A program made the position numbers and the translations under genes. 64,000 nt of DNA, from contig JAOULX010000003.1 in assembly GCA_029881795.1 (NCBI GenBank), forward strand, positions 124,001 to 188,000, written 5' to 3'. How positions within the stretch are numbered: the stretch's first letter is position 1; each line of letters starts with the position of its first letter. This DNA is from Gammaproteobacteria bacterium (lineage in GTDB: Bacteria > Pseudomonadota > Gammaproteobacteria > SZUA-229). Under the pieces are notes generated by a model, which ran no database searches, was not told the DNA's origin, and was given only the letters and a program-made list of their open reading frames with translations. This document shows, piece by piece, positions 1 to 64,000 of the stretch.

Positions 1-104
<104 letters not shown>

Positions 105-121
105 TTATAAAAGTTAAATCA

Positions 122-1201
122 TTATGCCTTTTCTGAAACCATTCCATGTTCCACGTGGAACATTTTCTGTTCTGACCATAATGACAAATCGACCGCATTC
201 TTTTCAATCGATGTAATAAATAATTGAGCTGGTAATTCTGACATCATTTTTAATATTTTTTGACGATGCTGGCTATCTAGCTCAGCGGGTAAATCATCAA
301 ATAAAATAACACTGTTTTTCTTGGTTGCCTGATGAAATAACAAACCTTGTAACAGCCGTAATAATACCACTAAACTCTTCTGCTGACCTCTTGAAACTGC
401 GGTTTCTGCATTTAATCCATTAATTTTAAAGCGTAAATCTGCGCGCTGTGGACCTGCTTGTGAAAAGCCTCTTTCCATGTCTGTTTTTAGGGCTTGCTCA
501 AACACCACGGGTAGATCTGTTTCTCTGTTCCAGCCTCGGTAATAATCAATAACAATGGTTTTGTCATCAAACACCAGCTCTTGAAATTGATTTACCAATA
601 GCTGTAATTGCTTTACGTAGTTTCGCCGTAAATTATCGATTTTTTCAGCTGCTTCAAAAATCTGTTGATCCCAAACATGGAATGTTTTAGCGGGCTGACG
701 ACTGCGTAAAGCGGCATTGCGTTGTTTTAAGGCTTTTTGGTAGCGTTGCCAGATACCGTTATAAGATTGTTCCACGTGGAACAATCCCCAATCGATGAAT
801 TGTCTTCTTTGTTTAGGGCCACCGGATATTAATTGGTGACTTTCAGGGTGTAGTGCAATAACAGGAAGCTGGATAGCCAGTTCAGATAGCCGATTGATTT
901 TGACACCATTGAGTTTTATTAACAGCTTTTCTCTGTCGTGCAAAATACCCGCTGGAATAATTCGATTTTGTTCATTGACCAGTCTGCTGAAGATGTGCAT
1001 TTGTTGTGAGTGCACATTCATAACATCTTTGATTTTATGGGTAAGAAAGGAACGCCCGTGAGACAGAAAGTAAATGCTTTCAAGCAGGCTGGTTTTACCA
1101 GAAGCATTGGAACCGTAGATCAGATTAACAGTTGGGCTAGGTTCAATACCCAACTGTTGAATATTCCGGAAACCCTGTGCTTCCAGATAGGCCAGACTCA
1201 T
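122..1201 (-). CDS. recF: DNA replication and repair protein RecF
   Basis: RecF, a 359-residue SMC/ABC-like ATPase that binds at single-strand/double-strand junctions and helps RecOR load RecA at gaps. The N-terminus has the Walker A motif GSNASGKTSLLE at about residues 30-41. The ABC signature appears near residue 270 (SRGQQKSLV) and the Walker B at about 300 (VILFDDLPAELDS). Length matches the family. The start is ATG at 1201 (MSLAYLEAQGFRN); no strong ribosome binding site is visible. It lies 38 bases after dnaN and 29 before gyrB in the same direction, so it is probably co-transcribed with them. Confidence 0.97.
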   Translation of the reverse strand: MSLAYLEAQGFRNIQQLGIEPSPTVNLIYGSNASGKTSLLESIYFLSHGRSFLTHKIKDVMNVHSQQMHIFSRLVNEQNRIIPAGILHDREKLLIKLNGVKINRLSELAIQLPVIALHPESHQLISGGPKQRRQFIDWGLFHVEQSYNGIWQRYQKALKQRNAALRSRQPAKTFHVWDQQIFEAAEKIDNLRRNYVKQLQLLVNQFQELVFDDKTIVIDYYRGWNRETDLPVVFEQALKTDMERGFSQAGPQRADLRFKINGLNAETAVSRGQQKSLVVLLRLLQGLLFHQATKKNSVILFDDLPAELDSQHRQKILKMMSELPAQLFITSIEKNAVDLSLWSEQKMFHVEHGMVSEKA

Positions 1202-1239
1202 ATTGCTAAGTTATTATGAAGATTATAATAATCTGCAAT

Positions 1240-2340
1240 CTATAGTCGCATTGGCATAATGACGTATTTAGAATGTTCATCATCCGGGTACTGTACCAGG
1301 CAACTACTATTAGAATCCTGCAAGCTGATATGCACCAGCTCCGATGAACTGGCATTAAGCACATCCAGCATATAATTCACATTAAAGCCGATTTCGATAT
1401 CATCTCCCTGATAGTCAGCAACTAATTCAACATCGGCTTCTTCGTGATCCGGGTTATGTGATTGCAGTTTGATTACAGCGTTATTTAATAACAGTCGAAT
1501 ACCACGAAACTTTTCGTTAGATAAAATAGAGGCTCTGACCAGAGCTTGTTTAAATTCATTTCTGTCAATAACCAGTAAATTATCGCCTTTTTCAGGAATA
1601 ACACGGGTGTAATCAGGGAAACGGCCATCGATCAGCTTTGAGGTAAAGATAATATTATCGATTTTGACTCGTATATGGTTTTTAGCAATCGCAATCTCAA
1701 CTACATCATCATTATGCTGTAATAAACGACTCAGCTCTAAAATACCTTTACGAGGAACGATCACCTGCATGTTTTCTGTAATATCTAGGCCTGCCAACTG
1801 TTCGCTATAAGACAGTCTGTGTCCATCGGTCGCAATAGAGCGAATACCTTCTGCATTCAGGTCAAATAGTAAGCCATTGAGATAATAACGAACATCTTGC
1901 TGAGCCATTGCAAATGCTGTTTTTTCAATGACCGACTTAAACTGTGTTTGAGTAATACTAAAACTCACTATCGGCGTTAATTCTTCAAGTGAAGGAAAAT
2001 CAGAAGCCGGTAGGGTGGCCAGTGAGAAACGACTGCGTGAGGATTTAACAATGGCTTTATCTTTATCAATACTGATGCTGACATTGGCACCATCAGATAA
2101 GGATTTGCAGATATCCAATAATTTCTTAGCCGGTAAGGTTGTTTCACCCGGTTCATCTGTCATCTGATTGATGGTTGAAACTAATTCAATTTCAAGATCG
2201 GTAGCAGTCAGCGAAATACTTTGAGCATCACATTGAATTAAGACATTGGACAATGCCGGCATGGTTTGCCTTTTTTCGACAGCTCCGATGATTTGCTGGA
2301 GAGGTTTTAAAAGATCATCCCTTTGAATTGAAAGTTTCAT
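1240..2340 (-). CDS. dnaN: DNA polymerase III beta subunit (sliding clamp)
   Basis: The replication sliding clamp, 366 residues, the normal length. It forms a ring dimer around DNA that tethers polymerases and repair enzymes. The N-terminus MKLSIQRDDLLKPLQQIIGAVEKRQTMP and the C-terminal end MPMRL (the clamp's protein-binding pocket region) are typical. The ATG is preceded by GGTAAG as ribosome binding site. It sits second in the dnaA-dnaN-recF-gyrB set, separated from dnaA by 284 bases that carry two DnaA boxes, so its expression may respond to DnaA. Confidence 0.98.
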   Translation of the reverse strand: MKLSIQRDDLLKPLQQIIGAVEKRQTMPALSNVLIQCDAQSISLTATDLEIELVSTINQMTDEPGETTLPAKKLLDICKSLSDGANVSISIDKDKAIVKSSRSRFSLATLPASDFPSLEELTPIVSFSITQTQFKSVIEKTAFAMAQQDVRYYLNGLLFDLNAEGIRSIATDGHRLSYSEQLAGLDITENMQVIVPRKGILELSRLLQHNDDVVEIAIAKNHIRVKIDNIIFTSKLIDGRFPDYTRVIPEKGDNLLVIDRNEFKQALVRASILSNEKFRGIRLLLNNAVIKLQSHNPDHEEADVELVADYQGDDIEIGFNVNYMLDVLNASSSELVHISLQDSNSSCLVQYPDDEHSKYVIMPMRL

Positions 2341-2624
2341 AGCTTACCTTATTAATATAATTTGTTTTTTTATATAAAAATAGTAGTAGTAATAAGTATC
2401 CCTTAAAAACGGGGGTAACTCAGTAATTGTATTATATTTCAACTGCTTAGCAACGAAAATCATACTGCATAAGCCGCTATTAAGTTGCGAGTATCATGCA
2501 AACAACTTGTGGATAACTTTATCGCTTCATTTTATACCGTGTTAATAAAGAGCTTATCCACAAGCAAATCACATTATATCCCTAAGCCTCGATATGAAGT
2601 AGTAGGGATCGTTTATTTTAGCGA
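2341..2624. promoter_or_regulatory. dnaA-dnaN intergenic region with two consensus DnaA boxes
   Basis: This AT-rich gap holds two perfect TTATCCACA DnaA boxes: 2554-2562 on the plus strand and 2508-2516 on the minus strand, 37 bases apart and in opposite orientation. They could serve dnaN promoter control or act as an auxiliary part of the origin. In Pseudomonas-type chromosomes both flanks of dnaA carry boxes. No gene is visible here. Confidence 0.7.
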
Positions 2625-4010
2625 TCAGGTACTTAATATACGGTAAAGATTTTTATAATCTTCATCAATCCGCATATCAGATTCTCTTAGCTCAATCACT
2701 TTCTTGCAGGCATGAATAACCGTGGTGTGATCACGGCCACCGAAAGCCGCGCCAATTTCAGGCAAACTGTGATTGGTTAATTCCTTTGATAACGCCATTG
2801 CAATCTGCCGTGGCCGGGTAATTGAACGACTACGGCGGTTAGACAGCAAATCTGAAATACGAATCTTGAAATACTCAGCCACCGTTTTTTGAATGTTTTC
2901 GATTGTCACCTGTTTATCGTGTTGCGCAATCAGATCTTTTAAGGCCTCTTTGGCAAACTCGATATTGATTTCACTACCGGTAAAACGCGCAGTGGCACTG
3001 ACCCGGCGTAAAGCGCCTTCAAGTTCACGGATGTTGGAGCGAATGCGTTTAGCAATGAAGAAAGCCGTGTCATCAGGAATAACCAGGCCATGCTCTTCTG
3101 CTTTTTTATGCAGGATAGCGACGCGTGTTTCCAGCTCCGGTGGTTCAATAGCCTGGGTTAAACCCCAGCCAAAGCGCGATTTTAGCCGGTCTTCAAGCCC
3201 ATCAATTTCTTTCGGGTAGCGGTCACAGGTCAGAATAATCTGGCGGTTACCTTCAAGCAGTGTATTAAAGGTGTGAAAAAACTCTTCCTGTGAGGAGTTT
3301 TTACGGGCGAAAAACTGGATGTCATCAATCAACAAGGCATCAAGTGATCGATAGTATTGTTTGAATTCATCGATCATTTTATGTTGTAGCGCTTTAATCA
3401 TGTGAGAGACAAACCGTTCCGAATGCAGATACGCGACTTTAGCATTTGGATTGGTCTGCAAGATTTGATTACCAATCGCGTGCATTAAATGGGTTTTACC
3501 AAGACCCACGCCGCCGTAAATAAAAAACGGGTTATAGGCCTGACCAGGGGTTTCAGCCACTTGTTTGGCAGCGGCGCAGGCCAGTTGATTAGATTTACCC
3601 TCAACAAACTGTTCAAAGGTATAGTTTGGGTTGAGGTTAGAGACAAAGGACTCTGCAGGGCTATCGATAGCCGCCTCCGCCGGTTTAGTACGGGTTACCT
3701 GTTGCAGCCTTTCCGCCAGACTATCGGGTAAGTTTCGGTTAAATTCGCGTTTTACAGTGGTCTTCTTTTGACTACCCACGGTTAAATTCACGTTGTAATC
3801 ATCAGATTTGCTTATTTTTTTTACAATCGTCTGAATTTGAGAAAAATAATTACCCTTAACCCAGTTTAAAACAAACTGATTAGGTGCCAGCAGGCTCAGG
3901 CTATTGGTTTCTTCAATCGCGTGCAGTGGCCGAATCCAAGTATTGAGTTGTTGCTCAGTCAGCGTGTCTTCCAGTGCCTGCAAGCACGCCAGCCAAATAG
4001 TATCGGACAA
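2625..4010 (-). CDS. dnaA: Chromosomal replication initiator protein DnaA
   Basis: DnaA, 461 residues, the AAA+ protein that binds DnaA boxes and melts oriC. Domains in order: an N-terminal helicase-interaction domain (to about residue 85), a variable linker, the AAA+ core with Walker [14 protein letters not shown] near residue 168 and Walker [10 protein letters not shown], and the C-terminal DNA-binding domain with the signature [14 protein letters not shown]. The start is TTG at 4010 (MSDTIW...); AGGGGA lies about 10 bases upstream. A non-ATG start is common for dnaA (E. coli uses GTG). It is the first gene of the leftward replication set. Confidence 0.98.
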
Positions 4011-4314
4011 TTTGGATATTCCCCTAACAGCCTGAGCGCGCAGAAATCGTCAGAGATTGCAGCGAAAACAGACCTGTAAATAATGAAAAAGAAAACGATC
4101 TTTATGAGAAAGAATGTAAGCTGATGTAGCACAGCTAGTGGATAAAGATCAGACCATTATTTTAGCGCTCAGCGGAAAAGTTATCCACAGTTATCCGGCG
4201 CTTTTTTGATTATTTGTGGATAAGTTAATTAGTGTAATAATATTTTGCATTTGTCGTGTTAAACAAGTAAAATCCGCGGTTCGATTTTGTAGCTCTATTC
4301 TGGATATCAGTGAT
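4011..4314. other. Probable replication origin (oriC) between dnaA and rpmH
   Basis: This 304-base gap between divergent dnaA and rpmH holds a DnaA-box cluster. There are two perfect boxes, TTATCCACA at 4181-4189 (plus) and its complement TGTGGATAA at 4215-4223. A one-mismatch box, AGTGGATAA, is at 4137-4145, and a half-like TTATCCGGC directly abuts the first at 4190. An AT-rich stretch (about 4224-4256) next to the outer box is a good candidate unwinding element, and GATC sites occur near 4098 and 4147. The dnaA-rpmH gap is oriC in Pseudomonas and relatives. Function here is inferred. Confidence 0.75.
4245..4273 (+). promoter_or_regulatory. Predicted sigma-70 promoter of rpmH-rnpA
   Basis: TTGCAT at 4245-4250 and TAAAAT at 4268-4273 are separated by exactly 17 bases, a near-consensus housekeeping promoter. 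The predicted transcription start is near 4280, about 35 bases before rpmH. It lies just right of the DnaA boxes, so DnaA binding could affect it. Confidence 0.6.
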
Positions 4315-4449
4315 ATGAAAAGAACATTCCAACCTAGCCGTATTAAACGTGCTCGTACACATGGTTATCGCGCTCGTATGGCCACTAAAGGTGGACGTGC
4401 AGTAGTAAAAGCGAGACGTGCAAAAGGCCGTAAGCGCTTAACTGCTTAA
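4315..4449 (+). CDS. rpmH: 50S ribosomal protein L34
   Basis: L34, a 44-residue, strongly basic protein of the large ribosomal subunit. It starts at the internal ATG at 4315 ([17 protein letters not shown]) and ends KGRKRLTA, matching the usual 44-46 residue family length. A longer reading frame begins upstream, but the conserved N-terminus fixes this start. It is the first gene of the rightward rpmH-rnpA-yidD-yidC-mnmE set, with rnpA 28 bases downstream. Confidence 0.97.
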
Positions 4450-4477
4450 TATTTCTTAGACTAATTAAGAGATATTA

Positions 4478-4852
4478 ATGACCGGTAATGCGCACTTTCC
4501 CAAGTGCGCAAAGCTCTTAAAGCCAGCAGAATTTAAACGCGTGTTTAATGCTGCGAAAAAAGTGAGTGACCGTCATCTGACGGTTTTCTACAGCGCAAAC
4601 GACCTCAATCAGCCCCGATTAGGTCTGGCAATATCCAAAAAAGTATCGAAACGGGCTGTTGATCGTAACCGCATTAAACGCCTGGCAAGAGAAACCTTTC
4701 GCTTACAACAACCTGATCTGCAGTATTCAGATTGTATTGTTCTGGCCAGACCCAGTGCGGTTAAGGTTGATAATAAAGAACTGAATGCGTCCTTTAATAA
4801 ACTTTGGAACAAGTTAAGTCAGACTAAACCCAAGGTGACAGCTGATGCATAA
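4478..4852 (+). CDS. rnpA: Ribonuclease P protein component
   Basis: The 124-residue basic protein subunit of RNase P, which with the M1 RNA removes 5' leaders from tRNA precursors. The family signature is visible in KKVSKRAVDRNRIKRLARE (about residues 58-76). The ATG is preceded by AAGAGA. Its end overlaps yidD by 8 bases, so the two are translationally coupled. This is the standard neighbour order in gammaproteobacteria. Confidence 0.96.
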   Translation: MTGNAHFPKCAKLLKPAEFKRVFNAAKKVSDRHLTVFYSANDLNQPRLGLAISKKVSKRAVDRNRIKRLARETFRLQQPDLQYSDCIVLARPSAVKVDNKELNASFNKLWNKLSQTKPKVTADA

Positions 4853-5084
4853 ACTATTTATCTATATAATACGTGCCTATCAGATTGTACTGAGCCCGGT
4901 TTTTGGCCAGCACTGCCGTTTTACACCGAGCTGCTCGAATTATGCTATTGAAGCATTACAAAAACATGGTATTTTGCGGGGCAGCTGGTTAGCAAGCAAA
5001 CGTTTATTGAGTTGTCACCCCTGGCACGAAGGGGGCTATGATCCGGTGCCGGAGCATAAGCACAACTGTAAGCACAAACATTAA
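4845..5084 (+). CDS. yidD: Membrane protein insertion efficiency factor YidD
   Basis: A 79-residue YidD family protein, a small membrane-associated protein thought to help YidC-dependent insertion of inner-membrane proteins. Family motifs are clear: an amphipathic N-terminus (IRAYQIVLSPVFG), CRFTPSCSNYAIEA, and CHPWHEGGYDPVP. The C-terminal tail is unusually rich in His and Lys (EHKHNCKHKH). It overlaps rnpA by 8 bases and lies 55 bases before yidC. Confidence 0.95.
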   Translation: MHKLFIYIIRAYQIVLSPVFGQHCRFTPSCSNYAIEALQKHGILRGSWLASKRLLSCHPWHEGGYDPVPEHKHNCKHKH

Positions 5085-5139
5085 TTGACTATAAAACTGT
5101 TTTAAACAGTTCAATGCATATAAAAGAAGAATCAGACTG

Positions 5140-6822
5140 ATGGAAAATCAACGCACACTCTTATATATATCTCTGGCGATGTTATTGTTTTTATTGTGGG
5201 GTAGCTGGCAGCAAGATTACGGCCCACAGCCAGAACAGGTTATCAGCAAACCATCAGCAAGCAACGAAAGTAGCGCGATAGCGGATGATATTCCCGGTGC
5301 TGCGAAGCCACCCGCAACCGATCTACCGGCAGCAGTCCCGATGACAGATAGCAAAGGCATGCCAATCATGTCGGCTATTGCAGATAAGCCCGGTCAGCAG
5401 CGTATACACATTGAAACCGATAAATTAATCGTTGAACTGGATAGCCGAGGTGGTAATTTCAGTGTGGTAAAACTGCGTGATTACCCACAAAATGCCGATT
5501 CAGATGAACCGTTTCTGATCATGGGTGGTGAGTTTGATAAGTTTTCAACAGCCCAGTCTGGTCTGGTGTCTGCTGCATCACAAGCGCCATCACACCACAC
5601 GGTTTATCATGCAGAGAAAACAGCTTACAAACTCGAAGAAGGCCAGAATGAACTGCAGGTCAACTTATTCTGGCAGTCAGAAAAAGGTGATCGCTTCGTA
5701 AAAACCATTCATTTCAAACGCGGCAGCTACGAAATTGATATCAGCCACAAAGTGACCCCGGCGGCAGACTGGAATGGTAGCCAGTACAGTCAGCTGATCA
5801 TGGCGGAACCCCAATCGAAAGATAACCAGTTCATCTACACCTATACCGGTGGCGTTATCTACAATGACGATTTCAAATATTCGAAAGTCGAATTTTCAGA
5901 CATGGCGAATAAAAGTCTGGATATAGACTCATCCGCAACCTTTAAAGCCGGCTGGGCAGCGATGATCCAGCACTACTTCCTGGCTTCGTGGGTGCCCGGC
6001 GCAGATGAAAATAACTTCTACTACACCAAACAAACCGGTGATAACCGTTACATGTTGGGATTGCGCTCAGCAGCTATCAATATCAAAGCCGGTGAAACAG
6101 GCGAATTTAACCGTAAACTGGTAGTCGGCCCCAAATTACAGCACCAGCTGGAAAAAATCGCCCCGGGACTAGAGCTAACGGTAGATTATGGCTTCCTGAC
6201 AATTATTGCCAAGCCATTGTTCTGGTTACTGGAAGTCTTCTATGACTTCTTTGGTAACTGGGGTTGGGCCATTATCTTTCTGACCATTACCGTTAAACTG
6301 ATCTTCTATAAATTATCAGAAGCCAGCTACCGCTCAATGGCGAAAATGCGCAAACTCGGCCCGCGTTTAAAATCACTGAAAGAGCGTTTTGGTGATGACC
6401 GTCAGGCCATGAGTAAAGCCATGATGGAAATGTACAAAACAGAGAAAATAAACCCACTTGGCGGTTGTTTCCCGATGTTAGTGCAAATACCGGTCTTTAT
6501 CGCGTTATATTGGGTACTGCTGGAAAGTGTCGAAATGCGTAATGCACCCTTCGCATTATGGTTAGATAACCTGTCAGAAAAAGATCCGTACTTCGTACTG
6601 CCCTTATTAATGGGTATTTCAATGTTTGTGCAGTTTAAATTAAACCCGGCACCGATGGACCCGATACAGAAAAAAGTCTTTCAGTTCATGCCGATTATAT
6701 TTACTGTCTTCTTCGCCTTCTTCCCATCAGGTCTGGTGCTGTACTGGGTGGTTAACAACATCCTGTCGATCACGCAGCAATACATCATTACCAAACGGAT
6801 TGAAGCCGGCGCAGAAAAGTAA
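5140..6822 (+). CDS. yidC: Membrane protein insertase YidC
   Basis: YidC, 560 residues, the inner-membrane insertase that works alone or with SecYEG. It has an N-terminal membrane anchor (residues about 6-24, [15 protein letters not shown]), a large periplasmic domain typical of Gram-negative YidC (about residues 60-345), and a C-terminal catalytic core of five membrane segments from about residue 350. The core includes [16 protein letters not shown] and the end segment [12 protein letters not shown]. Length is normal. It ends 20 bases before mnmE. Confidence 0.97.
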
Positions 6823-6842
6823 ACATAAGTCAGCCATCTGAG

Positions 6843-8183
6843 ATGGAAACGACAGATACCATAGCAGCCATCGCGACCCCCTCGGGTCGAGGTGGCGTCG
6901 GTATCGTCAGAATATCGGGGCCGAAATGCCGCGAAATTGCTGATAAAATCCTCAAAAAAACATTAACACCACGCAATGCCGATTACTGCCCGTTCTATGA
7001 CGGCGATAACAACATCATCGATCATGGCATCGCGCTATTTTTTAACAACCCACATTCATTTACCGGCGAAGATATCCTAGAGCTGCAAGGCCATGGTGGC
7101 CCGGTCGTCATGGACATGCTGCTAAAGCGGGTTTGCGAGCTCGGTGCACGCATTGCCCACGCCGGCGAATTTTCAGAACGCGCCTTTCTCAACGACAAAA
7201 TGGACCTGGCACAAGCCGAAGCAATAGCCGACTTAATCGAAGCCGATAGCGCCGAAGCCGCTCGCGCTGCAGTGCGCTCGATGCAAGGGGAGTTCTCGGC
7301 ACGAATTACCGATCTGGTCGAACAGCTGATACAACTGCGAATATATGTAGAAGCCGCACTGGACTTTCCCGAAGAAGAAATTGATTTTTTGGCCGATGCA
7401 CACGTCAGCCAACAACTCGATAGCCTGCAGACTAGCATTTCTCAGGTCTGGTCTGCCGCCCGCCAAGGCACACTCCTGCGTGAAGGCATGACGGTGGTGA
7501 TCGCAGGTCGACCCAATGCCGGCAAATCGAGTTTACTCAATGCCCTATCAGGCAGAGAAACTGCGATCGTAACCCATATTGAAGGCACCACCCGAGACGT
7601 ACTGCGCGAACATATCCAGATCGACGGCATGCCCTTACACGTGATCGACACCGCCGGTCTGCGTGAAACAGACGACCCGGTCGAGCAAGAAGGCGTGCGC
7701 CGGGCCTGGCTCGAAATAGAAAAAGCCGACCGAATATTACTGGTAACGGATCAACAACAAGCAAGTGATGATAAGTTACTCGAAAACCTGCCGAAAAGTA
7801 TCGAAATAACCAGAATAAACAACAAAATTGATATTAACGGAAAAGCTGCTGCAATCAAACAACATGAAAACAGCACAGAAATCGAGTTATCAGCGAAATC
7901 TGGTGAAGGTATCGATCTGTTAAAAGCACACCTCAAACACTGCATGGGATTCGAGCAATCCACCGAAGGCCAGTTCATGGCAAGGCGCCGGCATTTAACA
8001 GCGCTAGACACCGCACAACAAAGCATCAAAGCGGCAATGCTAAACTTGCAAACCGTTCAAGCCGGTGAGCTGATCGCCGAAGAACTCAAAGATGCACAAA
8101 ATGCCTTATCCGAAATCACCGGCGAATTTAGCAGCGATGATTTATTAGGCAGGATATTTAGTAGTTTTTGTATTGGGAAATAA
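6843..8183 (+). CDS. mnmE: tRNA modification GTPase MnmE (TrmE)
   Basis: MnmE, 446 residues. With MnmG it installs the (carboxymethyl)aminomethyl group on wobble uridine 34 of several tRNAs. It has an N-terminal folate-binding domain, a helical domain interrupted by the G domain (P-loop [14 protein letters not shown] near residue 222; DTAG switch), and the C-terminal FCIGK motif whose cysteine is functionally important. It ends the conserved origin block. The 3' end of this gene is a known integration site for SGI1-type islands, and accessory DNA starts directly after it here. Confidence 0.97.
8166..8183 (+). other. mnmE 3' end: possible island attachment site
   Basis: The last 18 bases of mnmE (TTTTGTATTGGGAAATAA, encoding FCIGK-stop) correspond to the sequence used as attB by Salmonella genomic island 1 and related elements. 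The gene is intact and the next 10 kb is mobile or accessory DNA, which fits a used site. I did not find a second copy of this 18-mer downstream, so an attL/attR pair is not shown. Confidence 0.3.
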
Positions 8184-8260
8184 TCAAAGCCTGTCTAGTG
8201 GGCTTTTAACGGCAGAGGCACCTTTTTGCATAACGTGCGTGTACGACGTTTATGGATAAA

Positions 8261-8878
8261 CTAGTGTCGCGGGAGGCAGGACGCCGGGAGTGACAATTTG
8301 CTCATCAACTTTTCCTTATAACCAAGTAACTCTTGGACTGTTCGGATGTCACTTCCATTTTCTAAAAGGTGAGTAGCAAAGCAATGTCTAAAAGTATGGC
8401 TGCTAACCTTTCTATTAATTTCTAGCGCGTTGACCGCTTTTTTAACAGCCCTGGTTAGGTTCTTTTCATACAAATGATGACGACGTGTTTTGCCTGATTC
8501 TGGATCAATGGATAACTTTGTTGAAGGAAAAATATACTGCCACCTCCATTCGCTACCTGCATTAGGGTATTTTCTATGCAGAGCATAGGGTAAATAAACT
8601 TCACCAAAACCATCATTGAGATCTTTATCGTGTAGGTCTTTGGCTTTGATAATATGTGATTTTAAATCCTTAATAACATTTTCGGGCAGTACAGATACTC
8701 TATCTTTATTGCCTTTTCCGGAGCGTATAATTATTTGTCGGTACTCAAAGTTTATATCCTGAACTCGGAAACGCATAACTTCCATTAAGCGTAGCCCTGC
8801 CCCATAAAGTAATTGGGCTATTAATTTATAGGTCCCGTTTAGCTCATTAATCAAAGCTTTAACTTCTGAAGGAGAAAG
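8261..8878 (-). pseudogene. Integron-type tyrosine recombinase remnant (IntI-like), truncated at both ends
   Basis: This is the middle of an integron integrase. The readable part runs from SLSPSEVKAL through GLRLMEVMRFRVQDI and contains the IntI-specific block (DLNDGFGEVYLP, RKYPNAGSEWRWQYIFPS, RRHHLYE). It continues to SHTFRHCFATHLLENG and VQELLGYK. The reading frame then departs from the family (KLSLPASCLPRH), so the catalytic tyrosine segment is missing. At the other end, about 110 N-terminal residues are lost where the IS3 element abuts at 8879. The Arg of the first catalytic box and the HxxR box remain. It cannot be active. No convincing attI or attC site was found beside it. Confidence 0.85.
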
Positions 8879-8909
8879 TGACCCGTACCCCGTAAAACGG
8901 ACATAGATT
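8879..8909. repeat. IS3 terminal inverted repeat, left end
   Basis: It begins TGACCCGTACCCC and pairs with the complement of 10063-10093 (TGACCTGTACCCC...), with 26 of 31 positions identical. The orfB stop codon at 8908-8910 lies at its inner edge. Confidence 0.85.
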
Positions 8910-9687
8910 AAGCAGTCATTTGTTCAAACTTAAGTGGCGATATATTACCTAAGTGTGAATGTCTGCGTTTACGATTATAAAACCCTTCAATGTATTGAAA
9001 CAAGCTAATACGAGCTTCTTCAATGTTTTTATAATGATCATGGTTTACATGTTCAGTTTTTAACGTACCGAAAAAACTTTTTGCAACGGCATTATCCCAG
9101 CAGTTGCCTTTTCGACTCATGCTTATCTTTACCGTTCTCAGTTTAGTTTCAACTTCATCCGAAACATACTGAGAACCTCGGTCTGAATGAAATAATTCAG
9201 GTAAGCATCCTCGTCTCTGCTGTGCGTTATCAATCGCTTCACAAACCAAAGAACTGCGCATGTGGTTAGCTAACTGCCAACCAATGATCATTCGAGAATA
9301 TAAATCGATGATCGTGGCTAAGTAAACCCAACCTGTTGCTGTACCAATATAAGTAATGTCACTCACCCAAACAGAATTCGGTTTGTTAACCGTAAATTGT
9401 CGATCAAGTACATTCTTTGCAACGGCTCTATCGTGCGTTGAGTCTGTCGTCACAACAAACTTCTTATGCTGTTTAGGATATATGTCATATTCTTGCTTTA
9501 ACCTTGCAACGCGCTTGTGATTCACATCTTCACCTAAATCATTTAGATCATCTGTTAATCGACGCACCCCATAAGTGTTTTGACTTTGTTTAAAGCACTC
9601 AACGAGTTTAGGTACAAGCGCTGTATCACTTTGTTCTCGATTGCTTAGCGGCCTACTTCGCCAGTCATAAAATCCGCTTTTTGACAC
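8908..9687 (-). CDS. IS3 transposase OrfB (DDE domain)
   Basis: The catalytic part of an IS3 transposase, 259 residues from the GTG shown. The rve integrase core has the acidic triad in VWVSDITYIGT, LFHSDRGSQY and NAVAKSFFGTLKTE, with an HTH_21 segment before it. The open frame continues upstream without stop to the slippery site near 9784 (encoding GGSLLRETPSIRYRFIESHH). The natural product is therefore an OrfAB fusion made by -1 frameshifting. All key residues are present, so the element may be mobile. Confidence 0.93.
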   Translation of the reverse strand: MSKSGFYDWRSRPLSNREQSDTALVPKLVECFKQSQNTYGVRRLTDDLNDLGEDVNHKRVARLKQEYDIYPKQHKKFVVTTDSTHDRAVAKNVLDRQFTVNKPNSVWVSDITYIGTATGWVYLATIIDLYSRMIIGWQLANHMRSSLVCEAIDNAQQRRGCLPELFHSDRGSQYVSDEVETKLRTVKISMSRKGNCWDNAVAKSFFGTLKTEHVNHDHYKNIEEARISLFQYIEGFYNRKRRHSHLGNISPLKFEQMTA

Positions 9688-9749
9688 CCCTAAAATACGA
9701 CACTGTAGTTGAATGTCGAATTCATGGTGTGACTCAATAAACCGATACC

Positions 9750-10037
9750 TTATGCTTGGTGTCTCGCGAAGTAGGCTGCCGCCTTTTTTAATATTTCTCG
9801 CTCTTGTTTAAGTTGTGCATTTTCTTTTTTAAGCGCAGCCAGCTCTTGTTCTGGCGATAATGTATTAGGGTTATCTAAAACATCGCCTCGGTATTGACTG
9901 ATCCAATTATAAAGACTAGCCTCATTAATGCCCAAATCTCGTGCTACTTGAGCCTGGCTTGACTCACTCGATAAGGCTAAGCTCACCGCATCAATCTTAA
10001 ATTCTGTTGTATACTTTCTGTTACCCATATTTAACAC
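9750..10037 (-). CDS. IS3 transposase OrfA (helix-turn-helix protein)
   Basis: A 95-residue OrfA. It has an N-terminal HTH of the transposase_8 type (KYTTEFKIDAVSLAL ... QVARDLGINEASLYNWI) and a C-terminal leucine-zipper-like coiled coil (LAALKKENAQLKQEREILKK). It binds the terminal repeats and is the N-terminal part of the OrfAB transposase. The slippery run lies in its last 15 codons. Confidence 0.92.
   Translation of the reverse strand: MLNMGNRKYTTEFKIDAVSLALSSESSQAQVARDLGINEASLYNWISQYRGDVLDNPNTLSPEQELAALKKENAQLKQEREILKKAAAYFARHQA
9783..9789 (-). other. Programmed -1 ribosomal frameshift site (A6G)
   Basis: The minus strand reads A-AAA-AAG in the orfA frame (ATTAAAAAAGGCGG around it), the standard IS3 slippery heptamer. 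Shifting back one base here continues in an open frame directly into OrfB. Confidence 0.75.
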
Positions 10038-10062
10038 CTCATTTCAGTTAGTTTAACTTAGA

Positions 10063-10093
10063 AATCCATGTCCGTTAAATGGGGTACAGGTCA
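10063..10093. repeat. IS3 terminal inverted repeat, right end
   Basis: It ends GGGGTACAGGTCA at 10093 and pairs with 8879-8909. The A+T-rich stretch just outside it shows no integrase sequence, so the missing N-terminal part of the integrase does not continue on this side. Confidence 0.85.
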
Positions 10094-10246
10094 TTTTCTT
10101 AAAATTAAATTTGCGATTATCACATTTATACACAACACTATTACGTTTGATATAGATCATCATTCATTCTAAAACATCTTCAAATACATTCATTTATAAA
10201 TCCGGCTGTACGATAATAAACGTAGCCAACATTAAGGAGTAATGAA

Positions 10247-10750
10247 ATGACTCCCAGACATGTAATTATCAAGCAACGCATACAAGCTCAGGGGTTTTGT
10301 GGGCTAGATGATAAAACTTACCAGCAGCTGAATTATCCTTTGAGACTTTCTCCCGCCATTTGCATGTTGTGGGCAGCACTAGGAACCTACCTCAGCTCAC
10401 CACTTATTTTATGGTTACTCGTTCCATTCGCCGCCTTGGGCGCTATACTCCCCGGACACCCTTTTGATACTTTATACAACTATGGTTTACGAAAAATTTC
10501 TAACACACCAAGAATACCGACCTATCCCGCGCGTCGCCGCTTTGCCTGTGTAATGGCCACGGTAATGATAATAATTGCAGCATGGGGTTTTCAGGCAGGC
10601 TATCCACTGCTTGGGCAAATAATGGGCTGGTCTCTGGTAGCAGCCGCTTTCGTGAATGTAAGCACCGGATTTTGTGTGCCTTCATTTATTGCTCGCTTAA
10701 TTATCGGAAAAAGCAAATGCGTTACTGCGATTAATCCACAAAACTTTTAA
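10247..10750 (+). CDS. DUF4395-family integral membrane protein
   Basis: A 167-residue membrane protein that I assign to DUF4395 by the N-terminal YPLRLSPAICMLWAALGTYL, the GHPFDTLYNYGLR loop and the FCVPSFIARLI end. Two hydrophobic pairs are seen (about residues 36-70 and 100-145). Family function is unknown; members often sit beside thioredoxin-like or sulfur-handling genes. The start is strong (AAGGAG seven bases before ATG). It stands 245 bases before the TonB receptor gene in the same direction and may belong to the same accessory block. Confidence 0.7.
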   Translation: MTPRHVIIKQRIQAQGFCGLDDKTYQQLNYPLRLSPAICMLWAALGTYLSSPLILWLLVPFAALGAILPGHPFDTLYNYGLRKISNTPRIPTYPARRRFACVMATVMIIIAAWGFQAGYPLLGQIMGWSLVAAAFVNVSTGFCVPSFIARLIIGKSKCVTAINPQNF

Positions 10751-10782
10751 ACGCATTTGAAAGACATACCTGGATAGTAACT

Positions 10783-10798
10783 TTTCTAGAACTAGAAA
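10783..10798. promoter_or_regulatory. Palindrome 1 upstream of the TonB-dependent receptor
   Basis: TTTCTAGAACTAGAAA: perfect 7-base arms around AA. It lies 198 bases before the receptor start and 32 bases after the DUF4395 stop. It could be an operator; it lacks the GATAAT pattern of Fur boxes, so the regulator is unknown. Confidence 0.35.
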
Positions 10799-10834
10799 TA
10801 TCTTCAAATCTTACTACAAGCTACAGCACTCTGT

Positions 10835-10851
10835 TTAGAATAGTATTCTAA
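10835..10851. promoter_or_regulatory. Palindrome 2 upstream of the TonB-dependent receptor
   Basis: TTAGAATAGTATTCTAA: perfect 8-base arms around a central G, centred 153 bases before the receptor start codon and 52 bases after palindrome 1. It is a plausible binding site for a dimeric regulator of the transport operon. Confidence 0.4.
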
Positions 10852-10995
10852 CCTTTCTAACCCTCTCACACATTCCGTTACAGCTGCGACAACTTGTCAC
10901 GCGTCAATCTGTCACTTCTGCCTTCTACTGTATTCATTTAAAGTTTCACTGCACCATCACAGACTTCTTTAAAAATCTATTTCGGGGATCTTCCA

Positions 10996-13278
10996 TTGTC
11001 ACATACACATAAACCACTATCGCTTGCTGTGCTGCTGGCTCTTTATGCCGTACCCACTCTGTCTGTTGCTGCCGATACGGCTGCAGCACCATCGCCAGAA
11101 ATGGACGAGCTTGTTGTCTGGGGTGAGCAAAAACAAAGTGCTCAGGCGGGTTACACAAGCCCGGTCAGCACACTGAAGCAAGAAGATTTAAAAAACATCA
11201 ATATGGCGACAACTGAAGATGCGGTGAAATATGAGCCCAGCATTGTAATTCGGCGACGCTTTATCGGCGACTCTAACGGTACGCTTGGGCTACGTGGCTC
11301 CAATATGTTTCAGACCTCACGTTCAATGGTTTTCGCCGACGGGGTGCCTTTACATTACTTACTGCAGTCACGCTGGAATGGTGCGCCACGCTGGACCATG
11401 GTTTCATCCAGTGAAATTGCACAGGTTGATGTTGTCTACGGGCCCTTCTCTGCTGAGTACGGCGGTAATGCCATGGGTGGTGTGGTACTGATTGAAACTA
11501 ACATCCCACAGAAGCAGGAATTTCATTTTGATGGCATGTTGTTCTCTCAAAACTTTGCTGACTATGGATTTGATGACCGTGTTTCTGGTTATAAAGGGTT
11601 TATGTCTTATGGCAACAAAGTTGGTGACCTGAGCCTTTACATGTCTTATAACCATCTCGACAATGAGTCTCAACCACAAACATTTAGAGACAGCTCACTT
11701 GGCGGTACCCCGACAGCTACTGCCAGCGGTGGTATTCTTGGTAACGACTCACGCGGTAATGAAAAAATGTTTTACGGCGACACGGGCGTTGTTGATACCA
11801 TCACCGATAACTACAAAATAAAACTCGGTTATGACTTTAATAACTGGTCTGCTTTAGTAAATCTGGCTTATGAGGATCGAAATTCTGAAAATACCGGTAA
11901 CTCCTATGTACAAGACAGTTCAGGTAATACGTTGTGGAGCGGGACGGTTGATCAGAATGGCGATGTGTTTACGATCAATAGCAGCAGAATCGGCGCCAGT
12001 GAAAAAGAACGTAACAGCTTAAATGTAGGGCTACGCCTTAAAGGCGATCTGAGTGACTCAACGCAAATGGAAGTCAACCTGAGTTCATTTGATGTTTCAA
12101 AGGATGAAACTCGTAGCTCATCAGTCAATCCAAACGACCCTACTTTTAGCGGTGCCGGAAAAATAACAGATTTCGGTGATACCGGCTGGCAAACGGCTGA
12201 AGCTAAGTGGGTATTCGATGATATCGGTGTAGATGGTTTGAATCTGATTGCCGGTATTCGACATGAAGCCTACAAACTTAACATTAATGTTTATGACTCC
12301 AGTAATTATGCATTGGGCACTAAAGATGCATTAACCGATAGCAGTGGCGGTGAGTCTAGCCTTGCAGCTGCCTTTAGCCAGTTTAACTGGGAACTTAATG
12401 AGCGCTGGGATAGCTCTTTTGGGCTGCGTTATGAAGCCTGGGAAAGCGATAATGGCTACTACGATCAGGACAGCAGCACGCTAACCGATCTGGCCTACAC
12501 ACCGGCGCGCTCGGAGCAACAAATCTCACCTAAATTTTCACTCGGTCATAAACCGGCTGATGACTGGATCGTGCGCTACTCACTGGCAAGGGCATACCGC
12601 TTCCCTATTGTTGAGGAACTTTATAGTCAGTACGAAGCCTATGCCTCACAAAGTCTGGCTAATCCTGCTCTGAAACCAGAAAACGGTTTACACCACAATA
12701 TCATGTTTGAGCATGCTCTCAATGATGGCTACCTGCGCGTTAATCTGTACAAAGAAAACATCAAAGATGTGATCGAGTCACAAACCGATACCAGTGGCCC
12801 TGTCGATGTAAGAACATTTGTTCCTGTGGATGAAGTACAAACCAGCGGCCTTGAGTTTATTGCCAATCTCAGAAAAGTTCTGATCCAAGACCTGGATATT
12901 CGTTTTAATGTAGCTTATACCGATTCAGAGATTATCAGTAATGCCGCTGACCCTTCTATTGTCGGTAACCGTTTTCCGCGCATGCCTGAATGGCGTAGCA
13001 ACCTGCTGGCCAGCTATCATATTTCCCCTGTATGGGATCTGAGCGGTAGCCTGCAGTATGCCAGCGACAGTTTTGGTCGGCTCGATAACAGCGATGAAGA
13101 AGATAATGTTTATGGCGCACAGGACAGCTACACACGCCTGGGTATGAAGACCACTTATCGTATGGATACAAAATCAAGCGTATCCTTTGGTATCGATAAC
13201 CTCACCGATGAAGTTGCCTACGTAGCTCACCCCTGGCCGGGTCGCACAATTTACGTAACTGCATCTTTTGATATGTAA
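10996..13278 (+). CDS. TonB-dependent outer-membrane receptor
   Basis: A 760-residue gated outer-membrane channel for a scarce ligand, powered by TonB-ExbBD. It has a signal peptide to about residue 26 (LSVAAD), a TonB box DELVVWG at about 37-43, and a plug domain (TTEDAVKYEPSI, LRGSNMFQTSR, YGPFSAEYGGNAMGGVV). A long beta-barrel follows to the end SFGIDNLTDEVAYVAHPW. The start is TTG at 10996 with GGGGA upstream. It is followed directly by its own tonB-exbB-exbD. The ligand is not shown by sequence; the Csp-like gene at the cluster end suggests copper, as inference only. Confidence 0.92.
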   Translation: MSHTHKPLSLAVLLALYAVPTLSVAADTAAAPSPEMDELVVWGEQKQSAQAGYTSPVSTLKQEDLKNINMATTEDAVKYEPSIVIRRRFIGDSNGTLGLRGSNMFQTSRSMVFADGVPLHYLLQSRWNGAPRWTMVSSSEIAQVDVVYGPFSAEYGGNAMGGVVLIETNIPQKQEFHFDGMLFSQNFADYGFDDRVSGYKGFMSYGNKVGDLSLYMSYNHLDNESQPQTFRDSSLGGTPTATASGGILGNDSRGNEKMFYGDTGVVDTITDNYKIKLGYDFNNWSALVNLAYEDRNSENTGNSYVQDSSGNTLWSGTVDQNGDVFTINSSRIGASEKERNSLNVGLRLKGDLSDSTQMEVNLSSFDVSKDETRSSSVNPNDPTFSGAGKITDFGDTGWQTAEAKWVFDDIGVDGLNLIAGIRHEAYKLNINVYDSSNYALGTKDALTDSSGGESSLAAAFSQFNWELNERWDSSFGLRYEAWESDNGYYDQDSSTLTDLAYTPARSEQQISPKFSLGHKPADDWIVRYSLARAYRFPIVEELYSQYEAYASQSLANPALKPENGLHHNIMFEHALNDGYLRVNLYKENIKDVIESQTDTSGPVDVRTFVPVDEVQTSGLEFIANLRKVLIQDLDIRFNVAYTDSEIISNAADPSIVGNRFPRMPEWRSNLLASYHISPVWDLSGSLQYASDSFGRLDNSDEEDNVYGAQDSYTRLGMKTTYRMDTKSSVSFGIDNLTDEVAYVAHPWPGRTIYVTASFDM

Positions 13279-13309
13279 GCCTGCTTTCGCGACAAGCTAT
13301 CTATCACCG

Positions 13310-14032
13310 ATGCAAAGCAGCGTAACAACAATAGCGGTCAACAACACGGCGTACTCCCAACACACACACAGTGCTGGGACAACGCAGTGTGTTAGCAAAA
13401 AGCCTGATGATAAAACGCAGCCTCAGTCACTACTGCTAAAGCTGCCCGCAACCCTCATAGCGCCGTTGCTGGTGATAAGTCTGCATGCTGCGCTGTTGAT
13501 GATTATGTTGCATACCACAACTGCACAACAAACAACATCAGTCAGCCCGGCGATTACCGGTGTGCTGATTGAAATGCCGTCAAACCAGCCCACTAAAGCC
13601 AAAAGAGAAAAGCTGCCCCCAGCCAAATCTACAGCTGTCACAAAAAAAACAATTACATTAGCACCAGTTCAAAAGCAGCCACCGATAATACAAGTTCAGG
13701 AGTCTAACGACACTATTGTAGATAAAGTCGTACAACAGCAGGCATCGATTGTTTCACCTCGTGTCGATGCAACACGACAAAGCAACCCGGCGCCGCTTTA
13801 TCCGCGTGCGTCCTTACGCCGTCAAGAACAAGGCAAGGTAATTCTGGAAGTACTGATTGAGCTTGATGGCTCTGTTAGCGAAGCCCGCATAAAACAAAGC
13901 AGCGGTTTTAAACGACTGGATCGCTCTGCGCTGAAAGCCGTTAAACGCTGGCGCTATATACCCGCACAACAATCCGGCAATGCGATTAAATACTGGTATC
14001 AGCAAGCCATTGTCTTTTCACTACGACAATAA
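13310..14032 (+). CDS. tonB: TonB-family energy-transducing protein
   Basis: TonB, 240 residues from the ATG chosen here. A hydrophobic anchor (LIAPLLVISLHAALLMIML) comes after an unusually long cytoplasmic lead of about 45 residues. A Pro/Lys/Gln-rich periplasmic linker follows, and then the C-terminal TonB domain (NPAPLYPRASLRRQEQGKVILEV ... SALKAVKRWRYIPAQ), which contacts the receptor's TonB box. An earlier TTG at 13268 overlaps the receptor stop and cannot be ruled out; no clear ribosome binding site precedes either start. It probably serves the adjacent receptor. Confidence 0.88.
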   Translation: MQSSVTTIAVNNTAYSQHTHSAGTTQCVSKKPDDKTQPQSLLLKLPATLIAPLLVISLHAALLMIMLHTTTAQQTTSVSPAITGVLIEMPSNQPTKAKREKLPPAKSTAVTKKTITLAPVQKQPPIIQVQESNDTIVDKVVQQQASIVSPRVDATRQSNPAPLYPRASLRRQEQGKVILEVLIELDGSVSEARIKQSSGFKRLDRSALKAVKRWRYIPAQQSGNAIKYWYQQAIVFSLRQ

Positions 14033-14064
14033 ATTACAAATTTCTTAAACAAAGGAGCACAACA

Positions 14065-14808
14065 ATGCAAGATAATCCCTATGGTATAGAGGCGCTGTGG
14101 CTACAGGGAGATGGTGTGATAAAAAGTGTTGCCCTGATCTTGCTGATTATGTCGATTACTTCATGGACAATCATTCTGCTACGAGCTTGGCGTTTATGGC
14201 AGATGCGACAGTGTCGACAAAAACTGATGGCGTTCTGGCAGACAACAAGTTTTATAGAAGCATTTCATCAGCTTTACCCCAGTGATCAGACCAATCCATT
14301 TCGCCATCTGGCTGCAGAAGGTAAGACTGCAATAGAACATCATCAACAGCACTATGACAAATTACAAGATAATATGCCGATGACGGAATGGTTGAATTTA
14401 ACTCTGCGCGGCTCGATTGACGAAAGCACAGAAAACCTGCAGCGCGGCTTATCGATACTCGCATCTGTTGGCGCAACGGCACCGTTTATAGGTTTGTTTG
14501 GAACAGTATGGGGCATTTATCATGCACTGGTTAGTATCGGCGTTTCTGGTCAGGCCAGTATCGATAAAGTCGCCGGCCCGGTTGGTGAGGCACTGATCAT
14601 GACGGCACTGGGTTTAGCGGTCGCAATTCCAGCGGTGCTCGGTTATAACGCACTGGTTCGTGGTAATAAACGAATCCTCAGGCAACTAAATCAGTTTGCC
14701 CAACAGCTGCACGTGTATTTTTTGACAGGTGCACCTCCTGTTCAACCGGCATCAAGTAAAATACATTCGCTCAATGCAAAAAAGGTAGTGACTGATCATG
14801 CTATTTAA
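14065..14808 (+). CDS. exbB: ExbB-type proton channel protein (MotA/TolQ/ExbB family)
   Basis: ExbB, 247 residues, part of the inner-membrane motor that powers TonB with the proton gradient. It has three membrane segments: about 21-38 (SVALILLIMSITSWTIILL), and two in the C-terminal half (ILASVGATAPFIGLFGTVWGIYHAL and EALIMTALGLAVAIPAVLGYNAL). The latter two hold the family motif. The ribosome binding site AAGGAG precedes the ATG. It overlaps exbD by 11 bases. Confidence 0.93.
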   Translation: MQDNPYGIEALWLQGDGVIKSVALILLIMSITSWTIILLRAWRLWQMRQCRQKLMAFWQTTSFIEAFHQLYPSDQTNPFRHLAAEGKTAIEHHQQHYDKLQDNMPMTEWLNLTLRGSIDESTENLQRGLSILASVGATAPFIGLFGTVWGIYHALVSIGVSGQASIDKVAGPVGEALIMTALGLAVAIPAVLGYNALVRGNKRILRQLNQFAQQLHVYFLTGAPPVQPASSKIHSLNAKKVVTDHAI

Positions 14809-15223
14809 TAATTCCCAGGAAGATAACGATGAAGTCATGAGTGAAATCAATATGACGCCTTTGGTTGATGTGATGCTGGTATTATTAATTATTTTTATCA
14901 TCGCAATGCCGCTGTTAAATCATGCCATCACAATTGATTTACCCAAAGAAGACAATCAGGTGAGCAAATTAACGCCTGAAACCATTATCTTATCCGTTAA
15001 TAAAAATGGAAAAGTGTACTGGAATAAACAACTTATTTCAGCAGCATCATTACAACAACAATTAAAGACAGCGGCAGATCATAAACCACAACCACAAATT
15101 CATTTACGCGGCGACCGCCATGTTGACTATGAATATGTGGTCAAGGTAATGACGGCTGTTCGTCATGCTGGCATTCAGAAACTCGGGTTTATCACTGAGC
15201 CCTTAGCAAACTATAAAAATTGA
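14798..15223 (+). CDS. exbD: ExbD-type biopolymer transport protein
   Basis: ExbD, 141 residues, the proton-translocating partner of ExbB. It has a cytoplasmic start with the family motif EINMTPLVDVMLVLLIIFII; the conserved membrane Asp is in PLVDVML. A periplasmic domain follows (LRGDRHVDYEYVVKVMTAVRHAG). Its reading frame overlaps exbB, consistent with translational coupling, and it is followed closely by the beta-propeller gene. Confidence 0.93.
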   Translation: MLFNNSQEDNDEVMSEINMTPLVDVMLVLLIIFIIAMPLLNHAITIDLPKEDNQVSKLTPETIILSVNKNGKVYWNKQLISAASLQQQLKTAADHKPQPQIHLRGDRHVDYEYVVKVMTAVRHAGIQKLGFITEPLANYKN

Positions 15224-15237
15224 ATAACAAGACGACT

Positions 15238-16494
15238 ATGATAAAACAAAAAACATTATCTCGAACCCTCGGTTTTTTAATTAGCAGCCTTGTGCTGTTC
15301 GCACCGTTTATAACGCACAGTGCTGAGCATAAACATAATAAATCTTCTGCTGCAATATCAGCTGCGTGTAACAAAGCGGACAGTCTGGCCTCATTAAAAT
15401 GTAGCCGGGGGCCTAGCGCCGTGTTTGATACTAATGGTCGCTTGTGGCTGGCATGGGCGTTTGGCGGTCACGTCTATGTTAATTTTTCTGATGATAAGGG
15501 TAACAGCTACAGTCCGCCTGTTATCGTCAATAAAACACCCGAGCCGATTGCTGCCAAGGCTGAAAGTCCAGTTAAAATTGCTCTCGACGAAGAGGGTAAT
15601 ATCTTTGTCAGCTGGACCATGAAGCTGGCTAAGCGTTTTAGTGGGCATATTCGTTTTAGTCGATCGACTGATAATGGTGTAAACTTTTCCTCACCGATAA
15701 CAGTGAATGATCACCTTGAGATTACCAGTCACCGTTTTCAGTCGATGGCACTGAATGATCGTGGTGAAATTTTTATCGCCTGGCTCGATAAGCGCGACTT
15801 ACTGGCTGCAAAAAAGACCGGTAATCCTTATACAGGTGCCGCCGTTTACTACACTTACTCTGATAACCAGGGCAAGTCGTTTCAGCCCAATATAAAAATT
15901 GCAGACAGTAGTTGCGAGTGTTGTCGCACAGCAATGGCTATCGACAAGGATGGCATGCCGGTTATTCTCTGGCGACATATCTTCGATAAAAACACACGCG
16001 ACCATGCGCTGGTAAAACTCACGGATAAATCGCTTGTCGGCAAAGTACGTCGCGCCAGCTTTGACAACTGGCAGGTTGATGGTTGCCCGCATCATGGACC
16101 GGACATCTCTGTCGGTGATGACGGCATTTATCATTTAACCTGGTTCAACAACGCGCCAGAGCGTCATGGCCTGTTTTATGCCAATAGTGATGATCAGGGA
16201 AAAACTTTTTCACATCTAATCAGTGTCGGTAATTACAATGCAAGAGCCAGTCACCCACAGGTTTTGAGCAGCGCCAATCACGTGTATTTATTATGGAAAG
16301 AATTTGACGGCAAACAATCCCAGCTGATAAGCATGCACACAATTGATAATGGTAAACACTGGTCTGCGCCCAAAGCGCTTATACAAAGCAACTCTGCAAA
16401 CGAGCATCCCCTGCTACTTCAATATAATAGTCAGGTTTACGCAGCCTGGCACCGACGCGGTGAAGACTACCGGTTGATTGCTCTGGATAACTAA
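15238..16494 (+). CDS. Secreted BNR/sialidase-like beta-propeller with CECC motif
   Basis: A 418-residue exported protein. After a signal peptide (LISSLVLFAPFITHSAEH) it has at least five Asp-box repeats of the BNR type (SDDKGNSY, STDNGVNF, SDNQGKSF, SDDQGKTF, TIDNGKHW), which indicates a six-bladed propeller fold. It is usually annotated as exo-alpha-sialidase, but I see no support for sialidase activity. A CECC cluster (Cys 226, 228, 229) and a GCPHHGPD motif (Cys 283, His 285-286) would suit metal binding or heme/disulfide chemistry. ATG at 15238 is preferred to TTG at 15220. Position between exbD and a thioredoxin gene suggests a role in handling the imported ligand. Confidence 0.75.
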   Translation: MIKQKTLSRTLGFLISSLVLFAPFITHSAEHKHNKSSAAISAACNKADSLASLKCSRGPSAVFDTNGRLWLAWAFGGHVYVNFSDDKGNSYSPPVIVNKTPEPIAAKAESPVKIALDEEGNIFVSWTMKLAKRFSGHIRFSRSTDNGVNFSSPITVNDHLEITSHRFQSMALNDRGEIFIAWLDKRDLLAAKKTGNPYTGAAVYYTYSDNQGKSFQPNIKIADSSCECCRTAMAIDKDGMPVILWRHIFDKNTRDHALVKLTDKSLVGKVRRASFDNWQVDGCPHHGPDISVGDDGIYHLTWFNNAPERHGLFYANSDDQGKTFSHLISVGNYNARASHPQVLSSANHVYLLWKEFDGKQSQLISMHTIDNGKHWSAPKALIQSNSANEHPLLLQYNSQVYAAWHRRGEDYRLIALDN

Positions 16495-16496
16495 TC

Positions 16497-16955
16497 ATGA
16501 AATATCTTTTAGCGATATACCTGCTCTTTACCGTATCGCACAATGTGGCAGCTGACACGGCAATTAAACTCTTCCACGCTGATCATTTTCAACAGATCCT
16601 CGCTCAGTATTCAAAACAAGCTTTTGTACTGGTGTTATGGTCGCTGGACTGTCCGCCCTGTTACAAAGAACTGGCATTACTGGGCCGGGAACGAAAGCAG
16701 CATTCATATAATCTTGTACTCATCTCCACCGATGGTGCCGAAAGCATTGATGAGGTGGCTGCCGTATTAAAAAATAACGGTCTGCAGGGGGCTGATAACT
16801 GGCTGTTTAGCGAACTCGGTTCTGCCCCATTACGCTATCAGATCGACCCCTTATGGTATGGTGAATTACCGCGCAGCTACCTCTATACTAGCGATCACCA
16901 GCGAACAGCAATTTCAGGCGTATTAACGTCAACACAGCTGTCAAGTTACAAATAG
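16497..16955 (+). CDS. Exported thioredoxin-like protein
   Basis: A 152-residue thioredoxin-fold protein with a signal peptide (LLAIYLLFTVSHNVAAD) and a CPPC redox motif in LWSLDCPPCYKEL (about residues 54-57), so it acts in the periplasm. The TlpA-like pattern (a redox centre early in the fold, then LVLISTDGAESIDEVAAVL) is clear, and the usual cis-Pro loop is ELPRSYLY. It starts two bases after the propeller gene stop, so the two are surely co-transcribed. It may keep the propeller's CECC cysteines, or a copper site, reduced; that is inference. Confidence 0.85.
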   Translation: MKYLLAIYLLFTVSHNVAADTAIKLFHADHFQQILAQYSKQAFVLVLWSLDCPPCYKELALLGRERKQHSYNLVLISTDGAESIDEVAAVLKNNGLQGADNWLFSELGSAPLRYQIDPLWYGELPRSYLYTSDHQRTAISGVLTSTQLSSYK

Positions 16956-17069
16956 TGAAACTCAATCAGACTTAATCTGACCGCGCATATCTCCTTGGTA
17001 TCACCGCAGATGAAAAAGTAGCAGCTCTGCTGCGATTAGTGACACAATTAAAAATCTGATTGCAGAGAG

Positions 17070-17225
17070 ATGACACCTGAAGTTTTCGAAGTGCTGGCTG
17101 AAAAGATCAGGCGCTTATTCCCCATGTCTACATACAGGTTGAAGCGGCCAATTTTCGTTAACGGATCAGTGCTCTGCTATCAACAAATCTTTGTACTATG
17201 CTTTACCCTTCACTACTATCAATAA
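17070..17225 (+). CDS. Small open reading frame of unknown meaning (51 codons)
   Basis: It starts at ATG 17070 (MTPEVFEVLAEKIRRLFP) after GCAGAGAG and ends at 17225. It has no family resemblance that I recognise. It could be a decayed fragment in a gap between the thioredoxin and Csp-like genes. Coding status is doubtful. Confidence 0.15.
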   Translation: MTPEVFEVLAEKIRRLFPMSTYRLKRPIFVNGSVLCYQQIFVLCFTLHYYQ

Positions 17226-17239
17226 TGGAACTTCAGACT

Positions 17240-17506
17240 ATGACAACAGAAAACAAATCTCAGCAGCCTGACAATAACAGCCGCCGACATCTGCTGCTTG
17301 GTGCCGCAGCAGCAGCCACTACACTGGCAGCAGGCCAGTCATTTGCAACCAGCGCTCATCAGCATCATCACAGCCAGATCAATACTAGTCTGGTTGACTC
17401 GGCTCTCGATTGTTTAAAAAAAGGCCAAGCCTGCAATGACCATTGCATCGAACTGGTTAAACAAGGCGATACCTCTATCGCCGATTGCATGGAGCAAAAT
17501 AAATAA
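17240..17506 (+). CDS. Truncated Tat-exported Csp-type copper-storage protein (DUF326)
   Basis: An 88-residue protein. A twin-arginine signal (SRRHLLLGAAAAATTLAAG) is followed by a His-rich stretch (HQHHH) and the first part of a Csp/DUF326 four-helix bundle (LDCLKKGQACNDHCIELVKQGDTSIADC). Csp proteins bind many Cu(I) ions with Cys lining the bundle, and exported Csp1 was described in methanotrophs. Here the frame stops just after the second helix begins. The stop lies in the first copy of a 17-bp minisatellite, so about half the domain is missing. ATG 17240 is preferred; ATG 17198 and 17225 are in the same frame. It is likely a broken gene. Confidence 0.7.
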   Translation: MTTENKSQQPDNNSRRHLLLGAAAAATTLAAGQSFATSAHQHHHSQINTSLVDSALDCLKKGQACNDHCIELVKQGDTSIADCMEQNK

Positions 17507-17580
17507 GACACCAAAATAAATAAGACACCAAAATAAATAAGACACCAAAATAAATAAGACACCAAAATAAATAAGACACC
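17496..17580. repeat. Perfect 17-bp tandem repeat, five copies
   Basis: The unit AAAATAAATAAGACACC is repeated exactly five times without a mismatch (17496, 17513, 17530, 17547, 17564). The first copy supplies the last codons and stop of the truncated Csp gene. Perfect identity indicates a recent expansion, and copy number is likely to vary between strains. Confidence 0.97.
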
Positions 17581-17755
17581 CACACTAATAAAAGGATAAC
17601 AAAAAATCCCTTTATTCAAGTTCAAAGTTTTTTTATAACTTACGAAATTTTAAAAATTAAGGTGCCTGCGGTCTTTTTACGTGAATGCCCTAATTACAGG
17701 CGAGTGCAGCTATCGGTGTTTACCGAATACAGGAAGGGGGGTTGTTGTGTTAGTG

Positions 17756-18310
17756 TTAAGGCAATCGTTCTCGACAGGGTGTTAAGCCCGGTGTTCGCAG
17801 GTAGCCTAATGTCTGGCAGGCTTGTTTAAGCTTGAATGCGGAACCGACCAGGCTTTTGAAGTGGCTTTCAAAATGTTGTGTCATGTAATGCCAGTGTTTG
17901 GCTTCGATATTAAGTCGTTCGAGTATTGGCGGTAGCTGGTTATTAATAAAGCCGCGCTTATCATCGCGCATTATTCTGCCTGTCCAGTCAACCAGTTCAA
18001 TGTAGTCGCTTAAACGAAACGGCAGGCCGTGTGGCATATTTTTCTGGGGTTACCTACAAAAGGCATCAGGGTTTTAGTTTGTTGGTTAGGATGGTTGGGG
18101 GCTGTGACGGATTTAGCTTTTTTAATGCGTTTCTTAATCGAGGTATGCGATGATTGTTCGGGTGTTGTTTCAATAGCCGCTCGAATCGGGTTTAAATCCA
18201 CATAGGCCATGCAGGCTGCCAGTGCACTTTCATCTAATAGAGCCTGGCATTTATAGCGTCCTTCCCAGAACCGACCAGTGCAGTTGTCTTCTTCGTTCGA
18301 GCGCCGGGCA
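17756..18310 (-). pseudogene. REP-associated tyrosine transposase remnant (Y1/TnpA-REP family)
   Basis: The C-terminal half of a REP-associated transposase. From 18310 downwards it reads [20 protein letters not shown], then [23 protein letters not shown]. In the next frame it reads [22 protein letters not shown] and ends LGYLRTPGLTPCRERLP. A one-base frameshift lies near 18035 in an A-run, and an in-frame stop bounds the left part of the protein near 18308; the catalytic N-terminal HUH/Tyr part is absent. It is a dead fragment. Confidence 0.85.
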
Positions 18311-18341
18311 CACAGCTATAAAATCATCTGGAGGTATTGAT

Positions 18342-18608
18342 ATGGCGTTGGTTTTTCCGGGTTCTACATGTCAAATATGTGGTAATGAGTTAGGCGAAGA
18401 TTATAGAAGCGATGACATTGTTGGCTTGCCAGAAGGCTTGCTTGCTATGACAGAGTTTAGCCGCTTTAATGATTCAGTAATGCATCAGCATTGTTTTCAA
18501 AACTGGATAAAGGCAGAAAAATTTGTAAACATCCTTAATAAGTCTCTTTTGAACTCAGGAAGAAAAGGCTGTGTCATTACTAATGAAAGGAAATTTAAAT
18601 ATCTCTAG
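18342..18608 (+). CDS. Small cysteine-containing hypothetical protein
   Basis: An 88-residue protein with a strong ribosome binding site (GGAGG seven bases before the ATG). It holds a possible zinc site: CQIC near residues 10-13 and a later HQHC, in a pattern like a small treble-clef or zinc ribbon. I do not recognise the family. It lies between a transposase remnant and sdaA in a stretch that looks accessory. A longer frame from 18222 runs over the transposase remnant and is not used. Confidence 0.55.
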   Translation: MALVFPGSTCQICGNELGEDYRSDDIVGLPEGLLAMTEFSRFNDSVMHQHCFQNWIKAEKFVNILNKSLLNSGRKGCVITNERKFKYL

Positions 18609-18947
18609 AATTGTTGCGGTTAGCGGATGATGTTTCCCTGTCTAGATTTAAGAGCTAATTATTAAAAATATTGTGGCACTCGCTGCTTTCCGTGATAGCG
18701 ATTTAGCAAAGATAATTGCAGTCGCGTATGAGATGTCAGGTGTTCGCAGAAAGTACTTTCAAGTATTCAGCCCGTTGAGACCTGAATAAGGGCCTCTATC
18801 TTAACGATAGCTAAATGAAGCTAATAGCACATAGTCAATCGCCTGAGTCAGAGATGGTTTAGCGATGTGCCGTCGCTTAGCCGTTATATACGTGAGACGA
18901 TTTATACATAATAATTAGGTTAGTAATTACTTTACTAAAGAGTTCCC
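18609..18947. other. Gene-free stretch before the serine deaminase gene
   Basis: 339 bases with no gene that I can support. I looked for integron attC cores, a riboswitch and tRNA-like folds and found none. The AT-rich end (about 18900-18945) probably holds the sdaA promoter, but no clear boxes stand out. Confidence 0.5.
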
Positions 18948-20327
18948 ATGTTTATCAGCATATTAGAGCTATTTAAGATAGGAATTGGTCCATCGAGTTC
19001 ACATACGCTCGGTCCTATGGTGGCCGCCAATGATTTCATTAATCGAATAAAAGATCAGAAAATTATTGAGTCGAATACAAAAGAGGCATTTATTCGTTGT
19101 ACTCTTAAGGGCTCTCTGGCGTATACCGGCAAGGGGCATTCGACAGATCGGGCAGTGGCTTTGGGGTTGCATGGTCATCTGCCGGCCAGTCTGGCCGATG
19201 AAGATGTGACTACCCTGATTAAGCAGATCTGGTTAAGTGATCATATTAGTTTGGACAATATGATCAGTATTTCATTTATCCCTGGTCAGCACATTGTTTT
19301 TGATAAAGGCGAACCGTTACCTGAGCACCCTAACGGGATGATTTTTGAGCTTATTGATCAGAACAATACGCTAATAGTTTCTGAAACCTATTTCTCTATT
19401 GGTGGCGGCTTTATCAATACTCTTTCTGATATTAGCCAATTGCAGGCGCCGCTTAAAATGTCGCCCTCTTCTTTGTGCCGATATCCATTTGATTCAGCAG
19501 CGGCTATGTTAAAGATGGCGAAGGACGCTAACGTTTCAATCGCTCAGATGAAGCTGACTAACGAGCTTGAACATGTTTCTGAAGATATTCTGTTTGCAGG
19601 CATTGATAGTATTTGGCACTCCATGCAAAGGTGTCTAGAAAAGGGTCTGGAAGCAGCTGGTATATTACCCGGTGGTCTTAGTATTTCACGTCGTGCAAAA
19701 GATCTGTATCAAAATATTAAGATCAAGCCGGAGCAGGCAAATATTAATGACTGGTTATGCGCTTATGCCATGGCGGTAAACGAAGAAAATGCTGCCGGGA
19801 ATATGGTGGTAACGGCACCGACTAATGGGGCTGCAGGTGTTATACCGGCGGTTCTTTATTATTTCATTCAGCATCAGCAGGGTACTAAAGAACAGGTACG
19901 GGAGTTTCTTCTTACTGCGAGTGCAATTGGTGGCTTAATTAAGCATCGCAGCTCTATTTCCGGCGCAGAGGTTGGTTGCCAGGGTGAAGTGGGTTCTGCG
20001 GCAGCGATGGCCGCGGCCGGTTTGTGTGCGATTCGTGGTGGTACATCTAAACAAGTAGAAAATGCGGCAGAGATCGCGCTTGAACACCACCTTGGTATGA
20101 CCTGTGATCCGGTAAATGGCCTGGTTCAGGTTCCATGCATTGAGCGTAATGGCTTTGGTGCTATTAAAGCCTATACCGCTGCATCACTTGCACTTCGTGG
20201 TAACGGTGAACACTTTATGCCACTGGATAATTGTATTGAAGCGATGAAGCAAACCGGACTGGAAATGTCACATAAATATAAGGAAACTTCATTAGGTGGA
20301 TTGGCTGTCAGTATTACAGAGTGCTAA
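18948..20327 (+). CDS. sdaA: L-serine ammonia-lyase (iron-sulfur dependent, single chain)
   Basis: L-serine deaminase of the 4Fe-4S type, 459 residues, converting L-serine to pyruvate and ammonia. The N-terminal beta domain begins [20 protein letters not shown], the family signature. The catalytic alpha domain carries the cysteines that ligate the cluster (GLCAIRGG and [19 protein letters not shown]) and the glycine-rich [11 protein letters not shown]. Length equals the E. coli SdaA/SdaB type. It stands alone with no operon partner. Confidence 0.95.
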
Positions 20328-20804
20328 AGTTTAGATTGAAACAATTCATGCAGCTCGAGCGACGAATAAACTAAACAGAAAATAACAATGAACAAAAGTA
20401 ATTGAAAATACAAAGCTACCAATTAGAAAATCTATGTGCTTTTTCATTTTTATGAAGCATGCTGCGTTTCAGATTATTGCTACTGTATTAGTAATATTTT
20501 ACTTCGCAATAAAACAAATCCTTGAAAGAAAACGAGCAAAATAATTTGACTGGTACTTAAATCGGCTTCAGTAGAAGTAACCGGTAACAAGTATTCGTTT
20601 TCAAATCTAATTCAAGTAAAAGTACATAAACATGCCTGACAAGATGATAAAGGGCGCACAGAATCAGCTGGTTGTGAACGATCAACTAAATCGTTAAATA
20701 TTTCTAACGGTGTAAGCAAAGAAGACGGTGAATGCAATGAAGGCGTTTTACATACGAAGGGAAAATCCTGATAACTGCAAGACTGTAATACGTCGCCCCA
20801 TTAA
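20328..20804. other. Gene-poor stretch after sdaA
   Basis: 477 bases of AT-rich sequence. The only feature worth noting is a 36-codon frame with a membrane-like peptide (listed separately). No terminator with a T-run was found after sdaA. Confidence 0.5.
20434..20544 (+). CDS. Possible small membrane peptide (36 residues)
   Basis: ATG at 20434 opens a frame for one hydrophobic segment followed by a basic tail (AAFQIIATVLVIFYFAIKQI then LERKRAK), the usual look of small bacterial membrane proteins. An inner ATG at 20452 is also possible. No good ribosome binding site is visible, so translation is doubtful. Confidence 0.25.
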   Translation: MCFFIFMKHAAFQIIATVLVIFYFAIKQILERKRAK

Positions 20805-21200
20805 ATGACAGTTAACAAGCTGATAAGGCTCGCCATAGCAGTATTGATTGCAGTGCCATTCACCGCTGCGGCCATTATATTTGGGCTATACGGCATGTTA
20901 TTTGGCGTGGCAGGTATCACCAGCGCTGACCCTGTGGCTATATTCCTGGGAGTAGTAACTATCGCAGGTCTGGCAGGTATAGCCGGTGGCTGGCGGCGTT
21001 TACTGAAGTCTTCGGTTCAGCTCACTCAGCGCGAAAGAAACAGAATAAGAATGCTGTTGTATTGTGGCCTGGCGTCGTCTTTGTCATTGTTTTGTTTTTT
21101 TGCCTATTTAAAGCTCGCGATGGCTGCTTTCATACTATTTATTATGACCTTACTAAATGTGGCATTTATCTATGTGACGCCTAAACAAGCAGGCAAATGA
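20805..21200 (+). CDS. Hypothetical membrane protein, four predicted membrane segments
   Basis: A 131-residue protein with four hydrophobic segments: about 9-32, 42-61, 84-101 and 105-124. A charged cytoplasmic loop follows the second (WRRLLKSSVQLTQRERNRIRM). I do not recognise the family. It is followed after 89 bases by the GNAT-nitrilase gene but shows no overlap suggesting an operon. Confidence 0.65.
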   Translation: MTVNKLIRLAIAVLIAVPFTAAAIIFGLYGMLFGVAGITSADPVAIFLGVVTIAGLAGIAGGWRRLLKSSVQLTQRERNRIRMLLYCGLASSLSLFCFFAYLKLAMAAFILFIMTLLNVAFIYVTPKQAGK

Positions 21201-21289
21201 CGCAATCTCACTTACAAACTACTTCATGTTAAAATTGCTATACCAGTATGCCCGCTGGTGGTATAAGTCATATTTTTTGAGGACTGTAA

Positions 21290-22810
21290 ATGCAAGATAT
21301 TGAGAACATTGAACTGACCTTGTTAAGCCTTGACGATTATCAGGAACTGAAAAAGACCATGATCGAGGTTTATTCAAATATGACTGATAATTACTGGAAA
21401 GAGCACCAAATAAAGGCGCTGATCAGTAAGTTTCCAGAAGGTCAGATCGTGATTAAGGTCAACGACCAGATTGCCGGCTGTGCCTTATCAATAATCGTTG
21501 ACTACGATAAGTTTGACGATGCGCATACCTATAAGCAAATTACCGGCGAAGCGACGTTTAACACGCACACGGCAATAGGTGACACCTTATATGGTATTGA
21601 TGTTTTTATTAAGCCGGAGTTTCGTGGCTTACGGCTAGGTCGACGGCTTTATGATTACCGCAAAGAGTTGTGTGAGCGACTGAATTTAAAGGGCATAACA
21701 TTTGGCGGGCGGATACCAAATTATCACAAATATGCCGATAAGTTATCGCCAAAAGAGTATATCGAAAAAGTAAAATTTAAAGAAATTCAGGACCCTGTGC
21801 TGAACTTTCAGATTTCAAATGATTTTTACCCGGCCAGAGTATTGAAAGGCTATCTGCAAGGCGATGAAGCCTCAAACGAATATGCTGTTTTGCTTAAGTG
21901 GAATAATATTTACTACGACAAGCCCAGTAAAAAAGCCGTAGCTGACAAGAAATTGGTGCGCCTTGGCTTAATACAGTGGCAAATGCGGCCTTATAAAAAC
22001 CTTGATGATCTGATGCAGCAGGCTGAATATTTCGTTGATGCGGTGGCCGGCTACCGTTCAGACTTTGCACTGTTCCCCGAGTTTTTCAATGCACCGCTGA
22101 TGGCAGAAAACAACCACCTGAGTGAGCCTCAGGCTATCCGTGAACTGGCAAAACACACAGAAACCATCGTCCAGAAATTCACCGAACTGGCGATCAGTTA
22201 TAACATCAATATTATCACCGGAAGTATGCCCGAGATTGTTGATGGTCACCTCTATAACGTCGGTTATTTATGTAAGCGAGATGGCACCACTGACCGCTTT
22301 GAAAAACTCCATGTGACACCCGATGAAGCTAAAATCTGGGGTATGGAAGGTGGTACGCAGCTCAAAGCATTTGATACGGACTGCGGTAAGGTTGGGGTGC
22401 TTATTTGTTATGACTCGGAGTTCCCGGAATTAAGCCGCTTACTGGCAGATGAAGGAATGGATATTCTGTTTGTTCCGTTCTTAACCGATACTCAGAATGG
22501 TTACTCCCGTGTCAGAAACTGTGCACATGCCCGGGCTATTGAAAACGAATGTTATGTGGCGATTACCGGCGGTGTTGGTAATTTACCGAAAGTCCATAAT
22601 ATGGATATTCAGTACGCTCAATCGGCTGTTTTCACGCCCTGTGATTTCGCCTTTCCGGCCAACGGAATTAAAGCAGAAGCGACACCGAATACAGAAATGA
22701 TACTGATTGCTGATGTTGATATATATCTGTTGCGTGAGTTGCACGAGTTTGGCAGTGTGAAAAACCTGCAGGATCGTCGAACTGACTTGTTTGAATTAAA
22801 GAAAAGATAA
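21290..22810 (+). CDS. Fused GNAT acetyltransferase and carbon-nitrogen hydrolase (nitrilase superfamily)
   Basis: A 506-residue two-domain protein. Residues about 1-190 form a GNAT domain (acetyl-CoA loop around PEFRGLRLGRRLYDYR). Residues about 220-505 form a nitrilase-superfamily amidase with the full Glu-Lys-Cys triad: Glu in ALFPEFFN, Lys in FEKLHVTPDE and Cys in VLICYDSEFPE. This fusion is known in many bacteria, but its substrate is unknown. The start has GAGGA upstream of the ATG. No operon partner is obvious. Confidence 0.9.
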   Translation: MQDIENIELTLLSLDDYQELKKTMIEVYSNMTDNYWKEHQIKALISKFPEGQIVIKVNDQIAGCALSIIVDYDKFDDAHTYKQITGEATFNTHTAIGDTLYGIDVFIKPEFRGLRLGRRLYDYRKELCERLNLKGITFGGRIPNYHKYADKLSPKEYIEKVKFKEIQDPVLNFQISNDFYPARVLKGYLQGDEASNEYAVLLKWNNIYYDKPSKKAVADKKLVRLGLIQWQMRPYKNLDDLMQQAEYFVDAVAGYRSDFALFPEFFNAPLMAENNHLSEPQAIRELAKHTETIVQKFTELAISYNINIITGSMPEIVDGHLYNVGYLCKRDGTTDRFEKLHVTPDEAKIWGMEGGTQLKAFDTDCGKVGVLICYDSEFPELSRLLADEGMDILFVPFLTDTQNGYSRVRNCAHARAIENECYVAITGGVGNLPKVHNMDIQYAQSAVFTPCDFAFPANGIKAEATPNTEMILIADVDIYLLRELHEFGSVKNLQDRRTDLFELKKR

Positions 22811-22822
22811 AATAAGTGCGGA

Positions 22823-22869
22823 GTTAATAGCTCAGGCAGTACATGATGATTACGTCTGCCTGCGTTAAC
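22823..22869. repeat. Long inverted repeat after the nitrilase gene
   Basis: GTTAA and CAGGCAG (22823-22839) face CTGCCTG and TTAAC (22856-22869), a strong stem without a T-run. It may be an mRNA 3' end stabiliser or a poor terminator. Confidence 0.35.
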
Positions 22870-22956
22870 CGAGCTAATGAATAACCGTTGGAAAGGCGCT
22901 GTGGCTAGAAGGCAGAATCGACTAATGCCGATGACAATCGGTTGCGTGTGTTAGAG

Positions 22957-23775
22957 ATGAGCGCGATGAAAGAGCCAGAGAAGACACTGAGTCCGGTACT
23001 GTATATTCCGCATGGCGGCGGGCCATTACCTTTGCTAGGTGATGCCGCTCATGCTGAATTATGCAAATTTTTACAACAGCTGCCTTATCAACTGCCGAAA
23101 CCGTCTGCCATTCTGGTGATCAGCGCGCACTGGGAAGAGGATGAGGTGACCGTCACCGGTGCGGCTAAGCCATCATTGATTTATGACTATGCCGGCTTTG
23201 CAGAGGCAGCCTATCAGATTGAATATGCTGTGCCGGGCAGTCCTCAACTGGCCGAGACGATTGTTAGTCTATTACAGCAAAAGGGTATAGCCGCGCGAGC
23301 AGACAGCCAGCGAGGTCTTGATCATGGGGTCTTTGTGCCGCTAAAAATCATTTATCCTGATGCGGACATTCCCTGCCTGCAGATGTCATTAGTCGGTGAT
23401 CTTAATCCTCAGCGGCATATAGAGATCGGCAAGGCTTTATCATCACTAAGAAAACAAAATATTCTGGTAATTGGTTCGGGCTTCTCGTTTCATAATATGA
23501 AGGCTTTTTTTAGTCAGGCTGAGAACAGTGCGGATGAAAAAAATCTGGCGTTTGAAAACTGGCTAAGTCGTGTCTGTTGTGATCAAAACTTGAGTGCAGC
23601 AGAGCGTGAGCAGCAGTTAGTCGAATGGACTGAAGCACCCTTTGCACGCTATTGTCAGCCCAGAGAAGAGCACCTGCTGCCATTACATGTCTGTTATGGT
23701 CTGGCTGGTGGTAGCGCCACTCGGGTATTTAATGGCCAGGTATTGGGGAAAAAAACCAGCGCCTTTCGTTGGTAA
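22957..23775 (+). CDS. Extradiol ring-cleavage dioxygenase of the LigB/DODA family
   Basis: A 272-residue class III extradiol dioxygenase, E. coli YgiD-like. The expected metal or active-site histidines are in YIPHGGGPLPL, VISAHWEED, RGLDHGVFVPL and GSGFSFHNM. YgiD/DODA proteins cleave DOPA-type catechols, but the true substrate in most bacteria is unknown. The frame can start from TTG at 22942; ATG at 22957 (MSAMKEPEK) or 22966 is more likely. Confidence 0.88.
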   Translation: MSAMKEPEKTLSPVLYIPHGGGPLPLLGDAAHAELCKFLQQLPYQLPKPSAILVISAHWEEDEVTVTGAAKPSLIYDYAGFAEAAYQIEYAVPGSPQLAETIVSLLQQKGIAARADSQRGLDHGVFVPLKIIYPDADIPCLQMSLVGDLNPQRHIEIGKALSSLRKQNILVIGSGFSFHNMKAFFSQAENSADEKNLAFENWLSRVCCDQNLSAAEREQQLVEWTEAPFARYCQPREEHLLPLHVCYGLAGGSATRVFNGQVLGKKTSAFRW

Positions 23776-23824
23776 GCAGTCAAGCCCGGTTGATGCTGAC
23801 GTACCCACTTAGAGAGAGCAGACA

Positions 23825-24253
23825 ATGAAAAAGCAGTATGGCCAAATTGCATCGCTGATGTTGTTATTACTTAGTCAGGCCAGTGTAGCTGAGGAGGACA
23901 CGAGGCAGCTGGTTGAATTACCAGAAATGATGCAGCATCACATGTTGTCTAATATGCGTGACCATCTGGCAGCTATCAATGAGATCTTGCTGACTATGTC
24001 CGCAGATAAATTTGATGAAGCAGCACGCATAGCCGAGAGCCGGCTTGGTATGAGCTCTTTAAAATCGCACGGTGCAAATCATATGGCCGGGTTTATGCCA
24101 CAAGCGATGCGAGAGGCGGGTACGAATCTGCATAAGGCAGCCAGCCGTTTTGCATTAAAAGCACAAGAAGAAAATCCAGCGGCGGCTTACAAAGCACTTG
24201 CTGATGTGACCTCCGCCTGTGTCGCCTGCCATTCCGGCTACCGTTTGCGTTAA
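23825..24253 (+). CDS. Exported c-type cytochrome, cytochrome c'-like
   Basis: A 142-residue protein with a signal peptide (LMLLLLSQASVAEE) and one heme-binding CVACH near the C-terminus. A C-terminal CxxCH after a helical region (NMRDHLAAINEILLTM, FALKAQEENPAAAYKALADVTSACVACH) is the cytochrome c' / c-556 layout. It is periplasmic; the role could be electron transfer or binding of a small gas. The ribosome binding site GAGAG precedes the ATG. Confidence 0.8.
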   Translation: MKKQYGQIASLMLLLLSQASVAEEDTRQLVELPEMMQHHMLSNMRDHLAAINEILLTMSADKFDEAARIAESRLGMSSLKSHGANHMAGFMPQAMREAGTNLHKAASRFALKAQEENPAAAYKALADVTSACVACHSGYRLR

Positions 24254-24389
24254 ACAGACTGGCCGATTAAAGCAAACCGATTAAAGCAAACAGAGAATGA
24301 GGCTGGGCAGCTATAGACGCGATAGTTTGGCTGGTATTTAGCGCTCGGGTTATTTAAGATAGGCGCACTTATAACAGGGAATTTATAGC

Positions 24390-25664
24390 ATGCAGTACAG
24401 TCTATCCAGATTGATCTCTAAGTCGCGCAAGCCCGTCACCATTCTGTTTACTGATATCGTTGATTCAACCCGGCTTTGGGATACCCGTGGTGATGTTAAG
24501 GGACGACTGTTGGTCGACCAGCACAATCGTCTGGTCTTTCCGGTCATCAAAAAATTTCGTGGCAATGTTATTAAAACCATAGGCGATGCGGTGATGGCCT
24601 CGTTCTCATCACCCGAGAACGCGTTACGTGCGGCAGTGGGTATTCAGCAGGCGTTGGCCGAATACCGGCAAAAAAATAAACATTTCAAACTACAGATACG
24701 CATAGGTCTGCATTCCGGCATGGCGTTGATAGAAAAGCGTGATGTATTTGGTGATACGGTGAATGTGGCTGCGCGAATAGAGGGTCTGGCCGATGCGGAT
24801 GAAATTTTGATTTCCGGCAGTTCAGAAAAAAGTATCAAGCGTAGCGAATTTTGTTTAAGCAAAAAAACCAGTTTTATTCCGAAGGGCAAAAAGAAAGAAA
24901 TTGCTGTGTTTTCCTGTGACTGGCAGCAGCTGCCGAGCCAGATTGAAAAAATTAATTTTAATGCGTTGCTGCCATTACTGGGACGCCAGCGCTACTCAAT
25001 GTTTTTTTATATGGCTGGCATCATGGCAATGGTCTATTTCGGCTTGAGTAACTACGTGCGTTACATTCTGGCTGATCAGGAGAATGTCTATCTGCTATCG
25101 TTCAGCCCACAACAGATTTTGTCGGACCAGCCTATACTGGCAGCAGCATTGTGTGCACTGGCAATGGTCATGATATATCTGATCAGATACTTATCGGTGA
25201 TGCCCATCATGTTATTTAAACTGATGAAAGGACTGTTCTGGTATTCGGTGGTGTTTGCAATGGTGCTTATGTTGGCATCGAGCCTGCCGCCTGCATATAC
25301 CTTTAATAGCAAGGATACATTCTTTGAATCGGCGCACCTGTTCGTGGAAGTGCTGCAGGATGACGCCACCATACATGAGCAGCCTGCACTGGACTCAAAA
25401 GTATTGAAAACAGTTAATGCGCGGGATCTTTTTTTATTATCAGATGTCAGTAAGCAGGAAAATCTGGTCTGGAATAAGATCTTAATTGGCACAAAAAAAT
25501 ATGGCTGGATAGTCCGCGAAACACCTCCGGCATTTGGTGTCGAAGAGAAAAGGCTGACGATAGCCAATAAATTTCATTTTCGTTTCAGGGACTTCTATGC
25601 CCTGTTGATTGCACTGTTCGGCTTTTTATGGGGTTACTTTAGCTTTTCTATCAGGCCCTTATAA
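24390..25664 (+). CDS. Membrane-bound class III adenylate/guanylate cyclase with C-terminal SH3-like domain
   Basis: A 424-residue protein. The N-terminus (about 12-175) is a class III nucleotide cyclase with metal-binding Asp in LFTDIVDSTR and in KTIGDAVMASF, and the catalytic pattern FGDTVNVAARIEG. Then come about four membrane segments (about 210-300) and an SH3-like periplasmic part (VLQDDATIHEQPALDSKVLKTVNARD), with a last membrane segment at the end. The Lys in KTIGD and Thr in DTVN favour ATP as substrate. The order, catalytic domain first and sensor last, is unusual. Confidence 0.85.
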   Translation: MQYSLSRLISKSRKPVTILFTDIVDSTRLWDTRGDVKGRLLVDQHNRLVFPVIKKFRGNVIKTIGDAVMASFSSPENALRAAVGIQQALAEYRQKNKHFKLQIRIGLHSGMALIEKRDVFGDTVNVAARIEGLADADEILISGSSEKSIKRSEFCLSKKTSFIPKGKKKEIAVFSCDWQQLPSQIEKINFNALLPLLGRQRYSMFFYMAGIMAMVYFGLSNYVRYILADQENVYLLSFSPQQILSDQPILAAALCALAMVMIYLIRYLSVMPIMLFKLMKGLFWYSVVFAMVLMLASSLPPAYTFNSKDTFFESAHLFVEVLQDDATIHEQPALDSKVLKTVNARDLFLLSDVSKQENLVWNKILIGTKKYGWIVRETPPAFGVEEKRLTIANKFHFRFRDFYALLIALFGFLWGYFSFSIRPL

Positions 25665-25699
25665 AAAGAATTGAATTAAATTAAACAGGGAGTTGTTAG

Positions 25700-26134
25700 G
25701 TGTTTAACGCAAAGCTGATGTTTGTGCCGCTGCTGGCTCAGGTTTTATTAACAGCACTGGTCTGGTTATGGATGTACAAAACCCGCATAGCCGAAATACA
25801 AAAAAACAGCATCAGTCCGCAGGCGCTTGAAAATGCAACTGAGGCAGCGAGCCTGCTGAAAGCTGTGGCAGCACCTTCCGACAACTTTAGTAATCAGTTT
25901 GAAATGCCGGTTTTGTTTTATTTGCTGACAGTAACCGCCTATGTCACACAGACAGCGGACAGCATGTTGCTGGGTCTGGCTGTTTTATATGTGTTGTTAC
26001 GTTATCTGCACAGCCTTATACATCTTTTTTATAACCGAGTAATGTGGCGTTTTTATGCCTATGTCAGCAGCTGTATAGTGCTCTGGATTATGTGGTTAGT
26101 AACAGCTGCAAGAATTCTGCGGGCGCTGAGTTAA
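25700..26134 (+). CDS. MAPEG-family membrane protein
   Basis: A 144-residue membrane protein of the MAPEG family (membrane-associated proteins in eicosanoid and glutathione metabolism). The family core SDNFSNQFEMPVLFYLL and the later LRYLHSLIHLFYNRVMWRF are visible, with four hydrophobic segments. The start is GTG at 25700 after GGGAG. Bacterial members have glutathione transferase-like activity or unknown function. It lies near VOC and GST genes, a grouping that hints at thiol-based detoxification. Confidence 0.85.
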   Translation: MFNAKLMFVPLLAQVLLTALVWLWMYKTRIAEIQKNSISPQALENATEAASLLKAVAAPSDNFSNQFEMPVLFYLLTVTAYVTQTADSMLLGLAVLYVLLRYLHSLIHLFYNRVMWRFYAYVSSCIVLWIMWLVTAARILRALS

Positions 26135-26191
26135 TAAAGATTGAGCAGCGGAAAATCGCTTTGCCGGAACGGATTAAACAAAAGGATTTCT

Positions 26192-26557
26192 ATGTTACGC
26201 CATGAAAAAATCAACTACGTAGAGTATGCAGCTGAGGATCTGGAAAAGACCAAGGGCTTTTTTTCTCAGGCCTTCGGCTGGGAGTTTACAGATTTCGGCG
26301 CAGAGTACACGGCTTTTTCCGATCAGGGGATCGATGGTGGCTTTTATAAAGCCGAGCTTAAATCTGAGGCGGCTAAAGGCGCAGCGCTGCTGGTGTTTTA
26401 TAGTGAAGATATCATCGCAACACGAGACAAGCTGATTCAGGCCGGCGCGATGATAGTACGCGATATATTTACATTTCCAGGTGGTCAGCGTTTTCACTTT
26501 ACAGAGCCCAGTGGCAATGAATTTGCAGTGTGGACAGATAAAATAGCACTAAAGTAA
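26192..26557 (+). CDS. VOC-family protein (glyoxalase/bleomycin-resistance fold)
   Basis: A 121-residue single VOC module pair. The N-terminal motif KINYVEYAAEDLEKTKGFFSQAFGWEF and C-terminal FPGGQRFHFTEPSGNEFAVW are typical of small VOC proteins annotated as glyoxalase-like. Substrate is unknown. ATG at 26192 with AAGGA upstream is chosen; a TTG at 26141 is in frame but lacks support. Confidence 0.88.
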   Translation: MLRHEKINYVEYAAEDLEKTKGFFSQAFGWEFTDFGAEYTAFSDQGIDGGFYKAELKSEAAKGAALLVFYSEDIIATRDKLIQAGAMIVRDIFTFPGGQRFHFTEPSGNEFAVWTDKIALK

Positions 26558-26624
26558 AAAGCCCATAGCTGCTGTGTAGGCAGATCCATATCAATTGAAC
26601 GGTTGAGTAAACGGAGAATCGTCG

Positions 26625-27293
26625 ATGACAGATTTAACACTGGTTATAGGAAATAAAAATTATTCATCATGGTCGTTGCGGCCGTGGGTGTTACTGAAAC
26701 AGTTTGCTCTGGAGTTTGATGAAGTACGCGTGCCGTTATTTACTGAAAGCACAGCGAGTGCGCTTGCCAAATATAATTCTGATTTTAAGGTGCCGGTATT
26801 AATTCACGGGGACATCATGGTCTGGGATACGCTGGCAATTTTGGAATATATCTCAGAAACATTGCTGGATGACCGGGGCTGGCCAGTACAGGCAAAGGCA
26901 AGAGCATTTGCCAGATCGATCAGCTGTGAGATGCATTCGAGTTTTGCAAATGTCAGAAATGAACTGCCAATGAATTGCCGTAAAAAATTTGCAGATATCA
27001 ATTTATCTGCAGCGGCCGAGGCAGAAATTGCCCGCATTAAATCCCTGTGGAATCAATCTCGCTCAGAGTTCGGTCAGGCGGGCGAATGGTTGTTTGGAAA
27101 TTACTCAATTGCAGATGCCATGTTTGCGCCGATAGCTTTGCGTTTTTCCGGCTATTCGATTGCACTGAATGATGTAGAAGAAGCCTATGTGCAGAGTGTG
27201 TTATCCCAGAGCTGTATTAAAGAATGGATTGACGCAGGCTGTGCTGAAACAGAAGTGATTGCTGAAGATGAAATTAATTTGCGGCCTTACTGA
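26625..27293 (+). CDS. Glutathione S-transferase family protein
   Basis: A 222-residue cytosolic GST with an N-terminal thioredoxin-like domain (LVIGNKNYSSWSLRPWVLLKQ; the serine near residue 14 is the likely catalytic one; cis-Pro in FKVPVLI) and a C-terminal helical domain (LFGNYSIADAMFAPIALR). It conjugates or reduces with glutathione. GGAG lies ahead of the ATG. It is the third detoxification-type gene after MAPEG and VOC. Confidence 0.92.
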   Translation: MTDLTLVIGNKNYSSWSLRPWVLLKQFALEFDEVRVPLFTESTASALAKYNSDFKVPVLIHGDIMVWDTLAILEYISETLLDDRGWPVQAKARAFARSISCEMHSSFANVRNELPMNCRKKFADINLSAAAEAEIARIKSLWNQSRSEFGQAGEWLFGNYSIADAMFAPIALRFSGYSIALNDVEEAYVQSVLSQSCIKEWIDAGCAETEVIAEDEINLRPY

Positions 27294-27414
27294 ATAATTT
27301 GACAGTCGTGCTGTTTCTTTTCCGGCTTTGAAAAAAAGCCAACCCAGCGTATTCTTGATAACAGATGAGCGGGAGCATCAGGTTCTGGCATGCTCACTGG
27401 ATTGAGGATTAAAC

Positions 27415-30096
27415 ATGACATCGTGTTTTCATTGTGCAAAAGCAGAACGAGTGCTGCAGGATCTGTCCAGCACAGCAGATGGACTCGACCATGCCGAGGT
27501 TAAAAAAAGGCAGATAGAATATGGTCTCAACCGGTTGCCAGTGGCTGCACCGACTAGTTACTTTAAGGTTTTTTTCAGACAGTTTCTCGGCTCATTAATT
27601 TATGTGCTGATGCTGGCTGCGCTTGTCTCATTCGCTATCGGTAAATACACCGACGGTATTTTTATCTTTGTGGTTCTGTTTATCAATGCACTGATCGGTG
27701 CGTTACAGGAAATTTCTGCTGAACGTGGTGCGGCTTCTCTGAATACGCTGATAGCTAATCCGGCGCGGGTGTTAAGAGCAGCAGAAGCCTACGAGATATC
27801 CGCAGAAGATCTGGTGCCGGGTGATATTGTGATGCTTGAATCCGGTGACCGGGTACCGGCTGATATGCGGCTTATTAATGCGCAGGACTTAACGGTAGAT
27901 GAGTCGCTGCTATCGGGTGAATCGATGGCGGTTGAAAAAGTGGCAGATCAAGTATTCGGGCCGGAGACGGTAGTCGCGGATCGTTTAAACATGGCTTTCT
28001 CCGGTACCTTGGTAATTCATGGCCGAGCCGTAGCAGTGGTATGCGCGACAGCAATGGAGACCGAACTCGGAAAAATCGCCAGTGATGTGATGCACAGTAA
28101 AAAGGCCAAGCCGCCTTTGTTGTTGCGCATGGAGCGCTTCAGTCTGAAGCTGACCTGGATGATGGCAGTGGTCACCGTGATCATCGCATTGTTAGTGTTA
28201 TATCAGGGCATGCCGTGGTTTGATGTGTTGTTACTGGCGGCAGCTTTAGCCGTGGCCGCGATACCGGAAGGCCTGCCGGTGGCGATTACGATAGCCTTGG
28301 CCATATCTGTGCGGCGCATGGCCAAGCGCAATGTGATTGCCAGAAATCTGGTGGCGGTTGAAGCTCTGGGCTCGGCCACCTTCATCGCAACCGATAAAAC
28401 CGGTACTTTAACGCGCAATGAAATCAGCGTTGAATTGATAGGATTACCAGCCGAAAAGTTTTTTTTAGTAGCGGATCCGGGGCAGATTAATAGCGCAGCT
28501 GGGGACTTAATCAGAAGCCAGCTTTCTGCGCCAGCAGCAGCGGCGTTGCAACAATTAGCGCTCGCTGCGGCGCTGGCTAATGAAGCATTTTTAGGCCAGC
28601 GAGATGGCGCATGGACCCATCATGGAGACAGTGTTGATGTGGCACTGCTGGTACTGGCGCATAATCTTGGCCTGCAGCGGCAACAGCTGATTCAAAGCTG
28701 GCTACCAGTAGCGACGATTCCGTTCGAGTCAGCAAGCCGCTATAGCGCATCGCTACATCGCCATAACAATGCCAGTCATGTGTTTGTAAAGGGGGCGGTG
28801 GAAAGTCTGGTTAGCATGTGTACATTTATGCGCAGTGCTAATGGCCGTGAAGCGATGGCGAGCGAGCAGATTTTAAAACAAGCCCAAGATATGGCGCAGC
28901 AAGGTTATCGGGTGCTGGCGATAGCTGCTGCTGAGATCGTGCCGCGCAGCCCCGATCAGCTGCATGAAGATGATTTGCAGGGACTCAGTTTTCTGGGTTT
29001 GGTCGGCATGATCGATCCGTTACGGTCAGAATCGATTGCGGCGATAGAGTCCTGCCATCAGGCCGGGATTGAGGTGGCGATGCTGACCGGCGATCACCCG
29101 ACGACGGCACTGGCTATCGCCAGGCAGCTGGCTCTGGCCGATAGTCCTGAGCAGGTTATGAGCTCAAAAGATCTGTTGCAGCTTGCAGCGGACAGCCAAT
29201 CAGTTGCCAGATTCATTAAAGATAAAAGCGTTTACGCCCGGCTTGAGCCGCATCAGAAGCTGGAGATTGTGACGGCCTTGCAACGCAGTGGCCACTTCGT
29301 TGCGATGACTGGAGACGGTGCCAATGATGCACCGGCACTACGCGCGGCTCATGTTGGCATTGCGATGGGCCGATCGGGTACCGCGGTAGCGCGAGAGACG
29401 GCAGATATTATCTTAACTGATGATAATTTTTCATCGATAGTCGCCGGTATAGAGGAAGGCCGTATTGCCTACAGCAATGTTCGCAAAGTAATACATTTAC
29501 TGATATCGACCGGTGCCGGTGAGATCGTGTTGTTTTTTCTGTCTTTACTGTTTGGCCTGCCGATACCGTTAACTGCGGTGCAGTTACTCTGGCTTAATCT
29601 GGTAACCAATGGAATTCAGGATGTGGCGCTGGCATTTGAGCCGGGCGAAGGTAATGAATTAAAAAAACCACCGAGAAGGCCGGAAGAGCCGATATTTAAC
29701 CGCTTGATGATAGAGCGGGTATTGCTGGCGGCGCTGGTTATCGGCAGTGTTGCGTTTAGCTGTTTTTATTATTTATTGAATACCGGCATGACGCTAGAAG
29801 CAGCCAGAAACGGTACCTTATTATTAATGGTACTGTTTGAAAATATCCATGTCTTGAACTCCCGCTCAGAGACCCAATCGGTGTTGTTGCATAATCCGTT
29901 ACGAAATATGTTTGTGCTGATGAGTGTACTGGGCGCGCAGATTCTACAGGCAGCAGCGATGCAAGTAAGTGTCTTAAGAGAGGTGCTTAAATTAGAGCCG
30001 GTGAGTCTGCAACAATGGTTTTTTTATTTGTTGCTGGCGTTGTCATTATTGCTGGTGTCTGAGTTATATAAACTGTGGTTGCGGCGGCGGCTTTAA
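27415..30096 (+). CDS. P-type cation-transporting ATPase (P2 class, Ca2+/Na+-like)
   Basis: An 893-residue P-type ATPase. It has a cation ATPase N-terminal domain and an actuator motif (DESLLSGESMAVEK). The membrane segment PEGLP (about residue 283) is of the P2 class, and the phosphorylation site is DKTGTLT (about 327). The nucleotide-binding region and hinge MTGDGANDAPALRAAHVGIAMG follow, then a C-terminal block of about six membrane segments (LLWLNLVTNGIQDVALAFEP). There is no N-terminal heavy-metal domain, so it is not a copper pump; Ca2+, Mg2+ or Na+/K+ is more likely. It stands alone. Confidence 0.93.
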   Translation: MTSCFHCAKAERVLQDLSSTADGLDHAEVKKRQIEYGLNRLPVAAPTSYFKVFFRQFLGSLIYVLMLAALVSFAIGKYTDGIFIFVVLFINALIGALQEISAERGAASLNTLIANPARVLRAAEAYEISAEDLVPGDIVMLESGDRVPADMRLINAQDLTVDESLLSGESMAVEKVADQVFGPETVVADRLNMAFSGTLVIHGRAVAVVCATAMETELGKIASDVMHSKKAKPPLLLRMERFSLKLTWMMAVVTVIIALLVLYQGMPWFDVLLLAAALAVAAIPEGLPVAITIALAISVRRMAKRNVIARNLVAVEALGSATFIATDKTGTLTRNEISVELIGLPAEKFFLVADPGQINSAAGDLIRSQLSAPAAAALQQLALAAALANEAFLGQRDGAWTHHGDSVDVALLVLAHNLGLQRQQLIQSWLPVATIPFESASRYSASLHRHNNASHVFVKGAVESLVSMCTFMRSANGREAMASEQILKQAQDMAQQGYRVLAIAAAEIVPRSPDQLHEDDLQGLSFLGLVGMIDPLRSESIAAIESCHQAGIEVAMLTGDHPTTALAIARQLALADSPEQVMSSKDLLQLAADSQSVARFIKDKSVYARLEPHQKLEIVTALQRSGHFVAMTGDGANDAPALRAAHVGIAMGRSGTAVARETADIILTDDNFSSIVAGIEEGRIAYSNVRKVIHLLISTGAGEIVLFFLSLLFGLPIPLTAVQLLWLNLVTNGIQDVALAFEPGEGNELKKPPRRPEEPIFNRLMIERVLLAALVIGSVAFSCFYYLLNTGMTLEAARNGTLLLMVLFENIHVLNSRSETQSVLLHNPLRNMFVLMSVLGAQILQAAAMQVSVLREVLKLEPVSLQQWFFYLLLALSLLLVSELYKLWLRRRL

Positions 30097-30312
30097 TCGA
30101 AACAATGGCTTGCCAGTGTTATTCCGATGTGACGAAATAAGCGAACTTGTTAAGTGTTTGATTTTCTACAAATCGCTGTTTAAAGCGTTAGAGAATTTTA
30201 CAGCTTAAAAAAGAAGCCGGTGATTGATCAATTAACATCTTTTATACTGTTATTTAATGTGGTTTTTTACCTTTTAGTAACATTCATAAAATTGTGTGGC
30301 AGGTTGGTCAGG

Positions 30313-33300
30313 ATGAATTATCTAGCAGTTTTCTTAAAGCATAAATCTCTTGTCGGCATTGCCTTGCTGAATTTGCTGCTACTGACGGCTTGCGGTAGCT
30401 CGGGTTCGTCCGGGCCATCTGCGCCAAGCTTGGATTCTATCAGCATCTCCCCTGCGACAATTTCAATCGCCAACGGTACCACGGTCAATCTGCAGGCGAG
30501 CGCTAATTATTCCGATCAAAGTACTGCCGATATAACGGCTGATGTCAGCTGGCAATCGGCCAATACAGCGATTGCGGATATCAGCAGCGATGGCCTCTTG
30601 AGCGCTCATAGTGAAGGCGTGACCGATATCAGTGCCAGCTTCGATGGCGTCAGCACAACCATTTCGATTACGATTACATCCGCCAGCCTGGTCTCGATCG
30701 AGACCAGCCCGGCAGCCGTCACAGTAGCTAAAGGGAATAGCGTTGCCCTGGTCGCTACCGGTAGCTATTCGGATCAGACGACGCAAAATATTAGCAATGA
30801 TGTGAGCTGGGTCTCCAGTGATCCTTCGCTGGCTGCTGTTAATGCCACAGGTTTGGTTACGGCAAATAACCCAGGCCAGTTAAATATTAGCGCGAGCATT
30901 GGCAGTATCAGTAGCAGTTCAGCGGTCACCGTGACAGCAGCGGCGTTAGTATCGATCAGTGTGACACCGGGTAGCGCTGCACTGGCAAAAGGCAGGAATG
31001 TAGCGTTGCAGGCAACTGCTTTGTATTCAGATCAAACTACTCAGGATGTCAGTGGTCAGGTCAGCTGGCAGAGCAGCAATAGTCTTATCGCAGGTGTCTC
31101 GGCCGCGGGTCTGGTGTCGGCTGTTAATCTGGGTAGCAGCAGCATCAGTGCCAGTCTCGGCAGCATTAGCGGGGCGGCAACCGTCACGGTTACAGCCGCC
31201 GAGCTCGATTTAATCAGTGTCACTCCGGGCAAGCCAACGATTGCCAATGGTACCAGTGTTTCATTAATCGCTACCGGTGTGTATTCCGATAAAACCACAC
31301 GCGATATAACGGCTGAAGTGAGCTGGCTGTCTTCAGTACCGACAATCGCGGCGGTTACTAGCGGTGTGGTCACGGCTATCGCTGCAGGTGATGTCGTCAT
31401 CAGCGCTAGTCTTGGCGCATTGTCGGGTAGCTCGCAGCTGAAGGTCACCCCGGCGGTATTAGTCGCGATTAGTGTGACACCGGGCAAGGTCTCGATGGCC
31501 AATGGAACCAGTGTGGCGCTGCAGGCAACCGGGATTTATTCAGATCAGACGACACAGAATTTGAATACTCAGCTCAGCTGGTTGTCGGATACTCCGAGCA
31601 TCGCGACGGTTTCTGACTCGGGTCAGGTCACAGCCAGCAGTCAGGGCGTAGCCAGTATCAGTGCCAGTTTGGGTGCGGTGACCGGTGTCGCGATAATAAC
31701 TGTTAATCCCGCCACCTTAACGGCGATTAGCGTGACACCGGGGCAGGTCTCCGTGGCTAGCGGAACCAGCAAAGCACTGCAGGCGACTGGTCATTATACT
31801 GACCAGAGCTCGCAGAACTTAAGCAATCAGGTCAGCTGGTTATCGAATGATACGGCTATTGCTGAGGTCTCAGCCGGCGGTGTTGTTAGCGGTCTGAGCA
31901 TAGGTGGTGCGACGGTTACAGCGAGTATGGGTGCAATTGACGGCTCTGCAGTCATCACCGTTACTGAAGCCGTATTAACAAGCCTTAGTATTACTCCGGG
32001 GCAGGCCTCATTGGCCAATGGCAGCAGTACAGCTTTAACCGCTACCGGTATCTATAGCGACCTTAGTACGCAGGATTTAACGGCGCAGGCGAACTGGTCA
32101 TCCAATAACACGGTGGCTGAGGTCACACAAAATGGTGTGGTAACGGCTTTGTCAGTCGGTACAGCTAACATCAGTGCCAGCTTTAATGGATTCAATAGTG
32201 CCTCGGTTATCACAGTGACACCTGCTACGCTGGCTTCGATCAGGATAACACCGGGCGCGGTTTCGTTGGCCAATGGCACCAGTGTCAGCCTGCAGGCAAC
32301 CGGTGTTTATACCGATAATACAACCCAAAATTTAACGCCACAGGCGAGCTGGCAGTCCAGTAGTGACGCGATTGCCGAAGTCACTCAGAGCGGGCTGGTG
32401 ACGGCTAATAGCGAAGGCGTTGCAGATATCACCGCCAGCTTTAATGGTTTGAGTGCGCTTTCAGCCTTAACCATTACTCCAGCGACATTAAGTTCGATCA
32501 GTGTGACACCGGGTGTAGAAACGCTTGCCGCAGGTACCAGTGTAACGCTGCAGGCAACCGGGCTTTATTCCGATCAGAGCACGCAGAATTTAACCGAACA
32601 GGTGAGTTGGCAGTCTAGTGATAATGCGATTGCCGTTGTTACGCCTTTAGGTAAGGTGACTGGCCTCAGCATTGGCGCGACGAATATAAGTGCCAGTCTG
32701 GGCGCTAAGAGTGGGACTGCTGTCATTACCGTCAGCGCAGCGACTTTAGCTGATATCAGTATCACGCCGGGCGTGGTTTCACTGGCCAAGGGTAACAGCA
32801 AAACGTTAGTGGCAACCGGTGTTTATACCGATCAGTCAACCCAGAACTTAAGCGATCAGGTCAGCTGGATTTCAAATAGCGCTGCTGCTGAGGTGACGCA
32901 GCAGGGTCAGGTTACGGCGCTGGCAATCGGTGTTGCCAATATCAGTGCGAGCTTAGGTGGCTTTAGTAGCAGTGCCGTGGTCACTGTGACAGCAGCGACA
33001 TTAAATGCCGTCAGTATTACACCGGGAGCGGTTTCTCTGGCCAATGGCACCAGTGTAACGCTGCAGGCGACCGGGCTCTATTCAGACCAGAGTACGCAGG
33101 ATTTGAGCGCTCAGGCCAGCTGGCAGTCCGATAGTGGGGCTGCTGAGGTCACTCAAGCCGGTGTGGTAAGCGGTTTATCTGAGGGTGTTGCAACTATCAG
33201 TGCGAGCTTTGGTGGTTTCAGTGGCAGTGCTGTGATTACGGTGACAGCAGCCACATTAGATGTCATCACTATAACCCCGAGCGTGGTTTCGCTGGCCAAG

Positions 33301-36300
33301 GGCAGCAGCGTTAACCTGCAGGCGACTGGATTCTATTCAGACCTGAGCAGCCAGAATATTACCGCCCAGGTGAGCTGGCAGTCGGCTGATAGTGGAGTAG
33401 CTGATGTCACACCACTAGGAAAGGTCACAGGGCTTAGCGTTGGCACGACCAGTATCAGTGTTAATCTGGGTGCGAAGAGCGCGACAGCGGAAATTACTAT
33501 CAGAGAAGCGACATTAACCGGTATCAGTGTTACGCCGGGTGTGGTTTCACTGGCCAAGGGTAATACTAGAGCGTTAGTTGCAACCGGTGTGTATACCGAT
33601 AACAGCACGCAGAATTTAACGACGCAGGTGAGCTGGATTTCAAGCAACGATGCGATTGCTGAGGTTTCAGCAAGTGGTCTGGTAACAGCCAATGCGGTTG
33701 GGCTGTCGGCTATTACAGCAAGTCTGGATGGTGTTAGTGGTGTTTCTACTATCACGGTCACACCAGCGACGCTGGCATCGATCAGTGTCACGCCAAGTGT
33801 GGTCTCGCTGGCCAATGGCCGCAGCGTTAATTTACAGGCAACCGGCGTGTATTCGGATTTAAGCAATCAGGATCTGACCACTCAGGTTAGCTGGCAGTCG
33901 TCTAATGGCGCGGTTATCGAGGTGACACCGGCAGGTTTGGCTACGGCGCTGAGCGGATCTGGTTCGGCCACGATCAGTGCTCACTTAAATAGTATCAGTG
34001 GTAGCTCGGTGATCACAGCAACGACGGCTACGTTAGATACGATAACGATTACTCCGTCAGTGAGTACACTGGCAAAAGGCAGCAGCCTTAGTTTGCAGGC
34101 GACCGGGGTGTATTCTGATTTAAGCAGTCAGGATTTAAGCTCCCAGGTGAGCTGGTATTCGGCGGATAGTTCGATAGCTGAGGTTACGCCGGCTGGTTTG
34201 GTAACGGCAAAACTGCAAGGCTCTACGACGATCAGTGCCAGCCTGGCTGGTGTCAGTGGGGTCTCGTCGCTTACGGTTAGCGCCGCGACCTTAAGTTCGA
34301 TCAGCGTCACCCCGGTCTCGGCATCGCTGGCCAGTGGCAGTAGTGTGGCCTTAATGGCAACCGGGATTTATTCGGATTTCTCATCGCAGGATATTACCGA
34401 TCAGGTCAGCTGGCAGTCGGCTAATACGGCGATAGCCGATGTGACTCCGGCGGGTGTTGTGACGGCCCTGAGTCAGGGTACGGTCAGTATCAGTGCGAAT
34501 TTCACAGGGGTAAGCAGCGCAGTAGCGAGTATTACCGTTACCCCGGCGACGCTGACAGCGATTAGTGTGACTCCAGCGCTGGTATCGATTGCAGCAGGGA
34601 TTGAATATCAGTTTGTTGCCAGCGGTATTTACAGTGATAACTCCACTCAGGATTTAACCGGGCAAGTTAACTGGCTAGTGGCCAATGGTCTGATTGCAGA
34701 GGCGGTTAATAACAGCCCCGGACTGTTTGTGGCTAAAACAGAAGGCAGTACCGGCATCGCGGCCTCATTAAATGGGGTGATTGGAAGCGCGACGATGGCA
34801 GTAACAGCAGCCATACTCGACCATATAGAGATGAGCAGTTTAAACAGCAGCTTGTCCTTAGGTAGCAGTTATCAGCTGCAGTTAAGCGCCATTTACAGCA
34901 ATGGTAGCAGTCAGTCGGTGGCTTCGCAGGCAGTCTGGCAAAGTGCTGATGCGAGTATTGCCAGTGTCGATGCGAATGGCCTGATTGATACGCATGGTAC
35001 TGGCAGCACAACTATTAGCGCTATCTTTGATGGCATGACCGTGAGCCAGAGTGTGACCGTGACATTGGCGGTGCTGAGCAGCATTGAGATTACGCCGCTT
35101 AAGCAGAGCTTGCCGCTGGGTGTGGTGCAGCAGTTCTCGGCGACCGGCATATATAGCGACAATACCATTCAGGATATTACCGATTTCGTGACCTGGCAGT
35201 CATCGAATACGGCGGTCGCTTCAATTGATAACAGTGCTGCGAAGAAAGGTCAGTGCAGCACCTTAATGAGCGGTGATACCACCATCAGTGCGCAACTTGG
35301 CGCGGTGATCAGTAATAAAGCGGTTAATGTATCAGCGGTGGTGCTTAACAGTATCGATATCTTCCCGAATGCAGCGACGATTAGCACAGGCTTTAGCCAA
35401 AGCTATACCGCGAGAGGTCATTACTCAGACGGCTCAACCGGTGATATCACTGATCAGGTGACGTGGACCAGCTCCAACTTGCTGATTGCCGGTAGTAATA
35501 ATAATCAGAAGGCGAAGATGCTTGGTTACAATCCGGGTCAGGTTACGGTCAGCGCGGAAAGCGGCGGGGTCTTTGGGTTTGCCAGCCTGAGCGTAAATGC
35601 TGCCACGCTGAGCAGTATCACTATCGATCAGGCAGCGGTTACAATTGCCAAGGGCACGCAGTACCAATATACCGCAACGGGCATGTTTAGCGATGGTGCA
35701 AGCCGGGACATCAGTCAGGATGTAATCTGGGCCAGCGCGACTCAGGCAACGGCGACAATCAGTAATGATATCGGCAATAAGGGCGCCGTGTTCGGACTGG
35801 AGGTTGGCACCTCGTCAATCAGCGCAAGCTTTGATAGCGTGAGTAATAGTGAAACGTTGACGGTTACTGCAGCAACACTGAGCACGATAGCGTTAGAGGC
35901 ATCAAAAACACAGATTGTGGTTGGTGAAGCCTTGTCGATTATAGCTCGTGGCACCTATTCAGATAGCAGCACTCAAGACATCACAAAAGATGTGACCTGG
36001 CAAAGTAGTGATACTACGGTGGCTGCGGTCAGCAATGTCAGTGACAATAAAGGTCGCATTGTGGCCTATAGTGCTGGCCTGACCAATATCAGCGCTGCAG
36101 TTAATGGTGTCGTTAGCAGTGACCTTGGGATAACGGTAGATCTGTTACCGGATGAACCGATTGGTATCAGTGCCCATGCTTCACCGAATGTGATATTGAA
36201 TAATGGCAGCGATAGTTCGCAGGTTAGTGTCACCGTGCAAGCAGCGGCCCCGACTGGCGTGATTACCGATGGCACACTGATAGACTTTACCGTGACGGAT

Positions 36301-36792
36301 AATGGCTCGGATACAGTCACAACGGTTGCTACGGTTGGTGGTGTGGCGTCAATCAGCGTCAGCTCGGTGAACATTGGGTTTATTAGCGTTAAGGCACAGC
36401 TACAAGGCAGTAGCTTTGTCAGCAGTACCAATATTTTTGTGACGGATGATTTTCTTAAAGTTATAACCAGAAGTGCTTTTTCTGATCAAATCTACAGTAA
36501 TGGCAGTTATTTAGCCGGCAGTAGTTTTGGTGTCTCGATGCAGAACTTATCGAACCGGGTGTTTAATATTGTCGGTTATCTTATTAAAAATGGTGGCGTT
36601 GATTTGATAGCTCCAGTGCCGGGTATTAACTTTAATGGCGGTTTGCTGCCAGCCGGTGGTTATGCTTGGGCGATCTATATTTTAGATACAGACATTAGCA
36701 ATAATGTGGTGCAGGCAGGCTTTGTTCTGGGTGATGTTCCGTCGTCGAGCGGTTTTGGCTTTTTGGCAACCTATACGCCCAGCGGGCTTTAA
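30313..36792 (+). CDS. Giant Big_2 Ig-like repeat lipoprotein
   Basis: A 2159-residue predicted lipoprotein. The start chosen is ATG 30313, giving a signal with lipobox LLLLTAC (Cys 27). A GTG at 30220 would add 31 residues and a second hydrophobic stretch. After a Gly/Ser linker come 22 bacterial Ig-like (Big_2) repeats of about 85 residues. A typical unit begins LxxISVTPG, continues SLANGTSVxLQATGxYSD, then VSWQSSN and ISASL. A Big_1-like segment (ANGSDSSQVSVTV type, about residue 1950) and a roughly 100-residue C-terminal domain I do not recognise follow. It probably stands out from the cell surface in adhesion or matrix contact. No partner gene overlaps it. Confidence 0.9.
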   Translation: MNYLAVFLKHKSLVGIALLNLLLLTACGSSGSSGPSAPSLDSISISPATISIANGTTVNLQASANYSDQSTADITADVSWQSANTAIADISSDGLLSAHSEGVTDISASFDGVSTTISITITSASLVSIETSPAAVTVAKGNSVALVATGSYSDQTTQNISNDVSWVSSDPSLAAVNATGLVTANNPGQLNISASIGSISSSSAVTVTAAALVSISVTPGSAALAKGRNVALQATALYSDQTTQDVSGQVSWQSSNSLIAGVSAAGLVSAVNLGSSSISASLGSISGAATVTVTAAELDLISVTPGKPTIANGTSVSLIATGVYSDKTTRDITAEVSWLSSVPTIAAVTSGVVTAIAAGDVVISASLGALSGSSQLKVTPAVLVAISVTPGKVSMANGTSVALQATGIYSDQTTQNLNTQLSWLSDTPSIATVSDSGQVTASSQGVASISASLGAVTGVAIITVNPATLTAISVTPGQVSVASGTSKALQATGHYTDQSSQNLSNQVSWLSNDTAIAEVSAGGVVSGLSIGGATVTASMGAIDGSAVITVTEAVLTSLSITPGQASLANGSSTALTATGIYSDLSTQDLTAQANWSSNNTVAEVTQNGVVTALSVGTANISASFNGFNSASVITVTPATLASIRITPGAVSLANGTSVSLQATGVYTDNTTQNLTPQASWQSSSDAIAEVTQSGLVTANSEGVADITASFNGLSALSALTITPATLSSISVTPGVETLAAGTSVTLQATGLYSDQSTQNLTEQVSWQSSDNAIAVVTPLGKVTGLSIGATNISASLGAKSGTAVITVSAATLADISITPGVVSLAKGNSKTLVATGVYTDQSTQNLSDQVSWISNSAAAEVTQQGQVTALAIGVANISASLGGFSSSAVVTVTAATLNAVSITPGAVSLANGTSVTLQATGLYSDQSTQDLSAQASWQSDSGAAEVTQAGVVSGLSEGVATISASFGGFSGSAVITVTAATLDVITITPSVVSLAKGSSVNLQATGFYSDLSSQNITAQVSWQSADSGVADVTPLGKVTGLSVGTTSISVNLGAKSATAEITIREATLTGISVTPGVVSLAKGNTRALVATGVYTDNSTQNLTTQVSWISSNDAIAEVSASGLVTANAVGLSAITASLDGVSGVSTITVTPATLASISVTPSVVSLANGRSVNLQATGVYSDLSNQDLTTQVSWQSSNGAVIEVTPAGLATALSGSGSATISAHLNSISGSSVITATTATLDTITITPSVSTLAKGSSLSLQATGVYSDLSSQDLSSQVSWYSADSSIAEVTPAGLVTAKLQGSTTISASLAGVSGVSSLTVSAATLSSISVTPVSASLASGSSVALMATGIYSDFSSQDITDQVSWQSANTAIADVTPAGVVTALSQGTVSISANFTGVSSAVASITVTPATLTAISVTPALVSIAAGIEYQFVASGIYSDNSTQDLTGQVNWLVANGLIAEAVNNSPGLFVAKTEGSTGIAASLNGVIGSATMAVTAAILDHIEMSSLNSSLSLGSSYQLQLSAIYSNGSSQSVASQAVWQSADASIASVDANGLIDTHGTGSTTISAIFDGMTVSQSVTVTLAVLSSIEITPLKQSLPLGVVQQFSATGIYSDNTIQDITDFVTWQSSNTAVASIDNSAAKKGQCSTLMSGDTTISAQLGAVISNKAVNVSAVVLNSIDIFPNAATISTGFSQSYTARGHYSDGSTGDITDQVTWTSSNLLIAGSNNNQKAKMLGYNPGQVTVSAESGGVFGFASLSVNAATLSSITIDQAAVTIAKGTQYQYTATGMFSDGASRDISQDVIWASATQATATISNDIGNKGAVFGLEVGTSSISASFDSVSNSETLTVTAATLSTIALEASKTQIVVGEALSIIARGTYSDSSTQDITKDVTWQSSDTTVAAVSNVSDNKGRIVAYSAGLTNISAAVNGVVSSDLGITVDLLPDEPIGISAHASPNVILNNGSDSSQVSVTVQAAAPTGVITDGTLIDFTVTDNGSDTVTTVATVGGVASISVSSVNIGFISVKAQLQGSSFVSSTNIFVTDDFLKVITRSAFSDQIYSNGSYLAGSSFGVSMQNLSNRVFNIVGYLIKNGGVDLIAPVPGINFNGGLLPAGGYAWAIYILDTDISNNVVQAGFVLGDVPSSSGFGFLATYTPSGL
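30430..36140 (+). repeat. Tandem array of 22 Ig-like repeat units, about 255 bp each
   Basis: The units diverge at the protein level but share short DNA blocks, such as CTGGCCAATGGCACCAGTGT and close variants near 32270, 33040 and 33810. The last five units (about from 34810) are more divergent than the central ones, which points to expansion in the middle. The array is a likely site for recombination-driven length change. Confidence 0.85.
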
Positions 36793-36901
36793 GCGGCTAT
36801 CAGTTTGGGCCAGTGCTGATATCTTGGCTAGGTTTTAGCGGCGTTGGCAGGTAGCGCCGCAGTCAGAGTGATATCAGCGGCTTATATCTTAAGCTGAGGA
36901 A

Positions 36902-37597
36902 TTAGAGCGAAATCAGTTTGGCTTCTGTGGTCAGGCTGATCAGGCTACGACCTAACTTAATCCGGCCGTTATTTTCCAGTGCTTTCAGACTCCGGCTAAT
37001 GACTTCACGAGTCGTCCCTATTTCATTCGCCAGTTGCTGGTGCGTAATCATCAGTGGTTTATACTGGCTTTGTTGAAATAGCCTGTCTAGCAGCAGACAT
37101 AAACGGCTATCGAGGTTTTTAAACACGGTTTGTTCGACGGTTTGAGTCAGTTCAGTCAGACCCTGGGCCATGCGCGAAAAGATATAGTGTCTGAAAATAT
37201 CAGATTCTGCCAGAGCCTGATGAAAGGCACGAGATGATATTTGCAGGGCGTGAATAGCTGTTTCTGATTGTATATAGGCAGCCGATTGTTGAGAACTAAA
37301 CAAACTGCTGAGGTTTTGTGGGCAAATATCTCCGGGATAATTGCGGTAAAAGGTGATTTCTCGGTTGTTTTCATCTACCTGATAAACGCGTGTGCGACCC
37401 TCTAGTAATAATAGAAAATGATTATAGGGGCCAGGCAGGGTCTGCAGCATGCTGCCCGGTGGCGCATTAAAGATCAGGCTCTGGTTGATTAACTTAAACC
37501 AACAGTCTTTCTGAATTCGCTGTAACAGCGGATAGAGTGAAAATAATTCTGTTTCAAAATCTGCTGTGTGTGGCAGTGCAGTTGCTTTATAGGCCAT
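36902..37597 (-). CDS. Crp/Fnr-family transcriptional regulator
   Basis: A 231-residue regulator. An N-terminal cyclic-nucleotide-type beta-roll (NHFLLLLEGRTRVYQVDENNREITFYRNYPGDI) and dimer helix precede a C-terminal winged HTH (QQLANEIGTTREVISRSLKALENNGRIKLGR). It lacks the N-terminal cysteines of FNR, so it is not an oxygen-sensing iron-sulfur protein. The effector is unknown. It is divergent from the MFS transporter gene with a 90-base gap, so it likely controls that gene, itself, or both. Confidence 0.9.
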   Translation of the reverse strand: MAYKATALPHTADFETELFSLYPLLQRIQKDCWFKLINQSLIFNAPPGSMLQTLPGPYNHFLLLLEGRTRVYQVDENNREITFYRNYPGDICPQNLSSLFSSQQSAAYIQSETAIHALQISSRAFHQALAESDIFRHYIFSRMAQGLTELTQTVEQTVFKNLDSRLCLLLDRLFQQSQYKPLMITHQQLANEIGTTREVISRSLKALENNGRIKLGRSLISLTTEAKLISL

Positions 37598-37687
37598 TTT
37601 TCTCTGCTTATAATGAGAGTCGATAGCCTATGTTATAAAGAACAAACCTTAAGGCTTGCTTAACCGCTATAAATTAACAAGGGTTTT

Positions 37688-38884
37688 ATGAATAAAAATA
37701 TTTGGCTGCTGGCTTCTGGCCAGGCATTAATGATGACCAATAATGCTTTGCTGGTAACCACATCAGCTTTGGTTGGTGTGATTCTGGCTGATCAGCCATC
37801 ACTGGCTACGTTGCCGCTGGCACTGCAGTTTCTGTCAACTATGCTGGCGAGTATTCCGGCAGCACTACTGATGGATCGACTGGGAAGACGGGCAGGATTT
37901 TTAATTGGCAGTGTGATTGGTCTGCTCGGTGGTATATTGGCAACCGCGGCTATTTTCCAGAGTAATTTCTGGCTGTTTTGTGGCGGCACCATGCTGATTG
38001 GTATGTTTAATGGTTTTGGCAACTATTACCGCTTTGCAGCCGTTGATGTGGTGAGCGCCACCTTAAAAAGCCGGGCAATTTCTTATGTCATGGCCGGTGG
38101 CGTTGTGGCTGCGATAATGGGACCGAATATCGCTAACTGGACGCATAATACAATAAATAGTGTCGAGTTTGCCGGCAGTTATATGGTGGTATGCCTGTTA
38201 TATGTGCTGACATTTATTCTGTTAAGTTTTACAGATTTACCCAGACGTATTGTCAATCATAGTGAGTCAGAAGCCGCCCAGCCCCGGCCGCTGGCAGACA
38301 TTATTAAACAGCCGGTGTTTGTTGTCGCGGTAATCTGCGGCATGCTGGGTTATGCGGTGATGTCACTGGTGATGACGGCGACACCGCTGGCAATGAGCCA
38401 TCATCATAGCCTGGGTGATACGGCTTTTGTTATTCAATGGCATGTGTTGGGCATGTTTGCCCCGTCATTTGTTACCGGTAATCTGATAAGCCGTTACGGG
38501 GTGCAGCATATCATGCTGGCAGGTGCGGCATTATTGTTGATAGCCGTGCTGATCAATTTATTGGGAATCAGTGTCTGGCATTACTGGTTTGCCTTATTGG
38601 CTTTGGGCATCGGCTGGAATTTTTTATTTATCGGAGCCACCGACCTACTGACTTATACCTATACCGACAGCGAAAAAGCCAGAGCGCAGGCATTTAATGA
38701 CTTTAGTGTGTTTGGTGCGGTGACTCTGGCGGCATTAACCGCCGGTTATTTACAGCACAATTTTGGCTGGCAAACAGTTAATCTGGGTGTGTTACCATTA
38801 ATCGCTATTATTTTACTGGCACTGGTCTGGTTAAAAGTAAAACAAATGAATCAGATTGGCAGAATTGAGCTTGGAGAAGGTTAA
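37688..38884 (+). CDS. MFS transporter
   Basis: A 398-residue major facilitator protein with 12 hydrophobic segments and the A-like motif LLMDRLGRRAGFLIG in loop 2-3. The substrate cannot be deduced. The ATG is preceded by AAGGG. It is divergent from the Crp/Fnr gene and ends three bases before the beta-barrel gene, so the MFS, barrel and Big_2 lipoprotein genes could be one transcript. Confidence 0.9.
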   Translation: MNKNIWLLASGQALMMTNNALLVTTSALVGVILADQPSLATLPLALQFLSTMLASIPAALLMDRLGRRAGFLIGSVIGLLGGILATAAIFQSNFWLFCGGTMLIGMFNGFGNYYRFAAVDVVSATLKSRAISYVMAGGVVAAIMGPNIANWTHNTINSVEFAGSYMVVCLLYVLTFILLSFTDLPRRIVNHSESEAAQPRPLADIIKQPVFVVAVICGMLGYAVMSLVMTATPLAMSHHHSLGDTAFVIQWHVLGMFAPSFVTGNLISRYGVQHIMLAGAALLLIAVLINLLGISVWHYWFALLALGIGWNFLFIGATDLLTYTYTDSEKARAQAFNDFSVFGAVTLAALTAGYLQHNFGWQTVNLGVLPLIAIILLALVWLKVKQMNQIGRIELGEG

Positions 38885-38887
38885 TCG

Positions 38888-39445
38888 ATGACTCTTTATG
38901 CGTTAAAACAGCGACTAATGAATCGCATTGTAATAAAAAATAGTATTGCAGCCAGCTTATTGTTGTCGGCTTTTAATCTGCAAGCCGGCGGTTTTTTTGT
39001 TGATGCTTCTTATCTTCAGGCTAATATAGCGATTGCAGAGCAGCAGTTTAAGCCGCAATTATCACAGCTGGGTCTGGGCTGGCAATTTACTAACCGCTTT
39101 AGTGTCGAATGGTCACAGGCAGCTTCAGCCGCAGACGATGCCGTCTCCACGGTGAGCGCTGATATTATGTCACTGAGCAGTGTCATGCTGCGTTATGGTT
39201 CGGTCGTTAACAGTAATGTGAACACCTATGTGATGCTGGGATATTCTGAACTGAACCTGACAATGACTGGTACCTCGCTGCAAACCGATGAAGTGTATAC
39301 CGATTTGAGTCTGGGTCTGGGCTTTGAAGAAACGATTTTTAACAAGTCCGGTTTAAGGTTACATTTTGATTACCTGATTCATTATGATCAGGCAGAGTTG
39401 ACTGTTAGCAGCGTGCAACTGGGGTTACGTTATGTTTTCGAGTAA
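38888..39445 (+). CDS. Small outer-membrane beta-barrel protein
   Basis: A 185-residue protein with a signal peptide (SIAASLLLSAFNLQAGG) followed by alternating amphipathic strands, e.g. LSQLGLGWQFTNRFSVEW, NTYVMLGYSELNLTM and LTVSSVQLGLRYVFE. This is the look of an 8-stranded OmpA/OmpW-like barrel. The start has GGAGAAGG upstream. Its last 14 bases overlap the Big_2 lipoprotein gene, which argues that the two products work together. Family is not further assigned. Confidence 0.75.
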   Translation: MTLYALKQRLMNRIVIKNSIAASLLLSAFNLQAGGFFVDASYLQANIAIAEQQFKPQLSQLGLGWQFTNRFSVEWSQAASAADDAVSTVSADIMSLSSVMLRYGSVVNSNVNTYVMLGYSELNLTMTGTSLQTDEVYTDLSLGLGFEETIFNKSGLRLHFDYLIHYDQAELTVSSVQLGLRYVFE

Positions 39446-40655
39446 AAATAGAGTTATGTCGGGCCGTTTACGTGTTCTGATGGCGACCCTGATCATTAGT
39501 TTGCTATCGGCCTGTAGCAGCGGCGACCCGCGGGCCTTGTATGAGTCATTAATCGTTGAGTTTAATGATGTGCAGTCGATCAGCATCAGCGCACTGAATA
39601 GTGTTATTGCGAGCGGTGACAGCCAGCAGATCACAGTGACCGGAACCACGTCTCAGGCTGCCACGGTGGATCTGTCGGATAAGGTGAGCTGGTCATTGTC
39701 AGACGCGACGCTGGCCAGCATCAGTTCGGATGGCTTGTTACAATCGTTGTCAGCCAGCGCAACTGGCACGGTGACTATTACTGCTACGCTGGCGGATTTT
39801 TCAGCGACGTTCGATGTGACCTTATCCGATGCCAGTCTGGTCTCTATCGAAGTCAAAGCCGATACCACAGATGAACTGTTAAGTACCAGCGTGTGCCGGC
39901 CTTTAGCGTTGAAGGCGATGGGGACTTATGATGATTCTCCTGTTGCGACCGTGCGCAATATAACGCCCTATGTGAGCTGGGATAGCACCACCACCGGCGC
40001 TACTCTGGTCAGTGCAAGCAGCGGCCCTTCAATTACTCACTATCAGGCACTAGCCATCGAGGTAACAGCAAGCCGCGATACCCTGAGTAGCCCGGCTGCC
40101 AGTGTCAGCGTGGTTGATGATATCACCAGTCTGGCATTGTCACCGGCCAGCCTTACCTTGTCAGTCGGCAGTAGCCAGGGCTTTATTCTGCAGGCGGTTT
40201 ACGGCGCCGAAACAGTGGATAATGTAGCCACCGCAGCTAACTGGGCCAGCACTGATATCGGCGTGGTAAGCTTTCCCAATAACGACGGTGTAATGTCGGC
40301 AGTCAGTACCGGTACGACAACGGTTACTGCCAACTGTGGCAGCACAGAGGCAAGCGCACTGGTCACGGTTGATACCAATAATATCAGTTCATTTGAGATC
40401 GGCCCGGAGCCGACGGGTTTCGCTTTAGCGCTGGGCAGCACACAGCAAATGACAGCGACCGCGTATTATTCAGCAGATCCGAATACAGCCGTGGATGTTA
40501 CCGGTGATGTGAGCTGGAGCGTCGAAAACGGCAGCGTGGCAGTGCTTAGCGTTGACAGTTATGGGCTGGTCAGTGCCAATGCCGAAGGTTTTGCTAAAGT
40601 GGTGGCGAATTTTTCAGGCGAAACAGCCGATGTAACCGTTCACGTGGTGCCATAA
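39432..40655 (+). CDS. Ig-like (Big_2) repeat lipoprotein
   Basis: A 407-residue protein with a lipobox (ISLLSAC, Cys at about 28) and three recognisable plus one divergent Big_2-like units. Examples are SISISALNSVIASGDSQQI ... VSWSLSDA, LALSPASLTLSVGSSQGF and TGFALALGSTQQM ... VSWSVEN. It is a smaller relative of the giant protein at 30.3 kb, made from the same repeat type. Translation is coupled to the barrel gene by overlap. It is probably surface- or periplasm-exposed. Confidence 0.85.
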   Translation: MFSSKNRVMSGRLRVLMATLIISLLSACSSGDPRALYESLIVEFNDVQSISISALNSVIASGDSQQITVTGTTSQAATVDLSDKVSWSLSDATLASISSDGLLQSLSASATGTVTITATLADFSATFDVTLSDASLVSIEVKADTTDELLSTSVCRPLALKAMGTYDDSPVATVRNITPYVSWDSTTTGATLVSASSGPSITHYQALAIEVTASRDTLSSPAASVSVVDDITSLALSPASLTLSVGSSQGFILQAVYGAETVDNVATAANWASTDIGVVSFPNNDGVMSAVSTGTTTVTANCGSTEASALVTVDTNNISSFEIGPEPTGFALALGSTQQMTATAYYSADPNTAVDVTGDVSWSVENGSVAVLSVDSYGLVSANAEGFAKVVANFSGETADVTVHVVP

Positions 40656-40727
40656 ATTTCACAGAGTTTATTAATTATCATCTGCTGACTGAGAAAGTGA
40701 GCGGTTTTGGTAATAGAGTTTAGGGAT

Positions 40728-41885
40728 ATGAAAAAGACCCTTATAGTCATTGATGATGATCAGCAGTTTGCAAATTTATTAGCTACGGCCGCAAGCACAG
40801 CAGGCTTTGAGGCGAGCGTTTGTAATGATGCACGCGAGTATTTCCAGCGTGAGCAAAGTTATAGCATCATGGTGCTCGACCTTAATATGCCGACAATGGA
40901 TGGGGTTGAAGTAATCCGCCGATTAGGCAAAGGCGGGCATCAGGTGCAGCTGATTTTGGTCAGTGGCTATGATGCCAGTGTTTTGCATTCGGCAGAAAAG
41001 CTGGCCGAAGAATATCACCTGAATATAGTCGGTAGTCTGAGCAAGCCGTTACAAATCTCACTGTTTATCAAAATGTTATCTGCCATCAACATCATCGAGT
41101 ATGTCAAGCCTTCGCAGCGGCAAGATCAACAGCAAGCCGTAACAGCAGCCGAATTAAGCCATGCGATCAAGCACCAGCAGCTGGTGTTGTTTTATCAGCC
41201 ACAGATTAATCTACAGACGAATAAACTGACTGGGGTTGAGGCACTGGTGCGTTGGCAACATCCTGTACGCGGACTGATTGCACCAGGCGAGTTTATCGCT
41301 CTGGCAGAAAACGTCGGGATGATGGATCAGTTGACCGCCAGTATTCTGAAGATGGCGATCGAGCAGATCAATCTCTGGAAAAAACAAGGCTTGAATATAG
41401 CGGTGTCGATTAATGTTTCAGCAAAAAACATTACCAGTTTGTCCTTACCCGAACAATTAACAGAACAAATTAATAACCATGGGCTGGATCCGGGCTCAAT
41501 CACTCTGGAAATAACAGAAAGTGCACTGATGGGTGAATTGAAAACCTCGCTGGATATTTTAACGCGCCTGCGTATTAAAGGATTTGGATTATCGATAGAT
41601 GACTTTGGTACCGGTAATTCGTCACTGGTGTTACTACACCGGATTCCATTTTCTGAATTAAAAATTGATATGAGTTTTGTAAAAAATATGCAGCGGGATA
41701 AGGACGCCTGTTCGATCGTTGAAACCTGTGTGATGCTGGCGCATAAACTGGATATGACCGTAGTAGCTGAAGGCATCGAAAATGAAGCGATACAAAGCTC
41801 ACTGAAACAGCTTGGCTGCGATATAGGTCAGGGCTTTCATATTGGTAGACCGGTGCCGGCAGCAGAGTTAACAGCCTGGCTATAA
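40728..41885 (+). CDS. Response regulator with EAL (c-di-GMP phosphodiesterase) domain
   Basis: A 385-residue protein. An N-terminal receiver domain has acidic pocket VIDDD, phospho-Asp in MVLDLNMPTMDG and Lys in SLSKPL. A C-terminal EAL domain follows (residues about 145-385) with the catalytic motifs present: GVEALVRWQHP, ITESAL, DDFGTGNSSL, VVAEGIENE. It likely hydrolyses c-di-GMP when phosphorylated. ATG at 40728 with AGGGA is chosen. No histidine kinase gene is adjacent, so its partner is elsewhere. Confidence 0.92.
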   Translation: MKKTLIVIDDDQQFANLLATAASTAGFEASVCNDAREYFQREQSYSIMVLDLNMPTMDGVEVIRRLGKGGHQVQLILVSGYDASVLHSAEKLAEEYHLNIVGSLSKPLQISLFIKMLSAINIIEYVKPSQRQDQQQAVTAAELSHAIKHQQLVLFYQPQINLQTNKLTGVEALVRWQHPVRGLIAPGEFIALAENVGMMDQLTASILKMAIEQINLWKKQGLNIAVSINVSAKNITSLSLPEQLTEQINNHGLDPGSITLEITESALMGELKTSLDILTRLRIKGFGLSIDDFGTGNSSLVLLHRIPFSELKIDMSFVKNMQRDKDACSIVETCVMLAHKLDMTVVAEGIENEAIQSSLKQLGCDIGQGFHIGRPVPAAELTAWL

Positions 41886-42075
41886 AAAACTATTCAATTT
41901 TAAAACCTGCTTTTTCAGCAAACTAAGCTAGTCTTTACTGTCGTGTAGATTAATCACAAGCGCTTTGGTTTAACTCAATGCGAGTGATACGGCTATCTAC
42001 TTTAACAAGATTTATAAACGACCAGACTATGCCTGTAATTTAGCCCCATAATAGGACTTTCGACATGATTTATTC

Positions 42076-42090
42076 GCACCATGGCGGTGC
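42076..42090. promoter_or_regulatory. NtrC-type enhancer site upstream of the TorF porin
   Basis: GCACCATGGCGGTGC, a perfect 5-base-arm dyad that matches the NtrC consensus GCACCA-N3-TGGTGC at all but one position. It is centred 71 bases upstream of the -24 element at 42154, a usual enhancer distance. Confidence 0.65.
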
Positions 42091-42153
42091 GTTAAATGTG
42101 CTCGAGCAAATCGGTCATACCTAACTAACTGTTTTTGTTGAGATTTGTTATTT

Positions 42154-42167
42154 GGCATGGCTGTTGC
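42154..42167 (+). promoter_or_regulatory. Sigma-54 promoter of the TorF porin
   Basis: TTGGCATGGCTGTTGCAA has GG and GC exactly ten bases apart, as needed for RpoN. Predicted transcription starts near 42179, about 108 bases before the porin start. Together with the upstream dyad this indicates nitrogen-limitation control by NtrC. Confidence 0.8.
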
Positions 42168-42286
42168 AATTACATAATTAAATCCATAATCATTTTTCGA
42201 CACAGCAGGAAGATGGGTACGAGAAATGTTTATGGTTTGTCACTTAAATATAATAGGCAAAAGCCTTTTTTGGAGAAATAAACACA

Positions 42287-42937
42287 ATGAAACTGACTAC
42301 AAATTTAAAAGCGATCACTGCTGCAGCCGTTCTGGCAATTCCTGCACTGGCACCAATCAGTGCTCAGGCAGAACTGGGTTATAACGCTTCTGTTGCGTCG
42401 ATGTACTTATGGCGTGGTACTGATGCCAGCAATGGCCCGACAATTTCTGGTGGTGCTGATTATTCGCATTCATCAGGTGCTTACGCAAGCACTTGGGTAT
42501 CAAGTGGTCTGGCAGGTGACCCTGCAACAGGCGGTGGTTACGAAGTAGATGTCTGGTTTGGTTATGCCGGTGAGGTTTCAGGTTTGTCTTATGATCTGAG
42601 CTACTGGAACATTGACTATCCTCAGGTGATCGGAGCGGATTCAATTAATGAAACCTCTTTGGGTCTGGGCTACGCAGGCGCGTCATTAGGTCTGGTGTCG
42701 GGTGATGGATATACTTACACCACACTGGGTTATGAGTTGGGTGATTTCGGTTTCACGTACGGTATGAATGCGACAGATGCAGTCGGTGGTGACACCTCTC
42801 ATTTTGACGTTAGCTATGCAGCATCTAAGGAGCTGAGTTTTACAGTGAGTTTCCCAAGCGATGATGATGCAGCATCAACTGATCTTGCACCAGCTACTTT
42901 GTTTATGATGTCTTATTCATTACCTATCAGCGAATAA
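42287..42937 (+). CDS. TorF-family putative porin
   Basis: A 216-residue outer-membrane barrel with a signal peptide (AAAVLAIPALAPISAQAE) and the family start ELGYNASVASMYLWRGTDASNG. The barrel strands GYEVDVWFGYAGEV, YTYTTLGYELGDFGFTYGM and PATLFMMSYSLPISE follow. It lies before glnK-amtB, as in other gammaproteobacteria, and has a sigma-54 promoter of its own, so it may help nitrogen compounds cross the outer membrane; that is inference. A second paralogue is at 49509. Confidence 0.88.
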   Translation: MKLTTNLKAITAAAVLAIPALAPISAQAELGYNASVASMYLWRGTDASNGPTISGGADYSHSSGAYASTWVSSGLAGDPATGGGYEVDVWFGYAGEVSGLSYDLSYWNIDYPQVIGADSINETSLGLGYAGASLGLVSGDGYTYTTLGYELGDFGFTYGMNATDAVGGDTSHFDVSYAASKELSFTVSFPSDDDAASTDLAPATLFMMSYSLPISE

Positions 42938-42970
42938 TGATAGTCTGAATAAACATCAAGTATGAAAAAA

Positions 42971-42998
42971 GGGCGCCTTTAGAGGCGCCCTTTTTTTT
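42971..42998 (+). terminator. Rho-independent terminator after the TorF porin
   Basis: GGGCGCCTTTAGAGGCGCCC is an eight-base stem followed by eight T. It ends the porin transcript before the glnK promoter region. Confidence 0.95.
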
Positions 42999-43176
42999 AT
43001 GCCAAAAAATAATTTAGCAATTAGTCAAGCTATGTCATGCGATTTGAAATCGCAACTTTAAACCGCGTATTGAACAACTAGCAGTAACTACACAGATGCA
43101 TTATTGGCTTAACGACAATCTGTAGTGAACAATCACTTGGCAGCAAAAAAATAGTTAAAGAACAAAAGCTGCAAAG

Positions 43177-43191
43177 GCACCAGCATAGTGC
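43177..43191. promoter_or_regulatory. NtrC-type site 1 upstream of glnK
   Basis: GCACCAGCATAGTGC: a dyad with GCAC/GTGC arms, resembling the NtrC consensus. It is centred 114 bases upstream of the -24 element. Confidence 0.5.
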
Positions 43192-43219
43192 TGGCAATAA
43201 ATATTTTTCCTGATAGTGC

Positions 43220-43234
43220 GCACTAGTAAGGTGC
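43220..43234. promoter_or_regulatory. NtrC-type site 2 upstream of glnK
   Basis: GCACTAGTAAGGTGC: same pattern, 43 bases from site 1 (about four helical turns), so two dimers would lie on the same DNA face. It is centred 71 bases upstream of the -24 element, the same distance as at the porin. Confidence 0.55.
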
Positions 43235-43297
43235 GGCAATATTGTGCTCTGTATAGATCATTGCATAAGTCATTGATTTTAAACTATTAAATAAGTT

Positions 43298-43311
43298 GGC
43301 CTGTTTTCTGC
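43298..43311 (+). promoter_or_regulatory. Sigma-54 promoter of glnK-amtB
   Basis: TTGGCCTGTTTTCTGCATT has GG and GC ten bases apart. Predicted start near 43322, 94 bases before glnK. It fits the known NtrC-RpoN control of glnK-amtB. Confidence 0.8.
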
Positions 43312-43328
43312 ATTACTACAGGTACTAA

Positions 43329-43754
<426 letters not shown>

Positions 43755-43772
43755 CTTAAGAGGGCTTATAAA

Positions 43773-45038
43773 GTGGAAAATCAAATTTTCGAACTTCAAT
43801 ATGCAATCGACACATTTTATTTTTTAGTGTGCGGTGCATTAGTGATGTGGATGGCAGCCGGTTTCTCTATGTTAGAAGCAGGTCTTGTTCGTTCAAAAAA
43901 TACAACAGAAATACTGACTAAAAACGTAGCCTTGTTTGCTATTTCATGCATTATGTTCATGGTCTGTGGTTATGCCATTATGTATGGAAAAACATTCTTC
44001 CTGTCTGGTATAGCCGGTGGTGAAACACTGGTTGCCGATGCGTTGAAAGCGTCAAAAGAAAATGGTTTTGGTGGTGATTCTGTTTATGCCGATGCATCAG
44101 ACTTTTTCTTCCAGGTTGTGTTCGTGGCAACCGCTATGTCAATCGTATCGGGTGCTGTTGCCGAGCGCATGAAGCTGTGGGCATTCCTTGCCTTTGCAGT
44201 GGTTATGACCGGTTTTATCTACCCAATGGAAGGTGCATGGACATGGGGCGGTGAGGCCGTGTTAGGTATGTATTCACTGGGTGACTTAGGCTTCTCTGAT
44301 TTTGCCGGCTCAGGTATCGTTCACATGGCCGGTGCAGCAGCTGCATTAGCCGGTGTGTTATTGCTTGGTGCGCGTAAAGGTAAATACGGTGCAGACGGTA
44401 CAATCAATGCAATCCCGGGTGCAAACTTACCAATGGCGACCTTAGGTACCTTTATCCTATGGATGGGTTGGTTTGGCTTTAACGGTGGTTCGGTACTTAA
44501 ACTGGGCGATATGGCAAGTGCTAACGCCGTTGCGATGGTATTTTTAAATACCAATGCAGCAGCAGCAGGTGGCGCCGTAGCAGCGATGATTACTGCACGT
44601 CTGCTATTCGGTAAAGCGGATTTAACGATGCTGTTAAATGGTGCATTAGCTGGTCTGGTTGCAATCACGGCAGAACCATCAACACCAACGGCTTTACAGG
44701 CAACTGTGTTTGGCGCAATCGGTGGTGTACTGGTAGTGTTTAGTATCGTGACTCTGGATAAACTGAAAATTGATGATCCCGTCGGTGCCATATCGGTACA
44801 CGGTGTGGTCGGTTTATTAGGTTTGTTATTAGTACCAGTGACGAATGACGGATCAACTTTTTCTGGCCAGATCATCGGTGCTTTAACCATCTTCATCTGG
44901 GTCTTTGGAACCAGTCTGATTGTATGGGCAGCAATTAAAGCCGTGATGGGAATCCGGGTTACTGAAGAAGAAGAGTACGAAGGTGTCGATTTAACAGAAT
45001 GCGGTATGGAAGCATACCCAGAGTTTACATCTAAGTAA
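43773..45038 (+). CDS. amtB: Ammonium transporter AmtB
   Basis: A 421-residue Amt/MEP/Rh channel with eleven hydrophobic segments. Family signatures include WMAAGFSMLEAGLVR, DFAGSGIVHMAGAAAAL (pore His) and the second pore-His region PVGAISVHGVVGLLGLLLVP. There is no N-terminal signal peptide and the frame starts at GTG 43773. It is co-transcribed with glnK. A C-terminal tail (YEGVDLTECGMEAYPEF) is the GlnK-sensing one. Confidence 0.96.
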   Translation: MENQIFELQYAIDTFYFLVCGALVMWMAAGFSMLEAGLVRSKNTTEILTKNVALFAISCIMFMVCGYAIMYGKTFFLSGIAGGETLVADALKASKENGFGGDSVYADASDFFFQVVFVATAMSIVSGAVAERMKLWAFLAFAVVMTGFIYPMEGAWTWGGEAVLGMYSLGDLGFSDFAGSGIVHMAGAAAALAGVLLLGARKGKYGADGTINAIPGANLPMATLGTFILWMGWFGFNGGSVLKLGDMASANAVAMVFLNTNAAAAGGAVAAMITARLLFGKADLTMLLNGALAGLVAITAEPSTPTALQATVFGAIGGVLVVFSIVTLDKLKIDDPVGAISVHGVVGLLGLLLVPVTNDGSTFSGQIIGALTIFIWVFGTSLIVWAAIKAVMGIRVTEEEEYEGVDLTECGMEAYPEFTSK

Positions 45039-45062
45039 TATCGTCTTTAAAAAGTAAAAAAA

Positions 45063-45088
45063 GGCCGGGTTTACCCGGCCTTTTTTTT
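45063..45088 (+). terminator. Rho-independent terminator after amtB
   Basis: GGCCGGGTTTACCCGGCC stem followed by eight T; it ends the glnK-amtB transcript. Confidence 0.95.
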
Positions 45089-45353
45089 AGCTAAAAATAC
45101 TTGTTGGTTGCAGGCTGAAACGATTTAATGAATTAATAGTCAGAGATTAAAACCAGAGAAGGCAGATAGATAAACCAATTCAAAGTGGTTGTTATCGCCA
45201 GTTACGATCACTTGATCGGTTTGGTAATAGCATTTATAAAGATCAGTACTGCGAGCAATTTCTTATGTGAGAAGAAATTGAAGGGACAATGTAGCCTTTA
45301 AAAAAATTGAGAATCATTTTTCAGGCAAATAATGACTAGCCAGGGATGTAAAA

Positions 45354-46190
45354 ATGAAAAGGATGATAGTTTTATTGATGCTGTTGCTGAGCGTTAACAC
45401 CATCGCCAGTGAAAATAAACCGTCACTGTTGCTTGCTGCTATCTATCGTGAAGATATCAATATAAAAGATTACTGGGTCAGTGAAAAACTCGATGGTGTA
45501 AGAGCCTACTGGAACGGCAAGCAGCTGCTTACACGACAAGGTTATAAAATAAATGCACCAAAGTGGTTTACCCGCGTGTTACCAGCAGCCAGCCTGGATG
45601 GAGAGCTGTGGATTGGCAGAGGTCGTTTTGATGAGCTTTCAGCGACAGTAAGAACCTACCATACTAATCATGTCGGCTGGCAAACTGTAAAATACATGGT
45701 ATTTGATTTACCGGGCTCGCCACAAACATTCGACCTCAGGCTGACGCAACTGCAAAAACTGATTCAATCCATCAATGCAAAACATATCCAGCTGATCAAA
45801 CAGTACAGGGTAACAACTCATCAACAACTAACAAAAACACTAAATGAAACAGTCAAAGCCGGTGGTGAAGGTTTAATGCTGCATCTGGGCAGTACGTATT
45901 ATCACGGTGGACGAACTAATGACCTGCTGAAACTAAAAACCTATGAAGATGCAGAAGCGGTTGTGATCAAACACCTGCCGGGAAAAGGCAAATTCAAAGG
46001 TATGCTAGGTTCAATACTGGTAGAAACGCAAAACCAGCAGCGTTTTAAAATAGGCAGTGGTTTTAGCGACCGCGACCGAAAAACACCGCCGCCGATAGGC
46101 AGCACCATCACTTATAAATACTATGGAAAAACCAGAAATGGCATCCCCCGCTTCGCTAGTTTCATGCGACAAAGAAGCCCCGTTGAATGA
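45354..46190 (+). CDS. Exported ATP-dependent DNA ligase
   Basis: A 278-residue small ATP-dependent DNA ligase (Lig E type) with an N-terminal signal peptide (MIVLLMLLLSVNTIASE), so it is predicted to act in the periplasm. The nucleotidyltransferase motif I is EKLDGVRAYW (Lys about 44), motif III YMVFDLPG, motif IV GEGLMLH and motif V LLKLKTY. A compact OB-fold follows. Such proteins are found in naturally competent or biofilm-forming gammaproteobacteria and betaproteobacteria and are thought to act on DNA outside the cytoplasm. It ends directly before the 113-bp repeat array. Confidence 0.88.
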   Translation: MKRMIVLLMLLLSVNTIASENKPSLLLAAIYREDINIKDYWVSEKLDGVRAYWNGKQLLTRQGYKINAPKWFTRVLPAASLDGELWIGRGRFDELSATVRTYHTNHVGWQTVKYMVFDLPGSPQTFDLRLTQLQKLIQSINAKHIQLIKQYRVTTHQQLTKTLNETVKAGGEGLMLHLGSTYYHGGRTNDLLKLKTYEDAEAVVIKHLPGKGKFKGMLGSILVETQNQQRFKIGSGFSDRDRKTPPPIGSTITYKYYGKTRNGIPRFASFMRQRSPVE

Positions 46191-46226
46191 AGCCAGCGGT
46201 AGACGACCTGAAGTAAGTGAGACACC

Positions 46227-46648
46227 ATGCGTGCGAAGCACACTAAATTACTATTATGAAGTTTAGAGAGAGCTGAAGCTGGTGCTAAATTGGCGCGCCT
46301 GACAGGAGTGTACTTGCGTGTGTAGGAGACACGTGGATTATGCGTGCGAAGCACACTAAATTACTATTATGAAGTTTAGAGAGAGCGGAAGCTGGTGCTA
46401 AATTGGCGCGCCTGACAGGAGTGTACTTGCGTGTGTAGGAGACACGTGGATTATGCGTGAGAAGCACACTAAATTACTATCATGAAGTTTAGAGAGAGCG
46501 GAAGCTGGTGCTAAATTGGCGCGCCTGACAGGAGTGTACTTGCGTGTGTAGGAGACACGTGGATCATGCGTGCGAAGCACACTAAATTACTATCATGAAG
46601 TTTAGAGAGAGCGGAAGCTGGTGCTAAATTGGCGCGCCTGACAGGAGT
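46227..46648 (-). repeat. 113-bp direct repeats downstream of tRNA-Arg, 3.7 copies, each with the tRNA 3' end
   Basis: Units begin ATGCGTGCGAAGCACAC at 46227, 46340, 46453 and 46566 (period exactly 113), with only a few substitutions. Each full unit includes ACTCCTGTCAGGCGCGCCA, the last 19 nt of the tRNA (T-arm, acceptor strand, CCA). The copy next to the tRNA merges with its real 3' end at 46648. Two hairpins per unit are possible (GTGC-GAA-GCAC and CGTGT-N7-ACACG). Transcription from the tRNA would read through them. The layout matches E. coli tyrT/rtT. Confidence 0.95.
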
Positions 46649-46706
46649 CGAACCTGTGACCTTTGCCTTCGGAGGGCAACACTCTATCCATCTGAGCTAC
46701 AGGCGC
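46630..46706 (-). tRNA. tRNA-Arg (anticodon CCG)
   Basis: Reads from 46706 to 46630. Acceptor GCGCCTG pairs with CAGGCGC; D-arm GCTC/GAGT; anticodon stem TTGCC/GGCAA around loop CTCCGAA (anticodon CCG); T-arm ACAGG-TTCGACT-CCTGT; discriminator G; CCA is encoded. 77 nt in total. No intron or defect. Its 3' 19 nt are copied in the downstream repeats. Confidence 0.97.
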
Positions 46707-47079
46707 ATTATTGTTAGGTGTTGTTTGCATCGTCTGGAAGACGATGGGGTAACACGCTTGCTGCTGTTGCAGCTGACCCGGTATGTAAAGCTTATCAGTG
46801 TTTTGCGGAATGTATTATCCGTCTTTCACCGACACACGCAAGCACTCTGAGTTACGCAGGTGACTGTGTTTTGTTGCTGTATTTTAGCTAAATAATTGTT
46901 TTTAAGGTAAAAAACTGGCTAATTCAGAACAAGCTGCTAAGAATATACTGTGTTGCGTCAGGAGTCCATAAGCAATTAATTATATTAATTTGGGCTTATG
47001 TGTTCACCGGGCGCGACTTTGGCGCTATAATCCGCGCTTTATTTGTGCCTTAACAGGCTTTCCGCATATTCGTGGGAGA
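46707..47079. other. Divergent gap between tRNA-Arg and cytochrome c5
   Basis: 373 bases without a convincing gene. It holds a perfect 8-base hairpin CATCGTCT-GGA-AGACGATG (46728-46746) 22 bases upstream of the tRNA and the promoter of the cytochrome gene. Frames here look non-coding. Confidence 0.6.
47003..47031 (+). promoter_or_regulatory. Predicted sigma-70 promoter of cytochrome c5
   Basis: TTCACC (47003-47008) and a perfect TATAAT (47026-47031) with a 17-base spacer, about 40 bases before the gene start. Confidence 0.6.
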
Positions 47080-47544
47080 ATGAGTGTGAGTAGTGAAAAT
47101 AACAGTATTCGTAATTTGTATGTTGGCTTAAGTGTTTTATGCCTGCTTGCTGCATTGGTTTATTTATTAAATAGCCTGTTTAATGTGGTGGGAAATGCCA
47201 GCAACGACGAAGGTGTGGCTGAGCATTTTGTTGCATCAACAAACGAGCGTATTAAACCGGTATCTGTAGTTAATTCCGGCGATGTTAATGTCGTGGTAGT
47301 GCGTTCTGCTAAAGAGATCGTTGAAGGGACTTGTATGAGTTGTCACGGCACTGGTGCGATGGGTGCTCCTAAGGTGGGTACTAAAGCGCAGTGGAAACCC
47401 CGTTTCGCCAAGGGCATGAAAAGCATGATGAAAAATGCAACGCAGGGTATAGGTATGATGCCTGCGCGTGGTGGTGATGCGTCATTGACTGATGCAGATA
47501 TCGAAAAAGCGATAAAATACATGCTGAAAAAATCCTCTCTGTAA
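47080..47544 (+). CDS. Cytochrome c5 family protein
   Basis: A 154-residue membrane-anchored monoheme cytochrome. One N-terminal hydrophobic segment (LYVGLSVLCLLAALVYLL) is followed by a periplasmic c5 domain with CMSCHG (heme), a later GIGMMPARGGDASLTDADIEKAI containing the axial Met, and no second heme. It likely carries electrons to a terminal oxidase. ATG 47080 with GGGAGA ahead is chosen over an earlier in-frame TTG at 46990. Confidence 0.92.
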   Translation: MSVSSENNSIRNLYVGLSVLCLLAALVYLLNSLFNVVGNASNDEGVAEHFVASTNERIKPVSVVNSGDVNVVVVRSAKEIVEGTCMSCHGTGAMGAPKVGTKAQWKPRFAKGMKSMMKNATQGIGMMPARGGDASLTDADIEKAIKYMLKKSSL

Positions 47545-47567
47545 TTGTTACAGGCTGATTTGAAAAA

Positions 47568-47591
47568 GGGCACCCAGAGTGCCCTTTTTTT
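47568..47591. terminator. Terminator between cytochrome c5 and comM
   Basis: GGGCACCCAGAGTGCCC stem followed by T7 on the plus strand and preceded by A5, so it can act for both converging genes. Confidence 0.92.
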
Positions 47592-47602
47592 ATGCCTGGC
47601 AT

Positions 47603-49114
47603 TTAGTGCTGCAGTCGATCCAGGCTGCGATAAGAGATCGCTTCACTGAGGTGGCTGCTGTTAATGTCGTTGCTGTTATCCAGATCTGCGATGGTGCGAG
47701 ACAGTTTTAAGATGCGGTGGTACGCCCGGGCTGAAAGTTTTAGTCGCTCCATGGCTTGATCCATCAGTAATTGTTCTGCGCTGTTAAGGTGGCAGTTTTT
47801 TTCCAGTTCGGCGTTACTGAGTTCGGCATTGACTTTACCGCTTCGGTTGATTTGTCGGTGGTAGGCCTGTAATACGCGCTGTTTAATATCGGCACTGCTT
47901 TCGGCATGATGTTGCTGGCTAAGTATGTCTCTGGGTACTTGCGGAACTTCAATCTGGATATCGATTCGGTCGAGTAGCGGGGCGGATATTTTAGAGCGGT
48001 ACTTGCGCTGCTGTTCCGGTGTGCACTGGCAGAGTTCTTTACCGTCGCAGTTGTAACCTTGAGGACAGGGGTTCATTGCCGCAATCAGCTGGAAAAGTGC
48101 CGGAAAGTCAGCTTGTCGGGCTGCTCGTGAAATGGTGATGCGGCCGGTTTCTAAGGGTTCTCGCAGCACATCAAGTACCTTGCGGTCGAATTCGGTCAGC
48201 TCATCGAGAAACAGAATGCCGTGATGAGCTAATGAAATCTCACCCGGCTTAGGGTTGGAGCCACCGCCGACTAGGGCAACGCCAGATGCGGTATGGTGCG
48301 GTGACCGAAACGGTCTAACGCGCCATTGATGGCGGTATTCAGCCTGGTCACTGATTGAATAAATTGCGGCGGTTTCTATTGCCTGTTGCTGTGACATCGG
48401 CGGCAGAATACCGATAATGCGACTCGCTAGCATGGTTTTACCGGTGCCGGGTGGACCTATCATCAACAGATTATGTTGGCCGGCGGCGGCGACTTCGAGG
48501 GCGCGTTTTGCGCGCTGCTGCCCCTTGATATCGGACATATCAAGCCGTGTTTCTGAGATTGGGGGTGCTGTCTGCGGCTCAGGGCTGTCGCTATTGAGTT
48601 CGCCCTGATCATTTAAAAACTGACAGACCTGCAGCAGGTTGGCCGCTCCCAGAGTCTGTATGTTATCGACCAGCAGGGCTTCGCTGATATTTTGATTGGC
48701 GATGATCAGGCCTCGGTTGCTGGCTTGGGTATGCAGTGCAGCTGGCAGAATGCCTTTTACGGGCCGGAGTTCGCCACTTAGCGCCAGCTCGGCGTGAAAT
48801 TCAAATTGGTGCAGATGCTGCTCAGGGATTTGTGATGAGGCAGCCAGAATGCCGAGTGCTATCGGCAGATCATAGCGCCCGCCTTCTTTGGGTAAATCAG
48901 CCGGTGCCAGGTTGATGGTGATGCGGCGCTGTGGGAATTCAAAATTTGAGTTGATGATGGCGGCGCGTACCCGGTCTTTGCTTTCGCGCACAGCGGCTTC
49001 AGGTAAGCCAACAATCGACAGGCTTGGCAGTCCGTTTGATAAGTGCACTTCGACAGTGACGCTGTGGGTAGTGATACCACTGAGAGCGCAAGTGTAGATT
49101 TTAGCGAGTGACAT
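47603..49114 (-). CDS. comM: ComM (YifB) Mg-chelatase-like AAA+ ATPase
   Basis: A 503-residue AAA+ protein. In competent bacteria ComM is a hexameric helicase that extends branch migration during integration of taken-up DNA. It has an N-terminal ChlI-like fold domain (HLSNGLPSLSIVGLPEAAVRESKDRVRAA), Walker A GPPGTGKTMLASRI (about 219), Walker B GILFLDELTEF and a C-terminal Mg-chelatase domain. Length is normal. The gene follows ubiK in the same direction, as in other gammaproteobacteria. With an exported DNA ligase nearby it could fit DNA-uptake functions. Confidence 0.95.
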   Translation of the reverse strand: MSLAKIYTCALSGITTHSVTVEVHLSNGLPSLSIVGLPEAAVRESKDRVRAAIINSNFEFPQRRITINLAPADLPKEGGRYDLPIALGILAASSQIPEQHLHQFEFHAELALSGELRPVKGILPAALHTQASNRGLIIANQNISEALLVDNIQTLGAANLLQVCQFLNDQGELNSDSPEPQTAPPISETRLDMSDIKGQQRAKRALEVAAAGQHNLLMIGPPGTGKTMLASRIIGILPPMSQQQAIETAAIYSISDQAEYRHQWRVRPFRSPHHTASGVALVGGGSNPKPGEISLAHHGILFLDELTEFDRKVLDVLREPLETGRITISRAARQADFPALFQLIAAMNPCPQGYNCDGKELCQCTPEQQRKYRSKISAPLLDRIDIQIEVPQVPRDILSQQHHAESSADIKQRVLQAYHRQINRSGKVNAELSNAELEKNCHLNSAEQLLMDQAMERLKLSARAYHRILKLSRTIADLDNSNDINSSHLSEAISYRSLDRLQH

Positions 49115-49147
49115 GTTTCAATCCTTGAAACGGTATTTAAGATAGAT

Positions 49148-49387
49148 TTATTCTTTTTCGAGTTCTGCTAAACGGGCTTCGAGCTGTTTTAGTTCTTGCC
49201 GACAGCGTGCCAGTAACGCGACCTGAATATCAAACTCATCTCGGCTGACTAGATCCATATCCCTGAAAATAGCCTGCACCGAAGCTTTAAGATTTTTTTC
49301 TAAGTCGGTTTGCAGCAGTTTAAAACTGTCCGGTACCGCATCAGACAGACGTTTGGTCAGCTGATCTATTACGTTGGGGTCAATCAT
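49148..49387 (-). CDS. ubiK: Ubiquinone biosynthesis accessory factor UbiK (BMFP domain)
   Basis: A 79-residue coiled-coil protein of the membrane fusogenic (BMFP) family, which assists aerobic ubiquinone synthesis with UbiJ. Typical sequence is MIDPNVIDQLTKRLSDAVPDS at the start and a C-terminal coil RCRQELKQLEARLAELEKE. It is 33 bases upstream of comM, the normal neighbour. Confidence 0.92.
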   Translation of the reverse strand: MIDPNVIDQLTKRLSDAVPDSFKLLQTDLEKNLKASVQAIFRDMDLVSRDEFDIQVALLARCRQELKQLEARLAELEKE

Positions 49388-49508
49388 AATCTTCTTTGGC
49401 TGTATTGTTGTTCAATTTTTGATAGTTTAACCGAATTCTTGTATTGATTGACTACTTTATCAGGAATCGAAGTACAGGACAGATGCTTAAACTAAGGAGA
49501 CTTCAACG

Positions 49509-50147
49509 GTGAAGATAAATAATATCGTATTGTGCGCTGTTTTATTGACCACGCTCTCAGCGCAGAGTGTGTTAGCAGCAAATAAGGCAGTCAGCTTTAT
49601 GGATGAGCTGGATAAAAATATGGCGGTGACAACAAATTATGTATGGCGAGGTATTGCGCAGACTGCTGGAGCAGCCGCAGTGCAAGGTGGCGCTGCTTAC
49701 AACATGAAAAACGGATTCGGGATGGATCTTTGGCTTTCCAGTAGTGCTGCCGGAGGCAGTGATGAGTTTGACCTGACGGCCAGCTATGCCTTGCAACAAG
49801 ATCGTACCGGCTATGAATTCGGGCTGATTTCATACAGCTACCCGCAGCTGGCAGCTGCCAGTTTTCAGGAAGTTTTTGCCGGCGTGAATGCAAACCAGAT
49901 GAACGCTTATGTCTATATTGATACCGATAGTAATCGCGGTAGTAATATCTATTTAGAGTTTTCGATTACGTTAGCAGACATCAAACTGGTGCTGGGCGTT
50001 AATAGTAATGACGTTCCAACCTCTGACTATAATTATATTTCGGCGGCTTTGCCGTTATCCAAAGAAATGATGTTGAGCTTTTCGCAGACTGATATTAATG
50101 GTGATAAGCAGGAGCTGGCATTAAGTTACAGTTTTCCGATGAAATAA
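49509..50147 (+). CDS. TorF-family putative porin (second copy)
   Basis: A 212-residue exported barrel protein with signal peptide (LCAVLLTTLSAQSVLAAN) and the family start NMAVTTNYVWRGIAQTAG. It is a diverged paralogue of the porin at 42287 and ends LALSYSFPMK. The start is GTG 49509. The upstream sequence has a sigma-54-like GG-N10-GT with one mismatch, too weak to call. Role is not known. Confidence 0.85.
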   Translation: MKINNIVLCAVLLTTLSAQSVLAANKAVSFMDELDKNMAVTTNYVWRGIAQTAGAAAVQGGAAYNMKNGFGMDLWLSSSAAGGSDEFDLTASYALQQDRTGYEFGLISYSYPQLAAASFQEVFAGVNANQMNAYVYIDTDSNRGSNIYLEFSITLADIKLVLGVNSNDVPTSDYNYISAALPLSKEMMLSFSQTDINGDKQELALSYSFPMK

Positions 50148-50178
50148 GCTGCCGCAGGCAGAGTAAACAAGTGGCAGG

Positions 50179-51078
50179 CTAATACATTGGAAACATAATG
50201 TTGAGCACTTCATGCGTTTGTTGTTGTGCATTAGCAACAATGTCGGCCAGCGTCGACAGATCCAGAGCGGTTATTTGCAAGCTGAGCGGATTGAAGTCGG
50301 CCGCGGCATCCAGCAGATTCTCATCGATAGGAATATCAGGTGACAGCGTGTTCACGATAGTGTTGGCTAGGTGCACAATAGCCGTTTCTATCTCATATTT
50401 TTCGGCTTTATCAGGTTGGTGATGGTGCTGAATAATGGTCTGAAAACTTTCCGGCAGTTGCCATGCCTGAGCTAATGCAGCACCCACGTCAGCATGTGTG
50501 AAGCCCAGCTGCAGTTGTTCTGCCTGATGTACAATACCGCTGGTTTCAGCCGCCTGGCGTAATACACTTTGTGAAATCTCGGGCTCTTTGTAATACAGCA
50601 CCAGTTTACCAATATCGTGCAGTAAGCCGGCAATAAACAGTCGTTCGGTATGTAAGACATTGCATTGTCGGGCCAGCAAGCGGGCGACAATGCCGGTAAA
50701 AACGCTGTGCTGCCAGAACAGCTCCATGTTGACGAGCTGATTAGGAATCCGATCAAACACTTCGAGCGCAGAGGTCGCCAATACCAGCGCCCGCAAATCA
50801 TCTTCACCAATCAGGCTAATGGCCCTGGACACCATTTCGATTTTACTTGGGAATTGATAATAGGCGCTGTTGACGATGCGCAGGATTCGGGCTGCCATCG
50901 CCGGGTCATGGGCAATGATTTCACCTAATTGTGCATTGGTGTGAGAGGGGTCTTCAAGCGCTGTATTGATACGGATACAAATTTCAGGCAATGAAATCAG
51001 ATTAATAATGCCGGCAACCATGTTAATCGGTTGTTGATTAACGGTTTTCGTCCCTGATGTGGTTTGAAGATTTTCCAT
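50179..51078 (-). CDS. HDOD-domain signalling protein
   Basis: A 299-residue protein made almost only of an HDOD domain, a catalytically non-standard relative of HD hydrolases (LPEICIRINTALEDPSHTNAQLGEIIAHDPAMAARILRIVNSAYY). One HD-like motif is kept in LFIAGLLHDIGKLVL. HDOD proteins take part in signalling linked to c-di-GMP and motility. Its partner is unknown; it is oppositely oriented to TorF and lies 72 bases from speE. Confidence 0.9.
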   Translation of the reverse strand: MENLQTTSGTKTVNQQPINMVAGIINLISLPEICIRINTALEDPSHTNAQLGEIIAHDPAMAARILRIVNSAYYQFPSKIEMVSRAISLIGEDDLRALVLATSALEVFDRIPNQLVNMELFWQHSVFTGIVARLLARQCNVLHTERLFIAGLLHDIGKLVLYYKEPEISQSVLRQAAETSGIVHQAEQLQLGFTHADVGAALAQAWQLPESFQTIIQHHHQPDKAEKYEIETAIVHLANTIVNTLSPDIPIDENLLDAAADFNPLSLQITALDLSTLADIVANAQQQTHEVLNIMFPMY

Positions 51079-51149
51079 GTTATACCTTGGTTGCTTGCGT
51101 GAGCTATTTATCGTGCAGTCATCTTGTCCTGGTCGCCGACCATTATACT

Positions 51150-51992
51150 TTATTTTTTCATAAATTCCGGTAACGCCATAGCGGCTTTGTGGATCTCAGC
51201 ATTGTAGTACAGAGTCGGGAACGTTTTATTTTTCGCGTCCGCTTCACGGAACTGATGCAGCGGCGTATTGCCACCAACGGTACAGCTCCACCAGCCTGAC
51301 GGGTAGACGCATTGTGGGAAGTTAAAACTCAAGGTTTCTGTATGGCCGGCTTGTTGCAGCCGCTGATGCATGGGCATCAGTATGCTGTCGAGGTGTAGCA
51401 AGGGTGATTCACTTTGCTGCACCAGCAGCCCGCCCGGCTTTAAAACACGCTGACAGTGGCGGTAGAATTCGGTGCTGAATAAGACTTCGCCGGGGCCAAT
51501 CGGGTCGGTGCTGTCAACAATGATGATGTCGTAACTGTCGTCGGCAGCATCTTTGACCCATTTGATGCCGTCATCAAAATACAGTTCAGCTCTTGGATCG
51601 TTGTTTGAGTCACATAATGCCGGGAAATATATCTCCGACAAGCGTGTTACCCGTTCGTCAATATCGATCTGTTGAGCCAGTTTGACGCTGTCATGTTTGA
51701 GAACTTCACGCAAGGTGCCACAGTCACCACCGCCGATAATCAGTACGTTTTCAGGATTCGGATGGGTGAACAGGACCGGGTGACTCATCATTTCATGGTA
51801 GATAAAGTTATCACGGTCTGTGAGCATAATGTAACCGTCAATCACCATCAGTTTACCGAAATGCGTGGTCTGGAAAATTTCAATTTTCTGAAATTCACTC
51901 TGCTCTTCATGCAGCTTTTCAGTAATTTGTAATGAGAATGCGCTGCCGCTGTTGGGCTGTGGTTCGCTGAACCAGCTCTGGTCAAGAGTCAT
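51150..51992 (-). CDS. speE: Polyamine aminopropyltransferase (spermidine synthase)
   Basis: A 280-residue enzyme that makes spermidine from putrescine and decarboxylated S-adenosylmethionine. The family core is present: GGGDCGTLREVLKH (SAM loop), the catalytic-site VDSTDPIGPGEVLFS and the substrate-recognition YHEMMSHPVLF. ATG 51992 with AGGTGA ahead is chosen; a GTG at 52001 would add three residues. It is divergent from speA with a 94-base gap, a coherent polyamine pair. Confidence 0.95.
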   Translation of the reverse strand: MTLDQSWFSEPQPNSGSAFSLQITEKLHEEQSEFQKIEIFQTTHFGKLMVIDGYIMLTDRDNFIYHEMMSHPVLFTHPNPENVLIIGGGDCGTLREVLKHDSVKLAQQIDIDERVTRLSEIYFPALCDSNNDPRAELYFDDGIKWVKDAADDSYDIIIVDSTDPIGPGEVLFSTEFYRHCQRVLKPGGLLVQQSESPLLHLDSILMPMHQRLQQAGHTETLSFNFPQCVYPSGWWSCTVGGNTPLHQFREADAKNKTFPTLYYNAEIHKAAMALPEFMKK

Positions 51993-52086
51993 AATAATCA
52001 CCTGTAAATAAACTGTTGGGGATTATAGCGGTTACTCGGTAAAATGAGTGCTGGTTTTTCTAATTTTTTATGAAGGCAGAGAGTGA

Positions 52087-53967
52087 ATGGCAAACTGGAG
52101 CAGTCTGGAGTCTAAAGCTACCTATTGCATGCAAAACTGGGGTGAGGGTTATGTGGATGTTGCCAGTGATGGCCATTTGCTGATTCGCCCGTATCGTAAT
52201 GCGGCGGAAGGTGAAATTGATATGAAAGAACTGCTGGAAAACATTCAGCAGCAGATGTCATTGCCGGTATTGATTCGCTTTCAGGATATTTTGCGCGATC
52301 GGATCAATCAGCTTACAGGTGCTTTTCAGCAAGCTTTTGAAAAGCATCAGTATGATGCTCGCTATACCGCGGTCTACCCGATAAAAGTTAATCAGCAGTT
52401 CAGTGTAGTCTCAGAAATTATCAGTCATGGTGGCAAGCGGGTCGGACTGGAAGCTGGCAGTAAACCGGAACTGATGGCGGTACTGGCACTGGCTGAGACA
52501 AAAAAACATACCATTATTTGTAACGGTTACAAAGACAGCGAATATATTCGACTTGCACTGATTGCTCAGCGACTGGGACACCGTATCCATATTGTGCTGG
52601 AAAAAACCTCGGAACTGGAGCTGGTGCTGGCAGAGGCGGCCAGTTTAAAGGTTGAACCGACGCTCGGTCTGCGGTTGCGTCTGGCCAGTATTGGTAAAGG
52701 AAAATGGCAGAATACCGGCGGAGAAAAAGCTAAGTTTGGTTTGTCAGCTGAGCAGATTTTATATGTGCTTGATCGTTTAAAAGCAGAAAACAAACAACAC
52801 TGGATTACCTTGCTGCATTTTCATATGGGTTCGCAAATTGCGAACCTGAATGATATCAAAACCGGGCTGGCAGAAGCGGCGCAGTATTTTATCGAATTGC
52901 AGCGTATGGGCTTTGATATTCGGACCCTGGATATTGGTGGTGGGATTGGTGTCGATTATGAAGGCACGGCATCGATGCAGGAATTCTCGGTCAACTATAC
53001 ATTGGACGATTATGCGGATGCCGTGGTCGGTTGTTTCAGTAAGGTTTGTGATCAGTATCAGTTTGATCATCCGGAAATTATTACCGAAGCCGGTCGTGCC
53101 ATGAGTGCGCATCATGCGGTACTGGTCACCGAAGTGGTGAATATCGAACAACGTGATGAAATTGATATAGGTTCTGACGATAAAAAGCACCACGCCCTGA
53201 TCGAACGTATGCTGTCTTTGTACAAGGACAGTAAAGACAGTGATCCGATATTGATCTACCAGCAGCTTTCTGCATTATATTATCAGGCACAGGATGTTTT
53301 TGTGAAAAGTGCTATCGGTATTGAAGAACGTGCTTTGCTGGAAAAAGTCTATCTCGCCAGTTGTCAGAGATTAAAGAAAAACCTGAGCCATGATGATATG
53401 CAACAACAGGCTGTTCTTAACAGTATCAACGAAAAACTGGCGGATAAAATTGTCTGTAACTTGTCGATCTTCCAGTCGATTCCCGATGTCTGGGGGATCT
53501 CACAGATCTTCCCTATTGTGCCGTTGCAACGACTGGATGAAAAGCCGGATCGTCGTGCTATTGTGCAGGACTTAACCTGTGATTCCGATGGCCAGATCAA
53601 ACAGTATGTCGATGCTTACGGCATAGAAACTACATTGCCGATACACCGTATCCATGACAATGAAAAATACCTGTTAGCGGTATTTATAGTGGGTGCCTAT
53701 CAGGAAATATTGGGCGATATGCATAATCTGTTTGGCGACACCAATACCATTAATGTCGAACTGGATGGCAATAAAAACTACCGATTGATTGATCCGGAAG
53801 CTGGTGACTCGGTCAGTGAAGTATTGAGTTATGTGCATTTTGATAGCGAAAGAATGCTGAAAGTGTACCAGGATAAAGTTGCAAAAGCCGGCTGTACTGA
53901 CAAAGAAGCAAAGCAGTTTGTAGAAGAATTATCAGACGGCTTGTACGGTTACACCTATCTTGAGTAA
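52087..53967 (+). CDS. speA: Biosynthetic arginine decarboxylase
   Basis: A 626-residue PLP-dependent decarboxylase, fold type III, that makes agmatine from arginine. The PLP lysine is in YTAVYPIKVNQQFSVV (about residue 100), the dimer/active-site motif is LLHFHMGSQI, and the substrate-binding segment ITEAGRAMSAHHAVLVTE is intact. Length is typical of the E. coli SpeA. Together with speE it gives agmatine, leading to spermidine; the agmatine-to-putrescine step must lie elsewhere. Confidence 0.96.
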   Translation: MANWSSLESKATYCMQNWGEGYVDVASDGHLLIRPYRNAAEGEIDMKELLENIQQQMSLPVLIRFQDILRDRINQLTGAFQQAFEKHQYDARYTAVYPIKVNQQFSVVSEIISHGGKRVGLEAGSKPELMAVLALAETKKHTIICNGYKDSEYIRLALIAQRLGHRIHIVLEKTSELELVLAEAASLKVEPTLGLRLRLASIGKGKWQNTGGEKAKFGLSAEQILYVLDRLKAENKQHWITLLHFHMGSQIANLNDIKTGLAEAAQYFIELQRMGFDIRTLDIGGGIGVDYEGTASMQEFSVNYTLDDYADAVVGCFSKVCDQYQFDHPEIITEAGRAMSAHHAVLVTEVVNIEQRDEIDIGSDDKKHHALIERMLSLYKDSKDSDPILIYQQLSALYYQAQDVFVKSAIGIEERALLEKVYLASCQRLKKNLSHDDMQQQAVLNSINEKLADKIVCNLSIFQSIPDVWGISQIFPIVPLQRLDEKPDRRAIVQDLTCDSDGQIKQYVDAYGIETTLPIHRIHDNEKYLLAVFIVGAYQEILGDMHNLFGDTNTINVELDGNKNYRLIDPEAGDSVSEVLSYVHFDSERMLKVYQDKVAKAGCTDKEAKQFVEELSDGLYGYTYLE

Positions 53968-54074
53968 ATCGTCAGATTGACGAGATAGCCGTTGCCGTTC
54001 AGTGTTTAGTAAACCGTATCCTGAAGGCTGACGGGTTCTGTTGGCGACAGCCGCTGATTTTTTCTGAATCTTGA

Positions 54075-54734
54075 TTACTTTTCTGAAAGCCTGAAGTTTT
54101 CGATGCATTCCTGGGCGGTCTCCTGTACCTCAGCGTCAGGATCATTTAGTAAAGCCTGAATGGCTGCTATTACCGATGGATGCATGGTCAGGCTGAGATA
54201 GAAGCAGGCATCATTACGAACTCTGGCAAGTTCGTGCTTGGTCAGTTGTATTAGCTCGGGGATCAGCCTGAGCAGCGCATCTGTTTCGGCAAACTCTTCC
54301 ATAATAGCACCGATACCAATTTGTACCGATATTTTAATCTCTTTGTGTTGCAGCATTTCCAGTAACAGCGCGAGTTTGTCGGGCTGTTTTTTTAACAGTT
54401 CGATAGCATCATTGAGCTGGCCGTTATTGAGCAGCTCATCGTAATATTCGATTAAGCCATCGCTGGAGCCTGCCTGTTTAATCGCTCTGAGTAACTCGTC
54501 CTTGCTGTGATTACCAAGCAGTTCAATATCACCAATTTTTAACCAGGGCACTGAGCGTATCTTGTATTGCTGAGCAGCTTCAGGTTGCTGGCTGATATTG
54601 ATAGCAGTCAGCTGACTGATCTCGCCACTTTTAAGTAACTCGCAAAGCTGATTGAGAACAGCGGGACAATGACTGCAACCGCTTGCCAGTAGCATTACAA
54701 CAGAAGGAGGGATATTGGTCGTGTTCGCCACCAT
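54075..54734 (-). CDS. Thioredoxin-fold and HEAT-repeat fusion protein
   Basis: A 219-residue protein. The N-terminus (about 10-90) is a glutaredoxin-like thioredoxin fold with a redox motif CSHC (LLASGCSHCPAVL) and a cis-Pro loop (SVPWLKIG). The C-terminus (about 110-215) is alpha-helical with HEAT-like repeats (ELARVRNDACFYLSLTMHPSVIAAIQAL, DPDAEVQETAQECIE). No signal peptide, so cytoplasmic. The combination suggests a redox-active scaffold. Function is unknown. Confidence 0.8.
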   Translation of the reverse strand: MVANTTNIPPSVVMLLASGCSHCPAVLNQLCELLKSGEISQLTAINISQQPEAAQQYKIRSVPWLKIGDIELLGNHSKDELLRAIKQAGSSDGLIEYYDELLNNGQLNDAIELLKKQPDKLALLLEMLQHKEIKISVQIGIGAIMEEFAETDALLRLIPELIQLTKHELARVRNDACFYLSLTMHPSVIAAIQALLNDPDAEVQETAQECIENFRLSEK

Positions 54735-54866
54735 CGGATAGCCGTCATGTCAGTAAAAGATTCTGCATATTAGCACCGATAGCGTGAAATAAGATTAGAA
54801 AAATAGTGATTTTGATGCTAAAAAATATAGATAAAAAATAACTTCATACATTAATAAGAATAAATC

Positions 54867-57062
54867 ATGAAGCAAAATGTATCACCGCATAATGTTTTAG
54901 TACTGGTCACTGCAGCCCTGCTTTTAGTCGCGATTGCAGCTGTTCAACTGGCTACCAGTAGCCCCTGGTTTGGCCTTAAGTTGTCCGCTGCAGAGCAGGG
55001 TGCTCGTGTTATCGGTATTGTCGAACACGGCCCGGCCGCTAACAGTGGTTTGCAACACGGCGACCTGATTATTGCGATAAAAATCGTCGGTGATTCGGCT
55101 GCTTTGTCGATTGAAGCCGGTGACCTGATGATTGAGCCGGATGACCATGCCTCGTATAAAAACTATTTTTTATTTTTTCAGAAGCAGACGCAATTACATC
55201 AGATAGTGACAGCAAAAACCGTGTTGTTAAAAACAGCCGATGGAAAAAATATAGCCGTATCGCCGGAAGCGCAAAAACCACTCAGCGAATTATCCTTTTA
55301 CTTCTGGTTTCAATTAGCCTGCGGTTTTGCAGTAGTCTTGATGGCGGCCATGGTTTGGGTTTATGCCAGTGACCAGATGGGGCCGCGACTTTATATGCTG
55401 GCAGCAGTAGGCTTGCTGGTCGCGATTTTCCCATCGGCGATATATACCACCAGAGAGCTGTCGATTGATGGCGAGCTGTTTGAGGCGTTGTCGAGAATGA
55501 ATCAGCTCGGGGTTTTGTTTTTTTGTGGCTTCGGTACTGCTATTCTCTGGTATTACCCGAATCGGATCAGCCACTTTTCTTTTATAAAAGCCATGTTGCT
55601 GGCTGTTGGTGTTTTATTTTCGATAAATTATTTTGCGCTTTATGAGTCGCTGCATCTTGGAGTTCGCTTACCGATAGTATTATGGTTGTTACTGGACGTT
55701 ACGCTGGCTGTAGTGCAGTGGCGTCGCACAGCAACTGACCCGGTAGCAAGGGCGCAGGTTAAATGGTTTATTCTTGCCTGGTTTGTTGGCCCGGTATTTT
55801 ACACCGCGTTAAATGTGTTTCCGCTGCTGGTAGGTTATGAGCCGGTGCTGACCCAGGAAACAGGCTGGCTGTTATTTGTTTTCGTCTATCTGGCTATTGC
55901 ACTGGGTTTAATTAAATACCGGTTGTTCAATCTGGATAAATGGATATTAACGGCCTGGTTCTGGTTTTTATGCGGTCTGGCATTTATTTTAGTGGATGCG
56001 ATAGTGATTGCGTTAACCGGCATGTCACAAAATATTAGTTTGATGCTGTTACTGGCGATTACCGGCTGGTTATATATACCGTTAAGGCAGCTGACGTTGG
56101 ACCGAGTGCTGGCAAGGCGCTCAGGCAGGGATCAGGACAACACCGTATCGGCATTGTTGAATGAAATATTAAGGCGTGCGCCGAATGAAAAGCCGGATGA
56201 ATTGTGGCCGGATATTTTACAGCAGCTTTTTCAGCCATTACAGATTAATCAGCTTGACGACAGAGCGGATAAAGTGACCGTGCAGAACCACGGACAATCC
56301 ATACTGATTCCAGCGCTGCCGGGAAGTTTGGCCGTGTGTCTGTATAATGCACAAAAAGGTGCGCGGCTTTTTAGCCCTGATGATGCCGCCCTGATCGAAT
56401 CGGTATGGATGATTTACAAGCATGTGCTGGCGTTTCAGCAGGCTCAGCATAATGGTGCTCGGATCGAGCGGCGGCGCATTGCCAGAGATTTGCATGATGA
56501 TGTCAGCGCAAAAGTATTGTCTCTGGTGTATCGTGCTGATAATGATGAAAACGCGGATCTGGCAAGAGAAACACTGAGCGATCTTCGCAGCGTGATTCAT
56601 GATCTGGAAAGTAAAAGTATATCATTAAAGGATGCGGTCAGAGAATGGCGTTTAGAAGCAAAGAGACGTTGTGAGGAAGCCAAACTGGTATTGCACTGGC
56701 AGCAAACCGAATTGCCAGAATCGGAGTTGCTGGCGATATATAAATCGAGCCTGAGAAAAATACTCAGGGAATCGCTGAGTAATATTATTAAACACGCGGA
56801 TGCTAATGAGGTAACGGTAAAGCTCAGTTATGACGCGGGGCAATTTTGCCTGCAAATCGAAGATGACGGTAAGGGCTTCGATAAGAATCTGGCCGCCAAA
56901 AACAAATCAGGTATAGGCCTTAGCAGTATAAGGCGGCGGGTTTTCGATCTGGGAGGCGAGCTGAAAATAGATACAGATCACGGCGGCGGTAGTTGCATTC
57001 AGGTATCGTTAATGCTGAGTGATGAGAGCTATCAGATAAAAGCAGTAGGAGATAGTGAATGA
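54867..57062 (+). CDS. Membrane histidine kinase with PDZ-like domain, NarL-type (HisKA_3)
   Basis: A 731-residue sensor kinase. A first membrane segment (ALLLVAIAAVQLAT) precedes a PDZ-like periplasmic domain (GIVEHGPAANSGLQHGDLIIAI). About seven more membrane segments follow (150-410), then a GAF-like or linker part and the kinase. The kinase has H-box RRRIARDLHDDVSAKVLSLV, N-box RESLSNIIKHADA, and G-boxes DDGKGFD and KSGIGLSSIRRRV. All catalytic residues are present. It overlaps its response regulator by 4 bases (ATGA). The PDZ domain as sensor is unusual and hints at sensing envelope peptides. Confidence 0.9.
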   Translation: MKQNVSPHNVLVLVTAALLLVAIAAVQLATSSPWFGLKLSAAEQGARVIGIVEHGPAANSGLQHGDLIIAIKIVGDSAALSIEAGDLMIEPDDHASYKNYFLFFQKQTQLHQIVTAKTVLLKTADGKNIAVSPEAQKPLSELSFYFWFQLACGFAVVLMAAMVWVYASDQMGPRLYMLAAVGLLVAIFPSAIYTTRELSIDGELFEALSRMNQLGVLFFCGFGTAILWYYPNRISHFSFIKAMLLAVGVLFSINYFALYESLHLGVRLPIVLWLLLDVTLAVVQWRRTATDPVARAQVKWFILAWFVGPVFYTALNVFPLLVGYEPVLTQETGWLLFVFVYLAIALGLIKYRLFNLDKWILTAWFWFLCGLAFILVDAIVIALTGMSQNISLMLLLAITGWLYIPLRQLTLDRVLARRSGRDQDNTVSALLNEILRRAPNEKPDELWPDILQQLFQPLQINQLDDRADKVTVQNHGQSILIPALPGSLAVCLYNAQKGARLFSPDDAALIESVWMIYKHVLAFQQAQHNGARIERRRIARDLHDDVSAKVLSLVYRADNDENADLARETLSDLRSVIHDLESKSISLKDAVREWRLEAKRRCEEAKLVLHWQQTELPESELLAIYKSSLRKILRESLSNIIKHADANEVTVKLSYDAGQFCLQIEDDGKGFDKNLAAKNKSGIGLSSIRRRVFDLGGELKIDTDHGGGSCIQVSLMLSDESYQIKAVGDSE

Positions 57063-57760
57063 AAAATGGTCTTATACTAGAGGACCTTGCAGATGCGCAG
57101 CAATGGCTGTTATCTGTATTAGAAAGTAGTTTCCCGGGAATGGTGATAGAAGTGGTGTCCTCTGTTAGTGAGGCGACAGAAAAATTACAGAGCTATAAAC
57201 CCGATATTGCGCTGGTGGATTTAAACCTGCCGGATGGCTCGGGCGTGAGCGTGCTGCAGAACCTGAATAAAAATCACGCTGACTGCGTGGCTGTCGTCAC
57301 GACGACATATGATGACGATGAATCGCTGTTTTCAGCGCTTTGTGCCGGTGCTCAGGGTTATCTGTTAAAGGAACAAAAAAAGGAAATATTAATTGATGCC
57401 TTGAAAGGTATCAGTGAAGGCCGTCCGGCCTTATCACCGCAAATATCCATGCGTATTCTGGACTTTTTTGCCTCGGGCTCAGCGAGCAAACCAGCACAGA
57501 CAGAGCCGACAGAGCCGACAGAGCCGATGAACCCGGCTGAGCAGGACAGCTATCAGTTGGTTGATAAGCTGACCAGGCGAGAAACCGATGTGTTGAAAGA
57601 AATTGCCCGTGGTTCATCAACCAAAAAGACCGCCGAGGTTTTAAATGTATCCTTTAATACCGTGGCTTCTCATATTAAAAGTATTTACGCGAAACTGAAT
57701 ATTTCGAGCCGAGCCGAAGTGGTTCATGAAGCCATTCGGCTTGGCATTAATAATCATTAA
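57059..57760 (+). CDS. LuxR/NarL-family response regulator
   Basis: A 233-residue regulator with a receiver domain (acidic LILEDLADA, phospho-Asp in IALVDLNLPDGSG, Lys in YLLKEQ) and a C-terminal LuxR HTH (LTRRETDVLKEIARGSSTKKTAEVLNVSFNTVASHIKSI). The linker contains three tandem TEP units coded by a 9-bp repeat. It is coupled to the upstream kinase by ATGA overlap, so the two are a pair. Targets are unknown. Confidence 0.93.
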   Translation: MKNGLILEDLADAQQWLLSVLESSFPGMVIEVVSSVSEATEKLQSYKPDIALVDLNLPDGSGVSVLQNLNKNHADCVAVVTTTYDDDESLFSALCAGAQGYLLKEQKKEILIDALKGISEGRPALSPQISMRILDFFASGSASKPAQTEPTEPTEPMNPAEQDSYQLVDKLTRRETDVLKEIARGSSTKKTAEVLNVSFNTVASHIKSIYAKLNISSRAEVVHEAIRLGINNH

Positions 57761-57849
57761 TGCTGCTGACAAGCCGCTTCTGCCAGGCTTACAGTTGTGA
57801 GTGATCGCTAAAAACAGCGCTTGGCAGATGCCAGCAACCCCGTTTTACA

Positions 57850-57881
57850 GGCTATTGATTCTGAATAGCCCGGTATTTTTC
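57850..57881 (+). terminator. Possible terminator of the kinase-regulator operon
   Basis: GGCTATT (57850-57856) and AATAGCC (57864-57870) form a seven-base stem with a 7-base loop, followed by CGGTATTTTTC. The T-run is interrupted, so the call is moderate. Confidence 0.5.
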
Positions 57882-57975
57882 AGCAAAAATTATTGAAAAC
57901 CGCAAAATTATCGAGAATTTGCTGTCGATAGTAGCGGATCTTGTCGGAAATAACGGCATTGGCTGGATTATTACT

Positions 57976-57983
57976 GGTATAAT
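57976..57983 (+). promoter_or_regulatory. Extended -10 promoter of typA
   Basis: TGGTATAAT (TATAAT at 57978-57983) is an extended -10 element. No good -35 at 17 bases is visible. It lies about 33 bases before the GTG start. Confidence 0.5.
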
Positions 57984-58015
57984 GCGCGGCTTTCTCGCTC
58001 ACAGGTACGAACACA

Positions 58016-59833
58016 GTGTCTATCGAAAAATTACGTAACGTTGCTATTATCGCTCACGTTGACCACGGTAAAACGACTTTGGTTGATGAACTTCTTAAGC
58101 AGTCCGGCACTCTGGGTGACCGTGTAGAGCTTGAAGAGCGCGCGATGGATTCTAACGATCAGGAAAAAGAACGTGGCATTACTATTCTTTCCAAGAATAC
58201 CGCGATCACCTGGAATGACTACCGCATTAATATCGTAGACACCCCTGGACACGCCGACTTTGGTGGTGAGGTTGAGCGGGTATTGTCGATGGTGGACTCT
58301 GTACTGTTGCTGGTTGACGCACAGGAAGGGCCGATGCCGCAGACCCGTTTCGTTACACAAAAAGCCTTCGACATGGGTTTCAAACCGATAGTTGTTATCA
58401 ACAAAATTGATAAGCCCAGCGCTCGCCCGGACTGGGTGTTAGACCAGACCTTCGAATTGTTTGACCGTCTGGGTGCGACTGATGAGCAGCTGGACTTCCC
58501 GGTTATTTATGCCTCAGGACTGGGCGGTTTTGCCGGCCCCGACGAAACTATTCGTGATGGCGACATGACCTATTTGCTGGAACAGATTATTGAACAGGTA
58601 CCGGTTCCAGAAGTTGATGCAGAAGCTCCTTTTCAGATGCAGGTGAGTTCGCTGGATTACAACTCATACGTGGGTGTAATCGGTATCGGCCGGATAACCG
58701 CCGGTAAAGTTAAGCGTAACATGCCACTGACCCTGATTAATAAAGAAGGCAAAACCCGCACTGGTTGCCGGATGCAACAGATTCTGGGTTTCCATGGTCT
58801 GGAGCGTATCGAAGTTGAAGAAGCCGAAGCCGGCGACATTATTTGCTTCAGTGGTATTGAAAAATTAAACATCTCAGACACGCTTTGTGATCCGTCTAAA
58901 GTCGAAGCAATGAAGCCATTGTCGGTTGATGAGCCGACGGTATCGATGACCTTCCAGGTCAACAATGGCCCGTTTGCCGGTAAAGACGGTAAGTTTGTAA
59001 CGTCACGTAATATCTCAGACAGGCTTGATCAGGAACTGATTCATAATGTCGCGCTGCGCGTTGAAGTGGCGGAAGATTCAGATAAATTCCGCGTATCAGG
59101 TCGTGGTGAATTACACTTATCAGTATTGATCGAGTCGATGCGTCGCGAAGGTTTTGAATTATGCGTTGGTCGCCCTGAAGTTATTGTTAAAGAAATTGAT
59201 GGAGTGATATCCGAGCCGTATGAGAATCTGACGGTCGATATTCCTGAGGACTCTCAGGGTTCTGTGATGGAAAAACTGGGTGAGCGTAAGGGTGAGCTGA
59301 AAGATATGGTGCCTGATGGTGATGGCCGTGTCCGTCTGGATTACATCATCCCTTCACGTGGACTGATTGGCTTCCGTACTGAATTCTTAACAGCAACAGC
59401 CGGTAATGGACTTATCTATAGTAACTTCGATCACTACGGGCCTAAGCTGAATGTAGAAATTGGACAGCGCTCAAAAGGCGTACTGGTTTCTAATGGTACT
59501 GGTAAGTCACTGGCATACGCGCTGTTCAACCTGCAGGAGCGTGGTCGTTTATTTGTTGGTCATGCCGAAGAAATTTACGAAGGTATGCTGGTGGGTATTC
59601 ATGCTCGTGATAACGACTTGGTGGTTAATCCATTAAAAGCCAAGCAGTTAAATAATATCCGGGCCGCGGGTACCGATGAAAATCTGATACTGGTGCCGAA
59701 GATTGATATGACACTGGAGCAGGCGCTTGAATTTATCGATGATGATGAGCTGGTAGAAGTCACCCCGCATCATATTCGTTGTCGTAAAAAGCTGTTGACC
59801 GAAAACGAGCGCAAGCGTTCTGGTCGCGGCTAA
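58016..59833 (+). CDS. typA: Ribosome-associated GTPase TypA/BipA
   Basis: A 605-residue translational GTPase that acts in ribosome assembly and stress and low-temperature growth. The G domain has [19 protein letters not shown] (P-loop), [14 protein letters not shown] and VINKID. EF-G-like domains and the TypA-specific C-terminal domain follow ([17 protein letters not shown] ... [18 protein letters not shown]). The start is GTG 58016 with AGGTA upstream. It ends before a strong terminator. Confidence 0.97.
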
Positions 59834-59857
59834 GTTAGCCGGCTTGCCGCTAAAAAA

Positions 59858-59883
59858 ACCCTGATTTATCAGGGTTTTTTTTT
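59858..59883 (+). terminator. Rho-independent terminator after typA
   Basis: ACCCTGATTTATCAGGGT is an eight-base stem preceded by A-run and followed by nine T. Confidence 0.95.
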
Positions 59884-59948
59884 CAATAAGTATCTGTGTT
59901 ACTCTGAAATCTCTACTAAACTTTATCAACATTGCAGCAGGAGTTTGA

Positions 59949-61079
59949 GTGGATAATTCACAGCAAAAAGCAACCATATTGGCAGTCGATGATTCGCGCG
60001 TGATGTTAGTCGCAGCAGCCAAAGCGCTGAAAGATGAATTCGAAGTGCTGAAGGCTGCCGATGGCGAAGAAGCCTGGCAGCTGATACAGGCGCGGCCTGA
60101 CATCTCCGTGGTATTTTCTGATCTATCAATGCCGAATATGGACGGTTACGGCTTGCTCGATAAGATTAAAAACAGTGAGAATCCGCAGATTGCGGCATTG
60201 CCTGTGGTGATTCTGACCGGACAGGAAGACGGTGATGGCACCAAAGAAAGAGTCATGCAGGCCGGTGCGACCGATTTTTTAATCAAGCCATTTGATTCGC
60301 TGGATTTATTAAGTCGGGCACGCAGTCTTTCGCATCTGAGCACCCAGCTCAGTGAGCTTAGTGAAAAACAGTCTCTCGATAAGCTGACGCAGCTTTATAC
60401 TGAAGCGTCTTATAATGACAGTGGCGAGCGGGCGCTGGCATACGCGCAGCGTCACGGCAGTGATTTGTCGCTATTACGTTGTGACATTGAAAATTTCTCC
60501 GAACTGTTTGTAAAAAATGGCAAACAGCTGGCCGAGTCGATGTTAATTAAACTAGCTGAACTGATTAAATCGGTGCTGCGACAGGAAGATATTGCAGGTC
60601 GGCTGGGCGTGGCAAAGTTCAGTATGTTACTGATCGATACCGACCAGACCGGTGCAGAACAGGTTATTAGCAGATTACGTCAGGCGATCGAGCAGGCGGC
60701 GCTGATCACAGACGGTAAACTCAGTATCAACATCGCCTGTGTGAGTCCAGCGATCGAGCCGGGTCTTAGCTTTAGCAGGCTTTGTTTAGATGCTGAAAAA
60801 GCCCTGGAAGATACTCGTTTAAGTGAGACGGCGCAGGCGGTAAGCACAGAGATCAAGGTTAGTCCGCTGGAGTCGGCTGGAGCAGTTAAAAAGCCAGCAA
60901 GAATAGATTTAACCGCCGTGCTGCGAGAAATTATAAAAAATAAGGGCCGACGGCTGACTGAAAAGCAGCTTAATGCCAGTCTTGCCACGCTGCTGCCATT
61001 GCTGGCTTTTCTGAATGAAAAGCTGTCGCTTGAAATTGATGAAACGATTGCGCGACTGAGTAAAAAAATTAGCGAATAG
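59949..61079 (+). CDS. Response regulator with degenerate GGDEF-type domain
   Basis: A 376-residue protein. The receiver domain (about 8-125) has acidic VDDSRVM, phospho-Asp in VVFSDLSMPNMDGYG and Lys in FLIKPFD. It is followed by a GGDEF-like fold (about 145-290), in which the signature is replaced by LGVAKF (AGRLGVAKFSMLL), so cyclase activity is not expected. A further C-terminal helical part (about 320-376) has no match that I know. The start is GTG 59949 with AGGAG upstream. It may be a c-di-GMP receptor or protein-interaction regulator. Confidence 0.8.
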   Translation: MDNSQQKATILAVDDSRVMLVAAAKALKDEFEVLKAADGEEAWQLIQARPDISVVFSDLSMPNMDGYGLLDKIKNSENPQIAALPVVILTGQEDGDGTKERVMQAGATDFLIKPFDSLDLLSRARSLSHLSTQLSELSEKQSLDKLTQLYTEASYNDSGERALAYAQRHGSDLSLLRCDIENFSELFVKNGKQLAESMLIKLAELIKSVLRQEDIAGRLGVAKFSMLLIDTDQTGAEQVISRLRQAIEQAALITDGKLSINIACVSPAIEPGLSFSRLCLDAEKALEDTRLSETAQAVSTEIKVSPLESAGAVKKPARIDLTAVLREIIKNKGRRLTEKQLNASLATLLPLLAFLNEKLSLEIDETIARLSKKISE

Positions 61080-61157
61080 ACAAACGTTTTTAGCATTTAA
61101 AAAATAACAGTCATTACATAAACTCCCCATAAAAAAAGCATCAGGAAACAGTTTTAT

Positions 61158-63452
61158 ATGTCTTTAATATCAAAGCGCATTGCCAATGAACTGGCAGTAA
61201 AAGAATCACAGGTTCTGAGTACGATCGAGTTACTTGACGACGGATCAACCGTACCCTTTATCGCGCGTTACAGAAAAGAAGTCACTGGCGGGCTGGATGA
61301 CAGTCAGTTGCGGCAGTTAGAGGAACGATTGGGCTATTTACGCGAGCTTGATGAGAGGCGCGCGGTGATATTAAAAAGCATTGATGAACAGGGTAAGCTG
61401 ACAGATCAGTTAAAACAAAGTATTGCAGCAGCAGAAACAAAAACCTCGCTTGAAGACCTGTATTTGCCCTATAAGAAAAAACGCCGGACTAAAGCGCAGA
61501 TTGCCAGAGAAGCCGGGCTTGAAGCGCTGGCTAATGGTTTACTGGCGGATGCATCACAATCGCCGGAACAACTGGCTGCCGGTTTTATCAATAAAGATAA
61601 GGGCGTTGAAGATATTGCGGCAGCACTGGACGGAGCGCGTCAGATATTGATGGAGCAGTTTGCTGAAGATGCCGGTTTATTGGGCGAGCTGCGCGAGTAC
61701 CTGTGGCAAGGCGGTATTGTGGTCTCTAGCGTGGTTAAGGGTAAGGAAAAAGAAGGCGAAAAGTTTGCCGACTATTTCGAGTTCAGTGAAGCGATTGAGA
61801 AGATTCCGTCGCACCGTGCGCTGGCATTATTCAGAGGTCGAAATGAAGGCGTATTGTCTCTTAACCTGAAAGTGGCGAATGAAGACGAACTGGATAAGCA
61901 CCCCTGTGAAATCAGTATTGCACACCATTTCGGCATAGCAGATCAATCTCGCCCAGCTGATAAATGGCTGCTGGATACAGTGCGCTGGGCCTGGAAAATA
62001 AAGATATTCAGCCATCTTGATATTGAACTTAAGATGCGCCTGAAAGAGATTGCTGAAGTAGAGGCGATCAAGGTCTTTGCCGATAATATGCGGGACTTGT
62101 TGCTGGCAGCACCGGCCGGAGCCAAAGCCACAATGGGGCTGGATCCGGGTATTCGTACCGGGGTAAAAGTTGCAGTGGTGGACGAGACCGGCAAACTGCT
62201 TGATCATGCCACGGTGTACCCACATCAGCCGCGCAATGAATGGGATCAGTCTATCGCTGTGCTGGCGGCCCTGTGTCAAAAACACCAGGTTGCCCTGATC
62301 AGTATCGGTAACGGCACCGCCTCGCGTGAAACCGATAAATTAACGCAGGATATGATGAAACAGTACCCGCAGTTGAAGCTGCAGAAACTGGTCGTGTCAG
62401 AGGCCGGGGCCTCGGTATATTCAGCATCTGAATTGGCTTCACGCGAATTTCCACAGCTGGATGTCTCAATTCGTGGTGCCGTATCCATTGCCAGACGTTT
62501 ACAGGATCCGCTGGCAGAGCTGGTGAAGATAGAGCCTAAAGCAATTGGTGTGGGACAGTATCAGCACGATGTCAGCCAGTTACAGCTTTCGAAAAAACTC
62601 GATGCGGTGGTCGAAGACTGTGTAAATGCAGTGGGTGTTGACATAAACCGGGCATCGATACCGTTGTTATCTCAGGTAGCTGGCTTGAGCCAGACACTGG
62701 CAGAAAACATTGTCAGTTACCGCGATGATAATGGTGCGTTTAATAACCGTAACGATTTGCTGAAAGTGCCGCGTATGGGGCCGAAATCATTTGAACAATC
62801 GGCCGGGTTTTTACGCGTGGTTGGTGGCGATAATCCGCTGGATAATTCGTCAGTACACCCTGAAAGCTATGCTCTGGTAGAAAAGTTAATGCACTATTCT
62901 GAACGCGATATCCGTTCACTGATTGGTGACGAAAAATACATTAAGAGTTTGCAGCCGGCTAATTTTATCGATGAGCGTTTTGGTCTGCCAACGGTAATGG
63001 ATGTGTTCAGTGAGCTGGAAAAACCGGGACGAGATCCGCGGCCAGAATTTAAAACGGCCGCGTTTAAAGATGGTGTTGAAGAAATTAAAGACCTTAAACA
63101 GGACATGGTGCTTGAAGGTGTGATCACTAATGTCACCAACTTTGGTGCCTTTGTTGATATTGGTGTGCATCAGGATGGTCTGGTGCATATTTCTATGCTG
63201 GCAAATAAGTTTGTGAAAGATCCGCGTGAAGTCGTTAAAGCCGGTGATGTGGTTAAAGTTAAAGTGCTGGAGTTTGATACGCAACGAAAGCGTATTGCAC
63301 TGACTATGCGATTAAATGATGACAGCCGGGATCAGCAGTCAGTGGCGGCAAATAAAAAGCCGGCTGTAAAGAAACCGGCAAAGCAAAAAGTGGTGAGCGG
63401 CGGTGCAAATTCTGCGATGGCAGATGCACTGCTAGGTGCCTTAAAAAAATAA
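61158..63452 (+). CDS. tex: Tex transcription-accessory RNA-binding protein
   Basis: Tex, 764 residues, a conserved RNA-binding protein related to the eukaryotic Spt6. It has an N-terminal helical region ([20 protein letters not shown]), a central YqgF/RNase H-like fold ([20 protein letters not shown]) and a helix-hairpin-helix pair ([34 protein letters not shown]). A C-terminal S1 domain follows ([26 protein letters not shown]). Length is normal. The Lys/Ala-rich end ([12 protein letters not shown]) is typical. Confidence 0.96.
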
Positions 63453-63455
63453 TAC

Positions 63456-64000
63456 TTAAACGCGCTGAGTGTTGGGCAAGGATGCCGTTATCGGTGCTTC
63501 AAGCTGGCTGTTATAGTGTTCCAGCCAGCCGATGAAGTCCTGATTGTTCATAGGTCTGGCGAGGTGATAACCCTGGGCATGATCACAACGTAATACCTCA
63601 AGTATCTGCAGCGTATCTTCATCTTCAATACCTTCAGCAGTGATCGTCAGACCCAGATTATGGGCCATGTCGATGGTCGAGCGAACAATGATCGCATCCT
63701 GATCATTCTGCAACATTTTCATCACGAAAGACTTGTCGATTTTGATATGACTGACCGGCATTTTTGTCAGGTATTGCAGTGACGAGTAACCGGTACCAAA
63801 GTCGTCTATTGAGATATTAATGCCCAGTTCTGCAATTCGGATCAGCGCAGAAATAGTCTGCTTGTTATAAAGCATTAACGAATTTTCGGTGATTTCGAGT
63901 GTGATGAATGCTGGCTCGAGTTTGTTTCGAATCAGCTCGGTTTCAAGCAGGGAAACCAGCTCTGGGTTCTGGATGTCAGTAGCAGAAACATTAACTGAAA
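63456..64000 (-). CDS. EAL-domain c-di-GMP phosphodiesterase (C-terminal part; cut by window end)
   Basis: The C-terminal part of an EAL domain, open at the right edge. The visible 180 residues include FITLEITENSLML, ISIDDFGTGYSSL, TAEGIEDED and CDHAQGYHLARPM, so the c-di-GMP phosphodiesterase residues seen are intact. The N-terminal domains lie beyond the window. It runs towards tex and ends three bases from its stop. It is the third c-di-GMP-related gene in the window. Confidence 0.9.
   Translation of the reverse strand, partial: SVNVSATDIQNPELVSLLETELIRNKLEPAFITLEITENSLMLYNKQTISALIRIAELGINISIDDFGTGYSSLQYLTKMPVSHIKIDKSFVMKMLQNDQDAIIVRSTIDMAHNLGLTITAEGIEDEDTLQILEVLRCDHAQGYHLARPMNNQDFIGWLEHYNSQLEAPITASLPNTQRV

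Follow-up and report, generated by a model that had tools for sequence, protein, structure and literature searches.

The closest described counterpart of the repeats studied here is RtT (Rfam RF00391), the repeats of the Escherichia coli tyrT operon that were reportedly described by Bosl and Kersten in 1991. To our knowledge, the tyrT/rtT repeats have been cited as peculiar to a single E. coli operon. At tyrV/tyrT in E. coli K-12, we found 178 bp repeats that each contain exactly nt 58–76 of tRNA-Tyr, with four matches to RF00391. Elsewhere, rtT-like sequences are dispersed among BIMEs in enterobacteria (PMC2965389), and RtT-family RNAs near tRNA genes have given Northern signals in Actinobacillus (PMC4986893). 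Beyond rtT, we found little in the literature on repeats that carry the tail of a tRNA.

The window, by which we mean the whole 64,000 nucleotide stretch analysed, contains an array with this layout behind a different tRNA (Table 1). TRF found a period of 113 bp and 3.7 copies, with 98% matches, at 46227–46648, directly downstream of tRNA-Arg(CCG) and, like it, on the minus strand. Read on the tRNA strand, the array consists of three full 113 nt units and a 64 nt partial unit, and any two of the full units differ at only two positions. Every full unit is closed by ACTCCTGTCAGGCGCGCCA, which is identical to the last 19 nt of tRNA-Arg(CCG). This bears out the sequence-only reading, both in its description of the array and in its comparison with E. 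coli tyrT, and an identity of this kind in each full unit cannot be chance. In standard tRNA numbering, the 19 nt copy corresponds to nt 58–76 and begins within the T-loop, after GGTTCG. As the point differences vary between the copies and the array lies in the interior of a 300 kb contig, a simple assembly error is unlikely. Partial unit 4 is separated by 36 bp from a convergent gene for an ATP-dependent DNA ligase (45354–46190; PF14743, PF01068). A coding repeat was rejected: only 60 aa frames are present, they are broken by the 113 bp period, and there is no sign of a gene. About half of each 113 nt unit is a 58 nt conserved element, here named E.

Table 1. Features of the tRNA-Arg(CCG) locus (positions in the window)
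Feature	Position	Strand	Evidence
tRNA-Arg(CCG), with the array downstream	46630..46706	-	ARAGORN; Rfam RF00005, 68.3 bits
Repeat unit 1, 113 nt: spacer D, element E, 19 nt copy of the tRNA 3' end	46517..46629	-	
Repeat unit 2, 113 nt	46404..46516	-	
Repeat unit 3, 113 nt	46291..46403	-	
Partial unit 4, 64 nt: D and hairpin 1 of E; second half of E lost	46227..46290	-	degenerate E match 46254-46213
Element E copy 1, hairpins 1 and 2, right end CAAGTAC	46536..46593	-	covariance model, 73.1 bits
Element E copy 2	46423..46480	-	covariance model, 65.4 bits
Element E copy 3	46310..46367	-	covariance model, 74.0 bits
Copy of tRNA nt 58-76, unit 1	46517..46535	-	0 mismatches
Copy of tRNA nt 58-76, unit 2	46404..46422	-	0 mismatches
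Copy of tRNA nt 58-76, unit 3	46291..46309	-	0 mismatches
Weak, probably decayed E copy, upstream of tRNA-Arg(CCG), opposite orientation	46787..46845	+	17.5 bits, E 0.055

When the array was used as a BLAST query against the genome it comes from (G000), partial-unit matches were returned at two other places, C18 and C4, neither of which includes a tRNA. Alignment of these two copies with copies from relatives defined E. It contains two hairpins (hairpin 1, GTGTGC..GCAC; hairpin 2, CGTGT..ACACG). Its right end is fixed as CAAGnnC and in most cases adjoins GG; its left edge is not sharply defined. Both hairpins covary: 97.4% of cells are paired and 23 cells have changed on both sides compared with 3.6 in shuffles, in an alignment that was fitted to the model and so favours structure; a smaller independent alignment (A1) showed the same trend, more weakly. 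Sliding the pairing partners destroyed the signal. The weak copy of E upstream of tRNA-Arg(CCG) forms a 35 nt, 74% inverted repeat with the array and has a genome-wide E-value of 0.5. In four genomes, the loop of hairpin 2 has a sequence of approximately 46 bp (GGTAACTGCTCCTGCGTTACTCTAC..GCATCCATGCAGTCG) nested within it (L105, L090, L096, L109, L136 and L144), and a similar sequence was seen alone near the C18 copy of E (L047).

Home-made covariance models of E, which give rough E-values, returned 11 matches in G000, including the three copies in the window, and the copy number there is low (six loci). A second model, built from 37 copies, detected E in 11/54 genomes and 5/14 genera of the family, and in a search of 58 relatives no E was found in the 21 genomes from other families of the class. 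A scan of 84,980 species for the E pattern yielded 12 loci, all in MAGs of uncultured Gammaproteobacteria. The pattern was absent from viral contigs and no match was found in phage or plasmid collections, and a phage or plasmid origin was rejected. The 57 copies extracted represent 49 distinct loci; as the genomes are apparently MAGs or drafts, E copy number and the completeness of loci are uncertain. So far, E is known only from one uncultured gammaproteobacterial family.

Comparison of E with RtT revealed a shared layout, with tandem units downstream of a tRNA in which hairpins are followed by tRNA nt 58–76, including the CCA. They differ in sequence, in their hairpins and in unit length (178 bp in E. 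coli, 113 bp in the window). E also occurs between genes and beside protein genes, and the piece of tRNA that accompanies it can be 25 nt long. For RtT a processed RNA is known. Covariance models ruled out RtT membership in both directions: RF00391 had no match in the window at the gathering threshold or at E-values up to 10, and none in G000 at an E-value of 0.001, and the E model did not match tyrT. E thus works like RtT in layout without being an RtT member, and the suggestion that the array is an independent case is upheld. RF00391 did match, unexpectedly, elsewhere in the family, in 21/54 genomes at an E-value of 0.001, with four above the curated cut-off. The RtT copies that we read (L173–L180, in G006, G073, G014, G060, G031, G008, G017 and G005) lie at tRNA-Gln(TTG), tRNA-Val(GAC) and tRNA-Tyr(GTA) and are followed by a copy of the 3' end of that tRNA; those at L178 and L180 are tandem, with units of approximately 185 and 181 bp. 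By eye, the spacer in these loci also contains an antisense copy of the tRNA T-arm. As E and RtT both occur in this family and neither model matches the other element, we conclude that they are two unrelated hairpin elements with one architecture.

E is found at tRNA genes and away from them. A tRNA gene (Arg CCG and CCT, Pro, Leu, Met, Lys, Ser or Gln) lies within 100 nt at 18/49 loci (binomial p ~1e-11 even if 5% of sites are assumed to be tRNA-adjacent), and GG directly follows the right end at 34/49 loci, compared with a background of 5%; the copies behind both counts come from models trained in part on the same copies, with the flanks outside the models. At Arg and Pro tRNAs, E is in forward orientation on the 3' side. 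At tRNA-Leu it is inverted, with its right end on the 3' end of the tRNA, and at tRNA-Met and tRNA-Lys its right end is on the 5' end. The remaining 31 loci have no tRNA, and E adjoins protein genes, terminators or other repeats. Downstream of tRNA-Ser(TGA) in G001, a terminator-containing stretch (GCCCTACCTGTTTTTCAGGTAGGGC..) is repeated in tandem (L096, 36–600), and the run ends beside a copy of E.

These locations bear on the possibility, raised in the sequence-only reading, that the repeats give rise to an RNA as at rtT. Transcription would read through the tRNA, the long transcript would be cut at or near each CCA to release a small regulatory RNA per repeat, and selection for processing would keep the tRNA tails. 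The layout, with the same 19 nt as in E. coli tyrT, agrees with this, as do the covarying hairpins, the Northern signals from Actinobacillus and the fact that no clear terminator was called between tRNA-Arg(CCG) and the array. However, E occurs at 31 tRNA-free loci and in both orientations beside tRNAs, and the fold of a single unit is no stronger than that of its shuffles (z -0.24 as RNA, -0.30 as DNA). For the tRNA and array together z is -3.2, which may be due simply to the presence of the tRNA and to repeats pairing with one another. Lacking the 5' half of the acceptor and T stems, the 19 nt tail would also be no ordinary substrate for RNase Z or RNase P. We therefore regard this explanation as unlikely, and the idea that the repeat is defined by tRNA processing is not supported. 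The E part of the repeat is found elsewhere without a tRNA, at C18 and C4 in G000 and at 31/49 loci overall, and this weakens a purely tRNA-based reading by the criterion that the sequence-only reading itself proposed.

A second array is present in G000, downstream of tRNA-Arg(CCT). It has a 117 bp unit, and each unit includes E together with 25 nt of the tRNA (GGTTCGATTCCTGTCGGGGACGCCA). The start of contig C17 and the end of contig C16 both fall within this array, as would be expected if assembly broke because the repeats are near-identical. This is an independent second array. A third, with a 109 bp unit that also includes 25 nt of the tRNA, was found at tRNA-Pro(CGG) in G009, and the 19 nt overlap that had seemed the striking point of the window array is consequently not supported as a rule. 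Simpler forms were found in relatives. At tRNA-Arg(CCT), G001 and G002 have one E and one copy of the tRNA tail, while in G003 no E was found at this position and the flank is too diverged for the junction to be placed. At tRNA-Arg(CCG), just one E and one tRNA tail, which is degenerate, are present in the closest relatives (G002 and G003), and we conclude from this single-insert state that the array in the window is an expansion.

At many loci, the right flank of E repeats its left flank, and this similarity is above that in all shuffles at both tRNA and non-tRNA sites. The inserted part is mostly 66–84 bp and the duplicated part 13–75 nt. Where one copy has decayed, as in the aroE case, automatically placed boundaries can make the duplication look shorter than it is. 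In G002, E separates aroE from hemB and there are two copies of the aroE start; the corresponding site in G000 is empty and has a single copy. Similarly, E follows bcp in G024 and G009, where the last 71–72 nt of bcp are present twice, while G005, G017 and G008 have a single copy and no E (aroE, hemB and bcp were named by eye from the sequence). Duplicated flanks together with empty orthologous sites are the signature of insertion with target duplication, and in its dispersed copies and empty sites E behaves as a mobile element would. For some of the copies linked to Leu, Met and Lys tRNAs, no second copy of the flank was detectable, and decay is the one explanation that we can offer.

The empty sites also disfavour plain tandem duplication, in which replication slippage downstream of the tRNA would have built the array and E would be a bystander hairpin that promoted it. 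Palindromes do promote slippage, and the distance between successive junctions, like the sum of inserted and duplicated parts, is often near 106–117 bp. Nevertheless, slippage would not place related copies of E at unrelated loci or leave them missing from the orthologous sites of relatives, and the GG bias at the junction is not expected from it. We consider this explanation quite improbable.

Two kinds of antisense sequence were seen beside E. At the 3' end of bcp in G024 and G009 (L134 and L145), a 14 or 11 nt antisense copy of the target lies to the left of E, guide-like, across the insertion point (TACGCCATTCTTCC). A guide-like role for the left part of E was rejected, as such a match is strong only at these two insertions (14 and 11 nt) and is absent elsewhere. 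At L091, L093, L103 and L107, E is followed by 11–30 nt that are antisense to the 3' end of tRNA-Leu. No intact tRNA is present at these loci; either it was lost, or E carried the fragment along when it moved.

Direct repeats of the tRNA 3' end, from the T-arm on, are the usual trace of integration into tRNA genes. The array could accordingly be the remains of site-specific integration, in which a tyrosine recombinase crossed over at the tRNA T-loop and displaced the 3' end downstream, and successive integrations of a mini-element stacked the units. Tandem accretion would yield the observed order (t-E-t-E-t), and, as at the tRNA attachment sites of integrative elements, direct repeats of the tRNA 3' end flank the insert and the tRNA is intact. 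This explanation is already weakened by the target duplications at non-tRNA sites. Each site duplicates its own sequence (aroE, bcp, terminators), and the right flanks of E differ between loci and share only GG; a common attachment core is thus lacking. The insert is only approximately 80 bp, the units contain no integrase gene, many sites are not tRNAs, and neither phage and plasmid collections nor viral contigs held a counterpart. We judge site-specific integration to be very improbable.

Other small elements share some features with E. Prokaryotic MITEs are likewise small, non-autonomous and hairpin-forming and duplicate their target. In contrast to them, E has two internal hairpins and no terminal inverted repeats spanning the element, its duplications are long and differ in length where those of MITEs are short and fixed, and no parent transposon was identified. 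REP/BIME sequences, which are associated with RAYT transposases, resemble E in being short, dispersed, intergenic, non-coding hairpins of low to moderate copy number. E differs in its long flank duplications, its tRNA preference and the lack of co-distribution with Y1_Tnp, and a GTAG-type REP tetranucleotide was not seen by eye in the E consensus. Two candidate enzymes, PF01797 and PF00078, were compared with the distribution of E, and neither fits. A RAYT/Y1 partner (PF01797) is absent from the E-positive genomes G001, G002, G005 and G008 and present in many E-negative genomes. A resident reverse transcriptase (PF00078) is absent from G000, G005, G008 and G009, near-complete genomes that hold E.

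The explanation that we favour, and consider probable, is that the array is a tandem amplification of E, a non-autonomous, structured mobile element, following its insertion at the T-arm of tRNA-Arg(CCG). E probably acts as folded single-stranded DNA, with its right end joined to targets that start with GG, and the enzyme that moves it would be supplied in trans. Insertion would duplicate some 25–75 bp of the target and generate an intact tRNA, the spacer, E and another copy of the tRNA 3' end. The tRNA would not be disrupted, as one of the two target copies is complete. Unequal recombination or replication slippage between the direct repeats could then give 113 bp units that each end in a tRNA tail. 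The T-arm of tRNAs includes a near-universal GGTTC box, which would account for the tRNA preference of E. The junction in the window lies six bases beyond this point, after GGTTCG, and the same is true of E. coli tyrT (AATCC start). Against E as a mobile element are its blurred left end and the variable length of its duplications, unlike classical transposons, its low copy number and the lack of a partner enzyme among PF01797 and PF00078.

Insertion of E with copying of the target also suggests a possible origin for the tyrT/rtT repeats of E. coli. The same design is now seen with a different element, at several tRNAs, with single-copy intermediates, insertions away from tRNAs and empty sites. 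The repetition of a tRNA gene's own tail thus becomes a testable question of hairpin insertion at the T-arm, target duplication and repeat expansion, and the E family is a candidate place to seek an unknown recombination enzyme. More tentatively, and with clearly more doubt than confidence, we suggest that E and RtT could be unrelated members of a class of very small bacterial mobile elements, so far without a name, which home on gene ends and on the T-arms of tRNAs via single-stranded DNA or RNA hairpins. Joining would leave long, variable target duplications and would involve no known enzyme, and rtT RNA would then be a by-product of insertion.

Two further repeats were noted. A motif near AGTCCGCAAATGAACGCGAATAAACGC, at the end of the L134 region (query positions 1338–1379), recurs at high copy number and in both orientations across many relatives and is another dispersed repeat of the family. 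In the window itself, a perfect 17 bp tandem repeat (CAAAATAAATAAGACAC) is present in 5.1 copies at 17495–17591.
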